Below are positions 1 to 64,000 of a stretch of DNA of 64,000 bases, one piece after another. The DNA comes from Micromonospora sp. LH3U1 (lineage in GTDB: Bacteria; Actinomycetota; Actinomycetes; Mycobacteriales; Micromonosporaceae): positions 4,153,501 to 4,217,500 of the forward strand of contig NZ_CP116936.1 of assembly GCF_028475105.1 (NCBI RefSeq), written 5' to 3'. The notes below the pieces were generated by a model. That model ran no database searches. It saw only the letters and a list, made by a program, of their open reading frames with translations, and was not told where the DNA came from. Positions within the stretch are counted from its first letter, which is position 1. Each line of letters opens with the position of its first letter. The translations under genes were made by a program, and so were the position numbers.

Positions 1-537
1 ATCACCGACGCGGTCAGGGCCGTCGAGGCGGTCAGGGCCCTGCCGGGGGTCGACGCAGACCGGGTGAGCGTGGTCGGTAACAGCCAGGGCGGCGGCCTCG
101 CCCTGGCGGTGGCGGGCCTCGTCGACGACCTCAGCGCGGTGCTGACCACCGCACCGTTCCTCTGCGACATGCAACGGGCCGTCCAGCTCTGCGAACCCGC
201 GCCGTACGGCGAGATCGCCCGGTATCTGGCCGTGCACCGGGAGGCCGAGGAGGCGGTGTGGCGCACTCTGTCCTATGTCGACGGTGTCAGCTTCGCGCGA
301 CGTGCGACGGCGCCGGCGCACTTCGGCGTCGGTCTACGTGACACCGTCTGTCCACCGACAACCGGCTTTGCCGCCTACAACCAGTACGGTGCGGCGGCCC
401 GGCTACCGGTCCCGCCCGCGCGCGAGATGTACGTCTACCCGTTCAACGGCCACGAGGGCGGCGAGGCGGTGCACGTCCGGCGTCAGCTGCGCTGGCTCGA
501 CGCGGTGCTCCACCCGGCTCGCGCATCGGGGCATTGA
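1..537 (+). CDS. CE7-type acetyl xylan esterase / cephalosporin-C deacetylase (C-terminal part)
   Basis: The reading frame is open from base 1, so the N-terminus lies outside the window. The visible part carries the alpha/beta-hydrolase nucleophile motif GNSQGG just after position 64, an acidic triad position in GLRDTVCPP and the catalytic histidine in NGHEGG near the C-terminus. The GxSQGG plus HE combination is the signature of carbohydrate esterase family 7, which removes acetyl groups from xylo-oligosaccharides and from cephalosporin C. No signal peptide can be judged. A CE3-like esterase and a GH10 xylanase follow within 4 kb, which supports a hemicellulose role. The substrate is inferred from family and context. 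Confidence 0.85.
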   Translation: MTDAVRAVEAVRALPGVDADRVSVVGNSQGGGLALAVAGLVDDLSAVLTTAPFLCDMQRAVQLCEPAPYGEIARYLAVHREAEEAVWRTLSYVDGVSFARRATAPAHFGVGLRDTVCPPTTGFAAYNQYGAAARLPVPPAREMYVYPFNGHEGGEAVHVRRQLRWLDAVLHPARASGH

Positions 538-570
538 GGTCGCCGGGAGCAGGTGGCAGGCTCATGCCCC

Positions 571-1161
571 ATGATCGATGAGTTCGCGAAGACGCACCTG
601 CACAGCGATCTCCGGGAGATTCGTGAGGCGATCCTCTGGAAGCTCGATGGGCTCGGCGAGTACGACGTTCGCCGCCCCCTGACCGCAACCGGCACGAATC
701 TTCTCGGCCTGGTCAAACATCTGTCGGCCTGGGAGGCCAGGTACTTCGGTGAGGTCTTCGGGCGGCCGTTCCCGGAGCCCCTGGCCCGCTGGGACGACGC
801 CGAGGCGGTCGGCGGCGAGATGTGGGCGACCGAGCACGAGACGCGCGAGGAGATCATCGACCGTTACCGTCGTGTGTGGGAGCACTCGGATACGACGATC
901 ATCGCCCTGGACGCCGACTCCCCCGGTCACGTGCCCTGGTGGCCGCGCCCACAGGTCACGCTGTTCACCATCCTGGTCCACCTGCTCGCCGAGACGAACC
1001 GTCACGCCGGACACGCCGACATCCTGCGCGAACAGCTGGACGGCTCGACAGGAACGGCAGCGCAATACGTCGACCAACAGGGCGACGCGGCCTTCTGGAA
1101 CGCCAGACGAGCGCAGATCGAGCGGGCCGCCAAGACAGCTTTGCCTGAGGGACGTTCGTAG
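571..1161 (+). CDS. DinB / DUF664 family protein
   Basis: A 196-residue cytoplasmic protein of the DinB four-helix fold (DUF664 branch). The metal-binding histidine pattern of the fold is visible: one His in LVKHLSAWE (about residue 50) and two more in the segment ETNRHAGHADILRE towards the C-terminus. Members are metal-dependent and many act as thiol (mycothiol or bacillithiol) S-transferases, but most are uncharacterised and no substrate can be named. The ATG at 571 is preferred because an AGG lies ten bases upstream. An in-frame GTG at 553 has its purine run too close. The gene stands alone, 33 bp after the deacetylase. Confidence 0.75.
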   Translation: MIDEFAKTHLHSDLREIREAILWKLDGLGEYDVRRPLTATGTNLLGLVKHLSAWEARYFGEVFGRPFPEPLARWDDAEAVGGEMWATEHETREEIIDRYRRVWEHSDTTIIALDADSPGHVPWWPRPQVTLFTILVHLLAETNRHAGHADILREQLDGSTGTAAQYVDQQGDAAFWNARRAQIERAAKTALPEGRS

Positions 1162-1205
1162 GACGGACATCGTGATGGCATAGCCGAACGCCGATCTATT
1201 GCTGA

Positions 1206-1219
1206 TGTTAGCGATAACA
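1206..1219. promoter_or_regulatory. LacI-type operator candidate upstream of the SGNH esterase
   Basis: A perfect inverted repeat, TGTTA-GCGA-TAACA, lies in the 279-bp non-coding stretch between the DinB gene and the secreted esterase. The CG-centred palindrome with TTA/TAA half-sites is the usual form of LacI-family operators controlling actinobacterial glycoside-hydrolase genes. The rest of the gap (1162-1440) shows no reading frame I would support. Confidence 0.45.
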
Positions 1220-1440
1220 CGCTATGGTGCGTCAGGCGAGGTGCAGGGCACACCTCCGCCACGGCTCATCGGCCTGTCGCGTCCGACCGTCGATGGCCAG
1301 ATACAGCGCTACGACCACCAGTGAAGACGTCCGGGTTTCTGGTCGTTCCGCGCCGCCCCCTCCGCATGCCGCGTCATGGCGCGGGCATCCGTCCCTTCGG
1401 TGCCCGCTGCTGTCGCGCACCCACCACCTGAGGAAGTCCC

Positions 1441-2598
1441 ATGAGCAGTTCGACGCTCGACCATCCCGTCCCTCCCTCCCCTACCGCCATCCCAGCGACG
1501 TCGAGGCCCCGACGGGCCCGCCTGTGGTGGGCCGCCCTGGCCGCCGTCGCCGCCATGGTCGCCGCCGTACCGATCGCGACCACTCCCGCGAGCGCGGAAT
1601 CCAATGGCGGCGTACGCGTGATGCCCCTCGGTGACTCGATCACCGACGGATTCAACGTCCCCGGCGGTTACCGGATCGAACTCTGGCAGCGGTTCACGAC
1701 CGGCGGTTACCGGATCGACTTCGTCGGCTCCCAGTTCAATGGCCCAGCCAGCCTCGGCGACCACGACCACCAGGGCCATTCCGGATGGACGATCGCCCAG
1801 ATCGACGCCAACGTCGTCAACTGGTTGCGGGCCACGAATCCCCGGACCGTGCTGCTGCACATCGGCACCAACGACATGTACGGAGACACGTCCGGCGCCC
1901 CGGCCCGGCTGGCCACCCTGGTCGACCGGATCACCACCAACGCCCCGAACGCGGAGGTGTTCGTGGCGACGATCATCCCGAAGTCCGGTGCGGACAACCA
2001 GGTCCGGGGCTACAACGCCGCGATCCCCGGGATCGTGCAGACCAGGGCCGCCGCCGGCAAACGCGTCCACCTGGTCGACATGTACGGCGCCCTGACGCTC
2101 AGCGACCTGGCCGACGGCGTGCACCCCAACGCCACGGGCTACCGCAAGATGGCCGCAGCCTGGTACGACGCTCTCCGGACGGTGCCCGGCAGCATCGGGG
2201 GCGACACTCCTCCGACCACCACCCCTCCGACCACGACCCCACCGACCACCACGACCCCGCCGACCACCCCGCCGGCGTCTGGCGGGTGCCGCGTCGCGTA
2301 CACCGTCAACGCCTGGAACAGCGGTTTCACCGCCTCGGTCTCGGTGACCAACACGAGCAGCGCACCGGTCAACGGTTGGGCCCTGGCGTTCACGCTGCCG
2401 GGTGGGCAGACCATCACCAACGGCTGGAACGCCACCTACTCCCCGTCGAGCGGAGCGGTGACCGCCCGCAACGTCTCCTACAACGCGACGATCGCGCCGA
2501 ACACCTCGGTCGACATCGGCTTCCAGGCGACCCACACCGGCAGCACCGCCCGACCGTCCGCATTCACCCTCAACGGCACCGCCTGCGCGATCGTCTGA
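1441..2598 (+). CDS. Secreted SGNH/GDSL esterase (CE3-like) with C-terminal CBM2
   Basis: A 385-residue secreted carbohydrate esterase. Residues 1-52 form a long twin-basic signal peptide ending near TPASAES. The SGNH domain follows, with block I MPLGDSITDG (nucleophile Ser about 66), block III GTNDMYGD and block V DGVHPN carrying the Asp/His pair. This wording matches CE3 acetyl xylan esterases. A Pro/Thr linker (about 250-278) leads to a CBM2 cellulose-binding module with one Cys at each end and conserved Trp residues. AGGAAG at 1431 provides the ribosome site. It probably removes acetyl groups from xylan while anchored to cellulose, working with the GH10 enzyme encoded convergently downstream. 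Confidence 0.9.
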   Translation: MSSSTLDHPVPPSPTAIPATSRPRRARLWWAALAAVAAMVAAVPIATTPASAESNGGVRVMPLGDSITDGFNVPGGYRIELWQRFTTGGYRIDFVGSQFNGPASLGDHDHQGHSGWTIAQIDANVVNWLRATNPRTVLLHIGTNDMYGDTSGAPARLATLVDRITTNAPNAEVFVATIIPKSGADNQVRGYNAAIPGIVQTRAAAGKRVHLVDMYGALTLSDLADGVHPNATGYRKMAAAWYDALRTVPGSIGGDTPPTTTPPTTTPPTTTTPPTTPPASGGCRVAYTVNAWNSGFTASVSVTNTSSAPVNGWALAFTLPGGQTITNGWNATYSPSSGAVTARNVSYNATIAPNTSVDIGFQATHTGSTARPSAFTLNGTACAIV

Positions 2599-2649
2599 CA
2601 CCACCCCTGGCGACCTGCACCTGCTGATCCAGCTACCCGCACAGATGAT

Positions 2650-2678
2650 GGGGCGGCGACGGAAACCGTCGCCGCCCC
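2650..2678. terminator. Bidirectional terminator between esterase and xylanase
   Basis: A perfect 13-bp GC-rich stem (2650-2662 with 2666-2678) with a 3-base AAA loop sits between the convergent stop codons of the esterase and the xylanase. There is no U tract, as is common in high-GC actinobacteria. Confidence 0.8.
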
Positions 2679-2695
2679 TCAGCGTGCGGTGCTGC

Positions 2696-4442
<1,747 letters not shown>

Positions 4443-4907
4443 TCATCGACCTGCGGCTCGGTAGAGTCGGCTCACAGATTCGGCCACGCAGACGGGCTTG
4501 CCACCGCTGTCGCTCTCGACGGTGACCGCCGCGACCATCTGCACGCCGCCGGTCACCGGCGACACCTCGGCGATGGTGGCGGTGGCTCGTACGGCGGCGC
4601 CGACCCGAACGGGGGCGGGGAAACGCACCCGGTTCAGCCCGTAGTTGACCCCCATCGCCACCCCCTCGACCCGATAGAGCTGGCCGGCCAGCGCCGGCAG
4701 TAGCGACAGGGTCAGATACCCGTGCGCGATCGTCCCGCCGAACGGCCCCGCCGCGGCCCGAGCCGGGTCGAGATGGATCCACTGGTGGTCGTCGGTGGCG
4801 TCCGCGAAGAGGTCGACGCGGCTCTGCTCGATGCGCAGCCACGGACCGGGCCCGATGGTCTCGCCGACCGCGGCGGCCAACTCCTCGAACGAGCTGAAGA
4901 CTCTCAT
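4443..4907 (-). CDS. MaoC-like (R)-specific enoyl-CoA hydratase
   Basis: A 154-residue single hot-dog-fold hydratase. The catalytic signature is clear: FADATDDHQWIHLDP supplies the Asp/His dyad and the following GTIAHGYLTLSL completes the MaoC hydratase motif. Such enzymes add water to trans-2-enoyl-CoA to give (R)-3-hydroxyacyl-CoA. The gene lies 17 bp after an acyl-CoA dehydrogenase on the same strand, so the two likely perform consecutive oxidation and hydration steps on one acyl-CoA. Length is normal for the short stand-alone members of the family. The actual acyl substrate is unknown. Confidence 0.85.
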   Translation of the reverse strand: MRVFSSFEELAAAVGETIGPGPWLRIEQSRVDLFADATDDHQWIHLDPARAAAGPFGGTIAHGYLTLSLLPALAGQLYRVEGVAMGVNYGLNRVRFPAPVRVGAAVRATATIAEVSPVTGGVQMVAAVTVESDSGGKPVCVAESVSRLYRAAGR

Positions 4908-4924
4908 GCCAGGTCTCCTTGGAG

Positions 4925-6073
4925 CTAGAAGGCGTTGACGCCGGTGAGCGCGCGTCCGATGAGGAGTTGCTGGATCTGGCTGGTGCCCTCGTAGAGCGTG
5001 GCGACCCGGGCATCACGCAGATACTTGCCGACGGGGTACTCGTCGATGTAGCCGTACCCACCGAACACCTGGACCGCGTTGTTGGCCGCACGGACGGCGG
5101 CCTCGCTGGCGAACAGCTTGGCCATCGACGCCTCGGTGGCGAACGGCTGCTCGCGGTCGATCAGGTCGGCCACCTGCCACACCAACAGCCGGGCGGCGGC
5201 AGCGTCGACCGCGATGGCGGCGAGAAGTTGCTGGACGAGTTGGTGGCCGGCGATCGGCTTGCCGAACTGGGTCCGCTGCCCGGCGTATTCGACCGCGGCG
5301 TCGAGGCAGCCCTGGGCGATGCCGACGCAGCCGGCGGCCACTGACATCCGGCCCTTGGCGAGGGTGGCAAGGGCCAGGCGGAACCCGGCGCCTTCGTCGC
5401 CGAGGCGGGCCGTGTCGGGCACGCGTACCTCGTCGAAGCGCAGCTCACCGGTGGCCTGACCGCGGAGGCCCAGCTTGCCGTGGATCTCCCGTCGGGTCAG
5501 CCCGGGACTGCCGGTGGGCACCAGGAACGCGGTGATCCCGCGGTGCCCGGGGCCGCCGGTGCGGGCGAAGACGAGCGCGACGTCGGCGGTGGTGCCGTTG
5601 GTGATGAACGTCTTCGTGCCGGTGAGCAGCCAGTCGGCGCCCTCGCGGACCGCGCGGGTCCGCAGCGCGGCGGCGTCCGAGCCGCTGTCCGGCTCGGTCA
5701 GCGCGAAACAGCCGAGTGCGGTGCCGGCGCAGAGTCGCGGCAGCCACTCGGCCCGCTGGGTGGCCGAGCCGTGGGCGGCGATCGACTTCGCGACCAGGCC
5801 GAGTGAGACCGAGACGATGCCGCGCACGGACGAGTCGCCCCGGCCGAGCTCCTCCAGAACCAGGCAGTACGCGAGGTGGTCACCGCCGGAACCGCCGTCG
5901 GCCTCGGCGATGGTCAGCCCCAGGAAGCCCAGGTCGCCGAGCATGGCGACGATGCCGGGGTCGACCGACTCGCGCCGATCCCAGGCGGCCGCGTGCGGTA
6001 ACAACTCCCGGTTGGCGAACTCGGCGGCCAACTGGCGGACCGCGGCCTGCTCGGCGGAGAGGGTGAGCTCCAT
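4925..6073 (-). CDS. Acyl-CoA dehydrogenase
   Basis: A 382-residue flavoprotein that introduces a 2,3 double bond into acyl-CoA. Family landmarks are present: FALTEPDSGSDA (flavin/substrate contact), ITNGTTADV, GCVGIAQGCLDAAVEYA, RTQFGKPIAGHQLVQQ and the C-terminal QVFGGYGYIDEYPVGKYLRDAR, with the terminal YEGTSQIQQLLIGRAL stretch that usually holds the catalytic Glu (YEGTS). The start is set at the ATG at 6073; the frame continues upstream but there overlaps the regulator gene on the same strand and is not protein-like. A palindromic element lies directly before the start. Predicted partner of the MaoC hydratase downstream. Confidence 0.9.
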   Translation of the reverse strand: MELTLSAEQAAVRQLAAEFANRELLPHAAAWDRRESVDPGIVAMLGDLGFLGLTIAEADGGSGGDHLAYCLVLEELGRGDSSVRGIVSVSLGLVAKSIAAHGSATQRAEWLPRLCAGTALGCFALTEPDSGSDAAALRTRAVREGADWLLTGTKTFITNGTTADVALVFARTGGPGHRGITAFLVPTGSPGLTRREIHGKLGLRGQATGELRFDEVRVPDTARLGDEGAGFRLALATLAKGRMSVAAGCVGIAQGCLDAAVEYAGQRTQFGKPIAGHQLVQQLLAAIAVDAAAARLLVWQVADLIDREQPFATEASMAKLFASEAAVRAANNAVQVFGGYGYIDEYPVGKYLRDARVATLYEGTSQIQQLLIGRALTGVNAF

Positions 6074-6077
6074 GGCC

Positions 6078-6102
6078 TTTAAACTAGCGGTGATAGTTAA
6101 AC
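6078..6102. promoter_or_regulatory. Candidate operator before the acyl-CoA dehydrogenase
   Basis: Two 9-base arms, TTTAAACTA and TAGTTAAAC, separated by 7 bases, match at 7 of 9 positions. The element fills the 46-bp gap between the LAL regulator and the acyl-CoA dehydrogenase start. AT-rich in a 70% GC context, it may be an operator or contain the promoter. Confidence 0.4.
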
Positions 6103-6119
6103 GCGTCCAGACCGGACGG

Positions 6120-7946
6120 TCACCGGTCGGAGGCCAGCCCGACGTGCCGTTCGGCGGCGAAGGCACAGGCCAACTCGGTGCGCGACCGGATGCCCAGCCG
6201 GTGGAACACGTTGCGCAGGTGATGATCGACCGTACGGGTGGAGAGGAACATCCGGGCGGCGATCTCCCGGTTGGTGGCGCCCTCCGCGACAAGTTCGGCG
6301 ATCCGCAGTTGCTGGCCGGTCAGCAGTCGCGCCGCCGGCAGATCCGGCGGACCGACCGACTCCCCGGCCGCGCGCAGCTCCCTGGTGGCCTGCTCAGCCC
6401 AGCACGCCACCCCGAGCAGGCTGAACATCTCGCGGGCCTGGTGCAGGTGCGTACGCGCGTCGCGAGGGCGTCGGCTGCGGCGCAGCTCCTGGCCGAAGAG
6501 CAGCTCGGTACGGGCCCGCTCGAACGTGCCCGCATCCGTCGGGTGCAACCGCAACGCTGTCTGGAATTCCCGTTCTGCCTCGGTACCGCCTCGCGATGCG
6601 AGCAGCGCGTGGCACCGGGCGGACAGGGCCCGACGCAGCGGGCTCACGGTGCTGCTGGCCCACCGGTCGAACACGGCGAGGGCGGCCGTTGCCGCTGGTC
6701 GGTGCGCCAGGTGAGCCGCCGCTTCCACCAGGTACGGGGTGGCCATCACCTGCACGAGGACCTGACCTCGACCGGTGCCGAGCCGGGCCAACGACGCCAG
6801 TCGGTCGGCGGCCTCGGCGTGGCGGCCGTCGACCAGGTCGAGCACCGCCAGGGCCCACCCGGCGAGCGCGTGCGGACGGCTGCCCGGCGTCGGCGACTCG
6901 CCGATCTCGCGGATCCGCCGCAGGCTGGTGTCACGGTCGGCCCGCATCGCGGCGAGCACGGCCAGCATGCCCAAATGGATGTTGCCACAGTTGACCTGAC
7001 CCGTGGCGCGAGCGACCCGTAGCCCGTCGCGGGAGGTTTCCGCCGCCGCCTCGTGCCGACCCAGCCAATACTCGGCGATCGCCCGCAACTCCAGTGCCCG
7101 GGACAGCATGGACAGCTCGCCCCGTTCCCGGGCCAACCCGACGGCGCGCTCGGCGAGCCGGTGCGCCGCGCCGTCCACGGCCACCAGCAGACCGGCCGCC
7201 GCCGCACAGGTGAGCGCGGTGGGGGTCAGCGCCGACCCGGTCAGCCGGCCACCCAGCACGACGGCGCGGCGCAGCGCGGGCCCGGCCCGCTCATGGTCGC
7301 CCCGCAGGGTCGCGGCCACCCCAGCAAGCAGGCAGCTCATCAGCTCCATCGCCGGCGGGTCGCTCGGGTGTCGCAACGCCAGCGCCTGGCGGGCGACCTC
7401 GGCGTACCGGTACTGGTCACCGGCGTAACAGACGGCCTCGCCGGCCCGCACCAGCCCGGACAACGCCAGGGCGCGGTCGGCGCCGGCCACCGCGTTGGCG
7501 GCGGACAGCAACGTGGCCGACGCACCTGAAGCGGCACCGCACCGCAGCTCCAACTCACCGCGCAGCAGATCGGCGCGCCCCCTGACGACCGGGTCCGTGG
7601 ACACCGCACGGAGGCGGTCGAGCAGCAGCCGGGCCACGTCGGGTTGCCCCCCGACCCAGGCATAGTGGGCGGCGGTCAGCAGTCGGGCTGCGCTCTGGGT
7701 CGGATGATCGCTGAGCTCGGCCGCCCAGCGCAGCGCCGCCGAGGCGACCGCCCAGCCGCCGGCTCCACCAGCCGCCGCCTCTTCCAGCTCGGCGGCGAGA
7801 GCCGGATCGGCACCCGCCGTCGCGGCGGCGAGGTGCATCGCCCGGCGCAGCCGCTGCCCGTCCGCGACCAGCACCTCGGCGAGCAGCCGGTGCGCCGCCC
7901 GGCGCTCCGCGAGTGGCGCGCTGGCCGCGATCATCGTGCGCACCAA
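6120..7946 (-). CDS. LAL-type LuxR transcriptional regulator, C-terminal part (frameshifted)
   Basis: This 608-residue frame is the back half of a large ATP-binding LuxR regulator. Most of it is TPR-like helical repeat. The last about 65 residues are a LuxR-type helix-turn-helix (ELVAEGATNREIAARMFLS followed by TVDHHLRNVFHRLGIRSR). Its apparent GTG start at 7946 overlaps the end of the preceding frame and has no convincing ribosome site. The sequence just upstream in this frame encodes GVTFPQPLVRTMIAA, which continues the domain of the front half. One added G in a GGG run (minus strand, 7966-7968) would fuse both parts into a protein of about 945 residues, the normal LAL length. Either a sequencing error or a true lesion. 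Confidence 0.8.
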   Translation of the reverse strand: MVRTMIAASAPLAERRAAHRLLAEVLVADGQRLRRAMHLAAATAGADPALAAELEEAAAGGAGGWAVASAALRWAAELSDHPTQSAARLLTAAHYAWVGGQPDVARLLLDRLRAVSTDPVVRGRADLLRGELELRCGAASGASATLLSAANAVAGADRALALSGLVRAGEAVCYAGDQYRYAEVARQALALRHPSDPPAMELMSCLLAGVAATLRGDHERAGPALRRAVVLGGRLTGSALTPTALTCAAAAGLLVAVDGAAHRLAERAVGLARERGELSMLSRALELRAIAEYWLGRHEAAAETSRDGLRVARATGQVNCGNIHLGMLAVLAAMRADRDTSLRRIREIGESPTPGSRPHALAGWALAVLDLVDGRHAEAADRLASLARLGTGRGQVLVQVMATPYLVEAAAHLAHRPAATAALAVFDRWASSTVSPLRRALSARCHALLASRGGTEAEREFQTALRLHPTDAGTFERARTELLFGQELRRSRRPRDARTHLHQAREMFSLLGVACWAEQATRELRAAGESVGPPDLPAARLLTGQQLRIAELVAEGATNREIAARMFLSTRTVDHHLRNVFHRLGIRSRTELACAFAAERHVGLASDR

Positions 7947-8956
7947 CGGCTGCGGGAAGGTGACGCCCGCGGTTCGACGCGGACCAGGCCGGCGACCTCC
8001 GCCGGGGCGAGCGCCTCGACCTCGGTGCCGGCGGCTCCGGCGGCCCGGATCAGGGTCCCCGGCTCACCGTCCTCGTCGAGCGCGGCGAGCAGCAGCATCC
8101 GCCGGGTGTCCGGCGGCAACCGGTCCAACCGAGCCCGGTACGCGCGGCCCAACGCGCCGTCCGCCGGCGGCGCGGCGGGCAGCGACTCCTCCCCCCGCCA
8201 CTGCCCTGGGCTGAGCACCTCGGCGAGATCCACCAGGGCCTGTGGGTTGCCGCCGCCGATTCCGGCCAGCGCGGTCAGGACCGACGCGGCGGGCCGCTCG
8301 GGAAGCCGGTCGGCGCTCTCCCGCTCGCCCAGTGGCCGGAGCTGGTCGGTGAGGACGGCGACGCTCTCGCTCTCGGTCAGCGCGCGGAGTCGGTACGCCG
8401 GTATCCCGTCGACCATGGTGGTGACATCCGCGGTGAGCAGGACGGCGATCGGAGAGTGCCGCAGTCGGCGGGCCACGAAGGCCAGCACCTGCGCGGTCTG
8501 CGGGTCACCTCGGTCGACGTCGTCCATGGTGGCGAGCAGCGGGCGGTCCCCGGCGGCGGCGACGAGCAACCCGAGCACCGCCATCGACAGCGTCAGTTGG
8601 CGGTCCGCCGGGCAGCTCTCCCCGGCCAGCGCGCGCCGCAGCAGTTGGCGCTGCTCGTTGGGCAGGGCGGCGGCCCGATCGAGCACCGGGTCGACCAGGC
8701 GCTGGAGGCCGGCGTACGGCAGGGCGGCCTCCTCGGTGAGGCCGGTCCCGGCGAGCACGGTGCAGGCCTCCGCGTGCCGGTGGGCGTAGCCGACCAGCGC
8801 CGTCCGGCCCGATCCGGGCTCCCCGTACACCAGCAGGGCACCGCCGCCGTCGGTCACGCCGTCGAGGAGGCTCCGGACAGCCCGGCACTCGTCGTCCCGG
8901 CCACGCAGCGCGGTTAGTTGCACTCTTGATGCAGTAACCATGCCTGCCAGTGTCAC
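7931..8956 (-). CDS. LAL-type regulator, N-terminal AAA ATPase part (frameshifted)
   Basis: The front half of the split LAL regulator, 341 residues. It begins with LRGRDDECRAVRSLLDG and a Walker A motif in VYGEPGSGRTALV, followed by a Walker B-like stretch LLATMDDVDRGD. These NTPase domains bind ATP and an inducer and drive a C-terminal LuxR DNA-binding domain. The frame runs out in a short nonsensical tail (SPSRSRWCAR) exactly where the next frame resumes the family sequence. Start may be GTG 8956 or ATG 8941; neither has a strong ribosome site. In context it probably controls the adjacent acyl-CoA dehydrogenase/MaoC genes. Confidence 0.8.
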   Translation of the reverse strand: MTLAGMVTASRVQLTALRGRDDECRAVRSLLDGVTDGGGALLVYGEPGSGRTALVGYAHRHAEACTVLAGTGLTEEAALPYAGLQRLVDPVLDRAAALPNEQRQLLRRALAGESCPADRQLTLSMAVLGLLVAAAGDRPLLATMDDVDRGDPQTAQVLAFVARRLRHSPIAVLLTADVTTMVDGIPAYRLRALTESESVAVLTDQLRPLGERESADRLPERPAASVLTALAGIGGGNPQALVDLAEVLSPGQWRGEESLPAAPPADGALGRAYRARLDRLPPDTRRMLLLAALDEDGEPGTLIRAAGAAGTEVEALAPAEVAGLVRVEPRASPSRSRWCAR

Positions 8957-9005
8957 CCATTGGTAACCGGATGGAAAGAGGGGGCGATATCGGGCCGAGC
9001 CGGAA

Positions 9006-9641
9006 TCAGTCGGCCGCGACCTCGGCCAGCAACGCGCCCACGGTCCGGGTCATCACCGCGCGGGCCTGATCGACGCCCAGCCCGAGGCCGTAGCGCAGCA
9101 TCGACCAGGCTGGCCACATGCTGGCCGCCACCAGGGCATTGAGCAGTTGGTCCCGACTTCGACCGGCCTGGGTCAGCTCCGTGGCGAAGAGCTCCTCGAC
9201 CTCGTCGCGGACCCGGTCGACGTGCTTGAGGCGGTTACGGTGCAGTTGGTCGGAGACCGGTTCCCGCATCTGGGCGGCCCGCGCCGACGGTGTGATGAGC
9301 TGCAGCAGCCGAGCCCGTTGCCGGCAGTACGCGTCGACCCGCTTCGCCAGCGGCAGCCCGGGTGAGATCGGCCGGTAGGCGGCGTCCTGCTGGCGGAGCA
9401 CCTCCACGCCACTCGCCTCGAAGAGCGTCTCCATGTCCTTGAAGTTGGTCCAGAGCGTCCGCAGCGAGATGCCGGCCCGTTCGGCGATGCGCTCGCCGGT
9501 TGGGCGCAGGTCGCCCTCGGAGATGAGTGCGAGGTGCGCCTCGACGATGGCCGCGCGGGTGCGCTCGGCCCGGGCGGTACGCCCGTCGACCCGGCCCACG
9601 ACCTCGACCCCGTCCATCCGCCCCCGCCCCTTCATCGCCAC
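9006..9641 (-). CDS. TetR family transcriptional regulator
   Basis: A 211-residue repressor. The N-terminal helix-turn-helix is RTRAAIVEAHLALISEG followed by IAERAGISLRTLWTNFKDMETLF, typical of TetR with the usual YF replaced by NF. The C-terminal ligand-binding domain is helical and not family-specific. In-frame starts also exist at 9635 and 9617. It is co-directional with the SDR and ABC importer genes upstream and the LAL regulator downstream, so it may regulate the importer/catabolic block. Its ligand is unknown. An 8-bp palindrome GTCTAGAC (9665-9672) lies just upstream. Confidence 0.85.
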   Translation of the reverse strand: MAMKGRGRMDGVEVVGRVDGRTARAERTRAAIVEAHLALISEGDLRPTGERIAERAGISLRTLWTNFKDMETLFEASGVEVLRQQDAAYRPISPGLPLAKRVDAYCRQRARLLQLITPSARAAQMREPVSDQLHRNRLKHVDRVRDEVEELFATELTQAGRSRDQLLNALVAASMWPAWSMLRYGLGLGVDQARAVMTRTVGALLAEVAAD

Positions 9642-9711
9642 GGCGTCTCCCGACGCACCGCCGAGTCTAGACAGGCGATGATCAGGGACCCGGGACCGAC
9701 CGTCGGCGTTG

Positions 9712-10479
9712 TCATGCGGCCCGGCCGGTCAGCGAGACACCGCCGTCGCAGACGATGGTCTGCCCGGTGATCCAGGTGGCGTCATCGGAGGCGAGGAAGG
9801 CGACCGCGCCCGCCACGTCCTGCGGCAGACCGAGGCGCCCGAGCGGGTACCGTGCGGCGACCTCGTCCTCCCGACCCTCGTAGAGCGCGGCGGCGAAGCG
9901 GGTCTTCACCACGCCGGGCGCGACCGCGTTGACCCGGATCGTCGGCCCCAGTTCCACGGCGAGGTTGGCCGTGAGGTGATCGAGCGCGGCCTTGCTCACC
10001 CCGTAGAAGGCGATGCCGGGCGACGGCGCGAGACCGGCGATCGACGAAACGTTGACGACGCACCCGCCGCGCTCGGTCATGCCGGCGGCGCAGACCTCCT
10101 GCACCCAACCGAGCGTGGCGACCACGTTCACATCGAGGATCTTGCGGGCCGCGGCCAGGTCCAGCTCGACCAGCGGGCCGTGCACCGGGTTGATGCCGGT
10201 GTTGTTGACCAGGAGGTCCACCGGCCCGAACGCGGCGCTGACCTGCTGGACCGCGGCAGCCCGATGCTCGGGATCGTCGGAGCGGCCGGGCACGGCAACG
10301 GCGTACGCCGGCCCGCCCAGGGCGGTGACCGCCTCGGCCAGCGCCTCGGGACGTCGAGCGGTCAGACCCACCCGGGCGCCTTCGGCAACGAGACGCTGGG
10401 CGATGGCCAGGCCGATGCCCCTACTGGCGCCGGTGACGATGGCGACACGATCCACGAGCCGGCCCGAATATGCATCCAC
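9712..10479 (-). CDS. Short-chain dehydrogenase/reductase
   Basis: A 255-residue classical SDR oxidoreductase. The Rossmann glycine motif TGASRGIG, the NNTG segment, the catalytic Ser in NVSSIAGLA and the YGVSK Tyr/Lys pair are all present, with the C-terminal ITGQTIVCDGG typical of 3-oxoacyl reductase-like members. It would interconvert an alcohol and a ketone using NAD(P)H. The GTG at 10479 has no clear ribosome site; an in-frame GTG seven codons later, just before DRVAIVTG, is also possible. It sits downstream of the ABC importer genes and may oxidise the imported compound or its CoA ester. Confidence 0.85.
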   Translation of the reverse strand: MDAYSGRLVDRVAIVTGASRGIGLAIAQRLVAEGARVGLTARRPEALAEAVTALGGPAYAVAVPGRSDDPEHRAAAVQQVSAAFGPVDLLVNNTGINPVHGPLVELDLAAARKILDVNVVATLGWVQEVCAAGMTERGGCVVNVSSIAGLAPSPGIAFYGVSKAALDHLTANLAVELGPTIRVNAVAPGVVKTRFAAALYEGREDEVAARYPLGRLGLPQDVAGAVAFLASDDATWITGQTIVCDGGVSLTGRAA

Positions 10480-10632
10480 AGTGCAGATAGTAGGAGCAGT
10501 GATCGGTGTCGGTCAACGTCCGGAAGACCGCTTCGACACTCGCCCGCCCGGTCCGGCAACGGGCACAGCCGTCCGACCGGACGTGGTCACGCGCGACCAC
10601 GCCCGGTCGGACGCCGGTTGTACGACGGATCC

Positions 10633-11919
10633 TCAGGAGCCGGTCGGCACCCCGTTCGCCGGCGGCGCGGCCGGCGTGGCCGTGTACTCCTTGACCGGCC
10701 CGTCCGCCTCGTCGGTCTCGTACGTCGGGCCGAAGTAGCTCTGCACTCCCCCGCTCACCCGCGCCAACCGCTGTCCGCCGTAGCCGGAGTGGTCCTTGGC
10801 GGAGAAGCGCAACGGCGCGAGCCCGGGGCCCTGGAAGCCACCCTTCTGCACGGCGTCGAGCACCTTCTCCCGGGTGACATCCTTGCCTGCGGCGAGCAGC
10901 ACCTGCACGAAGAGGTAACCGACCGACATGCCGTAGACGGTGTTGCCGTCGAACGGCGCGCCCCCGTTGTGCTCTTTGTTGATCTTGGTGAAGAGCTGGA
11001 TCCACGGGTTCGCGGTGTCGTTCTCCATCGGCAGGTAGTTGGTGCCGACCATGCCCTCCAGCAGCGGGGCGGCGGCGCCGAGCTGCTTGGCCAGGGTCTG
11101 GTAATCGGAGCCGACGTTGGAGACCAGCCACTGCGGCTTGAAGCCCAGCCGCGCGGCGGTGCCGACGGAGAGCGCGGTGAAGCCGGGCACGGTGGCGAGC
11201 ACGACGACCTGGCAGCCGGCCGCCTTGAAGGCGCCGATCTGCGGCGCCACGTTGGTGTTGCTGGTGACGTAGGTCTGCTTGACCGCCACGGCCCCGGCGC
11301 CGAGCACCTTCTCCACGCCGACCAGGCTGTCGCGGCCGAAGTCGTCGTCCTGACCGAGGAAGCAGACCTTCTGGCCGGCCAGGTTCGCCTTCGCGTAGTT
11401 GGCGAGGATCTTGCCCTCGATGGTGTAGTCCGGGTTAAACCCGAACGTGCCCGGATACTTGTCCGGCTGGTCCCAGCTGCGGCTGCCGGAGGCGACGAAG
11501 AGGTCGGGCACCCGGTTGCTCTTGAGGAAGTCGAGCACGCCGGTATGCGTCGGCGTGCCGAGGCCGTTGAGGATGGCGAAGACCTTGTCCTGCAGGACGA
11601 GCTGGCGGACCACCTGCTGCGTGTTCGCCGGGTTGTAGCCGTCGTCCATGATCTTGTAGGTGAGCTTCCGGCCGTGCACACCGCCGTTGGCGTTGACGTA
11701 GTCGAAGTACGCCTTCGTCGCCGGGGCGATCTTGGAGTAGCCAGCCGAGGCGGGCCCGGTGAGCGGCATGTGCGTGCCGACGGTGATCTCGGTGTCGGTG
11801 ACGCCCGGCACCGACGCGCCGCCGGAGCTGGGGCCGTCGTCGCCACTACAGCCGGCGGCGGTGATGAGCAGGGCGATGGTGCTGGCGATCGCGAGACCGC
11901 GTTGCGCCTTACGGTGCAT
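10633..11919 (-). CDS. ABC importer substrate-binding lipoprotein (LivK-like)
   Basis: About 428 residues, periplasmic-binding-protein type I fold (leucine/isoleucine/valine-binding family). The N-terminus is a lipoprotein signal with lipobox ITAAGC, so the mature protein is anchored outside the membrane. Family phrases include ITVGTHMPLTGPAS, VNANGGVHGRKL and YKIMDDGYNPANT. Ligands in this family range from branched-chain amino acids to amides, urea and aromatic acids, so the substrate is not determined. ATG 11919 is favoured; a GTG at 11928 sits only three bases from the AAAGG. It is the last transporter gene of a livGFHMK-type operon read leftwards. Confidence 0.85.
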   Translation of the reverse strand: MHRKAQRGLAIASTIALLITAAGCSGDDGPSSGGASVPGVTDTEITVGTHMPLTGPASAGYSKIAPATKAYFDYVNANGGVHGRKLTYKIMDDGYNPANTQQVVRQLVLQDKVFAILNGLGTPTHTGVLDFLKSNRVPDLFVASGSRSWDQPDKYPGTFGFNPDYTIEGKILANYAKANLAGQKVCFLGQDDDFGRDSLVGVEKVLGAGAVAVKQTYVTSNTNVAPQIGAFKAAGCQVVVLATVPGFTALSVGTAARLGFKPQWLVSNVGSDYQTLAKQLGAAAPLLEGMVGTNYLPMENDTANPWIQLFTKINKEHNGGAPFDGNTVYGMSVGYLFVQVLLAAGKDVTREKVLDAVQKGGFQGPGLAPLRFSAKDHSGYGGQRLARVSGGVQSYFGPTYETDEADGPVKEYTATPAAPPANGVPTGS

Positions 11920-12003
11920 GGGAAACACCGACCTTTCTCGGTCCGGTTTTCAAGGGAACGGTGTGGTGGTGGAGCGCCCGGCCGAAGCCGGGCCGAGGAC
12001 AGC

Positions 12004-13116
12004 TCAGGAACGCCGCGCCGGCCACCGGGCCAGCAGGGCCCGACCGAGGCGGGACAGCAGGCCCTGCACGCCGCCGGGTGCGGCGATCATGACGACGATC
12101 AGGGTGAGTCCGAAGATCGCCAGCGGGAGGTTTCCCTCCAGCCGCTGCGCCACCGCGGGCGAGAGCGTGAGCAGCTCGGTCGCGGAGTGAGTGAGATCGG
12201 GCAGGGCGACCAGCAGGACGGCCCCCCACAACGCTCCGGTGAGGCGACCGAGACCACCGATCACCACGGCCATCAGCAGGAAGAGCGACAGGGTCAACGA
12301 GAACGCGCCGGGCGAGACGCTCTGCGCGAGCACCGCGAGCAGGGCGCCACCGAGCCCGGCGGTGGCGGCACTGACCACGAACGCGATGACCTGGGTGCGG
12401 GCCACATGGATCCCCGCGAGGCGGGCCGCCACCTCGTCGTCGCGGACCGCGCGGAAGGTCCGCCCATACCGGCTGCGGATCAGATTGGCCAGCAGCAGCA
12501 GGGCGAGCAGGGTTGCCGCGCCGGTGATCCAGAGCTGCCACCGCTCGTAGGGGAAGTACGGGCCGAGCGACATCGGCGGCGGCTCCACCGGCACCGACAG
12601 CCCCTGCTCGCCGTTGAACACGCCGTCGAAGGTGACCGCCAACGCCGGCACGACGACGGCCACCGCGAGAGTGACCCCGGCCAGGTAGGGGCCGCGCAGC
12701 CGGGCCGCGGCCACACCGACCACCGCGCCGACCACGACCGTACCGACGATCGCCGCCCCCAGCGAGAGCGGCAACAGCCAGCCGCCGGTCATCCCCCGGT
12801 CGGCGAACGCGTTCTGGCACAGAGCCACGGTGTACGCCCCGGTGGCCATCAACGCGCCGTGCCCGAGCGACAGTTGACCGTTGAGCCCGGTGAGGACGGT
12901 CAGCCCGGCGGTCGCACAGAGGTAGGCGGCCACGGTGGCGAGCTGGAAGTTGCGGAACGGCTCGACGGCGTAGCTGACCGCCACCAGCAGCAGCCCGGCA
13001 GCGAGCACCACCGCGAGGTGGCGCAGCAGGGTGGAGCCCCGTCGCCGGTCGACCGGCCGATCGCCGGTGTCGGCCAGCTGGCGCTTCGGCGGCAGGGCCG
13101 CCCGGGTGGCGCTCAC
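12004..13116 (-). CDS. Branched-chain amino acid-type ABC permease (LivM-like)
   Basis: A 370-residue inner-membrane permease. The diagnostic LivM stretch GLNGQLSLGHGALMATGAY is present, as is the conserved cytoplasmic loop YGRTFRAVRDDEVAARLAGI that contacts the ATPases. About ten hydrophobic segments are seen. The start is the GTG at 13116, which overlaps the TGA of the LivH gene by four bases (GTGA), a sign of translational coupling; the frame upstream of it is not protein-like. It pairs with LivH to form the translocation pore. Confidence 0.9.
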   Translation of the reverse strand: MSATRAALPPKRQLADTGDRPVDRRRGSTLLRHLAVVLAAGLLLVAVSYAVEPFRNFQLATVAAYLCATAGLTVLTGLNGQLSLGHGALMATGAYTVALCQNAFADRGMTGGWLLPLSLGAAIVGTVVVGAVVGVAAARLRGPYLAGVTLAVAVVVPALAVTFDGVFNGEQGLSVPVEPPPMSLGPYFPYERWQLWITGAATLLALLLLANLIRSRYGRTFRAVRDDEVAARLAGIHVARTQVIAFVVSAATAGLGGALLAVLAQSVSPGAFSLTLSLFLLMAVVIGGLGRLTGALWGAVLLVALPDLTHSATELLTLSPAVAQRLEGNLPLAIFGLTLIVVMIAAPGGVQGLLSRLGRALLARWPARRS

Positions 13117-13991
13117 ACCCGCCTCGCCACGACCGGGGCGAACAGCCCACCGGGCCGGACCAGCAGCACCGCCAGCAGCAGGACCAGCACCGCGAGCGGA
13201 GTCAGGTCGCTGCCGGCGTAACCGCTCACGTAGGAGAGCAGCAGACCCACCAGTAGGCCTCCGACCACCGCCCCCGGTGGACTGTCCAGCCCGCCGACCA
13301 CCGCCGCGGTGAACGCCGAGACGAACACCAGGTCCATCGCGTGCGGGTGCAGGCCCAGCTCTGTCGGCATGACCAGCATGGCGGCCAGTGCGCCGACCCC
13401 GGAGGCGAGTGCCCACCCGAGGGTCAACATGCCACCGACGTTGACCCCGAGCAGCCGGGAGACCTCGGGAGCGAAAGCCGCCGCGCGCATCCGCAACCCG
13501 ACCGGGGTGCGGGCGAACATCCAGGCCAGGCCGCTGACCACCACGCCGATCGTGGCGAAGACGAACAGGTCGTACGGCGACAGCACGGCGACCCCACCCA
13601 CGGTGAGGGCAGTCCGGCTGAACGGCGCCTCCGCGGGGCGGAACTCGTTGCCGTACACCATTCCCAGCACGGCCTGGATCAACAACACCAGCCCGAGCGC
13701 GACGATCACCGGGTTGAGCGGTGAGGCGTGGTCGACGTGCCGCATCACGACGCGGTCCACCAGCGCACCGAGCAGCAGGCCGGCGACGATCGCGACCACG
13801 AAGCCCAGCCAGTAGGAGCCGGTCGCGGCGGAGACGGTGTAGGCGACGTACGCGGCGGCGACGGCCATCGCCCCCTGGGCGAAGTTGACGACCCGCGCCG
13901 CCCGCCAGATGAGCACCAGGGCCAGCGCGAACGCGGCGTATACCGCGCCCCGGGACAGGCCGTCGATGGTGAGGAAGACGAAGCGGTCCAA
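13113..13991 (-). CDS. Branched-chain amino acid-type ABC permease (LivH-like)
   Basis: A 292-residue membrane permease with the LivH signatures LSRGAVYAAFALALVLIWR, RVVNFAQGAMAV and the loop MRAAAFAPEVSRLLGVN near the middle. Around eight transmembrane segments are predicted from hydrophobicity. It is followed by LivM with a 4-bp overlap and preceded by LivF with a 30-bp gap, so all five transporter genes are probably one transcript. Confidence 0.9.
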   Translation of the reverse strand: MDRFVFLTIDGLSRGAVYAAFALALVLIWRAARVVNFAQGAMAVAAAYVAYTVSAATGSYWLGFVVAIVAGLLLGALVDRVVMRHVDHASPLNPVIVALGLVLLIQAVLGMVYGNEFRPAEAPFSRTALTVGGVAVLSPYDLFVFATIGVVVSGLAWMFARTPVGLRMRAAAFAPEVSRLLGVNVGGMLTLGWALASGVGALAAMLVMPTELGLHPHAMDLVFVSAFTAAVVGGLDSPPGAVVGGLLVGLLLSYVSGYAGSDLTPLAVLVLLLAVLLVRPGGLFAPVVARRV

Positions 13992-14021
13992 CAGTCCTCC
14001 CTCCGGGGGACGAGGTGGTGG

Positions 14022-14744
14022 TCAGAAACCGAGGTACGCGTGGCGCAGGTCGACGTCGTCACGCAGTTGCGCCGCCGGGGCAGCGATCACGACCCGACCG
14101 AGGGACATCACGACACCCTGGTCGGCGACAGCGAGTGCACTACGGACGTTCTGCTCGACCAGCAACACGGTCAGGCCGGTACGGTCGCGCAGCTGGCGAA
14201 GCAGGGCCATGGTCCGGGCGACGACCCGGGGAGCCAAGCCGAGCGACGGCTCGTCCAGCAGCAGCAGGCGGGGCCGGCCGACCAGGGCCCGGCCGAGCGC
14301 GAGCATCTGCCGCTCACCGCCGGAAAGCTGGTGGCCGAGGTGCCGGCGACGGTGAGCAAGGGGCTCGAAGAGCTCGTAGACCTCGTCGAGGGCGCGACCG
14401 GCGTCGGCCCGGTCACGCCGCCACAACCCGCCGAGCCGCAGGTTCTCGTCGACCGTCAACTCGCTGATCACACCCCGCCCCTCCGGCACGTGCGCCATGC
14501 CACGCCGGACGAGTTGCTCCACCGGCGTACCGCGGAGGTCCTCCCCGGCGAGGAGCACCTGGCCAGCGGCCGGGCGGATCATGCCGGAGAGCGCGCGGAG
14601 CAGCGTGGTCTTGCCGGCGCCGTTGGCGCCGACGACCGCGGCGATCGTGCCGGCCGGGACGGTGAGGTCGATGGCCTGCAGCACGGGCGCGGCACCGTAA
14701 CCAGCCACCAACCCGCGCACGACGAGCAGGTCCGGGGCGCTCAT
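14022..14744 (-). CDS. Branched-chain amino acid-type ABC ATPase (LivF-like)
   Basis: A 240-residue ATPase with Walker A GANGAGKTTLL, signature LSGGERQMLALGRAL, Walker B LLLLDEPSLGLAP and the H-loop-like LLVEQNV. The LSGGERQ signature with VPEGRG and LVEQN is typical of LivF. The start is ATG 14744, overlapping the LivG stop by four bases (ATGA); the longer upstream frame is shadow sequence inside LivG. It forms a heterodimer with LivG to power import. Confidence 0.9.
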   Translation of the reverse strand: MSAPDLLVVRGLVAGYGAAPVLQAIDLTVPAGTIAAVVGANGAGKTTLLRALSGMIRPAAGQVLLAGEDLRGTPVEQLVRRGMAHVPEGRGVISELTVDENLRLGGLWRRDRADAGRALDEVYELFEPLAHRRRHLGHQLSGGERQMLALGRALVGRPRLLLLDEPSLGLAPRVVARTMALLRQLRDRTGLTVLLVEQNVRSALAVADQGVVMSLGRVVIAAPAAQLRDDVDLRHAYLGF

Positions 14745-15523
14745 GCGGCTTCCTCGACGGTGGCACCGAGGTAGGCGTCCGTGACCGCCGGGTCGTCGCG
14801 GATCTCGTCCGGGGTGCCGGCGGCGATCACCCGGCCGAAGTCGAGCACCACGAGCTCGTCGCAGACGGCCATCACCAGGTCCATGTGGTGCTCGACGAGC
14901 AGCACCGCGCACGGGTCCTCGTCGCGCTTGGGCAGCTGGCGGATCAGGTCCGCAAGCTCGGCGATGTCGTCCGCGCCGAGGCCACCGGCGGGCTCGTCGA
15001 GCAGGAGCAGCCGGGGCCGGGCCGCGAGTGCACGGGCCAGCGCGACACGCTGACGTATGGCGAAGGGCAGTGTGGTCGGCGCGGCGTCGGCGTGTTCGGC
15101 GATCCCCAGGTCGTCGAGGATGTCGAGAGCGTGCCGACGAAGCCGGCGCTCGTCGCGGTCGCTGGCCGGCAACCCGAGCAGCGCCGAGACGAAGCCGGCA
15201 CGGGCGGTGTGTGCGGCGCCGGTCATCACGTTCTCCAGCACGCTCAGCCCGGCGAAGAGCCCGGTGCCCTGCAACGTCCGGGCGATGCCGAGCCGGGTCA
15301 GCCGGTGCGGCCGTGGCCGTAGCGGCCGGCCGTCGAGGGTGAGCGAACCCGTCTCCGGCGCGACGAAGCCGCAGATCACGTTGAACAGCGTGGTCTTGCC
15401 GGCACCGTTGGGCCCGATCACGCCCACCACCCGGTTCGGGGGCACCCGCAGGGAGACATCGTCGAGGGCGGTGAGGCCGCCGAACCGGACGCCGATGTGG
15501 TGCAATTCAAGGCCGCGCTCCAT
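14741..15523 (-). CDS. Branched-chain amino acid-type ABC ATPase (LivG-like)
   Basis: A 260-residue ATPase, first gene of the importer operon. Walker A is GPNGAGKTTLFNVI, followed by the LivG-type GFVAPETGSLTLDG, IARTLQGTGLFAGLSVLENVM and Walker B LLLLDEPAGGL. The usual LSGG signature is altered to LPFAIRQRVALARALA, as in many LivG proteins of this branch. The ATG at 15523 is preferred over the GTG immediately before it because AGGG lies seven bases upstream. A palindrome about 32 bp upstream may be its operator. Confidence 0.88.
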   Translation of the reverse strand: MERGLELHHIGVRFGGLTALDDVSLRVPPNRVVGVIGPNGAGKTTLFNVICGFVAPETGSLTLDGRPLRPRPHRLTRLGIARTLQGTGLFAGLSVLENVMTGAAHTARAGFVSALLGLPASDRDERRLRRHALDILDDLGIAEHADAAPTTLPFAIRQRVALARALAARPRLLLLDEPAGGLGADDIAELADLIRQLPKRDEDPCAVLLVEHHMDLVMAVCDELVVLDFGRVIAAGTPDEIRDDPAVTDAYLGATVEEAA

Positions 15524-15554
15524 CACCCATCCCTCTGTCGTGGCGGGTGTTATT

Positions 15555-15569
15555 TACACTCGCAGTGTA
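15555..15569. promoter_or_regulatory. Candidate operator of the importer operon
   Basis: TACACT-CGC-AGTGTA is a perfect 6-bp inverted repeat 32 bp upstream of the LivG start, in an AT-richer stretch. The size and spacing suit a TetR-family dimer; the TetR gene at 9006-9641 in the same block is the obvious candidate regulator. Confidence 0.5.
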
Positions 15570-15623
15570 CGTTTCTCGGGTATCGCGTCAAGACCTTCAA
15601 TACCCCGCTTCCCGCATGCGGAC

Positions 15624-15650
15624 GGGGCGGCCGCCATCGGCGACCGCCCC
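15624..15650 (-). terminator. Terminator of the cutinase gene
   Basis: Twelve-base arms (15624-15635 and 15639-15650) with one mismatch and a 3-base loop form a strong GC hairpin ten bases past the cutinase stop. Confidence 0.7.
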
Positions 15651-15660
15651 GGGACCACGG

Positions 15661-16560
15661 TCAGGCGCTGGGGCAGGTGTTGCGGTACTCCTGGATCTGC
15701 GAGCCGTTCGGGCCCGGGCAGAGGAACTGCTCGTAGCGGGTGTCGTCGTCGACGAACCGCTTCAGCCAGGCCACCATCTGCCGCGCGGTCGGCGTGTTCG
15801 TCGTCTGCGGGAAGAAGTGGCTCGCCCCGTTCAGCTCCAGGTACGCCTTCTCGGCGGAGGCCGGGATGCTGTTGTAGAACGGCACCGAGTGCGACGAGAC
15901 CGGCGCGACGGTGTCGCTCTCACCGCCGATGATCAGTGTCGGCACCCGCAACTCGGACCAACTCTTGTCCGTGTTCCATGGTGCGAGCGGCACCGCGGCC
16001 TGCAACGACGGTCGCGACGAGGCCGCCTCCAGGCTGCCACCGCCACCCATGGAGTGGCCGGCGACCGCGAGCCGGCTGCTGTCGATCCGAGTGCGCACCG
16101 AACTGCGCTGGGTGAGGTAGTCGAGCGCGGCGAGGAGCTGCCGGCCGCGGCTGGCCGGCTGGTCCAACGTGCTGTTGGTCTCGATACCGATCACCACGAA
16201 CCCGTGCGAGGCGAGCCTCGGCCCGAGCCAGCTGATGCTGGACCACGCCGCGGTGAAGCCCGGCGAGATGGCGATGGCGCCGAAGGTGCCCTCGCTGGTG
16301 CTGGTCGGGTAGTAGATGACGCCGCCGCCGAAGCCGGTGACGCTCAACGACGACACGCTCTGTGAGGAGGTGGCGAACGGACCGCGACTGGCCTCCAGGA
16401 TCGCGGTGGTCGGGGCGGGGCCCCGCTCGTACGGACCCGCGGCCTGCGCGGCGCCGGTCGAGCCGGTCAGGACGCCGCCAGCGACCAGGGTGGCGGCCAG
16501 CGCGAACCGGGCGGCTCGGGCTGCGATGGAACGGGGACGGGTAGTGGTTGGTGACGACAC
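15661..16560 (-). CDS. Secreted cutinase / polyester (PET) hydrolase-like esterase
   Basis: A 299-residue secreted alpha/beta hydrolase that closely follows the Thermobifida cutinase pattern: mature start [10 protein letters not shown], then [12 protein letters not shown], the nucleophile motif GHSMGG (Ser about 170), acid in [10 protein letters not shown] (Asp about 216) and His in GASHFFPQ (about 248). The Trp in APWNT (about 195) that contacts aromatic polyester is present, while the oxyanion-hole residue is Phe (SPGFTA) rather than the common Tyr. Two C-terminal Cys (FLCPGP and NTCPSA) probably form the known disulfide. GTG 16560 has AGGGAG eight bases upstream; GTG 16569 does not fit. 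Natural substrates are likely plant cutin or lipid esters. Confidence 0.88.
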
Positions 16561-16744
16561 GTCGGGCACTCCCTAGAGTCGAGGGATATCGACGTGTGTC
16601 AGTTTTAGCCTCTCCGCCGATCCACGCATCGGTGAAATCACCAGTCCCGGCTGAGGACGCCTAGATCAGTTGTGTTTCGACCCTCTGACCAGGGGTAGCA
16701 GGGCAGGCGTCTGCTCGCACACGCTCCATGGAGAGGTTCGTCCA

Positions 16745-19006
16745 GTGGATTCAAGCAAGCCCGCCAAGGCGGTCAAGAACGCCGTGAAGACAGCCTCGGG
16801 AAAGATCGCCGACGCCCTGAACCCGGAGATCCCCGGCGCACCGGGTAGCGCACCGCCCACCGTCGAGGAGCCGACGACGCCCCACGACCCGCTGCCGCCG
16901 AAACCGGAACAGGGAGCGCCGCAGACGCGTACGCCGACCGGCGCGGAAACTGGCGCACCGACGACCACGAACGGGCAGCAGGGCGCCTACCTCACGACCG
17001 CGCAGGGGGCGCGGCTACGCGACACCGACCACTCACTGAAGGCCGGCCCGCGCGGCCCGGTGCTGCTCCAGGACCACCACCTACGCGAGAAGATCACGCA
17101 TTTCGATCACGAGCGCATTCCGGAGCGCGTGGTGCACGCCCGTGGCGCCGGGGCGCACGGTGTGTTCACCGCGTACGGCACCGCCGAGGCGGTCACGAGG
17201 GCCGGCTTCCTCAAGAAGGGGCGGGAGACCGAGGTCTTCGTGCGGTTCTCCACCGTGCTCGGTTCGCGCGGTTCGGCCGACACGGTCCGCGACACCCGCG
17301 GCTTCGCCACGAAGTTCTACACCGACGAGGGCACCTTCGACCTGGTCGGCAACAACATGCCGGTCTTCTTCATCCAGGACGCGATCAAGTTCCCCGACAT
17401 CATCCACGCCGCCAAGCCGCACCCCGACCGGGAGATCCCGCAGGCGCAGAGCGCCCACGACACCTTCTGGGACTTCGTGTCGCTCCACACGGAGGCACAG
17501 CACCACACGCTCTGGAACATGTCCGACCGGGGCATCCCGCGTTCGTACCGGACCATGGAGGGCTTCGGTGTGCACACCTTCCGCCTCGTCAACGAGGCCG
17601 GAGAGACGGTGCTGGCCAAGTTCCACTGGAAGCCGAAGCTGGGTGTGCACTCCCTGACGTGGGAGGAGGCCCAGATGCTCAGCGGTATGGACCCGGACTT
17701 CCACCGCCGGGACCTCTACGACGCCATCGAGGCCGGCGCGTACCCCGAGTGGGAACTCGGCGTCCAGGTCCTGCCCGACAGCCCCGAGGAGACCTTCGAC
17801 GGGATCGACCTGCTGGACCCGACGAAGATCGTGCCGGAAGAGTTGGCCGAGGTGCAGCCCATCGGGAAGCTGGTGCTCAACCGGACGCCGACGAACTTCT
17901 TCGCGGAGACCGAGCAGGTCGCGTTCCACCTCGGTCACCTCCCGCCGGGCATCGACGTCACGAACGACCCGCTGTTGCAGGGCCGGCTCTTCTCGTACGT
18001 CGACACGCAGCTCACCCGCCTGGGCGGGCCCAACTTCTCGCAGATCCCGATCAACCGCCCGCATGCCGCGGTGAACGACATGCTGCGGGACGGCTTCCAC
18101 CAGCACGCCGTGCACGCGGGCGTCGCGCCGTACCGACCGAACTCGCTCGACGGCGGCAACCCCTTCCCCGCCGGCGACGACGAGCACGCGTTCCTCGACG
18201 TGCCGGTCACGGTCGCGCAGGCGCCGAAGGTACGGGCGAACCCGGCCTCGTTCGACGACCACTACAGCCAGGCACGCCTGTTCTGGCTGAGCATGTCGCC
18301 GGTCGAGAAGGAGCACATCATCCGGGCGTACACCTTCGAGCTTGGCAAGTGCTACCACCAGGCGATCAAGGAACGCCAACTGCAGAGCCTCGCCAACATC
18401 GACCCGGTGCTGTGCGCGGAGGTCGCCACCGGCCTGGGTCTGCCCGCTCCGCAACCGACCATGCCGCTCGCCGACGTCACGCCCAGCCCGGCGCTGTCGC
18501 AGCTCGGCCGGGAGTGGCCGAGTGACGGGCGCACAATCGGGATCGTGGTCGACCCCGACGGTGACCTCGATGGCGTCGACGACGTCCGCCGAGCCGTGTT
18601 CGAGGCCGGCATGGTGCCGCTGCTGATCGCCCCGCACGGCGGCATGGTGGCGGACCTCCCGGTGCAGCGCACCTTCGCCACCGGACGGTCGGTCGAGTTC
18701 GACGCGGTCCTGCTGGCCGGAGCGCCAGCACCCGCACCGGATGCCATTCCCGCCCGCGACGACAAGGCGGGTACGCCGCGCCCGGCCGCCGTGGATCCCC
18801 GCGTGCTGCTCCTCGTCGAGGAGTGCTGGCGGCACGCCAAGGTCGTCGGCGCCTGGGGTGCCGGCGTCACGGTGTTGGAGCAGGCCGGGGTGGTCGGCAC
18901 TCCCGGCATCGTGACGGCGGGCTCCGGCGCCGAGGCTCTGACGGCGGTGCAGCAGTTGATGGCCGCACACCGAGTGTGGGAACGCTTTCCGGCCTCGGTC
19001 GCCTGA
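16745..19006 (+). CDS. katE: Large-subunit (clade 2) monofunctional catalase
   Basis: A 753-residue haem catalase, the same size class as E. coli HPII. It destroys hydrogen peroxide in the cytoplasm. The distal His is in [13 protein letters not shown], the distal Asn in [12 protein letters not shown], and the proximal haem-ligand Tyr in [14 protein letters not shown]. Residues from about 600 on form the extra flavodoxin/class-I amidotransferase-like domain that marks the large subunit class ([23 protein letters not shown]). The N-terminus has a low-complexity Pro/Thr extension. GTG 16745 is chosen because GAGAGG lies eight bases upstream; the frame continues to a TTG at 16670 without a good site. 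Confidence 0.93.
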
Positions 19007-19036
19007 CGCAGGGTCACCTGACACCGCCGCTCACTG

Positions 19037-19077
19037 ACGAGGGCTGTCCTCCGCTTCGCCGGGAGGGCAGCCCTCGT
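19037..19077. terminator. Bidirectional terminator between catalase and LLM oxidoreductase
   Basis: Sixteen-base arms (19037-19052 and 19062-19077) pair with a single G-U wobble around a 9-base loop, between convergent stop codons. Confidence 0.8.
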
Positions 19078-19104
19078 TCTCGTGGACGAGCAGCAGCCGG
19101 TCGA

Positions 19105-19980
19105 TCAGCCGATGTCGGCCAGCCGGGGCAGCACCTCGTCGCCGAGCCGCTGGGCGAACTCGACCGGGTGCCGATCCGGCGTGACCTGCACCTCGGTCAC
19201 ACCGAGCGCCGCGTAGTCGGACACCTCGGCGAGGAACGCGTCGACGTCGTCCAGTGGTGACCTGGAGGCCACCACCGTCTTCTCGATGGTGTCGTAGTCG
19301 CGGCCCTCGGCGTCGCAGTGCCCGCGCAGCACGTCCAGCTTGCGAGCGACCTCCTCGGCGCCAGCGCTGGTGCCGAAGAGGTTGCAGGCGTCGGCGTACC
19401 GGGCGACCAGCAGCAGGGTCTTCTTCTCGCCGCTGCCACCGATCATGATGGGCGGGCGCGGACGGCTCAACGGCTGCGGCGAATTGATCGTTTCGGTGAG
19501 CTGGTAGTGCCGCCCGTCGAACGGCCCGTTGTCGTCACCCCACATCTGCAGGCAGATGCGTAGCGTCTCCTCCAGTCGCTCGAACCGCTCGGCGACCGGC
19601 ACCACCGGCACGCCGAGGCCGCGCTGCTCCCGCTCGTACCAGGACGCGCCGATGCCGAGGCGAGCCCGGCCGCCGGAGAGCACGTCGAGGGTCGTCACGG
19701 TCTTGGCGAGCAACCCCGGGTAGCGATACATCACGCCGGTGACCAGCACACCCAGCGTCATCCGCTGAGTCTTCGCCGCGACGTAGCCCAGCGTGGTGTA
19801 CGCCTCCAGCATCGGCTCCTCGGCCGGGGCCATCGCCTCCATCTGGAAGAAGTGGTCCATCACCGTGAAGGAAGCGACGCCGGCCTGCTCGGCGGTGGTC
19901 GCCGCCTCCGCCAGGGTCGGTGCGATCGCGGCCGGGTCGGCCGGGGTCGAGTAATTCCAGTAGTGCAGCCCGAGCTTCAT
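19105..19980 (-). CDS. LLM-class F420-dependent oxidoreductase
   Basis: A 291-residue luciferase-like TIM-barrel protein. It opens with MKLGLHYWNYSTP, and carries VMDHFFQM, GVLVTGVMYRYPGLLAKTV and SGGRARLGIGASWYEREQ, the set typical of actinobacterial F420-dependent reductases. These enzymes transfer hydride from reduced cofactor F420 to diverse substrates; which one cannot be read from sequence. It stands alone, convergent with the catalase and divergent from the acyltransferase operon at 20132. Confidence 0.85.
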   Translation of the reverse strand: MKLGLHYWNYSTPADPAAIAPTLAEAATTAEQAGVASFTVMDHFFQMEAMAPAEEPMLEAYTTLGYVAAKTQRMTLGVLVTGVMYRYPGLLAKTVTTLDVLSGGRARLGIGASWYEREQRGLGVPVVPVAERFERLEETLRICLQMWGDDNGPFDGRHYQLTETINSPQPLSRPRPPIMIGGSGEKKTLLLVARYADACNLFGTSAGAEEVARKLDVLRGHCDAEGRDYDTIEKTVVASRSPLDDVDAFLAEVSDYAALGVTEVQVTPDRHPVEFAQRLGDEVLPRLADIG

Positions 19981-20131
19981 GTGTTCGGCACCTCCGCGAC
20001 GAGCCTAGTGCTGCCTCTCGCCGGCGGCGTGGCGATCGACGCCGCCGGCGAGAGAGGCCCGGCTCAGTCCATTACCGGTTCATGACAATTCGTGCATCAC
20101 GCGAGGATATCCGGCTGGCAGCTTCGGACGA

Positions 20132-21277
20132 GTGATCCAAGAGCTGTCATCCACCGAGTTCCGGCCCATCGACAACGAGCCCGATGAGCGGGTCCGGTTC
20201 CGGCACAGGTACCGGACCGGGACCAGCCCCGCCGGGGGCCGGTCACACCGGGCGGAGTGGGCCGATGCCGCGAAGGGCGGCTGCATCATCCTCGTCGTCC
20301 TGTGGCACGTCGTCGTCAAGGACTACCTGCAGATCGCCTGGCACGTCGGCGTACCGGTGCCGGGCCTGTGGGGAACGCTGGGTGAGCAGTTCCTTCCGCT
20401 GCGGATGCCGCTGTTCTTCACCATCTCGGGCGTCTTCGCGGCGAACGCCGCCCAGCGGCCCTGGCGGGTCGTCGCCCGCAGCCGGATCGCCGGGTTCTAC
20501 TACCTCTACGTCGTCTGGCTGCTGATCCACACCGCGATCCTCGCCGCCGCTCCGGAGCTGCCGACCGACCGCGCCACCTCGGCCCTCGGCCTGCTGGAGC
20601 AGCTCACCATCACGCCGTCCAACCTCTGGTACCTGTACGCCCTGGCGCTGTACTTCACGATCGCCAAGGCGACCCGCCGGTTGCCCCGGGCGCTGGTCCT
20701 CGTACCCGCCGCAGCGCTGTCCGCCGTCGCCGCCGCCGGGCTGCTCGACACACCTGGCAACCGCGCCGGCCTCTACCAGAACCTGGTCTTCTTCCTCGCC
20801 GGCCTGTACCTGCGCCCGCAGATCCAACAGTGGGCGACCACCGCCAGCCGACGCCGCCTCGTGCTGACCTCGGGCGCCTACGTTCTCGCCCTGACCGCGA
20901 TGGCAGTGGCCGGCGCCCACCAGTGGTTCGGCGTATGGACGACGGTCTCCGTGGTGGCGGTCGCCTTCGGCATCACCGCTGCCGCCCGGCTGGCCCGGTG
21001 GCCGGCTCTCAGTAACCCGCTGGCTAGGCTCGGCCGCATCACACTGCCGATCTACGTTATCCACATGCCGGTTCTGGCCCTGCTGCATCGGCTGTTGCTC
21101 ATACCGGTTTCCGGATTGGACCGGCCCGTTCAGGGCCTGATCGTGCTCGGTTATCCGATTCTGCTGACCGGGCTGGTGATCGGCCTGAGTCTGGCCATCC
21201 ACCGCGGGCTGCTGGCGGCGCACGCGCGCTGGCTGTTCGCGCTCCCCGGCTCCCGTCGGGTGGAGGCGGCCCGATGA
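20132..21277 (+). CDS. Membrane acyltransferase-3 family protein, VanT membrane-domain-like
   Basis: A 381-residue integral membrane protein. After a hydrophilic N-terminus, the family opening is WADAAKGGCIILVVLWHVVVKDY, whose WHVV His corresponds to the conserved His of acyltransferase-3 proteins. About ten hydrophobic helices follow, including LPLRMPLFFTISGVFAANA and NLWYLYALALYFT. The serine racemase VanT is built from such a membrane domain fused to a racemase; here the racemase is the next gene, overlapping by four bases (ATGA at 21274). It may transport or present an amino acid, or acylate a cell-surface polymer. GTG 20132 has only a weak ribosome site, so the start is uncertain. Confidence 0.8.
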   Translation: MIQELSSTEFRPIDNEPDERVRFRHRYRTGTSPAGGRSHRAEWADAAKGGCIILVVLWHVVVKDYLQIAWHVGVPVPGLWGTLGEQFLPLRMPLFFTISGVFAANAAQRPWRVVARSRIAGFYYLYVVWLLIHTAILAAAPELPTDRATSALGLLEQLTITPSNLWYLYALALYFTIAKATRRLPRALVLVPAAALSAVAAAGLLDTPGNRAGLYQNLVFFLAGLYLRPQIQQWATTASRRRLVLTSGAYVLALTAMAVAGAHQWFGVWTTVSVVAVAFGITAAARLARWPALSNPLARLGRITLPIYVIHMPVLALLHRLLLIPVSGLDRPVQGLIVLGYPILLTGLVIGLSLAIHRGLLAAHARWLFALPGSRRVEAAR

Positions 21278-22416
21278 GCACCCTGGCCGAGGCGGTTGTC
21301 GACCTCGGGGCAATCGTCAGCAACGTGCGGGCGATCGCGTCGGTCACCGGCACCGACCTGATGGCCGTGGTGAAAGCGGACGGTTTCGGCCACGGCGCGG
21401 TACAGGTGGCCCGGGCCGCGCTGCGCGCGGGCGCCAGCTGGTTGGGGGTGACCTCGGCGGCAGAGGCCCTGGCCCTCCGCGACGCGGGTGTGACCGCGCC
21501 CACCCTGAGCTGGCTGCACGCCCCGAACGACGACTTCGGTAGGTTGATCATCGCTGGCGTCGACGTCGGCGTGTCGACGACGACGCACCTGCACTCCGTC
21601 GCCGACGCGGCCCGATTGCTCGGCGTACCAGCGATGGTGCAGCTCAAGGCGGACACCGGGTTGTCCCGCAACGGGGCCTCGGGGGACGACTGGCCCGAAC
21701 TGGTCGCCTGGGCCCGCAAGTACGAACGGGAGGGCGGGATCCGGGTGCGCGGGGTGTGGTCCCACCTCATCGACGCGGACCTGCCAGGCGCCCCCGAACT
21801 GGACCGGCAGGTGGCGACCTTCGAGGAGGCGCTGCGGGTCGCCCGATCGGCCGGCCTCGACCCCGATCTGGTCCACCTGGCGAACTCGGCGGCCGCGCTG
21901 TCCGCACCGCGAACCCGCTTCGACCTCTGCCGGACCGGGATCGCGCTGTACGGCGTGGATCCGTTCGGCGCGACCGGTCCGGGCGAGTTCGGGCTGCACG
22001 CCGCGATGACCCTGCGTACGAACGTGGTCAACGTCAAGCGGGTGCCGGCCGGCACGGGCGTCTCCTACGGGCCCGAGCATGTCACCGGCGCGCCGACCAC
22101 GCTGGCGCTGCTGCCGCTGGGCTACGCCGACGGGCTGCCCCGCGCCGTCGGGGGCCGCGCCGCCGTGTGGCTCGGCGGCCGACGGTGCCCGATCGTCGGG
22201 CGCATCGCCATGGACCAGTGCGTGGTCGACGCCGGGGACCTTCCGGTGACGATCGGCGACCCGGTCGTGGTGTTCGGCCCCGCCGAGGGTGACCAGATCC
22301 CACCGACGGTCGTCGAGTGGGCCCGGTGGGCCGGCACCAACCCGCACGAGATCTTGACCGGAATCGGGGCCCGGGTGGCCCGCGACCACCTCCACGAAAG
22401 GGCACGGATTTCATGA
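21274..22416 (+). CDS. Alanine/serine racemase homologue (PLP-dependent)
   Basis: A 380-residue fold-type III PLP racemase. The PLP lysine is Lys34 in VVKADGFGHG (usual AYGHG is changed to GFGHG), and the opposite base is Tyr265 in GVSYGPEHV. GIALYGVDP and GYADGLPR are also conserved. The position before EIL near the C-terminus (His358 in TNPHEIL) is Tyr in ordinary alanine racemases and Asn in VanT serine racemases, so amino-acid preference may differ from alanine. It overlaps both neighbours by ATGA, fitting a coupled operon with the membrane protein and the ligase. A housekeeping alanine racemase is an alternative, but the membrane partner argues for a specialised role. Confidence 0.82.
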   Translation: MSTLAEAVVDLGAIVSNVRAIASVTGTDLMAVVKADGFGHGAVQVARAALRAGASWLGVTSAAEALALRDAGVTAPTLSWLHAPNDDFGRLIIAGVDVGVSTTTHLHSVADAARLLGVPAMVQLKADTGLSRNGASGDDWPELVAWARKYEREGGIRVRGVWSHLIDADLPGAPELDRQVATFEEALRVARSAGLDPDLVHLANSAAALSAPRTRFDLCRTGIALYGVDPFGATGPGEFGLHAAMTLRTNVVNVKRVPAGTGVSYGPEHVTGAPTTLALLPLGYADGLPRAVGGRAAVWLGGRRCPIVGRIAMDQCVVDAGDLPVTIGDPVVVFGPAEGDQIPPTVVEWARWAGTNPHEILTGIGARVARDHLHERARIS

Positions 22417-23435
22417 CGACCCGACTGGCAGTGCTGTACGGCGGGCAGAGCGGCGAGCACGACGTGTCCTGCCGCTCGGCGGCGAGCATCCTCGCCAACC
22501 TGGACCGTGAGCGGTACCAGGTCACCGAGGTGCTCATCGACCGCGACGGCGGGTGGCATGTCGGCGGCCGTCCGACACCACTCCCCCAGGCGCTGCGCGT
22601 CCTACGCGCCCAGGACGTGGTGTTCCCGGCCCTGCACGGCCCGTACGGCGAGGACGGCACCGTGGCGTCGCTGCTGGAATGGCTCGGCGTGCCGTACGTC
22701 GGCAACGGCGTCTTCGCCAGCGCCGCCGGCATGGACAAGGGTGTCACCAAGCGGCTCCTCGCCGTGGAGGGCCTGCGGGTCAGCCCCGGGGTGACCCTGC
22801 GTCCCGGCGAGGACCTGTCGCCCGACGACCGGCGACGGCTGGACCTGCCGGTCTTCGTCAAGCCGGCTCGGGCCGGGTCCAGCCTGGGCGTCGTCAAGGT
22901 GAGCGACTGGGCGGGACTTCCCGCCGCGCTGGAGCAGGCCCGCCAGGTCGACCCGAAGGTGCTGGTCGAACAGGGGGCGCGGGGGCGTGAGATCGACGTG
23001 GCCGTCCTCCAACACCCGGACGGGCGGGTGCAGGCCGGCCCGCCGCTGGAGATCCGGGTGACCGGTGCCGGGTTCTTCGACTACGACGCGAAGTACGACG
23101 GCGGCGCGGTCTTCCAGATCCCCGCGCCGCTCGACGCGGCAACCACCGAGGTGCTTCAGGACCGCGCGATCCGCGCCTTCCGCGCCCTCGACTGCCGCGG
23201 GCTGCTCCGGGTCGACTTCTTCCTGCCCGCAGAGGGTTCGCCCGAGCCCATCGTGAACGAGGTCAACACCTTCCCCGGTTTCACCGCCGCCTCGCAGTTC
23301 CCCCAGATCTGGCAGGAGGCCGGGCTCGGGTTCGCCACCCTGATCGACATCCTGATCTCCGGCGCGCTGGCCGACCAGGACCGGATCGGCTACAGCGGGT
23401 TGCCCCGGCAGGCACGAGCGGTCGACCTGGTGTGA
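22413..23435 (+). CDS. D-alanine-D-alanine (or D-Ala-D-X) ligase
   Basis: A 340-residue ATP-grasp ligase that joins D-Ala to a second D-amino acid for peptidoglycan precursors. Seen motifs: GGQSGEHDVSCRSA (Glu15), HGPYGEDGTVASLL, the ATP-grasp lysine in VFVKPARAGSSLG, the omega-loop FFDYDAKY, and the Mg-binding NEVNTFPGFT. A Tyr in the YDAKY omega loop is what D-Ala-D-Ala ligases have, and VanA-type D-lactate ligases lack it, so an amino acid rather than D-lactate is expected as second substrate. Start is ATG 22413, overlapping the racemase stop by four bases. No VanX or VanXY peptidase is nearby. Confidence 0.87.
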   Translation: MTTRLAVLYGGQSGEHDVSCRSAASILANLDRERYQVTEVLIDRDGGWHVGGRPTPLPQALRVLRAQDVVFPALHGPYGEDGTVASLLEWLGVPYVGNGVFASAAGMDKGVTKRLLAVEGLRVSPGVTLRPGEDLSPDDRRRLDLPVFVKPARAGSSLGVVKVSDWAGLPAALEQARQVDPKVLVEQGARGREIDVAVLQHPDGRVQAGPPLEIRVTGAGFFDYDAKYDGGAVFQIPAPLDAATTEVLQDRAIRAFRALDCRGLLRVDFFLPAEGSPEPIVNEVNTFPGFTAASQFPQIWQEAGLGFATLIDILISGALADQDRIGYSGLPRQARAVDLV

Positions 23436-23447
23436 GGCAGTGCCTGG

Positions 23448-23951
23448 TCACTCGATCGGACAGGGCCGAGGCGGTCGGGCGCCGTCGGGCCCGACGATGG
23501 TGACCTGGACCAGATTGGCCGCCACGCCAGCCTGTGCCGCCGCGGCGGCCACCGTGCAGATGATCTGGTCGGCCGCGTTCGTCGACAACGGCTGCGCCGC
23601 ACCGGTCGTCCGCACCGTGATGCCGGCAGATCGATCGGCTCCCGCCTTCACCGTCACCGGGACGAGCCCGGCCGGCACCTCGCTGGTGAAACCGGCGCTG
23701 CGCTCGTTCTCGTCCGGACCGGCCGCGAGCACGGCGAGCGCCTCGGCGGGCGAGGGGGCTAGCTTTGTCGGGCGCAGGACGAGCACGAGTTCGCCCCGTG
23801 CGAGCAGGTAGAGCCCAACGCCCGTCGATGGGCCGCTGACCGCGGGGCGGCCGTGGATGACGCCGCTGGGCCGTACTCCACAACCCGCTGCGAGCAGCGT
23901 GACAAGCAGTCCACCGGCGAGCAGCGCGCGGCCCGCCCTCCGGCCGGTCAC
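23448..23951 (-). CDS. GerMN-like lipoprotein of a two-component operon
   Basis: A 167-residue lipoprotein with lipobox LLAAGC at about residues 19-24 and a small domain resembling GerMN (VGLYLLARGELVLVLRPT, then a region ending in TIVGPDGARPP). It follows the sensor kinase with a 4-bp GTGA overlap. Comparable lipoproteins modulate cognate kinases in actinobacteria, such as CseA with CseB/CseC and LpqB with MtrAB; this protein is far shorter than LpqB. The role as a kinase modulator is inferred from the operon. Confidence 0.7.
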   Translation of the reverse strand: MTGRRAGRALLAGGLLVTLLAAGCGVRPSGVIHGRPAVSGPSTGVGLYLLARGELVLVLRPTKLAPSPAEALAVLAAGPDENERSAGFTSEVPAGLVPVTVKAGADRSAGITVRTTGAAQPLSTNAADQIICTVAAAAAQAGVAANLVQVTIVGPDGARPPRPCPIE

Positions 23952-25411
23952 CGGGCACCTCCGGCGTCCGCCGTGTCGCGGGGCAGTCGGAGCGTGAACA
24001 CCGCGCCGCCACCGGGGCCGTTGCCCGCGACGAGACTCCCTTGTCGCTCGCCATGGCGGTGCAGGCGCGCGTTCTCCCAGGCGATGGCAAGGCCGAGGCC
24101 GCTGCCCTCGGAGCGGGTTCGCGCGGTGTCGGCCTTGTAGAGCCGGTCGAAGACGTGGGGCAGCACGTCCGGTTCCAGTCCGGGCCCCTGGTCGCTGACC
24201 TCGATGGTGACCCAGTCCGGGTCGGCGCCCAGGCGCACGGACACCGGCTCGGCACCGTGCCGGAAGGCGTTGCCGACCAGGTTGGCGACGATGACGTCCA
24301 GCCTGCGGGGATCGAGCCGGGCCACGACTCCGGGCGGCAGCTCCGTCCGTACCCGGTCCACCCAGCCCCGGATCCGCAGGGTCGCGGTCAGCGCCGCGGC
24401 CACGTCCACCTCATCGAGGGCGAGCCGGGCTGTGCCGGAGTCGAACCGGCTGACCTCGATGAGGTCGTTGACCAGCTGGGTGAGGTTCTGTGTCTCCTGG
24501 CTGACCAGCCGGGCGGCCCGGCCCGCGTCGCCGGGCAGGTGGTCCGCCTCCTCGTCCAGAACGTCGGTGACCGCCGTCATCGCGGCCAACGGCGTGCGGA
24601 GTTCGTGCGAGACGTCGGCCACGAAGCGGCGAGCGTCGGACTCCATCCGCCGCAGCTCACCAACCTGCTGCTCCAGCGTGCCCGCGGTGTCGTTGAAGGT
24701 CCGCGCCACATCGGCCAGCTCGTCGGCGCCCCGGACCGTCAGCCGGGTGGTCAGGTCGCCCTCGCCGAGGCGGCGCGCCGCGCGGCCCAGGTCGCGGACG
24801 GGTCGCAGCACACCGCGGGCGGCCAGCAGGGCCAGCAGGACGGCGAGGACCAGGGACAGCCCGCCGGTCAGCCATGCCCGGGTGGCGAGCTGGTCGATGC
24901 TCTGCTGCTCCGGCAGGAGGTCGCGCACCGAGTAGACCTCCAGCCCGGACGATCGGGACGTGCCGTCGGGCTGGTCGAGCTCCAGTTGGGTGCCGATGAG
25001 CAGCATGGGTTGTCCGTCGAAGGAGACACGTTGCCAGGCGATGCGACCGTCGCCGACCTCCTGCCGCAGCTCGGGGGTGAGGGGGTCGGGGTCGGGCCCC
25101 GTACTGCCCTGCGACCGCATGTCCCGGTAGACGACCACCGCGGAGCTCTCGCGGTCGGAGAGGCGCTGGGCCAGCAGGTTGAGTTCGTCCTGGGTCGGCG
25201 GGAGCTGGGCTATCGGGTAGACCTTGGTGAGTTGATCGGTCAGCGACATCACCGCGGCGTCCTGCGCCTGCTGGAGGATGACGGTTCGGGCCTGGAAGTA
25301 GCTGCCGCTGGCTACGACCGCCGTGGTGGTCACGCCCAACAACACGAACGCCAGGAGCAGCCGGACCCGCAGACCGGAGACCCTGGCGGCGGCCCAGCGC
25401 CAGAATGTCAC
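23948..25411 (-). CDS. Sensor histidine kinase
   Basis: A 487-residue membrane kinase. TM1 lies at about 15-36 and TM2 at about 185-205, framing an extracytoplasmic sensor domain of about 150 residues. A HAMP region (RPVRDLGRAARRLGEGDL) leads to the H box VSHELRTPLAAM, N box NLVGNAFRHG and G boxes DQGPGL and GSGLGLAI. The gene overlaps the response regulator before it (GTGA) and the lipoprotein after it. The layout regulator-kinase-lipoprotein resembles the Streptomyces CseBCA envelope-stress module. It converges on the D-amino acid ligase operon, 12 bp apart including the lipoprotein. Confidence 0.92.
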   Translation of the reverse strand: MTFWRWAAARVSGLRVRLLLAFVLLGVTTTAVVASGSYFQARTVILQQAQDAAVMSLTDQLTKVYPIAQLPPTQDELNLLAQRLSDRESSAVVVYRDMRSQGSTGPDPDPLTPELRQEVGDGRIAWQRVSFDGQPMLLIGTQLELDQPDGTSRSSGLEVYSVRDLLPEQQSIDQLATRAWLTGGLSLVLAVLLALLAARGVLRPVRDLGRAARRLGEGDLTTRLTVRGADELADVARTFNDTAGTLEQQVGELRRMESDARRFVADVSHELRTPLAAMTAVTDVLDEEADHLPGDAGRAARLVSQETQNLTQLVNDLIEVSRFDSGTARLALDEVDVAAALTATLRIRGWVDRVRTELPPGVVARLDPRRLDVIVANLVGNAFRHGAEPVSVRLGADPDWVTIEVSDQGPGLEPDVLPHVFDRLYKADTARTRSEGSGLGLAIAWENARLHRHGERQGSLVAGNGPGGGAVFTLRLPRDTADAGGAR

Positions 25412-26103
25412 AGCGGCCCGAACCGATATCCGAAACCGCGCACGGTCTGGATGAAGACCGGCGCCGACGAGTCGGCCTCAATTTTGGCGCGCACCCGCTG
25501 GACACACGCGTCCACGAGCCGCGAGTCGCCGAGATACCCGTGCTCCCACACGGCCTCCAGCAGTTGCTGGCGGCTGAGCACCTGGCCTGGCGTGTGCGAG
25601 AGCTCGAGCAGCAGACGCAGCTCCGTCGGCGCGAGGCTGACCGGCGTCCCGTCCTTGCTGACCACCAGTGCGGCGCGGTCGATGGTCAGTACGCCGTGCT
25701 GTTCCAGGCCGGACCGCTCGCCGCCGGTACGCCGGGACTCGCCACCGGTCCGTCGCAGCACCGCGCGGATGCGCGCCTCGAGCACCCGGGCCTGCACGGG
25801 CTTGACCACGTAGTCGTCGGCACCGGCCTCCAGACCCGCCACCACGTCCATGTCGTCGTTGCGGGCGGTGAGCATGATGATCGGCAGGTCGCCGAGCTGC
25901 CGGATCCGGCGACAGACCTCGAACCCGTCCATCCCGGGCAGCATGAGATCGAGAACCACGACATCGGACGCGGTGGTGCGCAGCCGCGCCAACCCCTGCT
26001 CACCAGTCTCCACGGCATGCACCGTGTGACCCTGTCGGGTGAGCGCCAACTGCAGTCCCTCACGCACCGTCTGGTGGTCTTCGATCAGCAGGACCTGGGA
26101 CAT
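25408..26103 (-). CDS. OmpR-family response regulator
   Basis: A 231-residue two-domain regulator. The receiver begins SQVLLIEDHQTVREGL, has the phospho-acceptor Asp in VVVLDLMLPGMDG, the switch Thr in IIMLTARND and the Lys in YVVKPVQ. The C-terminal winged helix ends VDACVQRVRAKIEAD and TVRGFGYRFGPL. ATG 26103 is chosen because the longer frame upstream is antisense-like shadow within the phosphatase gene. It starts 19 bp after the PAP2 gene and is coupled to the kinase by a GTGA overlap. Confidence 0.93.
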   Translation of the reverse strand: MSQVLLIEDHQTVREGLQLALTRQGHTVHAVETGEQGLARLRTTASDVVVLDLMLPGMDGFEVCRRIRQLGDLPIIMLTARNDDMDVVAGLEAGADDYVVKPVQARVLEARIRAVLRRTGGESRRTGGERSGLEQHGVLTIDRAALVVSKDGTPVSLAPTELRLLLELSHTPGQVLSRQQLLEAVWEHGYLGDSRLVDACVQRVRAKIEADSSAPVFIQTVRGFGYRFGPL

Positions 26104-26122
26104 GTCGTCAAGTATCCCATCA

Positions 26123-27109
26123 TCAGATATCTCGGGGTTCGGTCGATGACTGCACCTGCGGGTGACGCCGCCCGCAGAGCGGGACCGCGAAATCCGTCGA
26201 ACGCACCAGGAACACCACCGAACCCACCAGGAACATCGTCGAAGCGCCGGCCGCCACGATGGCAACGAGCGCACCGCGCTGCACCGAACCGGCCAGATCG
26301 GGTACGACCACCACAAGCGCCCAGACCAGCACGACCAGCCCGAGCGCCGCCTCGGCCAGTCCGCGCCACAGGCTCGCGCCGTCCGACCCGCCGTCCGCGT
26401 CCCGATCACCACTCCAGGCCGCCAACGCGGCCGCGGCCAGGTAGAACATCGCCGCCCCCAGCAGTACGCCGCCGAGCGCGTCACTGAACCGGTGCCAGCC
26501 CGCGATCATCGTGGCCGAGGCGATGACCGTGACGCCTGCCGCGCCCGGCACCGCCAGCCAACGCCGGGCCCACCCGGGCAGGACCAGCATGAACGCCAAC
26601 AGCAGGGCCGTCGCCGCCGCGACGTGACCGCTGGGGAAACTGTTGTGGGTGGTCGAACTCTCGATCTGGAGATCCGGGCGGGGCAGCGCCGACTTCACCG
26701 CGCCGGCCACCACCACCGCGCAGAGAACCATGCCCACGCCGACGACCCCCGCCACCAGCCGTCGGCGGAGCACACCCACCAGCAGCACCCCGCCAAGCAG
26801 GGCGGCGATGAGAGTGGGGCTGCCGAAGGTTGCCAGCACGGTCTTGGCCGGACCCACCAGGGCCGTCTCCTGCTCGTACCCCCCGCCCCGCTCGGCGCGG
26901 GGCAGGAGCATCCCGTCCAGCCACTGACCGGGGTACGTCCGCACGAAGACGATGGCGGTGAGAGCCAGGGCGAGCAGACAGCACAGCGCCGCCGCGAGCA
27001 GACGAAGACCCAGCGGCACCGCCGCGCGGGCGTGTGGCAGCGGTCGCGCCGGCTGCGGGCCGGGTGACCGCCCGACGGGATACAGCGATCCGATGGACAT
27101 GGCGACCAT
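26123..27109 (-). CDS. PAP2-superfamily membrane phosphatase
   Basis: A 328-residue membrane phosphatase. The three PAP2 motifs can be read: VKSALPRPD (KxxxxxxRP), FPSGH and WHRFSD (last His/Asp motif). About seven hydrophobic helices surround them, and the C-terminal third is additional membrane segments. Such enzymes dephosphorylate lipid carriers such as undecaprenyl pyrophosphate or phosphatidic acid. As first gene of the phosphatase-regulator-kinase-lipoprotein operon it ties that system to envelope lipid metabolism. ATG 27109 and ATG 27100 are both possible. Confidence 0.85.
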   Translation of the reverse strand: MVAMSIGSLYPVGRSPGPQPARPLPHARAAVPLGLRLLAAALCCLLALALTAIVFVRTYPGQWLDGMLLPRAERGGGYEQETALVGPAKTVLATFGSPTLIAALLGGVLLVGVLRRRLVAGVVGVGMVLCAVVVAGAVKSALPRPDLQIESSTTHNSFPSGHVAAATALLLAFMLVLPGWARRWLAVPGAAGVTVIASATMIAGWHRFSDALGGVLLGAAMFYLAAAALAAWSGDRDADGGSDGASLWRGLAEAALGLVVLVWALVVVVPDLAGSVQRGALVAIVAAGASTMFLVGSVVFLVRSTDFAVPLCGRRHPQVQSSTEPRDI

Positions 27110-27368
27110 GCTCGCCCCGGCAGGTCCGTACGCCGTACACGGATTGTCTTGGTTCTGTCACAACTGCCCGCGTTGCCTCCGGGAAGCGGATCGTCGGCGG
27201 GAGGGCCCGACGAGCCTCGACGGCGCGGTGGGATTCACATGCTTACATGCAACTATGTTTTACCCAGCCGAGATCAGTCACCACTAGGGTCAGGGCGCCG
27301 ATCGATGTTTCGGTCGACGTTGCGAAAAATCCATCCGGAGTGAGTTGGGAACCGGAAGGGGTTGGGGA

Positions 27369-27875
27369 ATGCAGGGAACTCCAGTCGCCAGCCTGGTCAT
27401 CGGCATCGCGTCCTCGCCGGCCGAACGCCGACATCTGGCCCGGCTGCTCGGCGCAAGTGATGCCTTCCTGATCGTCTCTAACGTCGACCAGGCACGAGAG
27501 TTCCTCGGGGTGGTCGAGACGCCTCCCGTCGCGGCTCCACCGACCCGAGCCATGCTCGCCGAGGTTGCGCCGAGCCCGCAGCCGCCGCCACCCGACCTGG
27601 CCGTCGACTCCGACCGCCGGGTGCTGCGGTGGCGCGACCAGGAGATCGACCTGACCCGGTTGGAACACGACGTCCTGCTCTGCCTGGTGCACGCGCCCGG
27701 GCAGATCTGGACCTACGAGCGCCTGCACCTCGAAGTCTGGGGCAACCGCCACCTCGGTCGCGGCTCCGACATGCACTCGGTGGTCCGCCGGGTGCGCGGC
27801 AAGCTCGCCAGGCTGAACGCGGCGGCGACGATCCACTCGGTACGCGGAGTCGGCTTCCGGCTAGCCCCCGTCTGA
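27369..27875 (+). CDS. Receiver-less OmpR-type winged-helix regulator (copy 1)
   Basis: A 168-residue protein. The first about 45 residues (ASLVIGIASSPAERRHLARL and following) resemble the beginning of a receiver domain but have no phospho-acceptor Asp. A Pro-rich linker follows, then a winged-helix Trans_reg_C domain with IDLTRLEHDVLLCLVHAPG, HSVVRRVRGKL and the wing SVRGVGFRL. It is paralogous to the regulator at 32566, and the two flank a giant secreted protease transcribed oppositely. ATG 27369 has GAAGG nine bases upstream; an in-frame TTG at 27345 is less likely. Phosphorylation-independent DNA binding is inferred. Confidence 0.8.
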   Translation: MQGTPVASLVIGIASSPAERRHLARLLGASDAFLIVSNVDQAREFLGVVETPPVAAPPTRAMLAEVAPSPQPPPPDLAVDSDRRVLRWRDQEIDLTRLEHDVLLCLVHAPGQIWTYERLHLEVWGNRHLGRGSDMHSVVRRVRGKLARLNAAATIHSVRGVGFRLAPV

Positions 27876-27906
27876 TCCGCCGGACTTTTTCGCTACCGCT
27901 CAGGCG

Positions 27907-30900
27907 TCAGCACCGGATGGGCGCCAACCCGAAGTTCTCCACCGTGGGAGTGGTGGTGTCGATCCTCGTCTGACGGGTCTGAGGCTTCCAGCCGTCCTTG
28001 GCGACGATCATCGTGAGCGGGTTGTTGCGGCGGTCCACCCAGTAGGCGTACTTGCCCTCCGCGTCGGTGGCGAAGGTCAACGACGACGCCCACGAGTCGA
28101 CCTGGACGACCGCGCCGGTGAGCGGCGAGGTCGCACCCTGGCAGCTGGTGCCGGTGACCGTACCCATGAGCTTGCCCCAGGTCTTCGGGGGGTTCGCGGT
28201 CATGGTCACCGCGACCGGCGCCACCGAGTACGGCGTGTTCTCCGAGATCGCGACCGCGCCGGAGTAGGTGCCCGGCTGGTCCACGTTCGCCGCCAGTCCG
28301 ACGGTGACCGTGACCTTCGCACCCGGCGCGAGGGTGACCGCCGACTTGTCGATGGTCATCCAGCTGACGTCGGCGCCCGCCTCGGCACATCCCTCGAAGC
28401 CCGGCAGGACCTCGCTGTCCGCAGCCGCGTTGAAGCTGCCGGACGAGCCGCCGACCTTGTAGAAGCCGCACGCCGCGCCGCCACGGTAACGCGCGGTGTT
28501 GGAGTTCGGCAGGTTGGACCACGAACCGGCGGCCGGGTCGAAGGCGAAGCCGGCGTTGCTGATGGCCCCACCCTGCGAACCACCGACGACGAGCAGCTTG
28601 CCGCTGGCGACAGCGTACGAGCTGGCCCAGTTGTCGGACGGCGCGTCGGCGATGGCGGTCCAGGTGTTGGCACCCGGGTCGTAGGCGTAGCTGGACTTCT
28701 GCGCGGCGGCACCGTCGTTGCCGCCGGTGCAGTAGACGATGCCGTCGATCCCGCCGCAGGAGGCGAAGGCCACCGACTTCGGGTAGTTGGCCAACGTCTC
28801 CCAGGTGTCACTGCCCGGGTCGTACCGGACGACGCTGTTCGACATCGGCAGGCAGCTCGCGGTGGTGCAGCCACCGATCGCGTACAGCTTGCCGTCGACG
28901 ACGGCCTGACCGGCGGCAGCCCGCGGTGTCGGGTTGTCGGCCAGTTCGGTCCAGGTGTTGGCACCCGGGTCGTACGACCAGGTGGCGGAGTCCGGGCCCG
29001 CGTCGGCCCAGCCACCGCTAGCGATGATCTTCCCGTCCACGACGCCCACCGTCAGGGCGTTGCGGGCGCCGGGAAGGTCGGCGATCGCCGTCCAGGTCTG
29101 CGCGGCCGGGTCGTAGGCGTAGTTCTTGGTGGTGGAGGCGGTACCGTCGCCACCACCGAGCGAATACACCTTGCCGTCCAGGCTCACCACCCGGTTGTCC
29201 ATGATCGCGGCCGGGTAGTTGGCGATGCCGGTCCACGGTGCCGCCTGCGGGACGACCCCAGCGGCGGCGGCCTTGGCCTCCTTGCCGGACGCCTTGGCGG
29301 CGAACGACGTCGGGACGGTGAGCCGCTGCTCCGGCGCGCCGCTGGCCCCGAGCACCTGCTGCCTGGTGACCTTGGACCCGTCCGCCCGGAGGAGTTCGAA
29401 CCCGTTGTCACGCTCACTGAACTTGACCTCGACCGGCGCGCCGCCGGTGTTGGTCACCGTGAACGTCTTGTTGGCCTTGCCGTTGGGGATCTGGAGTGTC
29501 GCGCTCAGCTGCGTCGGTGTCACCTTCAGTCGACCGGCCGCGAGCTGGAAGTTCGCGACGGTCGCCCAGTCGGCCTCGATGTCGACCTGCTTGGTCTCGC
29601 TGACGTAGTTGCCGGCGGTCGCGGTGAACGGGTGCTCCCCGGTCAGCGTCGAGTAGATCCAGTAGAAGCCGTCGGCAAGCCCCGGGTCGTCCGGCGTCGC
29701 CACCGTGACGGCCTTCTCGGCGGGCCGGTCCTTGCTGGTGACGGTCGCACCGTTGACGTAGCTGTCGTCGTTCTTGTCGCGGACGTTACCGACGACCAGA
29801 CCGCCGTCGACCGGCACGCAGGTGAGCTGGCTGCCGATCAGAACGCTGTCGACCTCCCACCACCACTCGTACGAGGCGTCGTAGTAGTGGAACCGCACCT
29901 GCACCTGCGCCTTACCGGCCGCCTGCGGGATCGGGATCTCGGTCAGCTTCGGGCCCCGGACGTCGGTCTCCTGGCGGAGCACGTTGGTCCAGGTGGCGCC
30001 ACCGTCGATGCTCAGATCGACATCGGCGGTGTCGTCGTTCAGCTGGTTGAAGTCCTGGTTGAACCGGATGACCGGGGCCGTAACGGCCGTCAGGTTGACC
30101 ACCGGGCTGACCAGGGAGGTGTCCTGGCTGGTGCCCGCTCCGTAGGCGTCGCTGTCGATCATCGCGAAGTTGCCGCTGCCGCCGGTCAGGTTGCCCCGGT
30201 CGCCGTCGTCGGTGAACTTCCAGACCTGACCGCTGCCCGCGTTGTCCACGACAGTCCAACCGGCCGGCGTGGTCGTGCCGTCGAACGTCTCGTACTCACC
30301 GTCGGAGCCGAACGCGTATCCGGGCGCGGTGGTGCAGGAGGTGGTGTCCACCGGCACGGCGACGTTGGCGGTGACGTTGCCCGAGCCGACCACGACCTGC
30401 TTGGTGACGGTCTGGTAGCCCGGGTACTGCGACTCGTACGTCAGGGTGTACGTCTGCCCGGCCGGCAGCTTGAGGCTGTAGCGGCCGTTCGACGGCGTGG
30501 TGTAGTCGTAGACGCCGGACACACCGGACACGGTCACCTTCGCGTACAACGGCCAGCCGTGGCCGGAGCCGTCGGTGACCGCTCCGGTGACGTTGACACT
30601 CGGCACCGGCGTCAGCGCGACGTTGAGCGTCGTGGTCGCCGCCTTGGCGACCGTCGCCGACTTCGAGGTGTTGGCGTACCCGAACGCCGCCACGGCGACC
30701 TGGTAGTCGCCGGTGGGGAGCTGGGTGGAGTACTTGCCGTCGGCACCGGTGGTCAGCTCACGCGCCGTCGGGCCGGTGAGCGTCAGGGTCGCGCCAGCGA
30801 TGGGGGCGCCGGTGGCCGCGTCGGTGACCGTGCCGGCCAGGGTGCCGATGTCGCCGGTCGGGGCGGCGTTGAGCAGTGCGAGCGCGTCCAGCCGACCTTC

Positions 30901-32322
30901 GCCGTAGACATTGTTGTCGGCCGCGGTGCCACCACACTGGTCGTCGGCCTTGTCGACCGCGGCGCCGTTGAGCAGCGCGCGGGTCGCGTCGATGTCACCG
31001 ACGAGCGACGGAGCCGCCGAGTACAGCAACGCGATCGCACCCGCGAGGTGCGGTGCGGCCATCGAGGTGCCGCTGATGCTGCCGTAGGCGTTGCCCGGAA
31101 TGCTCGACCGGACGTTCACGCCGGGCGCCGAGATGTTGGGCTTGATCTCGCCGTTCTGCCCGGCACCCCGGGCGGAGAAGCCGGCGACGTTGTTGTTGAC
31201 GTCGTACGCGCCGGTGGAGTAGTTGCTGGCGAGGCTGCCCGGCGAACCACTGGTCTGGCATGCCGGCCCGCTGTTGCCGTTGGACCAGACGCCGAAGATT
31301 CCGGACGCGGCCCAGGCCAGCGTCACGTCCTCCATGAAGGGCTCGTTGGACGGGTCCCGGGTGCCCCACGAGTTGTTGATGACGTTCGGTCGCTTGCTCG
31401 CGTCCGCGTTCTGGCCGTTGAGGTCCAACGGCTCGAGCATCCACTGACCGGACTCGACCAGGGCGGCGTCGCTGGGGCAGCAACCGTTCGCCGCGATCCA
31501 CTTCACCCCGGGTGCGACACCGATCTGGTTCGCGCCGTCGGAGCCGGCCATGGTGCCCATCGTGTGCGTACCGTGGCCATCGTTGTCACAGGGTGCGGCC
31601 GCGCAGCTGTCGGCGGCGTTGAACCAGTTGTAGTTGTGGTCGAAGGTCCCGTCGCCGTTGTTGCCCCGGTAGGAGTTCACCAGCGCCGGGTGGTTGAACT
31701 GGACCCCGGTGTCGATGTTCGCGATGGTGATGCCCTCGCCCTTGACGCCGTACTGGGACCAGACGTCGTCGGCGTTGATGTTGGCGACGCCCCACTCGAG
31801 GGCGTTCACGGTCTTCTCGTCGGTGCCCTTGGTGGTCTCGGGCACCTTGTAGGCAACCGGGGCGTAGAGGCCCTCGACCTCCGAGTGGCCGGCGAACTTC
31901 TGCGCCATCGCCAGCGAGCCACTGCTCACCTTGATCGCGTTGGTGGCCCAGAAGGTCTGGTACTTCGCGCCCGAGCTGTCGAGGTCGGCCCGAATCTTGC
32001 CCTGGCTCGCGGCGGCGGTCGTACGCAGAGCGTCCGCAACCGCCGTGCCACGCTTCGACCAGTCCTTGATGGCACTGGCCTTGCTGAGGTCCGCCCGGTC
32101 CTTGAACCGGATCCAGAAGTCCCCTTCACTCTTGGCCTGGAGCTGCTTCGCGAGCTCTGGTCGGATCTTGTCCCCCGTGGGGGCGCCCGCCCCCATTCCG
32201 CCGCCCGGCGCCGCCTGCGCGCCTGAGCTGATGGTGGCCAAGCATGTCGCGGCGAGGATCGTCGCCGCTCCGGCGCTCACCAGTGATCTGGCTGTGCGCC
32301 GCCATTGTGGACGTCTGAACAT
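27907..32322 (-). CDS. Giant secreted subtilisin-like (S8) protease with kelch repeats
   Basis: A 1471-residue exported protease. A signal peptide ends near SSGAQAAP (about 38), followed by an inhibitor-like propeptide to about 160. The catalytic domain has Asp in IANIDTGVQFNHP, His in NDGHGTHTMG and Ser in SGTSMAAPHLAG. Next come two carboxypeptidase-regulatory-like beta domains, a MAM/jelly-roll-like region with many Trp, another regulatory-like domain, an Ig-like segment, five kelch repeats (each with a GG pair and a YDP.. TWT strand) and a final beta domain ending in Cys. No LPXTG sorting signal is seen, so it is probably released. GGGAGG lies eight bases before ATG 32322. Confidence 0.93.
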   Translation of the reverse strand: MFRRPQWRRTARSLVSAGAATILAATCLATISSGAQAAPGGGMGAGAPTGDKIRPELAKQLQAKSEGDFWIRFKDRADLSKASAIKDWSKRGTAVADALRTTAAASQGKIRADLDSSGAKYQTFWATNAIKVSSGSLAMAQKFAGHSEVEGLYAPVAYKVPETTKGTDEKTVNALEWGVANINADDVWSQYGVKGEGITIANIDTGVQFNHPALVNSYRGNNGDGTFDHNYNWFNAADSCAAAPCDNDGHGTHTMGTMAGSDGANQIGVAPGVKWIAANGCCPSDAALVESGQWMLEPLDLNGQNADASKRPNVINNSWGTRDPSNEPFMEDVTLAWAASGIFGVWSNGNSGPACQTSGSPGSLASNYSTGAYDVNNNVAGFSARGAGQNGEIKPNISAPGVNVRSSIPGNAYGSISGTSMAAPHLAGAIALLYSAAPSLVGDIDATRALLNGAAVDKADDQCGGTAADNNVYGEGRLDALALLNAAPTGDIGTLAGTVTDAATGAPIAGATLTLTGPTARELTTGADGKYSTQLPTGDYQVAVAAFGYANTSKSATVAKAATTTLNVALTPVPSVNVTGAVTDGSGHGWPLYAKVTVSGVSGVYDYTTPSNGRYSLKLPAGQTYTLTYESQYPGYQTVTKQVVVGSGNVTANVAVPVDTTSCTTAPGYAFGSDGEYETFDGTTTPAGWTVVDNAGSGQVWKFTDDGDRGNLTGGSGNFAMIDSDAYGAGTSQDTSLVSPVVNLTAVTAPVIRFNQDFNQLNDDTADVDLSIDGGATWTNVLRQETDVRGPKLTEIPIPQAAGKAQVQVRFHYYDASYEWWWEVDSVLIGSQLTCVPVDGGLVVGNVRDKNDDSYVNGATVTSKDRPAEKAVTVATPDDPGLADGFYWIYSTLTGEHPFTATAGNYVSETKQVDIEADWATVANFQLAAGRLKVTPTQLSATLQIPNGKANKTFTVTNTGGAPVEVKFSERDNGFELLRADGSKVTRQQVLGASGAPEQRLTVPTSFAAKASGKEAKAAAAGVVPQAAPWTGIANYPAAIMDNRVVSLDGKVYSLGGGDGTASTTKNYAYDPAAQTWTAIADLPGARNALTVGVVDGKIIASGGWADAGPDSATWSYDPGANTWTELADNPTPRAAAGQAVVDGKLYAIGGCTTASCLPMSNSVVRYDPGSDTWETLANYPKSVAFASCGGIDGIVYCTGGNDGAAAQKSSYAYDPGANTWTAIADAPSDNWASSYAVASGKLLVVGGSQGGAISNAGFAFDPAAGSWSNLPNSNTARYRGGAACGFYKVGGSSGSFNAAADSEVLPGFEGCAEAGADVSWMTIDKSAVTLAPGAKVTVTVGLAANVDQPGTYSGAVAISENTPYSVAPVAVTMTANPPKTWGKLMGTVTGTSCQGATSPLTGAVVQVDSWASSLTFATDAEGKYAYWVDRRNNPLTMIVAKDGWKPQTRQTRIDTTTPTVENFGLAPIRC

Positions 32323-32565
32323 TGGTGCTGCCTCCCTCAGAACGACCCAGGGTGTAATGGGCCACGGTGGAGGTGCGGAAGGTTCGCCTCGATGGAACCG
32401 AGCGAACGAACCCCCTCCATGCCTCCCCATGCACCGCGCGGGTCACGCCGGTTGCCCGAGTGGACACTATGATCGATAAGAACGGACGATCAAGAACTTG
32501 CCGTGAGCAACTTGTCGCTAAGGGTTGCCCTGCTGGCGGCGCGCTTGCCAATCATTGTCAGGACC

Positions 32566-33141
32566 ATGACGAGAGCTGGGCAGGGATGCCCATCGATCCC
32601 GGGCGGTGCTGTGGCCGAGGACGACGAGGCGACGTTGAACAGGGGTGATCCGGCCGACGAGCCGTTCCCACTGCTGATCGCGGTGACCCCGTCGCCGGCC
32701 GAACGCATCAGGCTCGCGGAGCTCCTCGACGGCATCGCACCGCTGCTGCTGGTGGCCGACCTCGACGAGCTACGCCGACTGATCGCTGCTCCGCAGCAGG
32801 TGGCCGCCGCCCCGGCCGAGCCGGCGCCCGCTGCCGCCCTGGTGATCGATTCGGCCCGGTCCAGCGCACGCTGCGGGGGCCGCGAAGTCGACCTCACCCG
32901 ACTGGAACACGACCTGCTGACCTGCCTGATCACCGAGCCCGCCCGGGTCTGGAGCTACGCGGAGTTACACCGGTCGGTGTGGGGTGACGAGGGGCGGGAA
33001 CGCAAGGCGGACGTGCAGTCGCTGGTGAAGCGGCTACGCCGCAAGCTCAACGACCTCGGCACCGGCGCCACCATCGATGTCGTTCGAGGTGTGGGGCTGC
33101 GGCTGACCGATCACCAGCAGGCGCGGGTCGAACGAGCCTGA
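32566..33141 (+). CDS. Receiver-less OmpR-type winged-helix regulator (copy 2)
   Basis: About 191 residues, paralogue of the regulator at 27369. Shared features are the N-terminal LLIAVTPSPAERIRLAELL (partial receiver-like, no phospho-Asp), an Ala/Pro linker, and the winged helix with VDLTRLEHDLLTCLI, SLVKRLRRKL and DVVRGVGLRL. It is divergent from the protease gene. The start is uncertain: GTG 32503, ATG 32566 and later TTG/GTG codons are in frame, none with an ideal ribosome site. It contains the rare leucine codon TTA at 32965-32967, which in related actinomycetes makes translation depend on the bldA tRNA. Confidence 0.75.
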   Translation: MTRAGQGCPSIPGGAVAEDDEATLNRGDPADEPFPLLIAVTPSPAERIRLAELLDGIAPLLLVADLDELRRLIAAPQQVAAAPAEPAPAAALVIDSARSSARCGGREVDLTRLEHDLLTCLITEPARVWSYAELHRSVWGDEGRERKADVQSLVKRLRRKLNDLGTGATIDVVRGVGLRLTDHQQARVERA

Positions 33142-33149
33142 CGGCCGGG

Positions 33150-34040
33150 TCAGATCAGCCCGGCCCGCGCCCACAGCAGACGCCCCGGCCCGGCCACCAG
33201 GCCAACGTCCGCCAGGTTGGCGTACACCCGCGCCGCCGACCAGCGCAGGGTGGCGCGCCAGTGCGGGTTGGCGCGGGCAGCGGCCCGGCCGACCGCCGGT
33301 GGGATACCCACTGCCGCGTACGCGTCGGGATGGACCAGGCGGTTCGCGATCGTGTAGGCGGCACGACCGACCAACAGTCGGGCGTACTCCATACCCACCG
33401 GGCCGGTGTCCGCGACCGCGGTGGCCAGTTCCTCGCGGGCGAATCGGACGTGTCGCGCCTCTTCCACCACATGGATGCGGGAGACCATCCGGATGAGGGG
33501 TTGGAGCGACTCGTCTGCCATGATCTCGCGCTGGAACGCGTCGAGGATCTCCTCGGCGATGAGGATCGCGGCGTACATGCGGGGGCCGCTCGCGGTGGCC
33601 TTGAGGAAACGCCCGAGGTGGTGGTCCACCGTGCTCGCCCGGTAGACCGGGCAGCCCATCGCCTCGATCAGCCGGCCGAACATGATGGAGTGCCGGCACT
33701 CGTCGGCGACCTCGGTCAGCGCGTACTGGGCCTGCCGACTCGTCGGGTCGGCGCCGTAGTACTCCCGGATGAGCATCTGCATGAGGATCGTCTCGAACCA
33801 CAGCCCGGCGCTGGCCGCGCTGGCCACCTCGTGCTTGGTGAGCTCGACGCGCTGCTCCTCACTGAGCTGCTCCCACAGCGACGTGCCGTAGAGGCTGCTG
33901 CGGTGCGGCGGGAGCCAGTAGGCGCCCGGAGTGTGCGGGGCGTCCCAGTCGATCTCGACGGTGGGGTCGTAGCTGGTGCGCAGTGACGACGCGAGCAGTC
34001 GCTCGGCGACCGCAGCGCCCTCGGGGTCCGCCGTCTCCAT
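33150..34040 (-). CDS. AurF-like non-haem diiron oxygenase
   Basis: A 296-residue ferritin-like protein of the p-aminobenzoate N-oxygenase (AurF) family. Four-helix diiron ligands can be read as Glu/His groups: ELTKHEVASAASAGLWFET, EVADECRHSIMFGRLIE, IAEEILDAFQRE and HVVEEARHVRFAREEL. These enzymes use O2 to oxidise amines or hydroxylate substrates. ATG 34040 has GGAGG four bases upstream. It is divergent from the TetR-BVMO-SDR-hydrolase operon, with a TetR-type operator between them, so the products probably act in one oxidative pathway. The substrate is unknown. Confidence 0.85.
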   Translation of the reverse strand: METADPEGAAVAERLLASSLRTSYDPTVEIDWDAPHTPGAYWLPPHRSSLYGTSLWEQLSEEQRVELTKHEVASAASAGLWFETILMQMLIREYYGADPTSRQAQYALTEVADECRHSIMFGRLIEAMGCPVYRASTVDHHLGRFLKATASGPRMYAAILIAEEILDAFQREIMADESLQPLIRMVSRIHVVEEARHVRFAREELATAVADTGPVGMEYARLLVGRAAYTIANRLVHPDAYAAVGIPPAVGRAAARANPHWRATLRWSAARVYANLADVGLVAGPGRLLWARAGLI

Positions 34041-34067
34041 GGTTCCTCCATATTGACGTGACGTCTG

Positions 34068-34078
34068 GTAACTGTTAC
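34068..34078. promoter_or_regulatory. TetR operator candidate in divergent promoter
   Basis: A perfect 11-bp palindrome GTAAC-T-GTTAC lies in the 48-bp gap between the divergent diiron oxygenase and TetR genes, placed to control both promoters. Confidence 0.55.
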
Positions 34079-34088
34079 GAGTAGTAGC

Positions 34089-34817
34089 ATGCAATCGCCG
34101 CGCAAGGATGTCAATGGATCCGACCCGCCGGCCGCGTCCCCCGACGGCGGTCGGAAGGCGACGGGCAACGGCCGCCGGGACCGCTGGGCCGGCCATCGTG
34201 AGCAGCGCAGGCAGGCACTGATCGGCGCCGCCGTGCAGGCGTTGCTGCGGCACGGGCCGGAGGTCGACATGGACCAGGTGGCCGCCACCGCTGGCGTCAG
34301 CAAGCCGGTTCTCTACCGCTACTTCGCCGACAAGTCGGAACTCTGGGTCGCGGTGAGCGAGGTGGTGGCCGCCCGGGTCGTCGACGCCATCGCGCCCGCG
34401 ATCGAGCAGGTCCGCGAGGAACGCGCCCTCGTCGAGGCGACGATCGACGCGTACCTCCGCGTGATCGAATCACAGCCCACGCTCTACCGGTTCCTGATGC
34501 GCCAGTCCGGTCAACCCGGCATCCACCAGGTCGTCGCCGGGACCAGCCGGCAGGTGGCCGCCGGGCTCGCCCGGGTGATCGGCGACCGGCTGCGTTCACT
34601 GGGCCTGGACGCCGGCCCCGCGGAGCCATGGGCGTACGGCCTGGTGGGCTTCGTGCAGGCGGTCGGCGACTGGTGGACCACGCACGGCCAGCCGATCGGC
34701 CGGGCCGCCCTCACCGACTACCTGACCGCTCTGCTGTGGAGTGGAATCGAGGGGGTGCGGGCCAGCGCCGACCTGCCGCGCGAGCTGACCCGCGCCCACG
34801 AGCGGATCGTGCCGTGA
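34089..34817 (+). CDS. TetR family transcriptional regulator
   Basis: A 242-residue regulator. The helix-turn-helix is DQVAATAGVSKPVLYRYFADKSELW, preceded by a basic Gly/Arg-rich leader of about 45 residues. The C-terminal half (LTDYLTALLWSGIEGV) matches the TetR group often found next to mycobacterial-type monooxygenase operons. Its last base pairs overlap the next gene (GTGA). It most likely represses itself, the downstream monooxygenase operon and the divergent oxygenase through the palindrome at 34068. Confidence 0.88.
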   Translation: MQSPRKDVNGSDPPAASPDGGRKATGNGRRDRWAGHREQRRQALIGAAVQALLRHGPEVDMDQVAATAGVSKPVLYRYFADKSELWVAVSEVVAARVVDAIAPAIEQVREERALVEATIDAYLRVIESQPTLYRFLMRQSGQPGIHQVVAGTSRQVAAGLARVIGDRLRSLGLDAGPAEPWAYGLVGFVQAVGDWWTTHGQPIGRAALTDYLTALLWSGIEGVRASADLPRELTRAHERIVP

Positions 34818-35113
34818 GCTACCACGGCCCGGCGGGCGTCGAGGGCACCTCGGTCCGGGTGCACCTCAGCGGGCGGTGGGAGCCGGTCGACGGCCGCTAC
34901 CACTGGGGTGGGCGGATCGAGCCCGAGCCACGGGTGGCCCGCCTACTGCGCTCCGGTCGGCGCGACGTCGAGTTGCGCATCGCCGACCGCGTCCGACCCG
35001 CCCGGCTGGCCGAGGTCGATCCGTGGGGCGGCGTACGAATCACCGGCGTGGGCGATCCACCCTGGCCGCCCGTGGCCGATCCGACTGCCGCACCCGAGCT
35101 CACGGAGGAGTGA
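34814..35113 (+). CDS. Small DUF4873-like protein
   Basis: A 99-residue cytoplasmic protein starting at the GTG that overlaps the TetR stop by four bases. Sequence features are VRVHLSGRWEPVDGRYHWGG and LRSGRRDVELRIADR, a small beta-rich domain that I associate with DUF4873, a domain found beside or fused to flavin monooxygenases. It ends immediately before the monooxygenase ATG (0 bp gap). A helper or scaffold role for the monooxygenase is inferred; no catalytic residues are evident. Confidence 0.65.
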   Translation: MSYHGPAGVEGTSVRVHLSGRWEPVDGRYHWGGRIEPEPRVARLLRSGRRDVELRIADRVRPARLAEVDPWGGVRITGVGDPPWPPVADPTAAPELTEE

Positions 35114-36607
35114 ATGGAGACAGACGTTGCCATCATCGGCGCCGGCTTCGGAGGCCTGGGCGCCGCCATCCGCCTACAGCGGGCCGGTTTCACCGACTTC
35201 CTCGTCTTCGACCGGGGTGAGGACGTCGGCGGTACCTGGCGTGACAACAGCTACCCCGGCTGCGCCTGCGACGTCCCGTCGCACCTCTACTCGTTCTCCT
35301 TCGCTCCCAACCCCCGCTGGTCGAACACCTTCTCCGGTCAGGCGGAAATCTGGGACTACCTGCGCGGCTGTGTCGACCGCTTCGGCATACGCCCGAAGTT
35401 GCGGATGCGCCACGAGGTGCTGGAGGCACGCTGGGACGACCAGCGCCAACGCTGGCTGCTGCGCACCTCCGGCGGCGACCACACCGCCCGGGTCCTGATC
35501 TGCGCCGCCGGCCCGCTCAGCGACCCCGCCATCCCCGACCTGCCCGGGATCGACGAGTTCGCCGGCACGGTCTTCCACTCCGCCCGTTGGCGGCACGACC
35601 ACGACCTGACCGGACGCCGCGTCGCGGTGATCGGCACCGGCGCCTCGGCGGTCCAACTCGTGCCACAGATCCAGCCGACGGTCGAGAAGCTGGCGCTCTT
35701 CCAGCGCACCCCCGCCTGGATCATGCCGCGGCTGTCGCGCCGGATCAGTCGGGTCGAGAAGGCCGCGTTCCGCACGGTTCCCGGGGCGCAGCGGGCCGTC
35801 CGGGCAGGGCTCTATCTGGTACGCGAGAGCATGGGCCTGGGCTTCCTGCACCCGGCGGTCAACCGCCTCGCCTCGCGCCTGTCCCTGCGTACGCTGCGGC
35901 GTCAGGTCACCGACCCGCACCTGCGGGACAAGCTCACCCCGCGGTACGCGATGGGCTGCAAGCGGGTCCTGATCTCCAACGACTACTGGCCGTCGCTCGC
36001 CCAGCCGAACGTCGACGTGGTCACCGCCGGCATCGCCCGGATCGTGCCGGATGGCCTGCTGACTGCCGACGGCGTACACCACCCGGCGGACACCATCATC
36101 TTCGGCACCGGCTTCCACGTCACCGACTCCCCCGTCGTGCGGCGCATCCACGGCCGGGGCGGGCGCAGCCTGGGCGAGGCGTGGACCCCGAGCATGCACG
36201 CGTACCGGGGCACCACCATCGCCGGCTTCCCCAACCTGTTCTTTCTCCTCGGCCCGAACACCGGGCTGGGGCACACCTCCGTGGTGCTGATGATCGAGGC
36301 GCAGTTGCGCCTGGTGGTCGCGGCGCTGCGACACATGCGGGCCAAGGACATCCAGGCCATCGAGCCCACCGGTGATGCCCAGCGGCGCTGGACCGAACAG
36401 ATCGATCAGAAGATGACCGGCACCGTGTGGGCGACCGGCTGTCAGAGCTGGTACCTCGACGCCACCGGCCGTAACACCACCATCTGGCCGGGTTTCGCCA
36501 CGAGCTTCCGGCTGCGGCTGCGCCGGTTCCGCCCGGCCGACTACCGGGTGGCGACGACCGGTAACACCCCTAACGAGACAGAACGGGAGCACGCCGATGC
36601 GGTATGA
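35114..36607 (+). CDS. FAD-dependent Baeyer-Villiger-type monooxygenase
   Basis: A 497-residue flavoprotein. The FAD Rossmann motif is DVAIIGAGFGGLGAA, the second (NADPH) motif VIGTGASAVQLVP, and the Baeyer-Villiger fingerprint FxGxxxHxxxW appears as FAGTVFHSARW. VGGTWRDNSYPGCACDVPSH is the usual motif after the first Rossmann fold. Such enzymes insert oxygen next to ketones or oxidise aldehydes and heteroatoms. The operon order monooxygenase, SDR, alpha/beta hydrolase recalls the mycobacterial mymA region and would suit ketone formation, ester formation and ester cleavage. The 3' end overlaps the SDR gene by 11 bp. Confidence 0.92.
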   Translation: METDVAIIGAGFGGLGAAIRLQRAGFTDFLVFDRGEDVGGTWRDNSYPGCACDVPSHLYSFSFAPNPRWSNTFSGQAEIWDYLRGCVDRFGIRPKLRMRHEVLEARWDDQRQRWLLRTSGGDHTARVLICAAGPLSDPAIPDLPGIDEFAGTVFHSARWRHDHDLTGRRVAVIGTGASAVQLVPQIQPTVEKLALFQRTPAWIMPRLSRRISRVEKAAFRTVPGAQRAVRAGLYLVRESMGLGFLHPAVNRLASRLSLRTLRRQVTDPHLRDKLTPRYAMGCKRVLISNDYWPSLAQPNVDVVTAGIARIVPDGLLTADGVHHPADTIIFGTGFHVTDSPVVRRIHGRGGRSLGEAWTPSMHAYRGTTIAGFPNLFFLLGPNTGLGHTSVVLMIEAQLRLVVAALRHMRAKDIQAIEPTGDAQRRWTEQIDQKMTGTVWATGCQSWYLDATGRNTTIWPGFATSFRLRLRRFRPADYRVATTGNTPNETEREHADAV

Positions 36608-37469
36608 CCTGGCGGGCAAGACGGTGCTCATCACCGGCGCGGCGCGCGGCATCGGGGCGCAACTGGCCCGCGAGGCCGTCGCCCGCGGGGCCCAGGTTGC
36701 CCTCGTGGGCCTGGAAGCCGAGTTGCTCAAACAGCTCGGTGCCGACCTCGACGCGCACTGGCACGAGTGCGACGTCACGGACCAGGCGGCGCTGGAGGCC
36801 GCGGTGGCCTCCACGGTGGACCGTTTCGGCGGTATCGACGTGGTCGTCGCGAACGCCGGTATCGCCAACCTCGGTACCGTCGCCGTCGGACCGGTCGACG
36901 CGTTGGTCCGTACCGTCGAGGTGAACCTCTGCGGCGCGATCCGCACGGTCAGCGCGGCGCTGCCCCACGTCATCGCCGCTCGTGGCCACGTAATGATCGT
37001 CTCGTCGGCGGCCGCCTTCACGGCGATGCCCGGCATGGCTGCCTACTGTGCGTCGAAGGCGGGCGTGGAGCAGTTCGCCAACGTACTGCGCCTGGAGACC
37101 CGCCCGGCCGGCGTCACCGTCGGCACCGCGCACCCGATCTGGATCGACACCGACCTGGTCCGCGACATCCGTGACGACCTGCCGTCGTTCCGCACCGCGC
37201 TGCGCCGGCTGCCGTGGCCGCTCTCCACCGTCGTGCCTGTCGAGCAGTGCGTCGAGGCCCTGCTCCGCGGCATCGAGCGGCGCAAGCGCAAGGTGTACGT
37301 GCCACGGTCGCTGGCCATGGTGCAGGCGCTGCGCCCGGTGGTGCTGAGCGGTTTCTCGGACTCGTTGATCACGCGGTTCGGCGGCCAGACCATGGTCGGT
37401 CAGATGGAGGACGAGGTACGCCAGCTCGGGCGTTCCTTCGGCAGGACGTCGGTGGGAGATCAGTCATGA
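36597..37469 (+). CDS. Short-chain dehydrogenase/reductase of the monooxygenase operon
   Basis: A 290-residue SDR with TGAARGIG, NAGIANLG, the catalytic Ser in SSAAAFTAM and Tyr/Lys in YCASK. The C-terminal extension KRKVYVPRSLAMVQAL is typical of the SDR branch paired with flavin monooxygenases in mycobacteria (SadH-like). It likely oxidises an alcohol to the ketone or aldehyde used by the monooxygenase. It overlaps the genes on either side (11 bp and 4 bp), evidence for a single coupled transcript. Confidence 0.88.
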   Translation: MRYDLAGKTVLITGAARGIGAQLAREAVARGAQVALVGLEAELLKQLGADLDAHWHECDVTDQAALEAAVASTVDRFGGIDVVVANAGIANLGTVAVGPVDALVRTVEVNLCGAIRTVSAALPHVIAARGHVMIVSSAAAFTAMPGMAAYCASKAGVEQFANVLRLETRPAGVTVGTAHPIWIDTDLVRDIRDDLPSFRTALRRLPWPLSTVVPVEQCVEALLRGIERRKRKVYVPRSLAMVQALRPVVLSGFSDSLITRFGGQTMVGQMEDEVRQLGRSFGRTSVGDQS

Positions 37470-38293
37470 CCGTTCACTTCCGTCGCGCGGGCAGCGGCGA
37501 GCCGCTCGTGCTCATCCACGGCATCGGTCACCGTCACGAGGCATGGGAGCCGGTGTTCGACCGGCTCACCGCCCACCACGACGTGATCGCGCTAGACCTG
37601 CCCGGCTTCGGGAATTCCCCGGTGCCCGGCACCGGCATGCCCGCTGACATGGCCGCCACCGTTGCCTCGGTCCTGCCGGTCCTGGCCGAGTGGGGGCTGG
37701 AGCGTCCGCACGTCGCCGGATACAGCCTCGGTGGGGCGATCGGCCTGGAGCTTGCCGCCACCGGGGCGGTCGCTTCGGCCACCGCCTTCTCCCCCGCCGG
37801 GTTCTTCACCCCGGCGGAGCGCCGGCGGGCACTGGCCATCCTCAGGATGTTGCGGGCCAACTCGTACCTGCCCACTCCGATCATGCGGGTCGCGCTGCGC
37901 TCGGCGTACCTGCGGGCGTTGTGCTTCGCGCCGCTGATGGCCCGCCCGACGCTGTTGGACGTCGACCGCGCGCTGGGTGACGCGCTCGCCCTGCGGCGCG
38001 GGCTCGGTTTCAACGCCGTGGCCCGAGCCGCCCGCCACTACCGCTTCGACTGCCTCCGGTTGTCCGACGCGACGGTGCCGGTGACCGTCGGCTGGGGCGA
38101 CCGCGACCGCATCTTCGGCGTCCACCAGGCCGAGCGCGTCCGGGCCGGCCTGCCGGCAGCCCGGGTCGTGACGCTGCCCCGTTGCGGGCACGTGCCGATG
38201 AGCGACGACCCGGACCTGGTGGCCGGGCTCATCCTGGAGACCACCGGCGCCGTGCCCCGCACCGAACGACCGGACCCGTCGGTGGCCGCCTAG
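37466..38293 (+). CDS. Alpha/beta hydrolase
   Basis: A 275-residue hydrolase. The oxyanion-hole motif LVLIHGIGHRH, nucleophile elbow AGYSLGGAI, acid in GWGDRDRIFG and His in CGHVPMSDDP complete the triad. The start overlaps the SDR stop (ATGA). As last gene of the operon it probably cleaves the ester or lactone generated by the monooxygenase. No signal peptide is present, so it acts in the cytoplasm. Confidence 0.88.
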   Translation: MTVHFRRAGSGEPLVLIHGIGHRHEAWEPVFDRLTAHHDVIALDLPGFGNSPVPGTGMPADMAATVASVLPVLAEWGLERPHVAGYSLGGAIGLELAATGAVASATAFSPAGFFTPAERRRALAILRMLRANSYLPTPIMRVALRSAYLRALCFAPLMARPTLLDVDRALGDALALRRGLGFNAVARAARHYRFDCLRLSDATVPVTVGWGDRDRIFGVHQAERVRAGLPAARVVTLPRCGHVPMSDDPDLVAGLILETTGAVPRTERPDPSVAA

Positions 38294-38326
38294 CAGCGCG
38301 GTCAGGAAAATCACTTCACAGACTAA

Positions 38327-38349
38327 AAACTTGCAGCCTCCGCAAGTTT
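38327..38349. promoter_or_regulatory. Operator of the TetR/DHA2 efflux pair
   Basis: A perfect 8-bp inverted repeat, AAACTTGC and GCAAGTTT, with a 7-bp spacer lies 18 bp upstream of the TetR start in an AT-rich promoter-like stretch. Geometry is classical for TetR autorepression. Confidence 0.7.
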
Positions 38350-38367
38350 GACCCTAGCCTCGCCCGC

Positions 38368-38988
38368 GTGATCGACACCGACCAAGCTGCCACCGGGCGT
38401 CGGGACCGCAAGAAGCGGCTGACGCGGGCCGCGCTGACCGCCGCCGCGCTGCGGCTGGTCGCCGAACGCGGCCTGGAGCACGTGACGGTGGAGGAGATCA
38501 GCGAAGCGGCGGACGTCTCCTCGCGTACCTTCTTCAACTACTTCGCCTGCAAGGACGAGGCGCTCACCGACGACCCGGCGCTCGACGGCAACCCGGTCGT
38601 GGCGCGTCTGGCGGCCGCCCCTCCACAGGTGCCGGCGTTGCAGGCCGTCCGGCTCGCCCTCGACGAGGCGATCGACGCGATTCAGGCCGACCGGGAGTTG
38701 TGGCGGCTGCGGCTGGCGGTCATCGCCCAGAACCCGACGCTGCTGCCCCGACTGATAGCCGGCAACATCGCGACCGAGCGGGCCATGGTCACGGTCATCG
38801 CCACCCGCCTGGGCGTGGGCCCCGACCACTGCCACCCGCCGCTGATCACCGCTGTTTCCAGTGCCGCCTTCCGCACCGCGATGCTGCGCTGGGCGGCCGG
38901 CGACGACACCCGGCCTCTGCGCGACTTCGTGGACGAGGCGTTCGCCGCGGTCGCCGCCGGCCTGCCGGATCCGCCACACCCCTCCTGA
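38368..38988 (+). CDS. TetR family regulator of efflux
   Basis: A 206-residue TetR protein; the DNA-binding part is RAALTAAALRLVAERGLEHV then VEEISEAADVSSRTFFNYF. The C-terminal domain is of the type paired with DHA2 drug exporters (RELWRLRLAVIAQNPTLLPRL). GTG 38368 immediately follows the operator and lacks an obvious ribosome site, so it may be leaderless. The exporter gene starts 73 bp downstream on the same strand. A lipophilic drug as inducer is inferred. Confidence 0.87.
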   Translation: MIDTDQAATGRRDRKKRLTRAALTAAALRLVAERGLEHVTVEEISEAADVSSRTFFNYFACKDEALTDDPALDGNPVVARLAAAPPQVPALQAVRLALDEAIDAIQADRELWRLRLAVIAQNPTLLPRLIAGNIATERAMVTVIATRLGVGPDHCHPPLITAVSSAAFRTAMLRWAAGDDTRPLRDFVDEAFAAVAAGLPDPPHPS

Positions 38989-39061
38989 TTCGCCAGTCCC
39001 CGCCCCGTTGCATCAGCTCCGGGGCCAACCACTCCGCTGAAACCCCGACAAGGGAGCGTCA

Positions 39062-40642
39062 ATGACCACAACCGTCCCGCCCGCCGACACCGCCGACGTC
39101 GGCACGCGCATGTCGCGTCGGGAGGTTCTCCAGGCCCTCTCCGGCCTGATGGTCGGCATGTTCGTGTCCATCCTCGCCTCCACGGTGGTCGCGAACGCGC
39201 TGCCGCGGATCATCGCCGATCTGAACGGCAGCCAGACCGTCTACACCTGGATCGTCACCAGCGAACTGCTCGCCATGACGGCGACGGTGCCGCTGTGGGG
39301 CAAGATGGCCGACCTGTACAGCAAGAAGCTGCTGATCCAACTGTCGCTGGGGCTGTTCGTGGTGGGTTCACTCATCGCGGGCTTCACCCCGAACGTCGAG
39401 GTGCTGCTGCTCAGCCGCGTGGTCCAGGGCATCGGCGCCGGCGGCATGACGGCACTGGCCACGATCGTCATGGCGGCGATGATCCCGCCGCGTGAGCTGG
39501 GCCGCTACGCCGGTATCTTCGGCGCGGTCTTCGGTGTCGGCACCATCGCCGGTCCGCTGATCGGTGGCCTGCTCGTCGACACGTCGTGGCTGGGCTGGCG
39601 GTGGTGCTTCCTGATCGGGGTCCCGTTCAGCATCATCTCCATCGCCCTGCTGCAGCGCACCCTGCACCTGCCGGTCGTCCGCCGCAAGGCCAGGATCGAC
39701 TGGCTTGGAGCGCTGCTCATCACCTCGGGCGTCTCCACGCTGCTGATCTGGTCGTCCCTGGCCGGCAACAAGTTCGACTGGGCCTCCGGCTGGACGGCCC
39801 TCATGGTCATCGGCGGTCTGGTCCTGCTGGCGCTGGCCGTGGTCGTCGAGTCGCGGGCGGCCGAGCCGATCGTTCCGCTGGACATCTTCCGCAACCGCAC
39901 CGTCTCGCTGGCCACGGTCGCCAGCGTGCTGGTCGGTGTCGCGATGTTCGGCGGCACCGTCTTCCTGTCCCAGTACTTCCAGATCTCGCTGGGCAAGTCG
40001 CCCACCGTCGCGGGCCTCATGAGCCTTCCGATGATCTTCGGTCTGCTCGTCTCGTCGACGGTGGCCGGCCAGCTCATCACGAAGTACGGCCGGTGGAAGG
40101 CCTACCTGGTGGCCGGCGCCGCGGTGATGACCGTCGGAATGCTGCTCCTGGGCACCATCGACGCCAACACCAGCGTCGTCGTCCTGTCGATCTACATGGC
40201 CGTGCTGGGCGTCGGCGTCGGCATGCTCATGCAGAATCTCGTGCTCGCCGCGCAGAACGACGTGCCGGCCCACGAGCTCGGCGCCACCACCTCCGTGCTG
40301 ACGTTCTTCCGCAGCATGGGCGGCGCGATCGGGGTCAGTGCCCTCGGCGCGGTCCTGGCGAGCCGGGTGACCTCGATGACGGCCGAGCGACTGGGCCCGG
40401 CGGCGACGGCCGGCGGCGGCTCCGCTGAGGTGCCCGACCTGTCCACCCTGCCGGAGCCGGTGCTCCGCATCGTGCAGGACGTGTACGGCACCGCCACCGC
40501 CGACCTTTTCCTGGTCGGCGCGCCGATCGCGCTGCTCGCGCTGATCGTCGTGCTGTTCATCAAGGAGAAGCCGCTGCACACCCTCAGCGGGGACGAACGA
40601 CGCGCCCAGGAGGAGGCGGCCGAGAAGGCCGCGATCCACTGA
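39062..40642 (+). CDS. DHA2-family (EmrB/QacA) multidrug MFS exporter
   Basis: A 526-residue proton-driven exporter with about 14 membrane helices. Motif A is GKMADLYSKKL and the antiporter motif C region reads GTIAGPLIGGLL; SRVVQGIGAGGM and the second-half GLLVSSTVAGQLITKYGRWK are also typical. AGGGAG sits before the ATG. It is controlled by the upstream TetR and operator and followed by a strong terminator at 40660. The exported compound is unknown; it might protect against an antibiotic made by this or another actinomycete. Confidence 0.92.
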   Translation: MTTTVPPADTADVGTRMSRREVLQALSGLMVGMFVSILASTVVANALPRIIADLNGSQTVYTWIVTSELLAMTATVPLWGKMADLYSKKLLIQLSLGLFVVGSLIAGFTPNVEVLLLSRVVQGIGAGGMTALATIVMAAMIPPRELGRYAGIFGAVFGVGTIAGPLIGGLLVDTSWLGWRWCFLIGVPFSIISIALLQRTLHLPVVRRKARIDWLGALLITSGVSTLLIWSSLAGNKFDWASGWTALMVIGGLVLLALAVVVESRAAEPIVPLDIFRNRTVSLATVASVLVGVAMFGGTVFLSQYFQISLGKSPTVAGLMSLPMIFGLLVSSTVAGQLITKYGRWKAYLVAGAAVMTVGMLLLGTIDANTSVVVLSIYMAVLGVGVGMLMQNLVLAAQNDVPAHELGATTSVLTFFRSMGGAIGVSALGAVLASRVTSMTAERLGPAATAGGGSAEVPDLSTLPEPVLRIVQDVYGTATADLFLVGAPIALLALIVVLFIKEKPLHTLSGDERRAQEEAAEKAAIH

Positions 40643-40659
40643 GCTGTACGACAGCAGTC

Positions 40660-40685
40660 GGGGGCGGGCCGGTTGGCCCGCCCCC
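40660..40685 (+). terminator. Terminator of the DHA2 exporter gene
   Basis: A perfect 11-bp stem of G/C (40660-40670 with 40675-40685) with a GGTT loop, 18 bp after the stop. Confidence 0.85.
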
Positions 40686-40696
40686 GTTCTGCGTCC

Positions 40697-40744
40697 ACCG
40701 GCGGACCGGCGGACCGGCGGACCGGCGGACTGGCGGACCGGCGA
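40697..40744. repeat. Tandem 8-bp repeat
   Basis: Six head-to-tail copies of ACCGGCGG (the fifth has T at position 3, the sixth ends in A) directly after the terminator. A short microsatellite, likely prone to slippage. Confidence 0.85.
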
Positions 40745-40760
40745 GGGCACCCTCTGTCGC

Positions 40761-40836
40761 CGCCTTTGCTCTGCTTCAACCCAGGCAACGGTTTCGGGCC
40801 GCGAGTGTTGCCTCGGTTGAAGCAGAGCAAAGGGCG
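40761..40836. repeat. Long palindromic intergenic element, copy 1
   Basis: Arms of 29 and 30 bases (40761-40789 and 40807-40836) pair almost fully, with one mismatch and one extra base, around a 17-base centre. The arm core TTTGCTCTGCTTCAAC recurs in an element of the same design at 58093-58175. The element lies between two co-directional genes. The rest of the 424-bp gap (40643-41066) holds the terminator, the 8-bp repeat and the leader of the next gene, with nothing else recognisable. Confidence 0.85.
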
Positions 40837-41066
40837 CGAGCGAACCCCTGACCCCTCCGCCGGGGGACGAGCCGACGTCTTCGTCCCCGCGTTTTCCGGT
40901 AACTACAAGGCGCGAACCCGTTGCCACGTAACGTGAGAAGCAGCCGGTCAACGGCCTACAGCCAGACGCGGGCCGGGCCGCCACCGTGGCGGCGCCGCTC
41001 GGCCAACTGTCGGGACGGACAGCTCCGCACCGCCGCCGGCGTACTCAGCCGCAGGAGGAGCGGACG

Positions 41067-42629
41067 ATGCCCATGCTCTCGGTATTCGATCCTCGGCACA
41101 CTGTCGCTCCACCGGGATACAGCCGCTGGCTCATCCCGACCGCGGCACTGGCCGTGCACGTGTGCATCGGCCAGGTCTACGCGACGAGCGTCTACAAGAA
41201 CTCCCTCATCGCGCACTTCGACACCAGCCAGACGGCGATCGGGGCCATCTTCAGTATCGCCATCGTCATGCTGGGCTCGTCCGCGGCCGTGGGTGGCCGG
41301 TGGGTGGAGCGGAACGGACCACGTCGGGCGATGTTCGTCTCCGCCTGCTTCTGGGCCGTCGGGTTCCTGGTCGGCGCGCTCGGCATCGCGACCCAACAAC
41401 TCTGGCTCCTCTACCTCGGATACGGCGTCATCGGCGGCATCGGGCTCGGCATCGGCTACATCTCGCCCGTCTCCACCCTGATCAAGTGGTTCCCGGACCG
41501 GCCGGGTCTCGCCACCGGGTTGGCCATCATGGGGTTCGGCGGCGGCGCGCTGGTCGCCGGCCCGCTCGCACGCCAGCTGCTCTCCCTCTACGACTCCGGC
41601 TACAACCCCGCCAACCCTGCCGCCGTGGCGTCGGGACGTGCCCTCGTGGGGCTCTTCGTCACGTTCGGCATCGGCTACTTCGTGATCATGATGTTCGGCC
41701 CGTTCAACGTCCGGGTTCCGGCACCGGACTGGCGGCCCGCCGGATTCGACCCCGCGACCGTTGCCAGTCGACCTCTGGTGACGAAGGCGAGCGTGTCCGC
41801 CACGAACGCCGTGCGTACCCGGTCGTTCTGGCTGCTGTGGATCGTGCTGTTCTGCAACGTCACCGCGGGCATCGGCATCCTGGAGCAGGCCAGCCCGATG
41901 ATCCAGGACTTCTTCCGGGACAACGGATCCACCGCCGTCTCCGTGTCGGCCGCGGCTGGTTTCGTGGGTGTGCTGTCGCTGTTCAACATGGCCGGGCGGT
42001 TCGTCTGGTCGACGACGTCCGACCTCATCGGCCGCAAGCCCATCTACATGGTCTACCTCGGTGTCGGCATGGTGCTGTACGTGCTGCTCGCCGTGGCCGG
42101 CCACTCCGCGACCGCGGTCTTCGTGCTGATCGCTGCGGCGATCATCTCCTTCTACGGCGGTGGCTTCGCCACCATGCCCGCCTACCTGCGTGACCTGTTC
42201 GGCACCTTCCAGGTCGGCGCGATCCACGGCCGGATCCTGACCGCCTGGTCGGCCGCGGGTGTCGCCGGCCCGCTGATCGTCAACGGGATCCTCGACTCGC
42301 AGGGCAAGCCCGGCACTCTCACCGCGTCGGCGTACCGGCCCGCGCTGTTCACCATGGTCGGCATCCTGGCCATCGGCTTCATCGCGAACCTACTGGTCCG
42401 TCCCGTGCCCGACCGATTCCACGAGCCGGACCGGGGGCCGACGTCGCCCGTGGCGAAGGCCAGTGTCACCGAGCCGGTCGCCCTCGGCCCGCAGAGCAAC
42501 CCTCCGGTGCCGCAGCACGTCGGTAGCCAGACTGGGCGGCTCTGGTTGTCGTGGCTGCTCGTCGCGGTGCTCCTCGGGTACGGCATCGTCCAGACCGCCA
42601 TCACCGCCGCGAAGCTGTTCACCGGCTGA
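41067..42629 (+). CDS. OFA-family MFS transporter (oxalate/formate type)
   Basis: A 520-residue carrier. The opening YSRWLIPTAALAVHVCIGQVYATSVYKN, cut here to its core WLIPTAALAVHVCIGQVYA, and the segment GIGLGIGYISPVSTLIKWFP are hallmarks of the oxalate/formate antiporter family. There are 12 helices plus an extra C-terminal helix after a Pro-rich stretch. AGGAGGAG six bases before ATG 41067 decides the start. The gene converges on a formate dehydrogenase operon and its stop overlaps that of the NrfD gene by 11 bp. Formate or oxalate transport feeding the dehydrogenase is a reasonable inference. Confidence 0.85.
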   Translation: MPMLSVFDPRHTVAPPGYSRWLIPTAALAVHVCIGQVYATSVYKNSLIAHFDTSQTAIGAIFSIAIVMLGSSAAVGGRWVERNGPRRAMFVSACFWAVGFLVGALGIATQQLWLLYLGYGVIGGIGLGIGYISPVSTLIKWFPDRPGLATGLAIMGFGGGALVAGPLARQLLSLYDSGYNPANPAAVASGRALVGLFVTFGIGYFVIMMFGPFNVRVPAPDWRPAGFDPATVASRPLVTKASVSATNAVRTRSFWLLWIVLFCNVTAGIGILEQASPMIQDFFRDNGSTAVSVSAAAGFVGVLSLFNMAGRFVWSTTSDLIGRKPIYMVYLGVGMVLYVLLAVAGHSATAVFVLIAAAIISFYGGGFATMPAYLRDLFGTFQVGAIHGRILTAWSAAGVAGPLIVNGILDSQGKPGTLTASAYRPALFTMVGILAIGFIANLLVRPVPDRFHEPDRGPTSPVAKASVTEPVALGPQSNPPVPQHVGSQTGRLWLSWLLVAVLLGYGIVQTAITAAKLFTG

Positions 42630-43686
42630 CGCGAGCGTCGTCGAGCCGCTCCCGTTGTGGCACGACCGTGTACTTCGGATCGCGTGCCGACACCCTTCCG
42701 GCCTCGAAGACGCCGAACCGGGTGGCGACGGACGATGCCACGAGGGCCACGCCGGAGATCGTCGACAGGACTCGGCTTCCTCGGCTGACCAGCGCCGCGG
42801 CGGTGCCCACGGCGAGCAGGGCGCGCCCCGCCTTGACCAACCGGCCGCTGCGTCCGTGCCTGTAGGGCTCGGCCGTCAGTCCCTGCCGCTCCAGCTGGTG
42901 CCCTCCGCCCAACTCGATGGCCGCGGCGGCCAGGACGAGTCGTCGCAGTGGGGCGGTCTCCGCGGCCGGTGCCGCGATCAGTCCGACCCCGGACGCGGCG
43001 GCGAGCGCGCTGCCGGCAAAGACGAACGGCAGCGACGGGTACGCGTCGTGCCAGGACGGTACGGCCGTGTCGGCGAGCAGCACCCCGGTGTACGTGGCCA
43101 GCGCCGGCGCGGTGGCCGCCGCGGCCAGGCCGGCGACGCTGCCGATGGGCGGTGCGATCCGGCGGGCGAGGCCGAGCGCACCGTGCTGCGGAAGCAGTGG
43201 CGCTAGTTCGGCGATCGCCGCCACGCCGGCCAGCGGCCCGAACGCGGCGAGGATCCAGGTGCCGACCGACATCGGCGAGGTCAGCTTGGCTACCCGGAGC
43301 ATGTGGTGGAACCGGGTCGGCCGCCCGAGGTCGTGGACCAGCAGGTACGTGCTGGCGGCGACGCCGCCGAGGGCGGCCCAGCGGCTCACCTTGCGCAGCC
43401 CGGGTCGTCCGGTCAGTTGGGCGCCCGCGCCGATCAGCGCGCTTCCGGCGGCGAGGCCCCCGGTGAACAGGTAGCCGGCGATGTCGTGCTTCCACACGGG
43501 CGGTTTGAGGACCGGCCGGCCGTAGTAGGAGGCGAAGTCGGCCGGCGGCACGGTGAGCTGCTCGCCGCCGTCGCCGCCCCGCCTGCCACGCCGTCGGTGG
43601 CGCTTCCCGTCAGGCTGGTCGACGCTGGCCTGAAACTCGCGGAACCGGGCGCCGACCGGCTCGTTCGATGGCGTCGCGTCAGTCAT
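42619..43686 (-). CDS. NrfD-like membrane subunit of formate dehydrogenase
   Basis: A 355-residue membrane protein of the NrfD/PsrC family, with about eight helices after a basic N-terminal tail. Family phrases are WKHDIAGYLFTGGLAAGSAL and DLGRPTRFHHMLRVAKLTSP. It would pass electrons from the iron-sulfur subunit to menaquinone. It is the third gene of the fdh operon and overlaps the preceding gene by ATGA. Confidence 0.87.
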   Translation of the reverse strand: MTDATPSNEPVGARFREFQASVDQPDGKRHRRRGRRGGDGGEQLTVPPADFASYYGRPVLKPPVWKHDIAGYLFTGGLAAGSALIGAGAQLTGRPGLRKVSRWAALGGVAASTYLLVHDLGRPTRFHHMLRVAKLTSPMSVGTWILAAFGPLAGVAAIAELAPLLPQHGALGLARRIAPPIGSVAGLAAAATAPALATYTGVLLADTAVPSWHDAYPSLPFVFAGSALAAASGVGLIAAPAAETAPLRRLVLAAAAIELGGGHQLERQGLTAEPYRHGRSGRLVKAGRALLAVGTAAALVSRGSRVLSTISGVALVASSVATRFGVFEAGRVSARDPKYTVVPQRERLDDARVSR

Positions 43687-44726
43687 TGCCGCCTACCCAG
43701 GAACGCGACCGCCGTGGCGACGGCCATCGTCATCGCCGCCAGGCCCGCGCGCTTCCACATGGCCGGCAGGTCCCGCGTGGTCACAATCGGATCCGGTGGC
43801 AGGCCGTACACCTCGGGCTCGTCGAGGAGCAGGAAGAACGCACCGTCACCGCCCACCCCATCATTCGGGTCATGCCCGTACAACCGCGCCTCGGGGACCC
43901 CCCGCTCGTGCAGCGTCTCGACCCGCGCGGCAGCCCGCTCCCGCAACTCGTCCAAAGCCCCGTACTGAATCGACTCGGTCGGACACGCCTGCGCACACGC
44001 CGGAGTCATCCCCGCGCCAAGCCGGTCGTAGCACAGCGTGCACTTCCACGCCCGCCCATCATCCTTACGCTGATCAATCACACCATAAGGACAGGCCGAG
44101 ATGCAGTAACCACACCCATTGCAGATGTCCTCCTGCACCACCACCGTCCCGAACTCCGTCCGGAACAACGAACCCGTCGGGCAGACATCCAGGCACGCCG
44201 CATGCGTGCAGTGCTTGCACACGTCGGACATCATCAACCAACGGAAATCACTACGCCCCTCCGCGCCGGTGCCCCGACCCGGCGGCTGCGCACCCGGCAT
44301 CCCGAGGAATTCCGGCCCACCCGACATTCGTGCTGCCGCCGCTGGCGAGCCGCTCGGCAGGCCCGGGGTCGTCCCGGTGTCGGTGCTGGTACGCGCGCCG
44401 ACCGCCGCGGTCGCCGGGCTGACCGCAGGCCCGTCCGGGTTCTCCGCGAACGCGGGGGTGGACCAGCCGGAAGGACGGGGCTGCTCTATGAACGCCACGT
44501 GCCGCCACGAGTTCGCGGTCAACGCGCCGGTGTTGTCGTACGACATGCCGAGCAGGTCGAGGCCGCTCTGCGGGACGCCGTTCCACTCCTTGCACGCCAC
44601 CTCACAAGCCTTACAGCCGATGCAGACGCTGGTGTCGGTGAAGAACCCCATCCGCGGCGGCGCGTCCACGTAACCGGCGTCGGGCGCCGGGTCCAGCGGG
44701 CCGTACAGGGCGTTGGCATGTGGCAT
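43683..44726 (-). CDS. Formate dehydrogenase iron-sulfur subunit
   Basis: A 347-residue electron-transfer protein with four 4Fe-4S cysteine groups: CIGCKACEVAC, CKHCTHAACLDVCP, CNGCGYCISACPYG and CTLCYDRLGAG with the later CAQACP. A low-complexity insert of about 60 residues (Thr/Ser/Pro/Gly) sits between the first and second groups. A C-terminal hydrophobic helix (AAMTMAVATAVAFL) may anchor it. It starts 3 bp after fdhA, with AGGAGG inside the fdhA end. It carries electrons from the molybdenum subunit to the NrfD-like membrane protein. Confidence 0.92.
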   Translation of the reverse strand: MPHANALYGPLDPAPDAGYVDAPPRMGFFTDTSVCIGCKACEVACKEWNGVPQSGLDLLGMSYDNTGALTANSWRHVAFIEQPRPSGWSTPAFAENPDGPAVSPATAAVGARTSTDTGTTPGLPSGSPAAAARMSGGPEFLGMPGAQPPGRGTGAEGRSDFRWLMMSDVCKHCTHAACLDVCPTGSLFRTEFGTVVVQEDICNGCGYCISACPYGVIDQRKDDGRAWKCTLCYDRLGAGMTPACAQACPTESIQYGALDELRERAAARVETLHERGVPEARLYGHDPNDGVGGDGAFFLLLDEPEVYGLPPDPIVTTRDLPAMWKRAGLAAMTMAVATAVAFLGRRQ

Positions 44727-44729
44727 CGG

Positions 44730-47700
44730 TCAGACCTCCTGGTCGTGGCCGCTGTCGGGGTCGTCGGTCGTGACCTGCGGCGGATAGTGCGGGCTGAGGT
44801 CCCCGGACCGCCGCCGGTAGTCGACGAGGAGTTCCAGTAGTGCCAGTCCTCTCGGGCGCCGACCGGGCCGCACGTCGCAGGTGCCGACCTTGCTCTCCTG
44901 GATCAGGACGTTCGGGTCGAGGCTGATACCGAACAGGTCGTTGGCCGAGTCACCGGTCACCAGGCCCTCCGGGCCGAAGTGGTACGGCAGCCAGAGCTGG
45001 TGGATGATGCGGTTGTCGACCCGCAGCGGGGTCAGCCGGTCGGTCACCAGCACACGCGCCTCGATGGCCGCGCGGGTGGTGATCAGGTGCGTCCAGCCCA
45101 GGTGGTTGAGGCCACGTTCCGCCGCCAGCTCCGGCGACACCTCGACGAACATCTCTGGTTGCAGCTCGGCCAGGGGCGACACGTTGCGGCTCATCGCGCC
45201 GGCGGTGTGGTGCTCGGTGAGCCGGCTGACCGTGAAGATGTACGGGAACACCTGGCTGTGCGGCTCCGGTGGGCTCGGGTTGAGCGTGTTGATCGGGTGT
45301 GTGTAGACCTTGCGGGTCGGATTGGACTGCTGCCGGTAGAGCGGGTTGCGCACCGGTGACTCGACGGGCTCGTAGTGGGTGGGCATCGGCCCGTCGAGCA
45401 CGCCGGTGGGCGCGTACAACCAGCCCTTGCCGTCGCCCTGAAGGATGAACGGGTCGTCGCCGGCAATGCCCGCCACGCCCGAGGCGTCCGGGCCCGGTCG
45501 GTAGGACGGCGGCTTGTTCTTCTCGAAGTCCGGCACGTCGTAGCCGGTCCACTCGCCCTTGTCCGGGTCCCACCAGACGTACTTCTTCCGCTCGCTCCAC
45601 GGGTTGCCGTCGGGGTCGGCGGAGGCACGGTTGTAGAGGATGCGCCGGTTTGCCGGCCAGGCCCAGCCCCACTCCAGGGCGACCATGGACTGCTCGCTGG
45701 CGGGTTTGCGGCGAGCGGCCTGGTTGACGCCGTCCGCGTACACCCCGCTGTAGATCCAGCATCCGCAGACGGTGGAGCCGTCGTCCTTCAGCTCGGTGAA
45801 GGACGACAGTGGCCGACCGGTCGCCACCTCGTACCCGTTGATCTCGCGCAGCACCGACTCGGCGCTCGGCTCCGCGTGCGGACCGTGCGTGGGGTAGTCC
45901 CAGGCCAGGTCGAGCAACGCGCGGTCGCGGGACACGGTCGACGTCGCCAACCGTTCCCGGATGACGCGCCCGAGGTGGTAGAAGAACCACAGTTCGGAGC
46001 GGGCGTCGCCTGGCGGCTCGACGGCCTTCTCCCGCCACTGCAACAGACGTTGGGTCTGGGTGAAGGTCCCCTCCTTCTCCACGTGCGAGGCGGCGGGCAG
46101 GAAGAACACCTCCGTTCGGCACTCCTCCGGCACGATCTCACCGGTCTCGATCTCGGGCGCGGTCTGCCAGAACGTCGCGCTCTCAATCATGAACAGGTCC
46201 CGGACCACCAACCAGTCCAGGTTGGCCATCCCGAGCCGCTGCGCACGACCGTGCGCCGAGCCGACGGCCGGGTTCTGGCCGAGCAGGAAGTAGCCCTTGA
46301 TCTTGCCGTCGATCATGTCGAGCACCTGCTGGTAGGTGCCGTGATCACCGGTCATCCGCGGCATGTAGCCGTAGCAGTAGTCGTTGTCGGCGGTGGCGGC
46401 ATCACCCCAGTACGCCTTGAGCAGGTTGACGCCGTAGGCGCGGGCGTTACCCCAGAAGCCCTTCTGGCCCGGGTGCCGGATGCTGTCCACCCACTCGTCG
46501 AAGGTCGGGTGGTCGGCGTGGTGCGGCATCGGCAGGTAGCCGGGCAGCAGGTTGAACAACGTCGGGATGTCGGTGGAGCCCTGGATGCTGGCGTGCCCGC
46601 GCAGTGCCATGACCCCGCCACCCGGGCGACCCATGTTGCCGAGCAACAGCTGGATGATCGCGCCGGTGCGGATGTACTGCACACCCACACTGTGCTGCGT
46701 CCACCCGACCGAGTAGACGAGCATGCTGGTCCGTTCCCGGCCGGAGTTCCGCGTCCACGCCTGGGCCAGCTCCAGGAACTTGTCCTGCGCGATGCCACAG
46801 ACCCGCTCGACCATCTCCGGTGTGTAGCGGGCGTAGTGCCGCTTGAGGATCTGGTAGACGCAGCGCGGGTGCTGCAACGTCTCGTCGCGTTCGGTGTCGC
46901 CGTCGACCGGCGCGCCGTGCGACTCGTGCTCCAGCCCGGCCGCGGTCTCCCGCTGGGTCTCGGTGTCGCGGGTCGTCACGTTCTGCCCGTTGCCCGCGTA
47001 CCGCCAACTGGCCTGGTCATAGCTGGCGTTCTCGATCTTGAAGCCGGAGAAGAGCCCGTGCAGGTCCTCGGTGTCGGCGTACTCCTCGGTCACGATGGTC
47101 GCCGCGTTGGTGTACGAGACCACGTACTCCCGGAAGTCGAGCTCGTTGTCCAGGATGTAGCGGATCACGCCACCGAGCAGGGCGATGTCGGTGCCTGCCC
47201 GGATCGGCAGGTACGCGTCCGCCACCGCGCTGGTGCGGGTGAACCTCGGGTCGACGTGGAAGACCTTCGCGCCGCGGCGCTTGGCCTCCATCACCCACTG
47301 GAAGCCCACCGGGTGCGCCTCGGCCATGTTCGAACCCTGAATGACGATCATGTCGGAGTTCGACAGGTCCTGCTGGTACTGGGTGGCGCCCCCACGGCCG
47401 AAGCTGGTCCCCAGACCGGGGACGGTGGAGGAGTGTCAAATACGGGCCTGGTTCTCGATCTGGAGCGCCCCCATCGCGGTGAACAACTTCTTGATGAGGT
47501 AGTTCTCCTCGTTGTCCAGCGTCGCCCCACCCAGGCTGGAGATGCCCAGCGTCCGGTTGAGCGGCCGACCCTCGTCGTCGACGTCCTCCCAGGTTTCGTC
47601 CCGGGCGGCCAGGACCCGGTCGGCGATCATGTTGAGCGCCGTGTCGAGGTCGAGGTCCTCCCACTCGGTGCCGTACGGCCGGCGGTAACGGATCTTCGTC

Positions 47701-48005
47701 TGCCGCAGCGGGCTGGTCACCAGACTCTTACTGGCCGAGCCCTTCGGACAGAGCCGACCCCGCGAGATCGGGCTGTCCGGGTCGCCCTCGATCTGACTGA
47801 CCTGCCCGTCCTTGACGAACACCCGCTGGCCACAACCCACCGCGCAGTACGGGCAGACGGACCGGGCCACTGAGTCGGCGGTTTCCGTGCGGGCGGTGAG
47901 CGCCCGGGATCCGTCGGACTTCGCCGCGGCGCCCCGGCCGAGCGGGTCGGTGCCGGTGAGCTGGCGGTAGACCGGCCAGCCCTCGATCCAGCTCCGCACC
48001 CCCAT
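44730..48005 (-). CDS. fdhA: Formate dehydrogenase catalytic subunit, selenocysteine-containing
   Basis: A 1091-residue molybdopterin oxidoreductase that oxidises formate to CO2. The N-terminal 4Fe-4S group is CPYCAVGCGQ with GRLCPKGSAS. Codon 190 (47436-47438) is an in-frame TGA in the context ENQARI-Sec-HSSTVPGLGTSFGRGG, exactly where formate dehydrogenases carry selenocysteine or cysteine. The frame continues without other stops to 44730, and a SECIS hairpin follows the TGA, so I read it as a selenoprotein; conventional callers will split it at this codon. ATG 48005 has GGGAAGG seven bases upstream; a GTG at 48044 is also in frame. Membrane export motif is not evident. Operon with the iron-sulfur and NrfD-like genes. 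Confidence 0.93.
47407..47423 (-). other. Bacterial SECIS element in fdhA mRNA
   Basis: Reading the minus strand, 12 bases after the UGA a stem GTCCCC / GGGGAC encloses the loop GGTCT. The loop sequence equals the SelB-binding GGUCU loop of E. coli fdhF, and the loop begins 18 bases after the UGA in both. This directs selenocysteine insertion by SelB. Confidence 0.88.
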
Positions 48006-48024
48006 CGGCGCACCTTCCCGACCA

Positions 48025-48062
48025 ATCTCATCAAATATGAACACTCTGACGTTAGATGAGAT
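48025..48062. promoter_or_regulatory. Inverted repeat upstream of fdhA
   Basis: Perfect 8-bp arms ATCTCATC and GATGAGAT separated by 22 bases lie 20 bp upstream of the fdhA start in an AT-rich patch. Could be an operator with two half-sites spaced two helical turns or more apart. Confidence 0.4.
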
Positions 48063-48097
48063 GCCGACCCGGTCGCAGCGGGATCACAAAGAGTCGC

Positions 48098-48133
48098 GCC
48101 TCCCCTGGCCTTTTCGAGCAGGCCAGGGAGGGC
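48098..48133 (-). terminator. Terminator of the PrsW-like gene
   Basis: Fourteen-base arms (12 matched) around an 8-base loop lie 17 bp past the stop of the PrsW-like gene. Confidence 0.6.
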
Positions 48134-48150
48134 ATGGTGTATGGCGGTGG

Positions 48151-48948
48151 TCAGTTCGGCTGGAGCTGGCCGATGCGATGGTCGCTGAAAGTCCGGTAGC
48201 GGTGCAGCTCCCAGAACAGCCAGCCGATGCTGACGATCGCCAACACGATGAAGACCAGTGAGCCGGAGAACGTGTCCCAGAGGGTGTGCAGGACGACGAC
48301 ACCCAGGAACGTGCCGATGAACCCGAACAGCCGGCGGACGCTCGGGCTGGCCAACAGCGCCCACAGCGCGCCGGCGGTGAGCCCGGTCCAGGCGGTGTGG
48401 CCGGCGGGCGCGGTCAGACCGCGGATGAACAGGGTCTGCTCCACCGCGCCGATGTTGCCCTGCGAGCTCAGCAGAGCCGTGAAGGCGTAACCCATCGTCT
48501 CCAGCGCGGCGAACCCCATGCCGGCGGCGACGCCGATGATCAGCCCGTCGGAGGGCACCCGACGACGATGCTGAGCCACGACCGTGAACAGCAGCACCAC
48601 CGGGACGATCAGCTTCGCCGACTCCTCGATCAGTGCCACGAACAGCATGGGCAGCGTGCCGAGCCCACGCAGGGTGTCGTACTCCAGCGTGCCGGCGACC
48701 ACCGTGCCGATCACACCACCGAAGAACGCGGACGTCACCAGCACCGACGCCGGCACCTGCCACCGCCCGGTACGTGCCTGCGCGAACGTCAGGAACGTCA
48801 GCGGAACCAGCGTCGCCCCGAGCAGGATCAGTGCCGGCACGAAGTTCGGATTTTGCGTGCTGACCAGGGTCCGCAGCACCGCTACATAGAGGATCAGCCC
48901 GATGACGAGCACTCCGACCCACGCCGACCGGCGCGAACGATCACCCAT
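48151..48948 (-). CDS. PrsW-like intramembrane metalloprotease
   Basis: A 265-residue membrane protein of about eight helices. The PrsW/CAAX-like conserved groups are present: EESAKL (first Glu pair), FAALETMGYAF, AGHTAWTG and LHTLWD. In Bacillus, PrsW starts cleavage of an anti-sigma factor; in actinobacteria the targets are mostly unknown. The gene is monocistronic, between the fdh operon and a long non-coding gap. Function as a regulated protease is inferred from the family. Confidence 0.82.
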   Translation of the reverse strand: MGDRSRRSAWVGVLVIGLILYVAVLRTLVSTQNPNFVPALILLGATLVPLTFLTFAQARTGRWQVPASVLVTSAFFGGVIGTVVAGTLEYDTLRGLGTLPMLFVALIEESAKLIVPVVLLFTVVAQHRRRVPSDGLIIGVAAGMGFAALETMGYAFTALLSSQGNIGAVEQTLFIRGLTAPAGHTAWTGLTAGALWALLASPSVRRLFGFIGTFLGVVVLHTLWDTFSGSLVFIVLAIVSIGWLFWELHRYRTFSDHRIGQLQPN

Positions 48949-49476
48949 ACCGCGCAGTCTGGCGGATCCAGGTTACGAAGGCTAGCCACTGCTAGAAGCA
49001 TCTGCCCGGCGGCCTCTGCGGCCCGCAGCGGCTGAGGGTCTCGTTGATGCGCACCGGTACCTGGTGCGCAAGGCTCATCTTCGGGCGGCCCCGGGCCTGC
49101 CGTACCCGGCGGTGTTCCACGCACCCGGCGTACAAACTTGCTTGCGCTGGCCCCGGCTTGGGCCGCCCAGACGGGTACGGCCACCGCGGCGCCGGTCGGG
49201 TACCCCGGCCAGACCTTCCAGGTCGTGGCGGCGATCCATCGCCGAACGTGAAGTCCTTGGGATGAGCGGCCCCGCATGGGTTGGCCGGCAAGCGGTGGAC
49301 GGGGCTTTTGCCGTTGATCGTAAATAAAATCCACTTTGTCTGAAATCTGCCTAGATACAGCTAGAACCCTCCTTATTCGACGAATCGCTCTAATACGCTA
49401 TGAATCGCCCACGAGCTAACGGTGCGTAACTCGCAAGCAGCTCCGGGTGTATCCGAGGCGGCTCTCTGGAGGGGTC
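48949..49476. other. 528-bp non-coding gap with promoter region of the collagen-like gene
   Basis: The first 350 bp are GC-rich with short open frames that I cannot assign. From about 49316 the sequence turns AT-rich, unlike the surroundings, and contains an 11-bp palindrome ATTCG-A-CGAAT (49375-49385). This part is likely promoter and leader of the collagen-like gene. Confidence 0.5.
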
Positions 49477-51465
49477 ATGAGCAACAACCGACGGCTGCGG
49501 CGGGGGCTGAAGCGTGGCCGCGCCGCTTCCGGGCTGAGTTCTGCCCTGATGGTGGTCGGGATGACGGGTGGGCCCGCAGCCGCAGCGCAACCCGTGGAAG
49601 CGAAATCGCCTGCCCAGGCCGTGCACATGGGTACGCCCGGTCCGCTCGGCCAGTACGGCGGGTGGCCGTCCTCTTGGTCGACTGTCCGCCAAGACGGCGG
49701 CGGACCTGACGATTCGCCGGGCCACTACCCTGGCGGACCACCGGACCACGGCCCGCAGGGCTGGCAGGGCCCGTGGCACGACGGGGGCAAGCGGCCGAAG
49801 CCGGCCTACCCGCATGGCTCCAAGGGCAGTAAGGGCAAAGGCCCTCAGGGCGTTCAAGGCGCACAGGGCGACACCGGCGCTCAAGGCGTTCAAGGTGCTG
49901 AAGGTGCCCAAGGCGACACGGGCTCCCAGGGCAACACCGGCGCCCAAGGCAACCAAGGCTTCCAGGGTGCTCTAGGCGCCCAAGGCAACACCGGGGCACA
50001 AGGCAACCAAGGCGACACCGGCTCCCAAGGTTTCCAAGGTGCTCAAGGCGCCCAAGGCAACACGGGCGCTCAAGGCGCTCAAGGCTTCCAGGGTGCTCAA
50101 GGCAACACCGGCGCACAAGGCTCCCAAGGCAACACGGGCGCTCAAGGCTCCCAAGGCTTCCAAGGTGCTCAAGGCAACACGGGCGCTCAAGGCTCCCAAG
50201 GCTTCCAAGGTGCTCAAGGCAACACCGGCGCACAAGGCTCCCAAGGCAGCACGGGCGCTCAAGGCTCCCAAGGCTCCCAAGGCTCCCAAGGCTCCCAAGG
50301 CAACACCGGCTCCCAAGGTTTCCAGGGTGCTCAGGGCGCTCAGGGCGACACCGGCTCCCAAGGTTTCCAGGGTGCCCAAGGTGCCCAAGGCAACACCGGT
50401 GCACCAGGCAACACCGGCGCACAAGGTGCCCAGGGCAACACGGGCGCTCAAGGCGCTCAAGGCGCTCAAGGCGCCCAAGGCGCCCAAGGCGCCCAGGGCA
50501 ACACCGGCGCCCAAGGCTCCCAGGGCGCTCAGGGCGCCCAAGGCGACACCGGCGCACAAGGCACCCAAGGTTTCCAAGGTGCTCAAGGCGCCCAAGGCGA
50601 CACCGGCGCACAAGGCACCCAAGGTTTCCAAGGTGCTCAAGGCGCCCAAGGCGACACCGGCGCACAAGGCACCCAAGGTTTCCAAGGTGCTCAAGGCGCC
50701 CAAGGCGACACCGGCGCACAAGGCACCCAAGGTTTCCAAGGTGCTCAAGGCGCCCAAGGCGACACCGGCGCACAAGGCACCCAAGGTTTCCAAGGTGCTC
50801 AAGGCGCCCAAGGCGACACCGGCGCACAAGGCACCCAAGGTTTCCAAGGTGCTCAAGGCGCCCAAGGCGACACCGGCGCACAAGGCACCCAAGGCAACAC
50901 CGGCGCACAAGGCAACCAAGGCGACACCGGCTCCCAAGGTTTCCAGGGTGCCCAAGGTGCCCAAGGTGCTCAAGGCAACACCGGCGCACAAGGTGCCCAA
51001 GGCAGCACGGGCGCTCAAGGCGTTCAAGGCTTCCAAGGTGCTCAAGGCGCCCAAGGCGACACCGGCGCACAAGGCACCCAAGGTTTCCAAGGTGCTCAAG
51101 GCGCCCAAGGCGACACCGGCACACAAGGCACCCAAGGTTTCCAGGGCGACACGGGCGCCCAGGGGGCTCAAGGCGCGCAGGGGTTGCAGGGCGTACAAGG
51201 ATCCCAGGGCGCGCAGGGTCTGGCGGGCAACGGGATCGACTCAGCATACATCCAGGGCCCGCTGACCGTGATTGCGGACACCCCCGTCAATTTCGGGTGC
51301 GTGCCCGGAGACATTGCTGTCGGAACCGGATATCAGCTCTCGGGTGCGGGCGTCAACCCGGTGCTGATCCAGCCGCTCTCGATCAGTGGCTACCAGTTCA
51401 CCTTTACCGGCGGAGGCGCCGACATCTGGGTGTCCTGTATCTCACCCACCAATCCCGTGGCGTAG
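49477..51465 (+). CDS. Secreted collagen-like GXY-repeat surface protein
   Basis: A 662-residue exported protein. The N-terminus has a basic region and a hydrophobic stretch ending GGPAAAAQP (signal peptide). A Pro/Gly-rich spacer precedes an uninterrupted run of about 155 GXY triplets (about residues 120-585), mostly GAQ, GFQ, GTQ, GNT and GDT, i.e. a Gln/Thr-rich collagen-like triple helix with almost no proline. A 75-residue C-terminal domain ([20 protein letters not shown] onwards) with two Cys probably trimerises it. GGAGGGG before ATG 49477 sets the start. Exposed Thr in GNT/GDT resemble glycosylated sites in Bacillus BclA. It is followed by a lipoprotein and a glycosyltransferase fusion gene. 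Confidence 0.9.
50560..50883 (+). repeat. Six identical 54-bp tandem repeats in the collagen-like gene
   Basis: Six head-to-tail 54-bp units, each coding 18 residues ([18 protein letters not shown]), appear identical including synonymous positions. Near-copies lie at about 51069-51130. Lack of silent differences implies recent expansion or gene conversion, so length variation between strains is expected. Confidence 0.9.
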
Positions 51466-51562
51466 GCACCTGCCGCCAACAGTCGGCCCGAACGGCGCCA
51501 GCAGCAGCAATGCCAGCCGGCGGAAGAGCAAGTCGCCGCCTCGTTACTGTCAAGGAGAAGAA

Positions 51563-52189
51563 ATGAGCACGCGTCAGATATTCGGGTCACTCGCCTGTGG
51601 TGCGGTCCTGCTGGCCGGAGTCCCGGCATGCAGCGAGAAGCCTGCTGACAAGCCGCAGACGAGCAACGCCGGCAACAGCGACAAGGCGAACGGCGACACC
51701 AGCACCGGAACCGCGCCGGCGGATCTGCTGAAGCTCGGTGTCGAGCAGGGCCAAGCCGGCAACTTCGACGCGGCGAAAGCCACCTTCGAGAAAGTGCTGG
51801 CCGCCGAGGACAACAACAAGTTCGCCTGGTTCAACCTGGGCTTCATAGCCCAGTCGCGCAACCAGGCCGACGAGGCGATCAGCAACTACGACAAGGCATT
51901 GGCGGCCGACGCCAACTACAAGCCGGCCCTTTACAACAAGGCCATTGCACTGGAAAGTAAGGCCCCAACGACGTCGATGGACATCTACCGCAAGGTCGTG
52001 TCGATCGACAACAAGTCGTCAACGGCCTACCTCCGGCTGGGCATGCTGCTGTCCCAATCCGGTGACGACGCGGCGGCGCGGGACGCCTTCAAGGCGGCGA
52101 TGCGGCTGGACAAGGGGCTCACCTCAGCCGTGCCGGCGAAGTACCGTGCGGTCCCGAAGGCTCCGTCCTCGGCTCCGGCGGGTAGGTGA
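51563..52189 (+). CDS. TPR-repeat lipoprotein
   Basis: A 208-residue lipoprotein. The signal ends in LLAGVPACSEK, with the lipid-modified Cys at about 23, followed by a Ser/Asn/Asp-rich spacer and about four tetratricopeptide repeats (for example GNFDAAKATFEKVLA and KFAWFNLGFIAQS). TPR lipoproteins act as scaffolds outside the membrane. AAGGAG precedes ATG 51563. It lies 97 bp after the collagen-like gene and overlaps the glycosyltransferase gene by GTGA, so it likely helps assemble or anchor that filament. That role is inferred from position only. Confidence 0.8.
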   Translation: MSTRQIFGSLACGAVLLAGVPACSEKPADKPQTSNAGNSDKANGDTSTGTAPADLLKLGVEQGQAGNFDAAKATFEKVLAAEDNNKFAWFNLGFIAQSRNQADEAISNYDKALAADANYKPALYNKAIALESKAPTTSMDIYRKVVSIDNKSSTAYLRLGMLLSQSGDDAAARDAFKAAMRLDKGLTSAVPAKYRAVPKAPSSAPAGR

Positions 52190-53463
52190 TTGGCTCAATG
52201 CGTACACCGCGCGTAACGGTCTTCACAGGGAGCAACCGCACCCGTTTCATCGATGAATGTTTCCGATCACTGGTCGAGCAGACTTTTACCGACTGGGAGT
52301 GGGTGGTCGTTCTCAACCAGGGGTCTCGTTGGCGGCCCGAGAGGCACGACGATCGGATCCGGCTCATTGTCCAGGACAACCTGAACGGCGTTGGCGCCGT
52401 GAAAGGGTACGCCTGCGCCGAGGCTGCCGGGGACATCCTGGTCGAGCTTGACGACGACGATCTGCTCAGCAGCGACTGTCTGCAAGAAATCGTCGACGCC
52501 TTCGACTCCAACCCGGAGGTGGGGTTCGTCTACAGCGACACCGCGCAGATCCAGGAGGACGGTGGCCGCTGCGAGGACCGTTTCGCGAGTTCATTTGGTT
52601 GGCGGCACTACGACGAGAAGGTGGACGGCCGCGAGGTGCTGGCCTGCCGGGCGTTGCCGCCGACGCCGCACAATGTGAGCTACATCTGGTACGCACCGAA
52701 CCATGTGCGGGCGTTCCGCCGGGACATCTACGAGAAGGTCGGCGGATACGACGAGTCGCTCGACGTCGCGGACGACGCCGATCTCATGGCTCGGATCTAC
52801 CAGGTGAGCGAGTTCCATCACATTCAGAAATGCCTGTACCTGCAGCGCATACATGCCAAGAACACGCAGCGCATTCCGGATGTCAACGCCCGTATCCAGC
52901 AGCGCACGGTGGAGATCTACGACCGGAACATTCAACAGAATGTGCTGACCTGGTCACGGCGGCAGGGACTCCTGGCGCTCGACCTGGGTGCGGCCCACAA
53001 CAAGCCGGAAGGATATCTCGGTCTGGACTACCACGACGGGTCGGGCGTCGACATGGTCTGCGACGTGACGAAGGGGGTCGATCTACCGGACAACAGCGTC
53101 GGGGTCATTCGGGCTGTGGACTTCCTGGAACACATTCCGGACAAAATCGCACTGTTCAACGAGTTGTACCGACTGCTCGCGCCGAACGGGATGCTGCTGT
53201 CGCTGACACCCAGCACCGACGGTCGGGGTGCCTACCAAGATCCGACGCATGTGGCGTTCTACAACGAAAACTCGTTCTGGTATTTCACAGACGCCAACTA
53301 CTCTCGGTTCGTACCTGAAATCAATTGCCGATTCCAGGCGTCGCGGTTGGTCACCTACTTCCCGAGCGAATGGCACCAGACGCACAACATCCCCTATGTC
53401 TCAGCGAATCTCATCGCGATCAAGGACGACGCCCTACGTAACGGCGGTCTGCTGAATATATGA
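52186..53463 (+). CDS. GT2 glycosyltransferase fused to SAM methyltransferase
   Basis: A 425-residue bifunctional protein. Residues about 8-235 are a GT-A glycosyltransferase family 2 domain with VTVFTGSNRTRFIDECFRSL and the metal-binding ELDDDDLLSSD. Residues about 255-420 are a class I methyltransferase with LLALDLGAAHNKPEGYLGLD (SAM loop), PDNSVGVIRAVDFLEHIPD and a Tyr/Phe-rich C-terminal part (HVAFYNENSFWYFTD). The GTG at 52186 overlaps the TPR gene stop; ATG 52198 is an alternative. One protein could thus add and methylate a sugar. The neighbouring collagen-like protein with many Thr is the plausible acceptor. Confidence 0.85.
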   Translation: MIGSMRTPRVTVFTGSNRTRFIDECFRSLVEQTFTDWEWVVVLNQGSRWRPERHDDRIRLIVQDNLNGVGAVKGYACAEAAGDILVELDDDDLLSSDCLQEIVDAFDSNPEVGFVYSDTAQIQEDGGRCEDRFASSFGWRHYDEKVDGREVLACRALPPTPHNVSYIWYAPNHVRAFRRDIYEKVGGYDESLDVADDADLMARIYQVSEFHHIQKCLYLQRIHAKNTQRIPDVNARIQQRTVEIYDRNIQQNVLTWSRRQGLLALDLGAAHNKPEGYLGLDYHDGSGVDMVCDVTKGVDLPDNSVGVIRAVDFLEHIPDKIALFNELYRLLAPNGMLLSLTPSTDGRGAYQDPTHVAFYNENSFWYFTDANYSRFVPEINCRFQASRLVTYFPSEWHQTHNIPYVSANLIAIKDDALRNGGLLNI

Positions 53464-53754
53464 CTATCGCATCTCGCTGGGAGAATTCCCGCCCGGCTCC
53501 AGCTGCCCAGCCGAAGAGAGTTGATCGAGCACGATGGCATGACCGAGCCGGTGATTGATCGCGCCATGCAGGTGCTCCGAATCAAAGGCGTGACCGGAAC
53601 ATTGCCGGGCGTTGGAGTGTTCGTCGCGATTAGCTCAGTCCGGTACGCGACCAGGGCACCGAAGCCAGCGCACCCGGCTTCAGACATCGCAAGGTCAGTA
53701 CGGTCAGGACAGGCCCGTACGACGGCGCACTACTCAACTTCTCGCGGTGGGTAG
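53464..53754 (+). pseudogene. GntR-type helix-turn-helix remnant
   Basis: In the same frame as, and directly after, the glycosyltransferase stop, the translation reads ARLQLPSRRELIEHDGMTEP and then VIDRAMQVLRIKGVTGTLPGVGVFVA, which matches the wing helix of a GntR DNA-binding domain. No proper start codon with ribosome site exists before it, and the frame ends at 53754 with no ligand domain. It is either a decayed regulator or a very small HTH protein starting at a non-standard codon. The rest of the 302-bp gap shows nothing further. Confidence 0.55.
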
Positions 53755-53765
53755 GCTCCACCTCT

Positions 53766-54764
53766 GTGCGCCCGTTGCTGATCGCCGAGACAGTGGTGCC
53801 GCCCTCGACCTCTGTTGAGTGGGTGTCTGGTGCGGGGCTACTGGCCTGGGACGATCGCTCGCTGCGGGTGTTGAGCCCGGATCTGACCGTCGCGCTTGCG
53901 TGGGAGGCGGTACCCCCCGACGCGGATCCGATCCTGGCTGTCAGCGTTGCACCGGACCGGTCGCAGTTCGCGCTGGTGGGACCACGACAGGTGCAGGTCC
54001 GCAGCGCCGCCGGCCGCGTCCGGTGGACGGCCGAACACGGCAGAGCGCTGTCGACCGGGTGGCCACAGCCAAGTTGTCACCTGGCCGGCGATGACCTTCT
54101 CTGGCTGTTCCTGCCCGACGGTTCCGGTGACCAACTCGTCGTGTTGGACTCCAGTGCAGGCGGAACCGAGGTTGGCCGGCGCCCGCTTGAGACCATAGAG
54201 GGCGGTGCCACCTTCATCGTGCACGCCGATCAAGGACGCGTCGGCATGCACATCGCGGTGGGCCCGGAGACCTGCCTCAGCCATTGGTTGGCAGCCCCCG
54301 ATCGACGGCTGGTCGCCGAGCAGACCATGGACGGCTGCCTGGCCGACATGAACGCCGCTGGAAACTTCTATCTCTCGATGCCGCACGGCAGCGGCCGGAT
54401 CGCGGTACGCGATGTCGTCGACGACACCGTGCGCGCAGAGCGCCACTACGACGACATCCCCGGATTCGGTGACTCCGAGGACTACGCGATGTACGAGGCC
54501 GCAGCGGTCATATCCGACGACTGGGTCATGGTCGGCATCACGACCGGCCAGGACGACGGCGAGCAACACCTCCTGCTCTCCACCCGCACGCTGCGTCCCC
54601 AGACCGTCATGGAATACGGCATCGACATGCCGCAAAATTCCATCCGGTCGGCAGGTGGGCATGGACGGTGGTTGACGCACGACGTCCGTGGTGGCGTAGT
54701 CCGGCTGTGGCAGTTGCGGGAGCCGCACACGGACGAGGTCGAGGGCCAGCTCGGCCTGTGGTAG
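53766..54764 (+). CDS. Hypothetical protein, possible beta-propeller
   Basis: A 332-residue protein that I do not recognise. It has no signal peptide or membrane helix. The spacing of strand-like segments with Trp and Asp (WVSGAGLLAWDDRSLRVLSP, FALVGPRQVQVRSAAGRVRW, DQLVVLDSSAGG) suggests a WD40-like beta-propeller, but no repeat motif is clean. GTG 53766 follows a GGGTAGG stretch. It lies alone between the GntR remnant and the ABC exporter. Confidence 0.6.
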   Translation: MRPLLIAETVVPPSTSVEWVSGAGLLAWDDRSLRVLSPDLTVALAWEAVPPDADPILAVSVAPDRSQFALVGPRQVQVRSAAGRVRWTAEHGRALSTGWPQPSCHLAGDDLLWLFLPDGSGDQLVVLDSSAGGTEVGRRPLETIEGGATFIVHADQGRVGMHIAVGPETCLSHWLAAPDRRLVAEQTMDGCLADMNAAGNFYLSMPHGSGRIAVRDVVDDTVRAERHYDDIPGFGDSEDYAMYEAAAVISDDWVMVGITTGQDDGEQHLLLSTRTLRPQTVMEYGIDMPQNSIRSAGGHGRWLTHDVRGGVVRLWQLREPHTDEVEGQLGLW

Positions 54765-54842
54765 GGCTCCAAGTTGTTTTACAGTTCCACGAGTGGATTG
54801 CCCACCCCGCCTTTCACGTCGTCAAGTAGGTATCACCCGCGC

Positions 54843-56783
54843 CTAATCCGCCGTCTCGGAGGCAGGTCGGGCGCGGGGAGAACCGCTTGGCTGCGGTCGA
54901 CGATCCCACAACACCAGGCCGACGAGCAGCATCGCACCGCCCAGAGCGACCATTCCCAACCCCACCGTGGTGTGCGCGGCCCCCTCCAGGTGACCCGCCA
55001 GGATCCACCCACCGTCGATCCCGAACGCCAGCGGCATCACCCCCTGCGGGATCACCGGGATCCACCCCACCGTCAGCAACGCGAGCGCCCACGCCGTCGC
55101 CTTGTTGTCCCGATACCACTCCGCATCCCACTTCAGCGGGATCACCGTCTCCGGGGGCCGGCTCCGCTGGCCGGCGGCGGCGAGTACCTCGGTCCCGCGC
55201 CGGGCGAGGCGGTCGTCTGCGAGCCAGAGGCCACCCCACCAGGCCGCTGCACCGCACAGCAATCCGACCAGCGGCATCAGCGGCGCCACCCACGGCGGAC
55301 CCCAGATCACCAGCGCGAACACCGGCGCAGCGGCGAGCAAGCCTCCCCCGGTGGCGACCAGCACGCTGACGATGTCGGTGGGGTTGTCGGCCGAGGTGGG
55401 ATGCCGCGGGTCGACTGCGGGGCGCACCCGCAGCAGCGACACCCACACCGGCACGGAGGCGCCCGCGCCGAGCAGGGCCGGCAGGGTGGAGAGCGCGGCC
55501 AGCGGGTTGACGTCCGGCGCGAGGAGGACACCGGCGACGGCGAGCAGCACCCCCATCGGGGTGACCAGCACCAGCCAGGCCAGGGCCCGGCCCCGGACCT
55601 CGGCCCGTTCGCCGGCCGGCGTGGTGAGCGGCAGCCACAACGCGGTGCCGTCCAGTCCGACCAGCCCGGCCGACATCGCCGCCGCGCCGAGCACGGCGAG
55701 CGGCCCAGCCCACGGCACCAGCAGGTCCACGTCGGACAGCAGCGGCAGCCCGGCGAGCAGCGCGCCGTACACCACGGCGAACGCCAGATACTGCAACCGC
55801 AGCGGATGCCGCGTCCAGGCCCGCAGCTCGCGGCCCGCGACCGCCCGCGTCGCGGCCGGCACCCACGCCCGCCAGCCGCGCTGGGCACGACCAACTCCGG
55901 CCGGTGACGCCGCCGTGGTCCCGGGCCGCGCGGCCGGCTCGTCGCCGCCGCGCCGGACGAGCGGGGGCACGGTGGTCCGGCGCGGCCGGAACGGCACGCC
56001 AGCGGCGATCACCCTTCGCACCAGCATGAGGTACGCGGCGGCGCAAAGCGCCACGATGCCCACCAGGGTCGCCATCAGGCGCACCCTTTGCTCGATTGGT
56101 CCGGACCCGGCGGAGATTGGCCAGGCGCTCGGCACGTACGCCATGGCCCGGACCACCTCATCCGGCGCTGCCACGAGCAGGACCGACACCCAGGGGAAGA
56201 CCGCCCAGAGCGACCCCGCGACACCCATCGCCGTACCGGTGAAGATGCCGGTGAGCAGCGCCCCGGCCGGGCCGCCGGCGTGACCGACGACCTCCAGCGC
56301 GATGGCCGAGCCGATCAGCCCGAGCAGCCAGAGCAGCACCGCGCCGCAGGCGGTGACGAGGACCGCGACGGTGCCGTGCCGGGCGGCGTGCACCGGCAGC
56401 GCGGCGAGTGCCACCAACGAGACGGCCGGGCCGATACCGATCGCCGACGCGGCCAGCAGACCGATCGCGGCCGGAACTCCGCCGATCGGCTCCAACCGCA
56501 GGTGGGCCGGACGGACCCGGCCGCGTCCGCCGCCGAGCAGCAGCGGCAGGACGATCCAGCCGAGAACCCAGGCCCCGGCGAGCAGGCCGAGGGTGTGCTG
56601 GTCGCCGCGGAGCGCGTACCGGATCAGCCAGCCGGCGGCGAGCAGACCGACCAGCCCGGCCACCGTGGGTCCGGGGTGCTCGCGCAGCGAGCGACGCAGC
56701 ATTGTCGCGCGCATCCGAGCCGGCACCGCGATCGCGCCGAGGGTGCCGGCCAGCCGGCCAGGGGTGGCGGGTTGCGCGCTCAT
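54843..56783 (-). CDS. ABC-2-like exporter permease
   Basis: A 646-residue membrane protein with about 14 hydrophobic segments and no soluble domain except a Pro/Arg-rich linker near residue 265. Repeats of GLLAAGWLIRYALRG and long Ala/Leu/Gly helices are typical of two fused permease halves. The gene overlaps the ATPase gene by ATGA, so it is the membrane partner. The exported substrate cannot be told. Confidence 0.75.
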   Translation of the reverse strand: MSAQPATPGRLAGTLGAIAVPARMRATMLRRSLREHPGPTVAGLVGLLAAGWLIRYALRGDQHTLGLLAGAWVLGWIVLPLLLGGGRGRVRPAHLRLEPIGGVPAAIGLLAASAIGIGPAVSLVALAALPVHAARHGTVAVLVTACGAVLLWLLGLIGSAIALEVVGHAGGPAGALLTGIFTGTAMGVAGSLWAVFPWVSVLLVAAPDEVVRAMAYVPSAWPISAGSGPIEQRVRLMATLVGIVALCAAAYLMLVRRVIAAGVPFRPRRTTVPPLVRRGGDEPAARPGTTAASPAGVGRAQRGWRAWVPAATRAVAGRELRAWTRHPLRLQYLAFAVVYGALLAGLPLLSDVDLLVPWAGPLAVLGAAAMSAGLVGLDGTALWLPLTTPAGERAEVRGRALAWLVLVTPMGVLLAVAGVLLAPDVNPLAALSTLPALLGAGASVPVWVSLLRVRPAVDPRHPTSADNPTDIVSVLVATGGGLLAAAPVFALVIWGPPWVAPLMPLVGLLCGAAAWWGGLWLADDRLARRGTEVLAAAGQRSRPPETVIPLKWDAEWYRDNKATAWALALLTVGWIPVIPQGVMPLAFGIDGGWILAGHLEGAAHTTVGLGMVALGGAMLLVGLVLWDRRPQPSGSPRARPASETAD

Positions 56784-57544
56784 CGTGCCTCGGTCAGCCA
56801 GTCCAGGCCGGCGCTGCCGGAGGCTTCGGCGCCAACCAACTCGACGAACCGGTCCTCAAGGCTGCTGCCGGCGGCGACCTCGGCGACCGGCCCGGCGGCG
56901 ACCACCCGGCCCTGATGGATCACGGTTACCTCGTCGCACATCTGCTCGACCAGCAGCATCGAGTGGGTGGACAGCACGCAGGTGCCGCCGCCGTCCACGA
57001 ACCGGCGCAGCACCCGGCGGATGGTGGCGGCGGAGACCGGGTCGACCGCTTCGAACGGCTCGTCGAGCACGAGCAGCCGGGGCGCGTGCAGCAGCGCCTG
57101 GGCGAGGCCGAGCTTCTTGCGGGTGCCGGTGGAGCAGTCGGCGAGTGGGGTGCCGGCGCCCTTGGCCAGGCCGAGCACCTCGATCAGCTCGGCGGCCCGG
57201 TCGGCGGCCGCTACCCGGTGCAGCCCACGCAGGCCGGCGCTGTAGCGCAGCAGCTCGGCGCCGGTGAGGCGCTCCGGGAAGTCGAGGCCGTCCGGCAGCA
57301 CGCCGGTGAGCGCACGGGTCAGGCCACGGTCACGAAGCGCGTCGTGGCCGAGGATCCGGATCTCCCCGGCGTCCGGAGTGACCAGTCCGACCGCCATCCC
57401 GATGGTGGTGGACTTGCCGGCGCCGTTGGGTCCGACGATGCCGTGGAACGTGCCGGAGCGGACGGTCAGATCGATGTCGTTCACCGCGCGATGCGCCGCG
57501 AAGGCCTTCACCAGACCGCGGATCTCGAGTGCTGGGGGGATCAC
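56780..57544 (-). CDS. ABC exporter ATPase
   Basis: A 254-residue ATPase: Walker A GPNGAGKSTTIGM, signature CSTGTRKKLGLAQAL, Walker B LLVLDEPFEAVDP and switch His in STHSMLLVEQM. The STGTRKK variant signature and CDEVTVIHQGRVV ending are of the DRA/ABC-2 exporter group. GTG 57544 is the only in-frame start close to the domain. It is first in the operon with the permease. Confidence 0.88.
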   Translation of the reverse strand: MIPPALEIRGLVKAFAAHRAVNDIDLTVRSGTFHGIVGPNGAGKSTTIGMAVGLVTPDAGEIRILGHDALRDRGLTRALTGVLPDGLDFPERLTGAELLRYSAGLRGLHRVAAADRAAELIEVLGLAKGAGTPLADCSTGTRKKLGLAQALLHAPRLLVLDEPFEAVDPVSAATIRRVLRRFVDGGGTCVLSTHSMLLVEQMCDEVTVIHQGRVVAAGPVAEVAAGSSLEDRFVELVGAEASGSAGLDWLTEAR

Positions 57545-57639
57545 CCGCCGAGCATAGGTGACCCCTTCACAACGGCGCGGCCGGCGAGCCGCGAGGGACC
57601 GCCGTCGACAAGCCCTCGGTGGCATGGCACGGTCTCGTC

Positions 57640-58038
57640 ATGGCCACCTATGACGTCGCCCTCGTGCTGCTTGTCGACCCCTCGGGCGCGGTGCTGCTGC
57701 AGCACCGCGATGAGGACGCCGCCGCCTCGCCGGGCCAGTGGAGCTTGCCGGGCGGTCATGTGGAGCCCGGCGAGTCGCCGGAGGAGGCGGCCCGCCGCGA
57801 GCTGCTGGAGGAAACGGGTCTCACAGCGGGTGAACTCCACCCGCTGTGGAGCGGTCCGCGTCCTTACGAAGCCGGCTTTCCCCACACCGTGACCGTCCAC
57901 GTGTTCCGTGGCACCACCAGGGCTCGACAGGAGGACGTGGTCCTCGGTGAAGGGCAGGCCATGGTGTTCGTTCCCCCGGACCAGGTGCTCGATCGGGAAC
58001 TGGCAGTCTCCGCCGCGCTGGTCCTGTCCATGATCTAG
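57640..58038 (+). CDS. Nudix hydrolase
   Basis: A 132-residue hydrolase of nucleoside diphosphate-linked compounds. The Nudix box is intact: GGHVEPGESPEEAARRELLEETGL reduced to its key residues is G-x5-E-x7-RELxEExGL at about residues 37-60. Length is normal. ATG 57640 (MATYDV) is preferred to GTG 57619, which lies in the divergent promoter. It is a single gene, divergent from the ABC exporter. Substrate unknown, possibly oxidised nucleotides. Confidence 0.87.
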   Translation: MATYDVALVLLVDPSGAVLLQHRDEDAAASPGQWSLPGGHVEPGESPEEAARRELLEETGLTAGELHPLWSGPRPYEAGFPHTVTVHVFRGTTRARQEDVVLGEGQAMVFVPPDQVLDRELAVSAALVLSMI

Positions 58039-58092
58039 CGCCTCCCCTTCGACAGGCTCTCGCTGGCCCTGGTAGTCGGGGTGCTCGCACGT

Positions 58093-58175
58093 CCTTTGCT
58101 CTGCTTCAACGGAGGCAACACCCGGTGTCCGAATATCGGACGCGGGGTGTTGCCTGGAGTGAAGCAGAGCAAAGG
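58093..58175. repeat. Long palindromic intergenic element, copy 2
   Basis: Arms of 31 bases (58093-58123 and 58145-58175) match at 27 positions. The centre contains its own palindrome TCCGA-ATA-TCGGA. The arm core TTTGCTCTGCTTCA equals copy 1 at 40761. It lies between the convergent Nudix and XdhC genes. May also act as a terminator for both. Confidence 0.85.
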
Positions 58176-58211
58176 AGGCAGTGCAGAGGTCGCCCCCGTC
58201 GGCACTCCGAG

Positions 58212-59285
58212 TCAGGTGTGGTGGATCGGGGTCTCCACGTCGCTGAGCGGCCGACCCGAGCCACCCCACGCCTGAGCGGTGATCTCGGCTGCGATCGCCA
58301 CGGCCGTCTCCTCCGGTGTCCGGGCGCCCAGGTCCAGCCCGATCGGCGAGCAGAGTCGGGCCAGCGCGGCCTCGCTCACACCCGCCTCGCGCAGCCGGCG
58401 CATCCGGTCGTCGTGGGCGCGGCGGCTGCCCATCGCGCCGATGTAGCGGGCGGGTGTGTGGAGGGCGACCTGGAGCAGCGGCACGTCGAACTTGGGGTCG
58501 TGGGTCAGGACGCAGAGCACCGTGCGGTCGTCGACGGTCGTCGACTCCAGGTACGTGTGCGGCCACTGGACGACGAGGTCATCGGCGTCGGGGAACCGCG
58601 CGCGGGTGGCGAACACCGGGCGGGCGTCGCAGACCGTGACGTGGTAGCCGAGGAACTTGCCGATCCGGGCCGTCGCGGCGGCGAAGTCGATCGCGCCGAA
58701 GATGATCATTCGGGGCGGCGGCACGTACGACTGGACGAACACGGCCACGTCATCGCCGCGCCGCTCCCCCTGCCAGCCCAGGTGGATCGTGCCGGTGGCG
58801 CCGAGGGCGAGCATCCCGGCCGCCTGCCGGGCCGCCGAGTCGTCCAGGTCGGGTGCACCGAGGCTGCCCGCGACCCGGTCGGGCCAGATCACCAGTTGGG
58901 CGTTCTCGACCGATGCGGTGGCGACCGGGTGGCCGTCCCGGATCGCGGCGAGCACCTCGTCGGGCTCGGTCATCGCGACACTCGGTTGGACCAGGATCTG
59001 GATGGTGCCACCGCAGGTCAGGCCGATGTCGAACGCGTCGTCGTCGCTGACACCGAAGGTCTGGGTGTGGGCCGTTCCGGTCTCCAGCGCGCTGAGGCAG
59101 AGCTCGTAGACGGCACCCTCGACGCAGCCTCCCGAAATGCTGCCCAGGACCTCGCCGTGGGCGGAGACGGCCATCGCCGCGCCGGGCTGCCGGGGCGCGG
59201 ACTGCCAGGTCCGCACGACGGTCGCGACGGCGAACGCGATGCCGGCGCTGCGCCAGCCCGTCAGCCCGTCGACGATGTCCCGCAT
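58212..59285 (-). CDS. XdhC/CoxI-family molybdenum cofactor insertion protein
   Basis: A 357-residue two-domain protein. The N-terminal XdhC_CoxI domain has GSISGGCVEGAVYE with the conserved Cys, and the C-terminal Rossmann-like domain includes YIGAMGSRRAHDDR and LCSPIGLDLGARTPEETAVAI. XdhC proteins bind molybdopterin cofactor and hand it over in sulfurated form to xanthine dehydrogenase or CO dehydrogenase. ATG 59285 is favoured because the longer frame upstream crosses the divergent promoter. It faces away from coxM, with a 40-bp palindrome between the two. Confidence 0.9.
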   Translation of the reverse strand: MRDIVDGLTGWRSAGIAFAVATVVRTWQSAPRQPGAAMAVSAHGEVLGSISGGCVEGAVYELCLSALETGTAHTQTFGVSDDDAFDIGLTCGGTIQILVQPSVAMTEPDEVLAAIRDGHPVATASVENAQLVIWPDRVAGSLGAPDLDDSAARQAAGMLALGATGTIHLGWQGERRGDDVAVFVQSYVPPPRMIIFGAIDFAAATARIGKFLGYHVTVCDARPVFATRARFPDADDLVVQWPHTYLESTTVDDRTVLCVLTHDPKFDVPLLQVALHTPARYIGAMGSRRAHDDRMRRLREAGVSEAALARLCSPIGLDLGARTPEETAVAIAAEITAQAWGGSGRPLSDVETPIHHT

Positions 59286-59316
59286 GGCCGCACGATCCGC
59301 GAGCCTCGGCGGCACC

Positions 59317-59356
59317 GTCAACGGCGACCTAAGCAGTTGCTTAGGTCGTTGTTGAC
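59317..59356. promoter_or_regulatory. 40-bp near-perfect palindrome in the xdhC-coxM divergent promoter
   Basis: Nineteen-base arms (59317-59335 and 59338-59356) match at 17 positions with a 2-base centre; the core is CCTAAGCAGTTGCTTAGG. It is midway between the two start codons, so a single dimeric or tetrameric regulator could control both directions. Confidence 0.7.
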
Positions 59357-59403
59357 TTTGGCCACCGCCGGGCAGAGATTTTGCCGGACTGCGGAGGTGC
59401 GAC

Positions 59404-60276
59404 ATGCAGGTGCCGGCACCGTTCGAGTACGAGCGAGCCACCAGTGTGGACCATGCGATAAGCCTTCTGGAGCGACTGGGCGGCACGGCCCGCCTGATCG
59501 CCGGCGGGCACAGCCTGCTGCCGATGATGAAGCTTCGGCTGGCCAACTTCGACTACCTGATCGACATCAACGATCTGCACGCCGAGCTGGGCTACATCGA
59601 GAACGGCCCGGACGAGGTACGCATCGGTGCGCTCACCCGACATCGTGAGCTGCTTGAGTCCGCCGCGCTGGCGGCGGCGTTCCCCATCTTCGCCGACGCC
59701 GAACGGGTGATCGCCGATCCGGTGGTGCGTAACCGGGGCACGCTGGGCGGCTCGCTCTGCCAGGCCGACCCGTCGGAGGATCTCTCGGCGGTCTGCACGA
59801 CGCTGGACGCGCGGTGCGTGATCCGTGGTCCGGGCGGCGCGGAGCGGGTCGTGTCGATGGAGGACTTCCACGTCGGGCCGTACGAGACGGCCGTCGGGGA
59901 CGACGAGATCCTGGTCGAGATCCGGCTGCCGGTGCGACCCGGCTGCGGCAGCGCGTACGCCAAGGTCGAGCGCCGGGCCGGCGACTGGGCCGTGGTGTCG
60001 GCCGGCGCGGCGGTGTGGCTCGACGGCGGCGCGATCGTCGACGCCCGGGTCGGGCTGGCGGCGGTCGGCCCCAACACGACGGGCATCCCGGAGATCTCGG
60101 CGGCCTTGCGCGGGCAGGAGCCCTCGGAGGACCTCTACGAGCAGGCCGGGGCGATCGCGGCGCGCAGCTGCGACCCGGTGACCGACCAGCGCGGCAGTGC
60201 GGACTACAAGCGGCATCTGGCCGCCGAGCTGACCAGGCGGACCCTGCGCCGGTCCGTCGAACGGGCGAGGAGCTGA
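59404..60276 (+). CDS. coxM: Carbon monoxide dehydrogenase FAD subunit
   Basis: A 290-residue FAD-binding subunit. Motifs AGGHSLLPMMKLRL and TLGGSLCQADPSEDL are those of CoxM/XdhB proteins contacting FAD. It shuttles electrons from the 2Fe-2S subunit to the membrane quinone pool. GGAGGTG precedes ATG 59404. It leads the coxMSL operon, ordered M-S-L as in known form I clusters. Annotation as coxM relies on the CoxL motif downstream. Confidence 0.9.
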   Translation: MQVPAPFEYERATSVDHAISLLERLGGTARLIAGGHSLLPMMKLRLANFDYLIDINDLHAELGYIENGPDEVRIGALTRHRELLESAALAAAFPIFADAERVIADPVVRNRGTLGGSLCQADPSEDLSAVCTTLDARCVIRGPGGAERVVSMEDFHVGPYETAVGDDEILVEIRLPVRPGCGSAYAKVERRAGDWAVVSAGAAVWLDGGAIVDARVGLAAVGPNTTGIPEISAALRGQEPSEDLYEQAGAIAARSCDPVTDQRGSADYKRHLAAELTRRTLRRSVERARS

Positions 60277-60278
60277 GC

Positions 60279-60827
60279 ATGCAGGTCACCATGACCGTCA
60301 ACGACGTCGAGGTCACCCGGGAGATCGAGGCCCGGCTGCTGCTGGTGCACTTCCTGCGGGACGTGCTGGGTCTCACCGGCACGCACTGGGGCTGCGACAC
60401 CAGCAACTGCGGCACGTGCGTGGTCTGGCTGGACGGCGAGCCGGTGAAGTCGTGCACCGTGCTCGCGGCGATGGCCGGCGGCCACCAGGTGCGTACCGTC
60501 GAGGGTCTCGCCAAGGGCGCTGAGCTGGACCCGATCCAGCAGGGGTTCATGCAGTGCCACGGTCTGCAGTGCGGCTTCTGCACACCGGGGATGATGATGA
60601 CCGCGCGGGCGCTGCTCGACCGCAACCCCGACCCGAGCGAGACGGAGATCCGGGAGGCGATCTCGGGTCAGATCTGCCGGTGCACGGGTTACGCCACCAT
60701 CGTCCGCTCGGTCCGCTGGGCCGCCGTGGCCGAGGCGCAGGCCGCGGCTCAGGTCACCGAGACCACCGAATCCACCGAGGCCGGCGAGATCGACAACGCC
60801 GGCCAGCCCGCGGAGGCCGTCGCATGA
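60279..60827 (+). CDS. coxS: Carbon monoxide dehydrogenase 2Fe-2S subunit
   Basis: A 182-residue protein with two 2Fe-2S sites: plant-type CDTSNCGTC with a later Cys in VKSC, and the C-terminal QCGFCTPGMMM and GQICRCTGY. The C-terminal tail after about 155 is Thr/Glu/Ala rich and longer than usual. GAGGAG lies six bases before ATG 60279. It is two bases after coxM and overlaps coxL by ATGA. Confidence 0.93.
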   Translation: MQVTMTVNDVEVTREIEARLLLVHFLRDVLGLTGTHWGCDTSNCGTCVVWLDGEPVKSCTVLAAMAGGHQVRTVEGLAKGAELDPIQQGFMQCHGLQCGFCTPGMMMTARALLDRNPDPSETEIREAISGQICRCTGYATIVRSVRWAAVAEAQAAAQVTETTESTEAGEIDNAGQPAEAVA

Positions 60828-63214
60828 CCACGGTGCACGAGCGCGTGGACACGTTCCACGACAACGACCAGAAGCCCGTCGGGTACGGCCGGATGCTGCG
60901 CAAGGAGGACCCACGGTTCCTGCGTGGCCGCGGCCGGTACGTCGACGACGTCCAACTGCCCGGAATGCTCCACCTCGCGATCCTTCGCTCGCCGGTGGCG
61001 CACGCCCGGATCGTCAGCATCGACACGAGCGCCGCCGAGGCGTCGCCCGGCGTCAAGGCCGTGGTGACCGGGGCGATGCTGGCACAGCAGAACCTGGCCT
61101 GGATGCCGACGCTCTCCAACGACGTGCAGGCCGTGCTCGCCACCGACAAGGTGCGTTTCCAGGGCCAGGAGGTCGCGTTCGTCGTCGCCGAGGACCGGTA
61201 CGCGGCCCGTGACGCGCTGGAGCTGATCGACGTCGAGTACGACGTCCTCGACCCGGTGATCGACGCGCGCCGCGCGCTGGAGCCGGACGCCCCGCTGATC
61301 CGCGACGACCTGGACGGCAAGACGAACAACCACTGCTTCGACTGGGAGACCGGCGACGAGGCGGCCACCGAGGCGGTCTTCGCCCGCGCCGACGTCGTGG
61401 TCAGCCAGGATCTCGTCTATCCGCGGGTGCACCCGGCGCCGATGGAGACGTGCGGGGCGGTCGCCGACTACGACGCCGTCGACGGCAAGCTGCGGCTCTG
61501 GTCGACGACCCAGGCGCCGCACGCGCACCGCACGCTCTACGCCATCGTGGCGGGCCTGCCCGAGCACAAGATCCAGGTGATCGCGCCGGACATCGGCGGT
61601 GGGTTCGGCAACAAGGTGCCGATCTACCCCGGGTACGTCTGCGCGATCGTCGCCTCGATCGTCACCGGCAAACCGGTGAAGTGGATGGAGGACCGCTCGG
61701 AGAACCTGATCAGCACCGGCTTCGCCCGCGACTACATCATGCGCGGGGAGATCGCCGCGACCCGCGACGGTCGGATCCTCGGCATCCGCACCAACGTGCT
61801 GGCCGACCACGGCGCGTTCAACGGCACCGCCGCCCCGGTGAAGTACCCGGCCGGCTTCTTCGGGGTCTTCACCGGCAGCTACGACATCGAGGCCGCGTAC
61901 TGCAGCATGACGGCGGTCTACACCAACAAGGCGCCCGGTGGTGTCGCGTACGCCTGCTCGTTCCGCATCACCGAGGCGGTCTACCTGGTCGAGCGGATCG
62001 TCGACTGCCTCGCCGACGAGCTCGGCATGGACCCGGCCGAGCTGCGGTTGAAGAACTTCATCCAGCCGGAGCAGTTCCCGTACACGACGAAGACCGGCTG
62101 GGTGTACGACTCGGGCAACTACGAGCCGACGATGCGGCTGGCGATGGAGATGGCCGGCTACGACGAGTTGCGCCGCGAGCAGGCGGAGAAACGGGCCCGG
62201 GGCGAGCTGATGGGCATCGGCATCGCGTTCTTCACCGAGGCGGTCGGCGCCGGGCCGCGCAAGGACATGGACATTCTCGGGCTGGGCATGGCGGACGGCT
62301 GCGAGCTGCGCGTCCACCCGACCGGAAAGGCCGTGGTACGCCTCAGCGTGCAGTCCCAGGGCCAGGGGCACGAGACCACGTTCGCGCAGATCGTCGCCGA
62401 GGAGATCGGGATCCCGCCGGCGGACATCGAGGTGCTGCACGGCGACACCGACAACACCCCGTTCGGCCTCGGCACATACGGCAGCCGTTCGACGCCTGTC
62501 TCGGGCGCGGCGGCGGCTCTGGTGGCTCGTAAGGTCCGCGACAAGGCCCGGATCATCGCCTCGGGGATGCTCGAGGTGTCGGTGGCCGACCTGGAGTGGG
62601 AGAAGGGCGCGTTCCACGTCGCGGGCGACCCGGGCCGGTCCGTCACGATCCAGGACATCGCCCTGCGCGCGCACGGAGCGGGTGACCTGCCCGAGGGCAT
62701 CGAGGGCGGGCTGGAGGCGCAGATCTGCTACAACCCGTCGAACCTGACGTACCCGCATGGCGCGTACATCTGTGTGGTGGACATCGATCCCGGCACGGCG
62801 CAGGTGACGGTACGACGCTTCATCGCGGTCGACGACTGTGGCACCCGGATCAACCCGATGATCATCGAGGGGCAGGTGCACGGCGGGCTGACCGACGGGG
62901 TCGGCATGGCCCTGATGGAGATGATCGCGTTCGACGAGGACGGCAACTGCCTCGGCGCGTCCCTGATGGACTACCTGATCCCGACGTCGCTCGAGGTGCC
63001 CGACTGGGAGACCGGTTTCACCGTGACGCCGTCGCCGCACCACCCGATCGGCGCGAAAGGGGTGGGCGAGTCCGCGACGGTGGGATCGCCGCCCGCGATC
63101 GTCAACGCGGTCGTGGACGCCCTCAAGCCCTTCGGCGTACGACACGCCGACATGCCGCTGACGCCGTCGCGGGTCTGGGACGCGATGCGCGGCCAGGCCC
63201 GGCCGCCGATCTGA
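60824..63214 (+). CDS. coxL: Form I carbon monoxide dehydrogenase large (molybdenum) subunit
   Basis: A 796-residue molybdenum hydroxylase. The active-site loop AYACSFR (Cys about 378) matches the AYxCSFR signature of form I, true CO-oxidising enzymes with a Mo-S-Cu site; form II proteins have AYRGAGR instead. Other landmarks are GGGFGNKVPIYPGY, QGQGHETTFAQ and the C-terminal KGVGESATVGSPPAI with the conserved catalytic Glu. It oxidises CO to CO2, giving electrons through CoxS and CoxM to respiration. The start is ATG 60824. An XdhC-like gene follows after 11 bp. Confidence 0.93.
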   Translation: MTTVHERVDTFHDNDQKPVGYGRMLRKEDPRFLRGRGRYVDDVQLPGMLHLAILRSPVAHARIVSIDTSAAEASPGVKAVVTGAMLAQQNLAWMPTLSNDVQAVLATDKVRFQGQEVAFVVAEDRYAARDALELIDVEYDVLDPVIDARRALEPDAPLIRDDLDGKTNNHCFDWETGDEAATEAVFARADVVVSQDLVYPRVHPAPMETCGAVADYDAVDGKLRLWSTTQAPHAHRTLYAIVAGLPEHKIQVIAPDIGGGFGNKVPIYPGYVCAIVASIVTGKPVKWMEDRSENLISTGFARDYIMRGEIAATRDGRILGIRTNVLADHGAFNGTAAPVKYPAGFFGVFTGSYDIEAAYCSMTAVYTNKAPGGVAYACSFRITEAVYLVERIVDCLADELGMDPAELRLKNFIQPEQFPYTTKTGWVYDSGNYEPTMRLAMEMAGYDELRREQAEKRARGELMGIGIAFFTEAVGAGPRKDMDILGLGMADGCELRVHPTGKAVVRLSVQSQGQGHETTFAQIVAEEIGIPPADIEVLHGDTDNTPFGLGTYGSRSTPVSGAAAALVARKVRDKARIIASGMLEVSVADLEWEKGAFHVAGDPGRSVTIQDIALRAHGAGDLPEGIEGGLEAQICYNPSNLTYPHGAYICVVDIDPGTAQVTVRRFIAVDDCGTRINPMIIEGQVHGGLTDGVGMALMEMIAFDEDGNCLGASLMDYLIPTSLEVPDWETGFTVTPSPHHPIGAKGVGESATVGSPPAIVNAVVDALKPFGVRHADMPLTPSRVWDAMRGQARPPI

Positions 63215-63225
63215 GGGAGCCGAGG

Positions 63226-64000
63226 ATGACCACCATCGCGGAACGCGCCCGGGAGTTGACCGTCTCCCGGGAGCCGTTCGTGCACGCCACCGTGGTCCGC
63301 GCGCAGGACCCGACGTCGGCCCGGCCGGGCGACGACGCGGTGATCCGGGCGGACGGCTCGATCGAGGGCTTCGTGGGCGGGGTGTGCGCCGAAAGTTCGG
63401 TGCGGGCGGCGGCACTCGACACGCTGCGCGACGGCACCGCCCTGCTGCTGCGGGTGCTGCCGGACGGTGCAGCCCCGTTTCCGGAGACGCCCGGGGCCCG
63501 GGTGGTGGTCAACCCGTGCCACTCCGGTGGCGCGATCGAGGTCTTCCTCCGACCGATGCTGCCGGCGCCGGCACTGCGCGTGGTCGGCAGCACGCCGATC
63601 AGCGCGGCAGTGGCGACTCTCGCCGCGTTCCTCGACTTCGACGTCGTCACCGCTGACGACTCCACCGGCTGCACCGCGGTCGTCGTGGCCGGGCTCGGCA
63701 AGGGCGAGCAGGAGGCGATCCGGGCCGCACTGGACGCTGGCGTGGGATTCATCGCGCTCGTCGCCAGCGGCAAGCGCGGCGCAACCCTGCTCGACGAGCT
63801 GGGGTTGACCGACGCGGAACGGTCCCGCGTCCACTCACCGGCCGGGTTGGAGATCGGCGCGCGTACGCCGCAGGAGATCGCCCTGTCGATCATGAGTGAG
63901 GTGGTCCGGGCGATCCGGGTGGACGGGTTGGTCCCGGCCTCGGGCGCACCGGCCGCCCGACCGCAGCAGGCCGTCGATCCGGTCTGCGGGATGACCGTGC
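63226..64000 (+). CDS. XdhC/CoxF-like maturation protein with C-terminal YHS-like motif (partial)
   Basis: The frame runs from ATG 63226 to the window end (258 codons, incomplete). The N-terminal part (PFVHATVVRAQDPTSARPGD, GFVGGVCAESSVRAAALD) is the XdhC_CoxI domain with its Cys, followed by the Rossmann-like part and ARTPQEIALSIMSEVV. The last visible residues read VDPVCGMTV, the opening of a YHS metal-binding domain. It follows coxL closely with purines GGGAG upstream, so it is probably the cofactor-maturation gene of the cox operon. The paired XdhC gene at 58212 is a homologue without YHS. Confidence 0.85.
   Translation, partial: MTTIAERARELTVSREPFVHATVVRAQDPTSARPGDDAVIRADGSIEGFVGGVCAESSVRAAALDTLRDGTALLLRVLPDGAAPFPETPGARVVVNPCHSGGAIEVFLRPMLPAPALRVVGSTPISAAVATLAAFLDFDVVTADDSTGCTAVVVAGLGKGEQEAIRAALDAGVGFIALVASGKRGATLLDELGLTDAERSRVHSPAGLEIGARTPQEIALSIMSEVVRAIRVDGLVPASGAPAARPQQAVDPVCGMTV

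Follow-up and report, generated by a model that had tools for sequence, protein, structure and literature searches.

A formate dehydrogenase gene of Micromonospora with a predicted selenocysteine codon and a frameshifted selA in the same genome

The window analyzed here, a 64,000-nucleotide stretch of the Micromonospora sp. LH3U1 genome (NZ_CP116936.1), carries a formate dehydrogenase alpha subunit gene, fdhA (44730..48005, minus strand), with a stop codon inside its reading frame, and raises the question of whether this UGA is decoded as selenocysteine (Sec) or terminates translation. The frame opens with the ATG at 48005, closes with a stop whose last base is 44730, and contains a single in-frame TGA at 47438-47436 (minus-strand letters GCC CGT ATT TGA CAC TCC TCC ACC GTC CCC GGT CTG GGG ACC AGC). 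The original prediction placed this UGA at codon 189; counted from the ATG at 48005, the putative selenocysteine codon (47436..47438, minus strand) is codon 190. The same prediction had anticipated that routine gene callers would report two broken genes, and a mechanical open reading frame list indeed splits fdhA into frames of 202 and 873 residues. Recognizing the read-through keeps a 1092-codon enzyme gene from being annotated in this way.

Translated through the UGA, the 1092-residue FdhA product matches the actinobacterial formate dehydrogenase family NF041513 (formate_DH_Act) with 1960.5 bits (cut-off 1400) over residues 6-1066, covering profile positions 2-1067 of 1067. This full-length alignment across the UGA agrees with the earlier observation of family sequence on both sides of the codon, and FdhA is a member of the family with no substantive difference from it. 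The product also matches TIGR01553 (939.8 bits) and contains three Pfam domains above gathering score (PF04879 Molybdop_Fe4S4, PF00384 Molybdopterin and PF01568 Molydop_binding). The predicted molybdenum ligand site reads ENQARI-U-HS, with the putative Sec followed by His. In 16 homologues the aligned residue is Cys, encoded by TGC or TGT, and in one relative the codon is TAG. Most of the NF041513 members sampled have UGA; in our first set of loci the site codon was TGA in 114, TAG in 1, and TGC in one Cys genome (G043, read twice). Relative to its nearest relatives, fdhA has a dN/dS of 0.13-0.19, and the purifying selection spans the whole frame, the greater part of which lies 3' of the UGA. 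At the N-terminus (window position 48005, MGVRSWIEGWPVYRQ...) a twin-arginine signal is absent by eye, unlike in the periplasmic FDH-N of E. coli, and from this sequence the enzyme may face the cytoplasm.

Just downstream of the UGA lies a candidate bacterial SECIS hairpin (47407..47423, minus strand), whose 6-bp stem GTCCCC/GGGGAC (arms 47423-47418 and 47412-47407) encloses the loop GGTCT (47417-47413). The UGA-to-loop spacing is 18 nt, putting the loop at +19..+23; stem, loop and spacing are all as originally described. The hairpin falls within the limits of the bSECIS model (apical loop of 3-9 nt, G in the first two positions, 16-37 nt from UGA to loop; PMC13188914), with a 5-nt loop, GGUCU, that begins with G. 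Pairing is preserved in all 52 distinct relatives, where 312 of 312 cells (100%) form standard pairs and 13 are altered on both sides in a compensatory manner. The third-position pair +15/+27 occurs in five types (CG, UA, UG, GU and GC), none of 500 shuffles equalled the observed pairing or covariation score, and alternatives with a slid register reached 70% pairing at best. Codons 190-200 form the strongest synonymous-constraint peak of fdhA (z 4.7); the four top-scoring windows in the gene begin at codons 190-193 (z 4.1-4.7, 100 de-replicated genes). The hairpin codons run counter to the codon preference of the gene set, using CCC for CCG and GGT for GGC. Where Sec genes have the hairpin-encoded Pro (CCC), the Cys homologues read have Ala, Val or Ser, and the hairpin is lost in all of them.

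Folding the minus-strand RNA, as the original prediction had proposed, yields the 6-bp stem with its GGUCU loop, at an energy no better than that of shuffles of the same sequence (z -0.52, no extra stability). Because the sequence is so GC-rich, fold energy alone is no evidence, and hairpin stability was dropped as an argument for a SECIS element. An Rfam scan of the window gave no match, which counts neither for nor against one. A lower stem (+5..+11 with +41..+47) that appears in single-sequence folds was set aside, as its third-position partners vary so as to break pairs.

The hairpin had further been likened to the geometry of E. coli fdhF, and this holds in part. The fdhF element, a 41-nt sequence that was examined across 5,368 E. 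coli genomes, has GGTCT at the same +19..+23, and the elements of both organisms lie right after the UGA and are encoded by homologous codons (V-x-[GS]-L); E. coli fdnG differs from both fdhF and the Micromonospora gene in having the loop AGTCT. Spacing and loop thus carry over, but neither a bulged U nor a conserved lower stem is predicted for the Micromonospora element. Bacterial SECIS elements are said to share a conserved bulged U (PMC8704476), which in E. coli is the U at +14. In the Micromonospora hairpin the U at +14 is predicted to be paired, and in 52 of 52 sequences an A or G is available as its partner; the Val codon also requires a U at this place.

Decoding of this UGA as Sec would need selA, selB, selC and selD, which the original prediction expected in the host. 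The genome is a single contig of 7,090,248 bases (99.99% complete) and has all four: a tRNA-Sec (selC; 73.2 bits, anticodon TCA), selB with an open frame (253.8 bits, cut-off 242.25), selD (376.5 bits, cut-off 125) and selA, the last of which is frameshifted in the assembly. A second fdhABC operon lies ~0.5 Mb away, with selC-selA-selB directly downstream of it, and its fdhA (L017 14203-17445) likewise carries a UGA and the hairpin. The genome thus holds two Sec formate dehydrogenase operons, of which the one in the window has no sel genes beside it. The two fdhA copies are identical in stretches, including 105 nt without a difference that run into the UGA region, which suggests gene conversion or strong constraint.

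The broken selA is the less expected observation, and on it hinges the present Sec-decoding ability of the strain, depending on whether the frameshift is a sequencing error. Profile matches to selA fall in two pieces in different frames (342.7 and 43.8 bits; L017 11384-11716 and 10413-11405, minus strand; G000 C1:3.678-3.680 Mb). DNA alignment shows one base missing in comparison with 14 of 14 same-genus selA sequences, and the 5' frame stops after ~110 codons. A single full-length selA match is present in 32 of 36 same-genus genomes (no match in 4 of 36), and a profile search of the Micromonospora genome found no second selA.

Were the frameshift real, Sec synthesis would have been lost recently, UGA would again be a stop in this strain, and neither fdhA copy would give more than a 189-residue fragment, leaving the locus a relic early in decay. 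Such a loss bears on what the strain can do today and is compatible with a selenoprotein origin of the gene. It would have precedent, as loss of selenoproteins is documented in Actinobacteria (PMC1794560), and it draws support from the gap against all 14 aligned sequences, the short 5' frame and the quality of the one-contig assembly. A comparison with a close complete genome (G002) over ~42,000 aligned residues (~125 kb) turned up no clear frameshift inside a gene, flanked by coding-like substitution, other than that of selA. The assembly as a whole is therefore not of poor quality, and an abundance of indels is not supported as the cause of the break. Against a real loss, intact sequence and normal constraint are seen in both fdhA copies, selB, tRNA-Sec, selD and what remains of selA. 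Values of dN/dS relative to the nearest relatives are 0.10-0.13 for selB and 0.11-0.19 for the 3' part of selA, and span 0.07-0.19 across both fdhA genes, selB and the remaining selA. Given these ordinary values we rejected relaxed selection on fdhA after an old selA loss, and since the other Sec genes are intact and constrained, any loss would have to be very recent. Moreover, the errors that typically remain in assemblies of GC-rich DNA include indels of one base. On balance we regard a real loss as the less likely reading and residual sequencing error as the likelier source of the break. In a genome with two selenoprotein formate dehydrogenases, this frameshift either warns of assembly error or offers a rare look at the first step of Sec loss.

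The distribution of tRNA-Sec bears on a second alternative. UGA can be leaky in bacteria, and a near-cognate tRNA such as that for Trp might read codon 190 in place of tRNA-Sec. In 297 genomes of the class, 62 have an fdhA match bearing one TGA, and tRNA-Sec is present in 59 of these, compared with 22 of the 235 other genomes. The three exceptions comprise one genome whose Sec-site codon is really TGC (G339) and two incomplete genomes (G081 and G116). Three same-genus genomes (G010, G014 and G023) have a UGA-containing fdhA and no tRNA-Sec match; their assemblies consist of 800-990 contigs, so the missing tRNA is not evidence. This co-occurrence, the SelB-type hairpin and the two tRNA-Sec matches in the genome of the TAG-bearing relative together make near-cognate reading highly improbable. 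Hardly any weight can be given to a true stop followed by a separate protein from the ATG at 47351, the arrangement that the two listed reading frames would suggest, since neither part would be a complete enzyme, conserved sequence continues without a gap across the UGA, relatives have Cys in place of the stop, and selection acts on the hairpin.

We consider it very probable, judging from sequence, that fdhA encodes a selenoprotein belonging to the NrfD-linked formate dehydrogenases of actinobacteria, with UGA 190 decoded as Sec through SelB and the hairpin. This central claim of the original prediction is upheld by the family match, the Cys column, the covarying SECIS element, selection, the sel genes and the co-occurrence of tRNA-Sec. 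By analogy with known relatives, a ribosome translating fdhA mRNA would meet the UGA at codon 190, where SelB, docked on the GGUCU hairpin 18 nt further on, would bring in Sec from its Sec-tRNA-Sec (UCA anticodon) instead of allowing termination. Sec190 would then serve as a molybdenum ligand in the active site, and electrons would be expected to pass from FdhA to the iron-sulfur subunit (43683-44726) and on to the NrfD membrane subunit (42619-43686).

Three further cases among the relatives deserve mention. The TAG-bearing fdhA (G051, locus L167) has the same hairpin and is consistent with the known UAG-selenocysteine bacteria; UAG-Sec formate dehydrogenases of Geodermatophilaceae (PMC5330540) share the enzyme family and the hairpin with the gene described here, using UAG where it has UGA. 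In another genome, fdhA (G031:C4:361672-364848) has an additional in-frame TAG beyond the Sec-UGA, and may be a pseudogene, an error or something else. Lastly, the two fdhA paralogues of G024 (L164 and L165) were considered as genes truly lacking the UGA segment. This was rejected, as both miss almost identical segments at the same places, and the gaps look like assembler collapse of near-identical paralogous stretches.

The codon immediately 5' of the UGA shows a regularity of its own. In Micromonospora this codon is Ile189, ATT (47439..47441, minus strand), and in every Sec relative read it ends in A or U: all 141 readings of Sec or UAG genes conform (127 ATT, 13 ATA and 1 GTT), a count that represents at least 100 distinct sequences and is inflated by shared ancestry. 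Elsewhere in the same genes, 97% of Ile codons are ATC, and the Cys homologues have GTC or GTG at this position in 16 of 16 cases. A second, cytoplasmic-type Sec formate dehydrogenase has ACT before the UGA in two genes, a triplet used for ~1% of Thr residues across the fdhA set. The rule does not hold universally, since E. coli fdhF and fdnG have GTC before the UGA where Micromonospora fdhA has ATT. Our tentative suggestion, somewhat short of an even bet on these counts, is that selection maintains the base 5' of the Sec-UGA as part of the recoding signal in actinobacterial Sec formate dehydrogenase genes. If so, the signal would reach upstream of the UGA, past the downstream hairpin on which the bacterial SECIS models consulted are based. 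One possibility is that the sequence context influences how release factor and Sec-tRNA compete; the literature searched offered no explanation. As it stands, the rule provides a simple, testable hypothesis on UGA recodability in GC-rich actinobacteria.

A stop codon read as Sec in formate dehydrogenase is a well-known arrangement, and no bacterial selenoprotein is more widespread than FdhA (PMC5029168); Micromonospora is a less studied host, and we found no description of a Sec formate dehydrogenase from this genus in the literature searched. The selA frameshift and the A/U rule matter more than the finding of a Sec-UGA itself. The closest published system is that of Actinomycetospora chiangmaiensis DSM 45062, for which selenium-dependent formate removal has been reported, along with a cluster of FdhA, FdhB, FdhC, a permease, SelA and SelB, and the detection of FdhA and SelA/B/D by proteomics (PMC7176365). 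Its two enzymes, FDH1 and FDH2, resemble the Micromonospora system in having a Sec-containing FdhA, an FdhB, a membrane FdhC and a predicted bSECIS element, with one cluster accompanied by selA and selB (PMC7176365). Selenium dependence and expression are shown in A. chiangmaiensis, whereas the Micromonospora window operon is the second, sel-free copy, is known from sequence, and belongs to a genome with a frameshifted selA.

Within the window, fdhA is followed by genes for a 4Fe-4S electron-transfer subunit and an NrfD-type membrane subunit. The former, fdhB (43683..44726, minus strand), matches Pfam Fer4_11 and scores 182.7 bits against TIGR01582 (FDH-beta), under the cut-off of 334.7; the latter, fdhC-like (42619..43686, minus strand), matches PF03916 NrfD with 58.3 bits. 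Convergent with this operon is a lactate / oxalate-formate type MFS transporter gene (40986-42629, plus strand), with an "MFS transporter small subunit" domain (NF047966) fused at the C-terminus of its product, which is possibly a formate or oxalate carrier. On the other side of fdhA, positions 49447-51465 (plus strand) hold a 672-codon open frame of collagen-like Gly-x-y repeats (GAQGxQG).

Follow-up and report, generated by a model that had tools for sequence, protein, structure and literature searches.

The window, as we call the whole 64,000-nucleotide stretch of Micromonospora sp. LH3U1 DNA analysed here, carries at positions 49477-53463 three genes that all run in the same direction and encode a collagen-like secreted protein, a TPR lipoprotein and a fusion of a family-2 glycosyltransferase (GT2) with a methyltransferase (MT) (Table 1). 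We consider it rather probable that these genes form a cassette for collagen modification, in which the fusion would glycosylate and methylate the collagen before export and the TPR protein would anchor or assemble the filament. Glycosylated bacterial collagen with a dedicated glycosyltransferase is already known, from Firmicutes. As far as could be tested, the new elements are the combination itself, the separate, outward-facing TPR lipoprotein, a collagen gene embedded among rml genes, and the spread through Actinomycetota and phages.

A plausible start codon and ribosome-binding site could be read for each of the three ORFs, which bears out an earlier note on this DNA that had described three co-directional genes in a row. 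The overlap of the last two genes proposed in that note depends on starting the fusion at GTG 52186. ATG 52198 is the better start, because the Shine-Dalgarno-like AGGTGA sits 8 nt upstream of it and because a stop codon shortly precedes the matching ATG in the relative L077. With this start the TPR and GT-MT genes are separated by 8 nt, so that, on the reading of these signals, they probably do not overlap. Between the collagen gene and the TPR gene lies a gap of 97 nt. No promoter or terminator at the locus scored above chance. The LH3U1 genome comprises 7.09 Mb in a single contig.

Table 1. Features of the three-gene locus, in window coordinates
Feature	Coordinates	Strand	Remarks
Collagen-like secreted protein	49477..51465	+	662 aa; ATG; SD GGAGG; Pfam PF01391 match
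Likely signal peptide of the collagen-like protein	49477..49590	+	Basic n-region, hydrophobic stretch, AAA site; sequence reading
155 uninterrupted GXY triplets of the collagen-like protein	49840..51234	+	Sequence reading
C-terminal Cys-containing globular domain of the collagen-like protein	51235..51462	+	Relatives 86-96% identical (main clade)
TPR lipoprotein	51563..52189	+	208 aa; lipobox LLAGVPAC; about 3-4 TPRs; Pfam TPR
GT2-methyltransferase fusion	52198..53463	+	421 aa plus stop; SD AGGTGA 52184-52189; alternative start GTG 52186
GT-A fold family-2 glycosyltransferase domain of the fusion	52198..52956	+	Invariant D85, D87, D88, D192, D193
Class I SAM-dependent methyltransferase domain of the fusion	52963..53460	+	LDLGAAHNKPEGYLGLD, DFLEH, TPSTDGRGAYQDPTHVAFYNENSFWYF; Pfam

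Among 160 genomes of the genus, where carriers were defined by a fusion match at E below 1e-60, the fusion was found in 20, with a patchy distribution. The synteny search for which the earlier note had called returned the order collagen-TPR-GT-MT at 21 of 21 genus loci (the LH3U1 locus and all 20 others retrieved), and reshuffled arrangements across three classes of Actinomycetota. The lack of conservation that the note had named as a refutation was not observed. Several draft contigs stop within the collagen repeat, as expected of repeated sequence. One genome (G030) carries two copies of the trio, from two diverged clades, and another (G176) has an interrupted fusion frame. The chromosomal site varies: in G002 the trio, at 5.08 Mb, is well apart from the close relative of the neighbouring PrsW gene, at 1.70 Mb. 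PrsW (48151-48948) was rejected as a fourth member, since it adjoins the trio only in G115. Matches to the GXQ4 pattern were present in all 20 carrier genomes, with four or more in 17 of them, and two of the 140 non-carriers (G064 and G133) also reached four. The matches in G064 are of GRQ type, read in another frame; a collagen hit in G133 proved to be GGP-rich and not a collagen. A Pfam Collagen search of the genus genomes was left unused, because at the E-value set it missed the collagen of the LH3U1 trio and gave scores for just some of the candidates.

When 84,980 species genomes were scanned, 80 loci with a full-length fusion were kept; they come from Micromonospora, Plantactinospora, Streptomyces, Kitasatospora, Saccharothrix, Frankia, Acidimicrobiales and Solirubrobacterales. 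The fusions at these loci are 59-97% identical to that of LH3U1; relatives in the range 59-67% come from Streptomyces, Kitasatospora, Frankia, Acidimicrobiales and Solirubrobacterales, and fusion relatives span three classes. A collagen-like ORF, counted if it had 12 or more triplets, was found near the fusion (flank of up to 8 kb per side) in 67 loci. Nine of the other 13 have shorter GXQ runs, and contig ends cut three of the remaining four. In 55 of the 80 loci the TPR gene stands directly upstream of the fusion, in the same orientation; with none beside the fusion in Frankia and some twelve Streptomyces, it is a frequent but not universal member. A reversed-sequence control for the collagen runs gave 17 of 80 bacterial loci; it was contaminated, because a reversed repeat remains a repeat, and it was replaced by whole-genome pattern counts. 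In the seven Streptomyces genomes with full match lists, 119 of 126 GXQ4 matches fell inside the 17-kb fusion locus.

The collagen-like protein belongs to the triple-helix family (Pfam Collagen, E=1.8e-71, 236 bits against a cut-off of 27). Its 155 unbroken triplets, corresponding to residues 122-586, have Gln at Y in 119 cases (GXQ) and Thr in 31 (GXT), the commonest being GAQ (68), GFQ (17), GDT (15), GSQ (15) and GNT (14); they are nearly devoid of Pro, which is unusual for collagen. The N-terminal part is 66-75% identical within the main clade of the genus. The C-terminal domain, 76 residues with two cysteines, has the motif C..GDIAVG.GY...GYQF...VSC, and most collagens at other actinomycetote loci end in the related pattern C..GD.ATGGG....GWQ...VVC; it probably serves in trimerisation or capping. 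The earlier note had taken the GXT triplets for many O-glycosylation sites like those in BclA. The share of Ser/Thr in the triplets ranges from 0 to 78% across loci, and no fewer than 11 fusion-bearing loci have 5% or less, so that GXT triplets are not supported as the defining acceptor sites. Gln at Y is near-universal and accounts for 50% or more of the triplets in most loci; as read from the repeats, the common signature is GXQ, not GXT. The acceptor may therefore sit outside the triplets or be a residue other than Ser/Thr, and if Thr is the acceptor, it would have to lie outside the triplets in the Ser/Thr-poor collagens.

In the fusion, the N-terminal domain is a member of the GT2 family (PF00535, E=1.6e-12, 48 bits against 23.3), and the C-terminal domain scores as a class I SAM-dependent methyltransferase (Methyltransf_11, 28.3 against 21.2; Methyltransf_23, 28.8 against 27). 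The metal-binding and catalytic acids of the GT-A half (D85, D87 and D88 among them) and residues G264, D277 and E311 of the methyltransferase half are invariant in an alignment of 88 rows. An AF2 model built from these 88 diverse rows had a pLDDT of 94 and a pTM of 0.91. Among solved structures, the modelled GT half comes closest to K4CP, the chondroitin polymerase of E. coli K4 (Z 24.7, rmsd 2.5 over 226 residues), with heparosan synthase 2 and SpsA (Z 21.5) as further matches; a sequence profile of this half also retrieved K4CP, 6p61 and SpsA. Such similarity in a predicted fold does not fix the donor or the acceptor, and the substrates of both domains are unreadable from sequence. Having no export signal or anchor, the fusion should be cytosolic.

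The sugar is suggested by the neighbourhood in Streptomyces. All four dTDP-rhamnose genes (rmlABCD) adjoin the fusion in 15 Streptomyces loci, in 14 of which rmlB and rmlC flank the collagen run; the identities of RmlA, RmlB, RmlC and RmlD were checked against NCBIfam equivalog cut-offs at one locus (L117), where all four exceeded them. When 15 Streptomyces genomes were searched whole, 11 of them yielded a total of 13 RmlA genes above the cut-off, 10 of these at the fusion locus; four of the 15 have the collagen-fusion system and no RmlA above the cut-off. Judged from gene arrangement, the co-located rml genes strongly support glycosylation of the collagen, and the sugar is probably rhamnose in the rml-bearing loci. 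That rhamnose is the donor everywhere is not proved: rml genes adjoin the fusion almost only in Streptomyces, and in LH3U1 just one RmlC was found, 0.7 Mb away from the trio. In eight Streptomyces loci an SgtA-like GT2 gene with TPR-like repeats also adjoins.

The TPR protein (TPR_8, E=2e-14, Pfam) has the motif of a bacterial lipoprotein, with a lipobox Cys after a hydrophobic signal (LL.G..AC), and this Cys is invariant in 21 of 21 genus homologues. It is mostly a lipoprotein in Micromonospora, in Solirubrobacterales and in some Acidimicrobiales, and the Streptomyces homologues have an N-terminal basic-plus-hydrophobic transmembrane anchor instead of the lipobox. With a lipid or transmembrane anchor that places it outside the cytoplasm in nearly all intact copies read, the protein should face outwards, as expected of the membrane-side scaffold that had been predicted. 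In profile searches the protein weakly resembled SycD chaperones and two lipoproteins of pilus assembly, PilW and Tgl, with every score below cut-off.

Phage genomes carry the fusion as well. IMG/VR contigs of lake and freshwater phages encode it at 50-62% identity, and a cyanophage has a full-length copy at 39%. GXQ runs occur in the retrieved flank of 18 of 80 phage contigs, compared with one in the reversed control; the retrieved flank of the other 62 contains no collagen run. In one phage (L200) the fusion lies directly 3' of a collagen-like gene, inside an apparent tail and baseplate module, and in another (L161) directly 3' of two collagen-like genes. The phage copies suggest that the same chemistry may decorate tail fibres. 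In a tree the bacterial and most viral rows separated, with three label changes; with the two sets largely apart, a recent transfer of the fusion from phage to the genus is not supported.

Taken together, these data are compatible with the following sequence of events. The collagen-like chain would be made in the cytosol, where the soluble fusion would put a sugar on it, or extend a sugar set by another glycosyltransferase, and then O-methylate that sugar as a cap, the donor in rml-bearing Streptomyces probably being dTDP-L-rhamnose. The glycosylated chain would be exported via its N-terminal signal peptide and would trimerise with the aid of the C-terminal Cys-containing domain, and the TPR lipoprotein on the outer face of the membrane would bind the emerging chain and help to build the filament or keep it at the surface. 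Of the earlier reading as a glycosylated filament, the conserved trio, the scaffold and, through the rml linkage, the sugar fit this scheme; the GXT triplets as defining acceptor sites are not supported.

That a repeat-rich gene merely came to stand beside unrelated genes, by chance or hitch-hiking, would agree with the patchy occurrence and the varied chromosomal sites; however, a trio of constant order in 20 of the 160 genomes of the genus is more than chance, and its recurrence around fusions of 59-67% identity in other families and classes completes a pattern of conserved synteny that has already refuted this explanation, whose probability we regard as negligible. The fusion might also make a methylated surface glycan, polyprenol- or wall-linked, with the collagen co-regulated and not the acceptor. 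The GT2 fold, closest to polysaccharide synthases and SpsA, the weak NCBIfam matches of the fusion to exopolysaccharide glycosyltransferases and the lack of conserved Ser/Thr in the triplets all speak for a glycan product. However, no flippase, polymerase or lipid-primer glycosyltransferase is prominent among the recurring neighbours, and the linkage is specific to collagen genes, including those of two phages that build no wall glycan, which makes this explanation unlikely.

Two other alternatives leave the collagen as the modified protein and concern the division of labour. It is conceivable, and should be taken seriously as a minority view, that another glycosyltransferase adds the first sugar and the fusion only extends the chain and caps it with a methylated sugar, for which WsaE offers a precedent (PMC2943079) and the SgtA-like gene of the eight Streptomyces loci a candidate; against it, the fusion is the sole glycosyltransferase of the conserved Micromonospora unit. 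The chances fall only a little short of even that the TPR lipoprotein is an export chaperone for the nascent chain, with the filament released or bound to the wall in some other way: the membrane anchor in most copies read and the below-cut-off similarity to SycD, PilW and Tgl suit such a role, although the present results fit an anchor equally well. A much broader generalisation, which at present we hold as speculative and rather improbable, is that a glyco-methylation system dedicated to GXQ collagens is common to Actinomycetota and certain freshwater phages. One fused enzyme would attach a methylated deoxysugar, which might stabilise and shield the collagen in place of prolyl hydroxylation, and the membrane-anchored TPR protein would assemble the filament.

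Glycosylated collagens of bacteria have been studied well in Firmicutes, where they are spore proteins. Because distant actinobacteria share the set, in many cases next to rhamnose genes, a coat of methylated sugars is probably present on bacterial collagens beyond the known spore systems as well. The locus offers a compact, widespread and testable counterpart of the spore collagens in filamentous actinobacteria, and in rml-bearing Streptomyces a collagen gene is physically tied to the full set of genes for making a sugar donor. One enzyme with the potential to carry out both glycosylation and methylation of collagen may be of use for recombinant collagens too.

In the open-access PMC literature we found no description of the trio or of actinobacterial collagen glycosylation, so that the earlier claim of an undescribed composition stands for the exact trio; it does not extend to its parts, since collagen with its own glycosyltransferase (BclA3/SgtA) and GT-MT fusions (WsaE) are known. 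In Clostridioides difficile, SgtA, encoded immediately upstream of bclA3, adds O-GlcNAc to Thr of the BclA3 collagen repeats (PMC7157674). In both systems a collagen-like surface protein has a GT-A glycosyltransferase of its own encoded next to it, and TPR repeats are included. However, SgtA combines GT2 and TPR in one protein, whereas the LH3U1-type TPR protein is a separate extracytoplasmic lipoprotein (separate in 21 of 21 genus loci); no methyltransferase is reported there, whereas the LH3U1 glycosyltransferase is fused to one; and the triplets are GPT there and GXQ-rich here. WsaE of Geobacillus stearothermophilus unites a rhamnosyltransferase and a rhamnose 2-O-methyltransferase in one polypeptide, with an N-terminal methyltransferase and two glycosyltransferase domains, and acts on a lipid-carried S-layer glycan whose cluster also lists a TPR protein, WsaA (PMC2943079). 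The single polypeptide and the TPR protein in the cluster are likenesses; in contrast, by Pfam and the AF2 model the LH3U1 fusion has a single N-terminal GT2 followed by a C-terminal methyltransferase, and the linked gene is a collagen. The trio resembles BclA3/SgtA and WsaE in its working and is a member of neither. BclA of Bacillus anthracis bears a rhamnose oligosaccharide with 2-O-methyl anthrose on three rhamnoses (PMC6222408). It is likewise a collagen-like filament, glycosylated with a methylated terminal sugar, as predicted here; it is, however, a spore exosporium protein of Firmicutes, and the sources consulted describe neither a fused GT-MT nor a TPR lipoprotein for it.

Plasmids yielded no full-length match to the fusion. 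On plasmids of Firmicutes, the nearest match to the GT domain, 36% identity over 51% of the query, was in plasmid pB of Peribacillus sp. R9-11, where the glycosyltransferase gene has a BclB-related gene on one side and a collagen-like gene on the other. This exosporium-type cluster resembles the trio in that a glycosyltransferase is flanked by such genes, but only the GT half matches, and the cluster is plasmid-borne and belongs to the Firmicutes.

The gene for the fusion of a family-2 glycosyltransferase (GT2) with a methyltransferase (GT-MT) lies directly 3' of collagen-like genes in two phage contigs, L200 and L161, and in L200 it belongs to a module that resembles a baseplate; the fibres of phages may carry glycans. 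Synechococcus phage S-CRM01 encodes a full-length fusion that is 39% identical, and no collagen gene is annotated within 12 kb of it. In eight Streptomyces loci, L117 among them, the fusion gene is adjoined by a GT2 gene resembling SgtA, whose product carries TPR-like repeats.

A second collagen-like protein of the window's genome has a globular N-terminal part followed by ~43 triplets of the types GPT, GSP and GAP, not GXQ, and no relative of the fusion was found in the region around its gene. In the genus relative G176 (locus L075), an early in-frame stop breaks the GT-MT frame and the collagen frame is also broken; this locus is either decaying or affected by an error in sequencing.

Coordinates of the features
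Feature	Location	Strand	Near
SgtA-like GT2	L117:5821-6933	-	
Second collagen-like protein	L241:4062-5369	-	G000:C1:2187184-2187567
Phage fusion and collagen-like genes	L200:6753-9254		
Phage fusion and collagen-like genes	L161:5720-9245		
S-CRM01 fusion	L239:12004-13257		
Formate-dehydrogenase-like gene	window 44730-48044	-	

A search of the 64-kb window for tRNA genes and Rfam matches found neither. The formate-dehydrogenase-like gene contains a single in-frame TGA between NQARI and HSSTV, which is the usual Sec/Cys site; the product is probably a selenoprotein.
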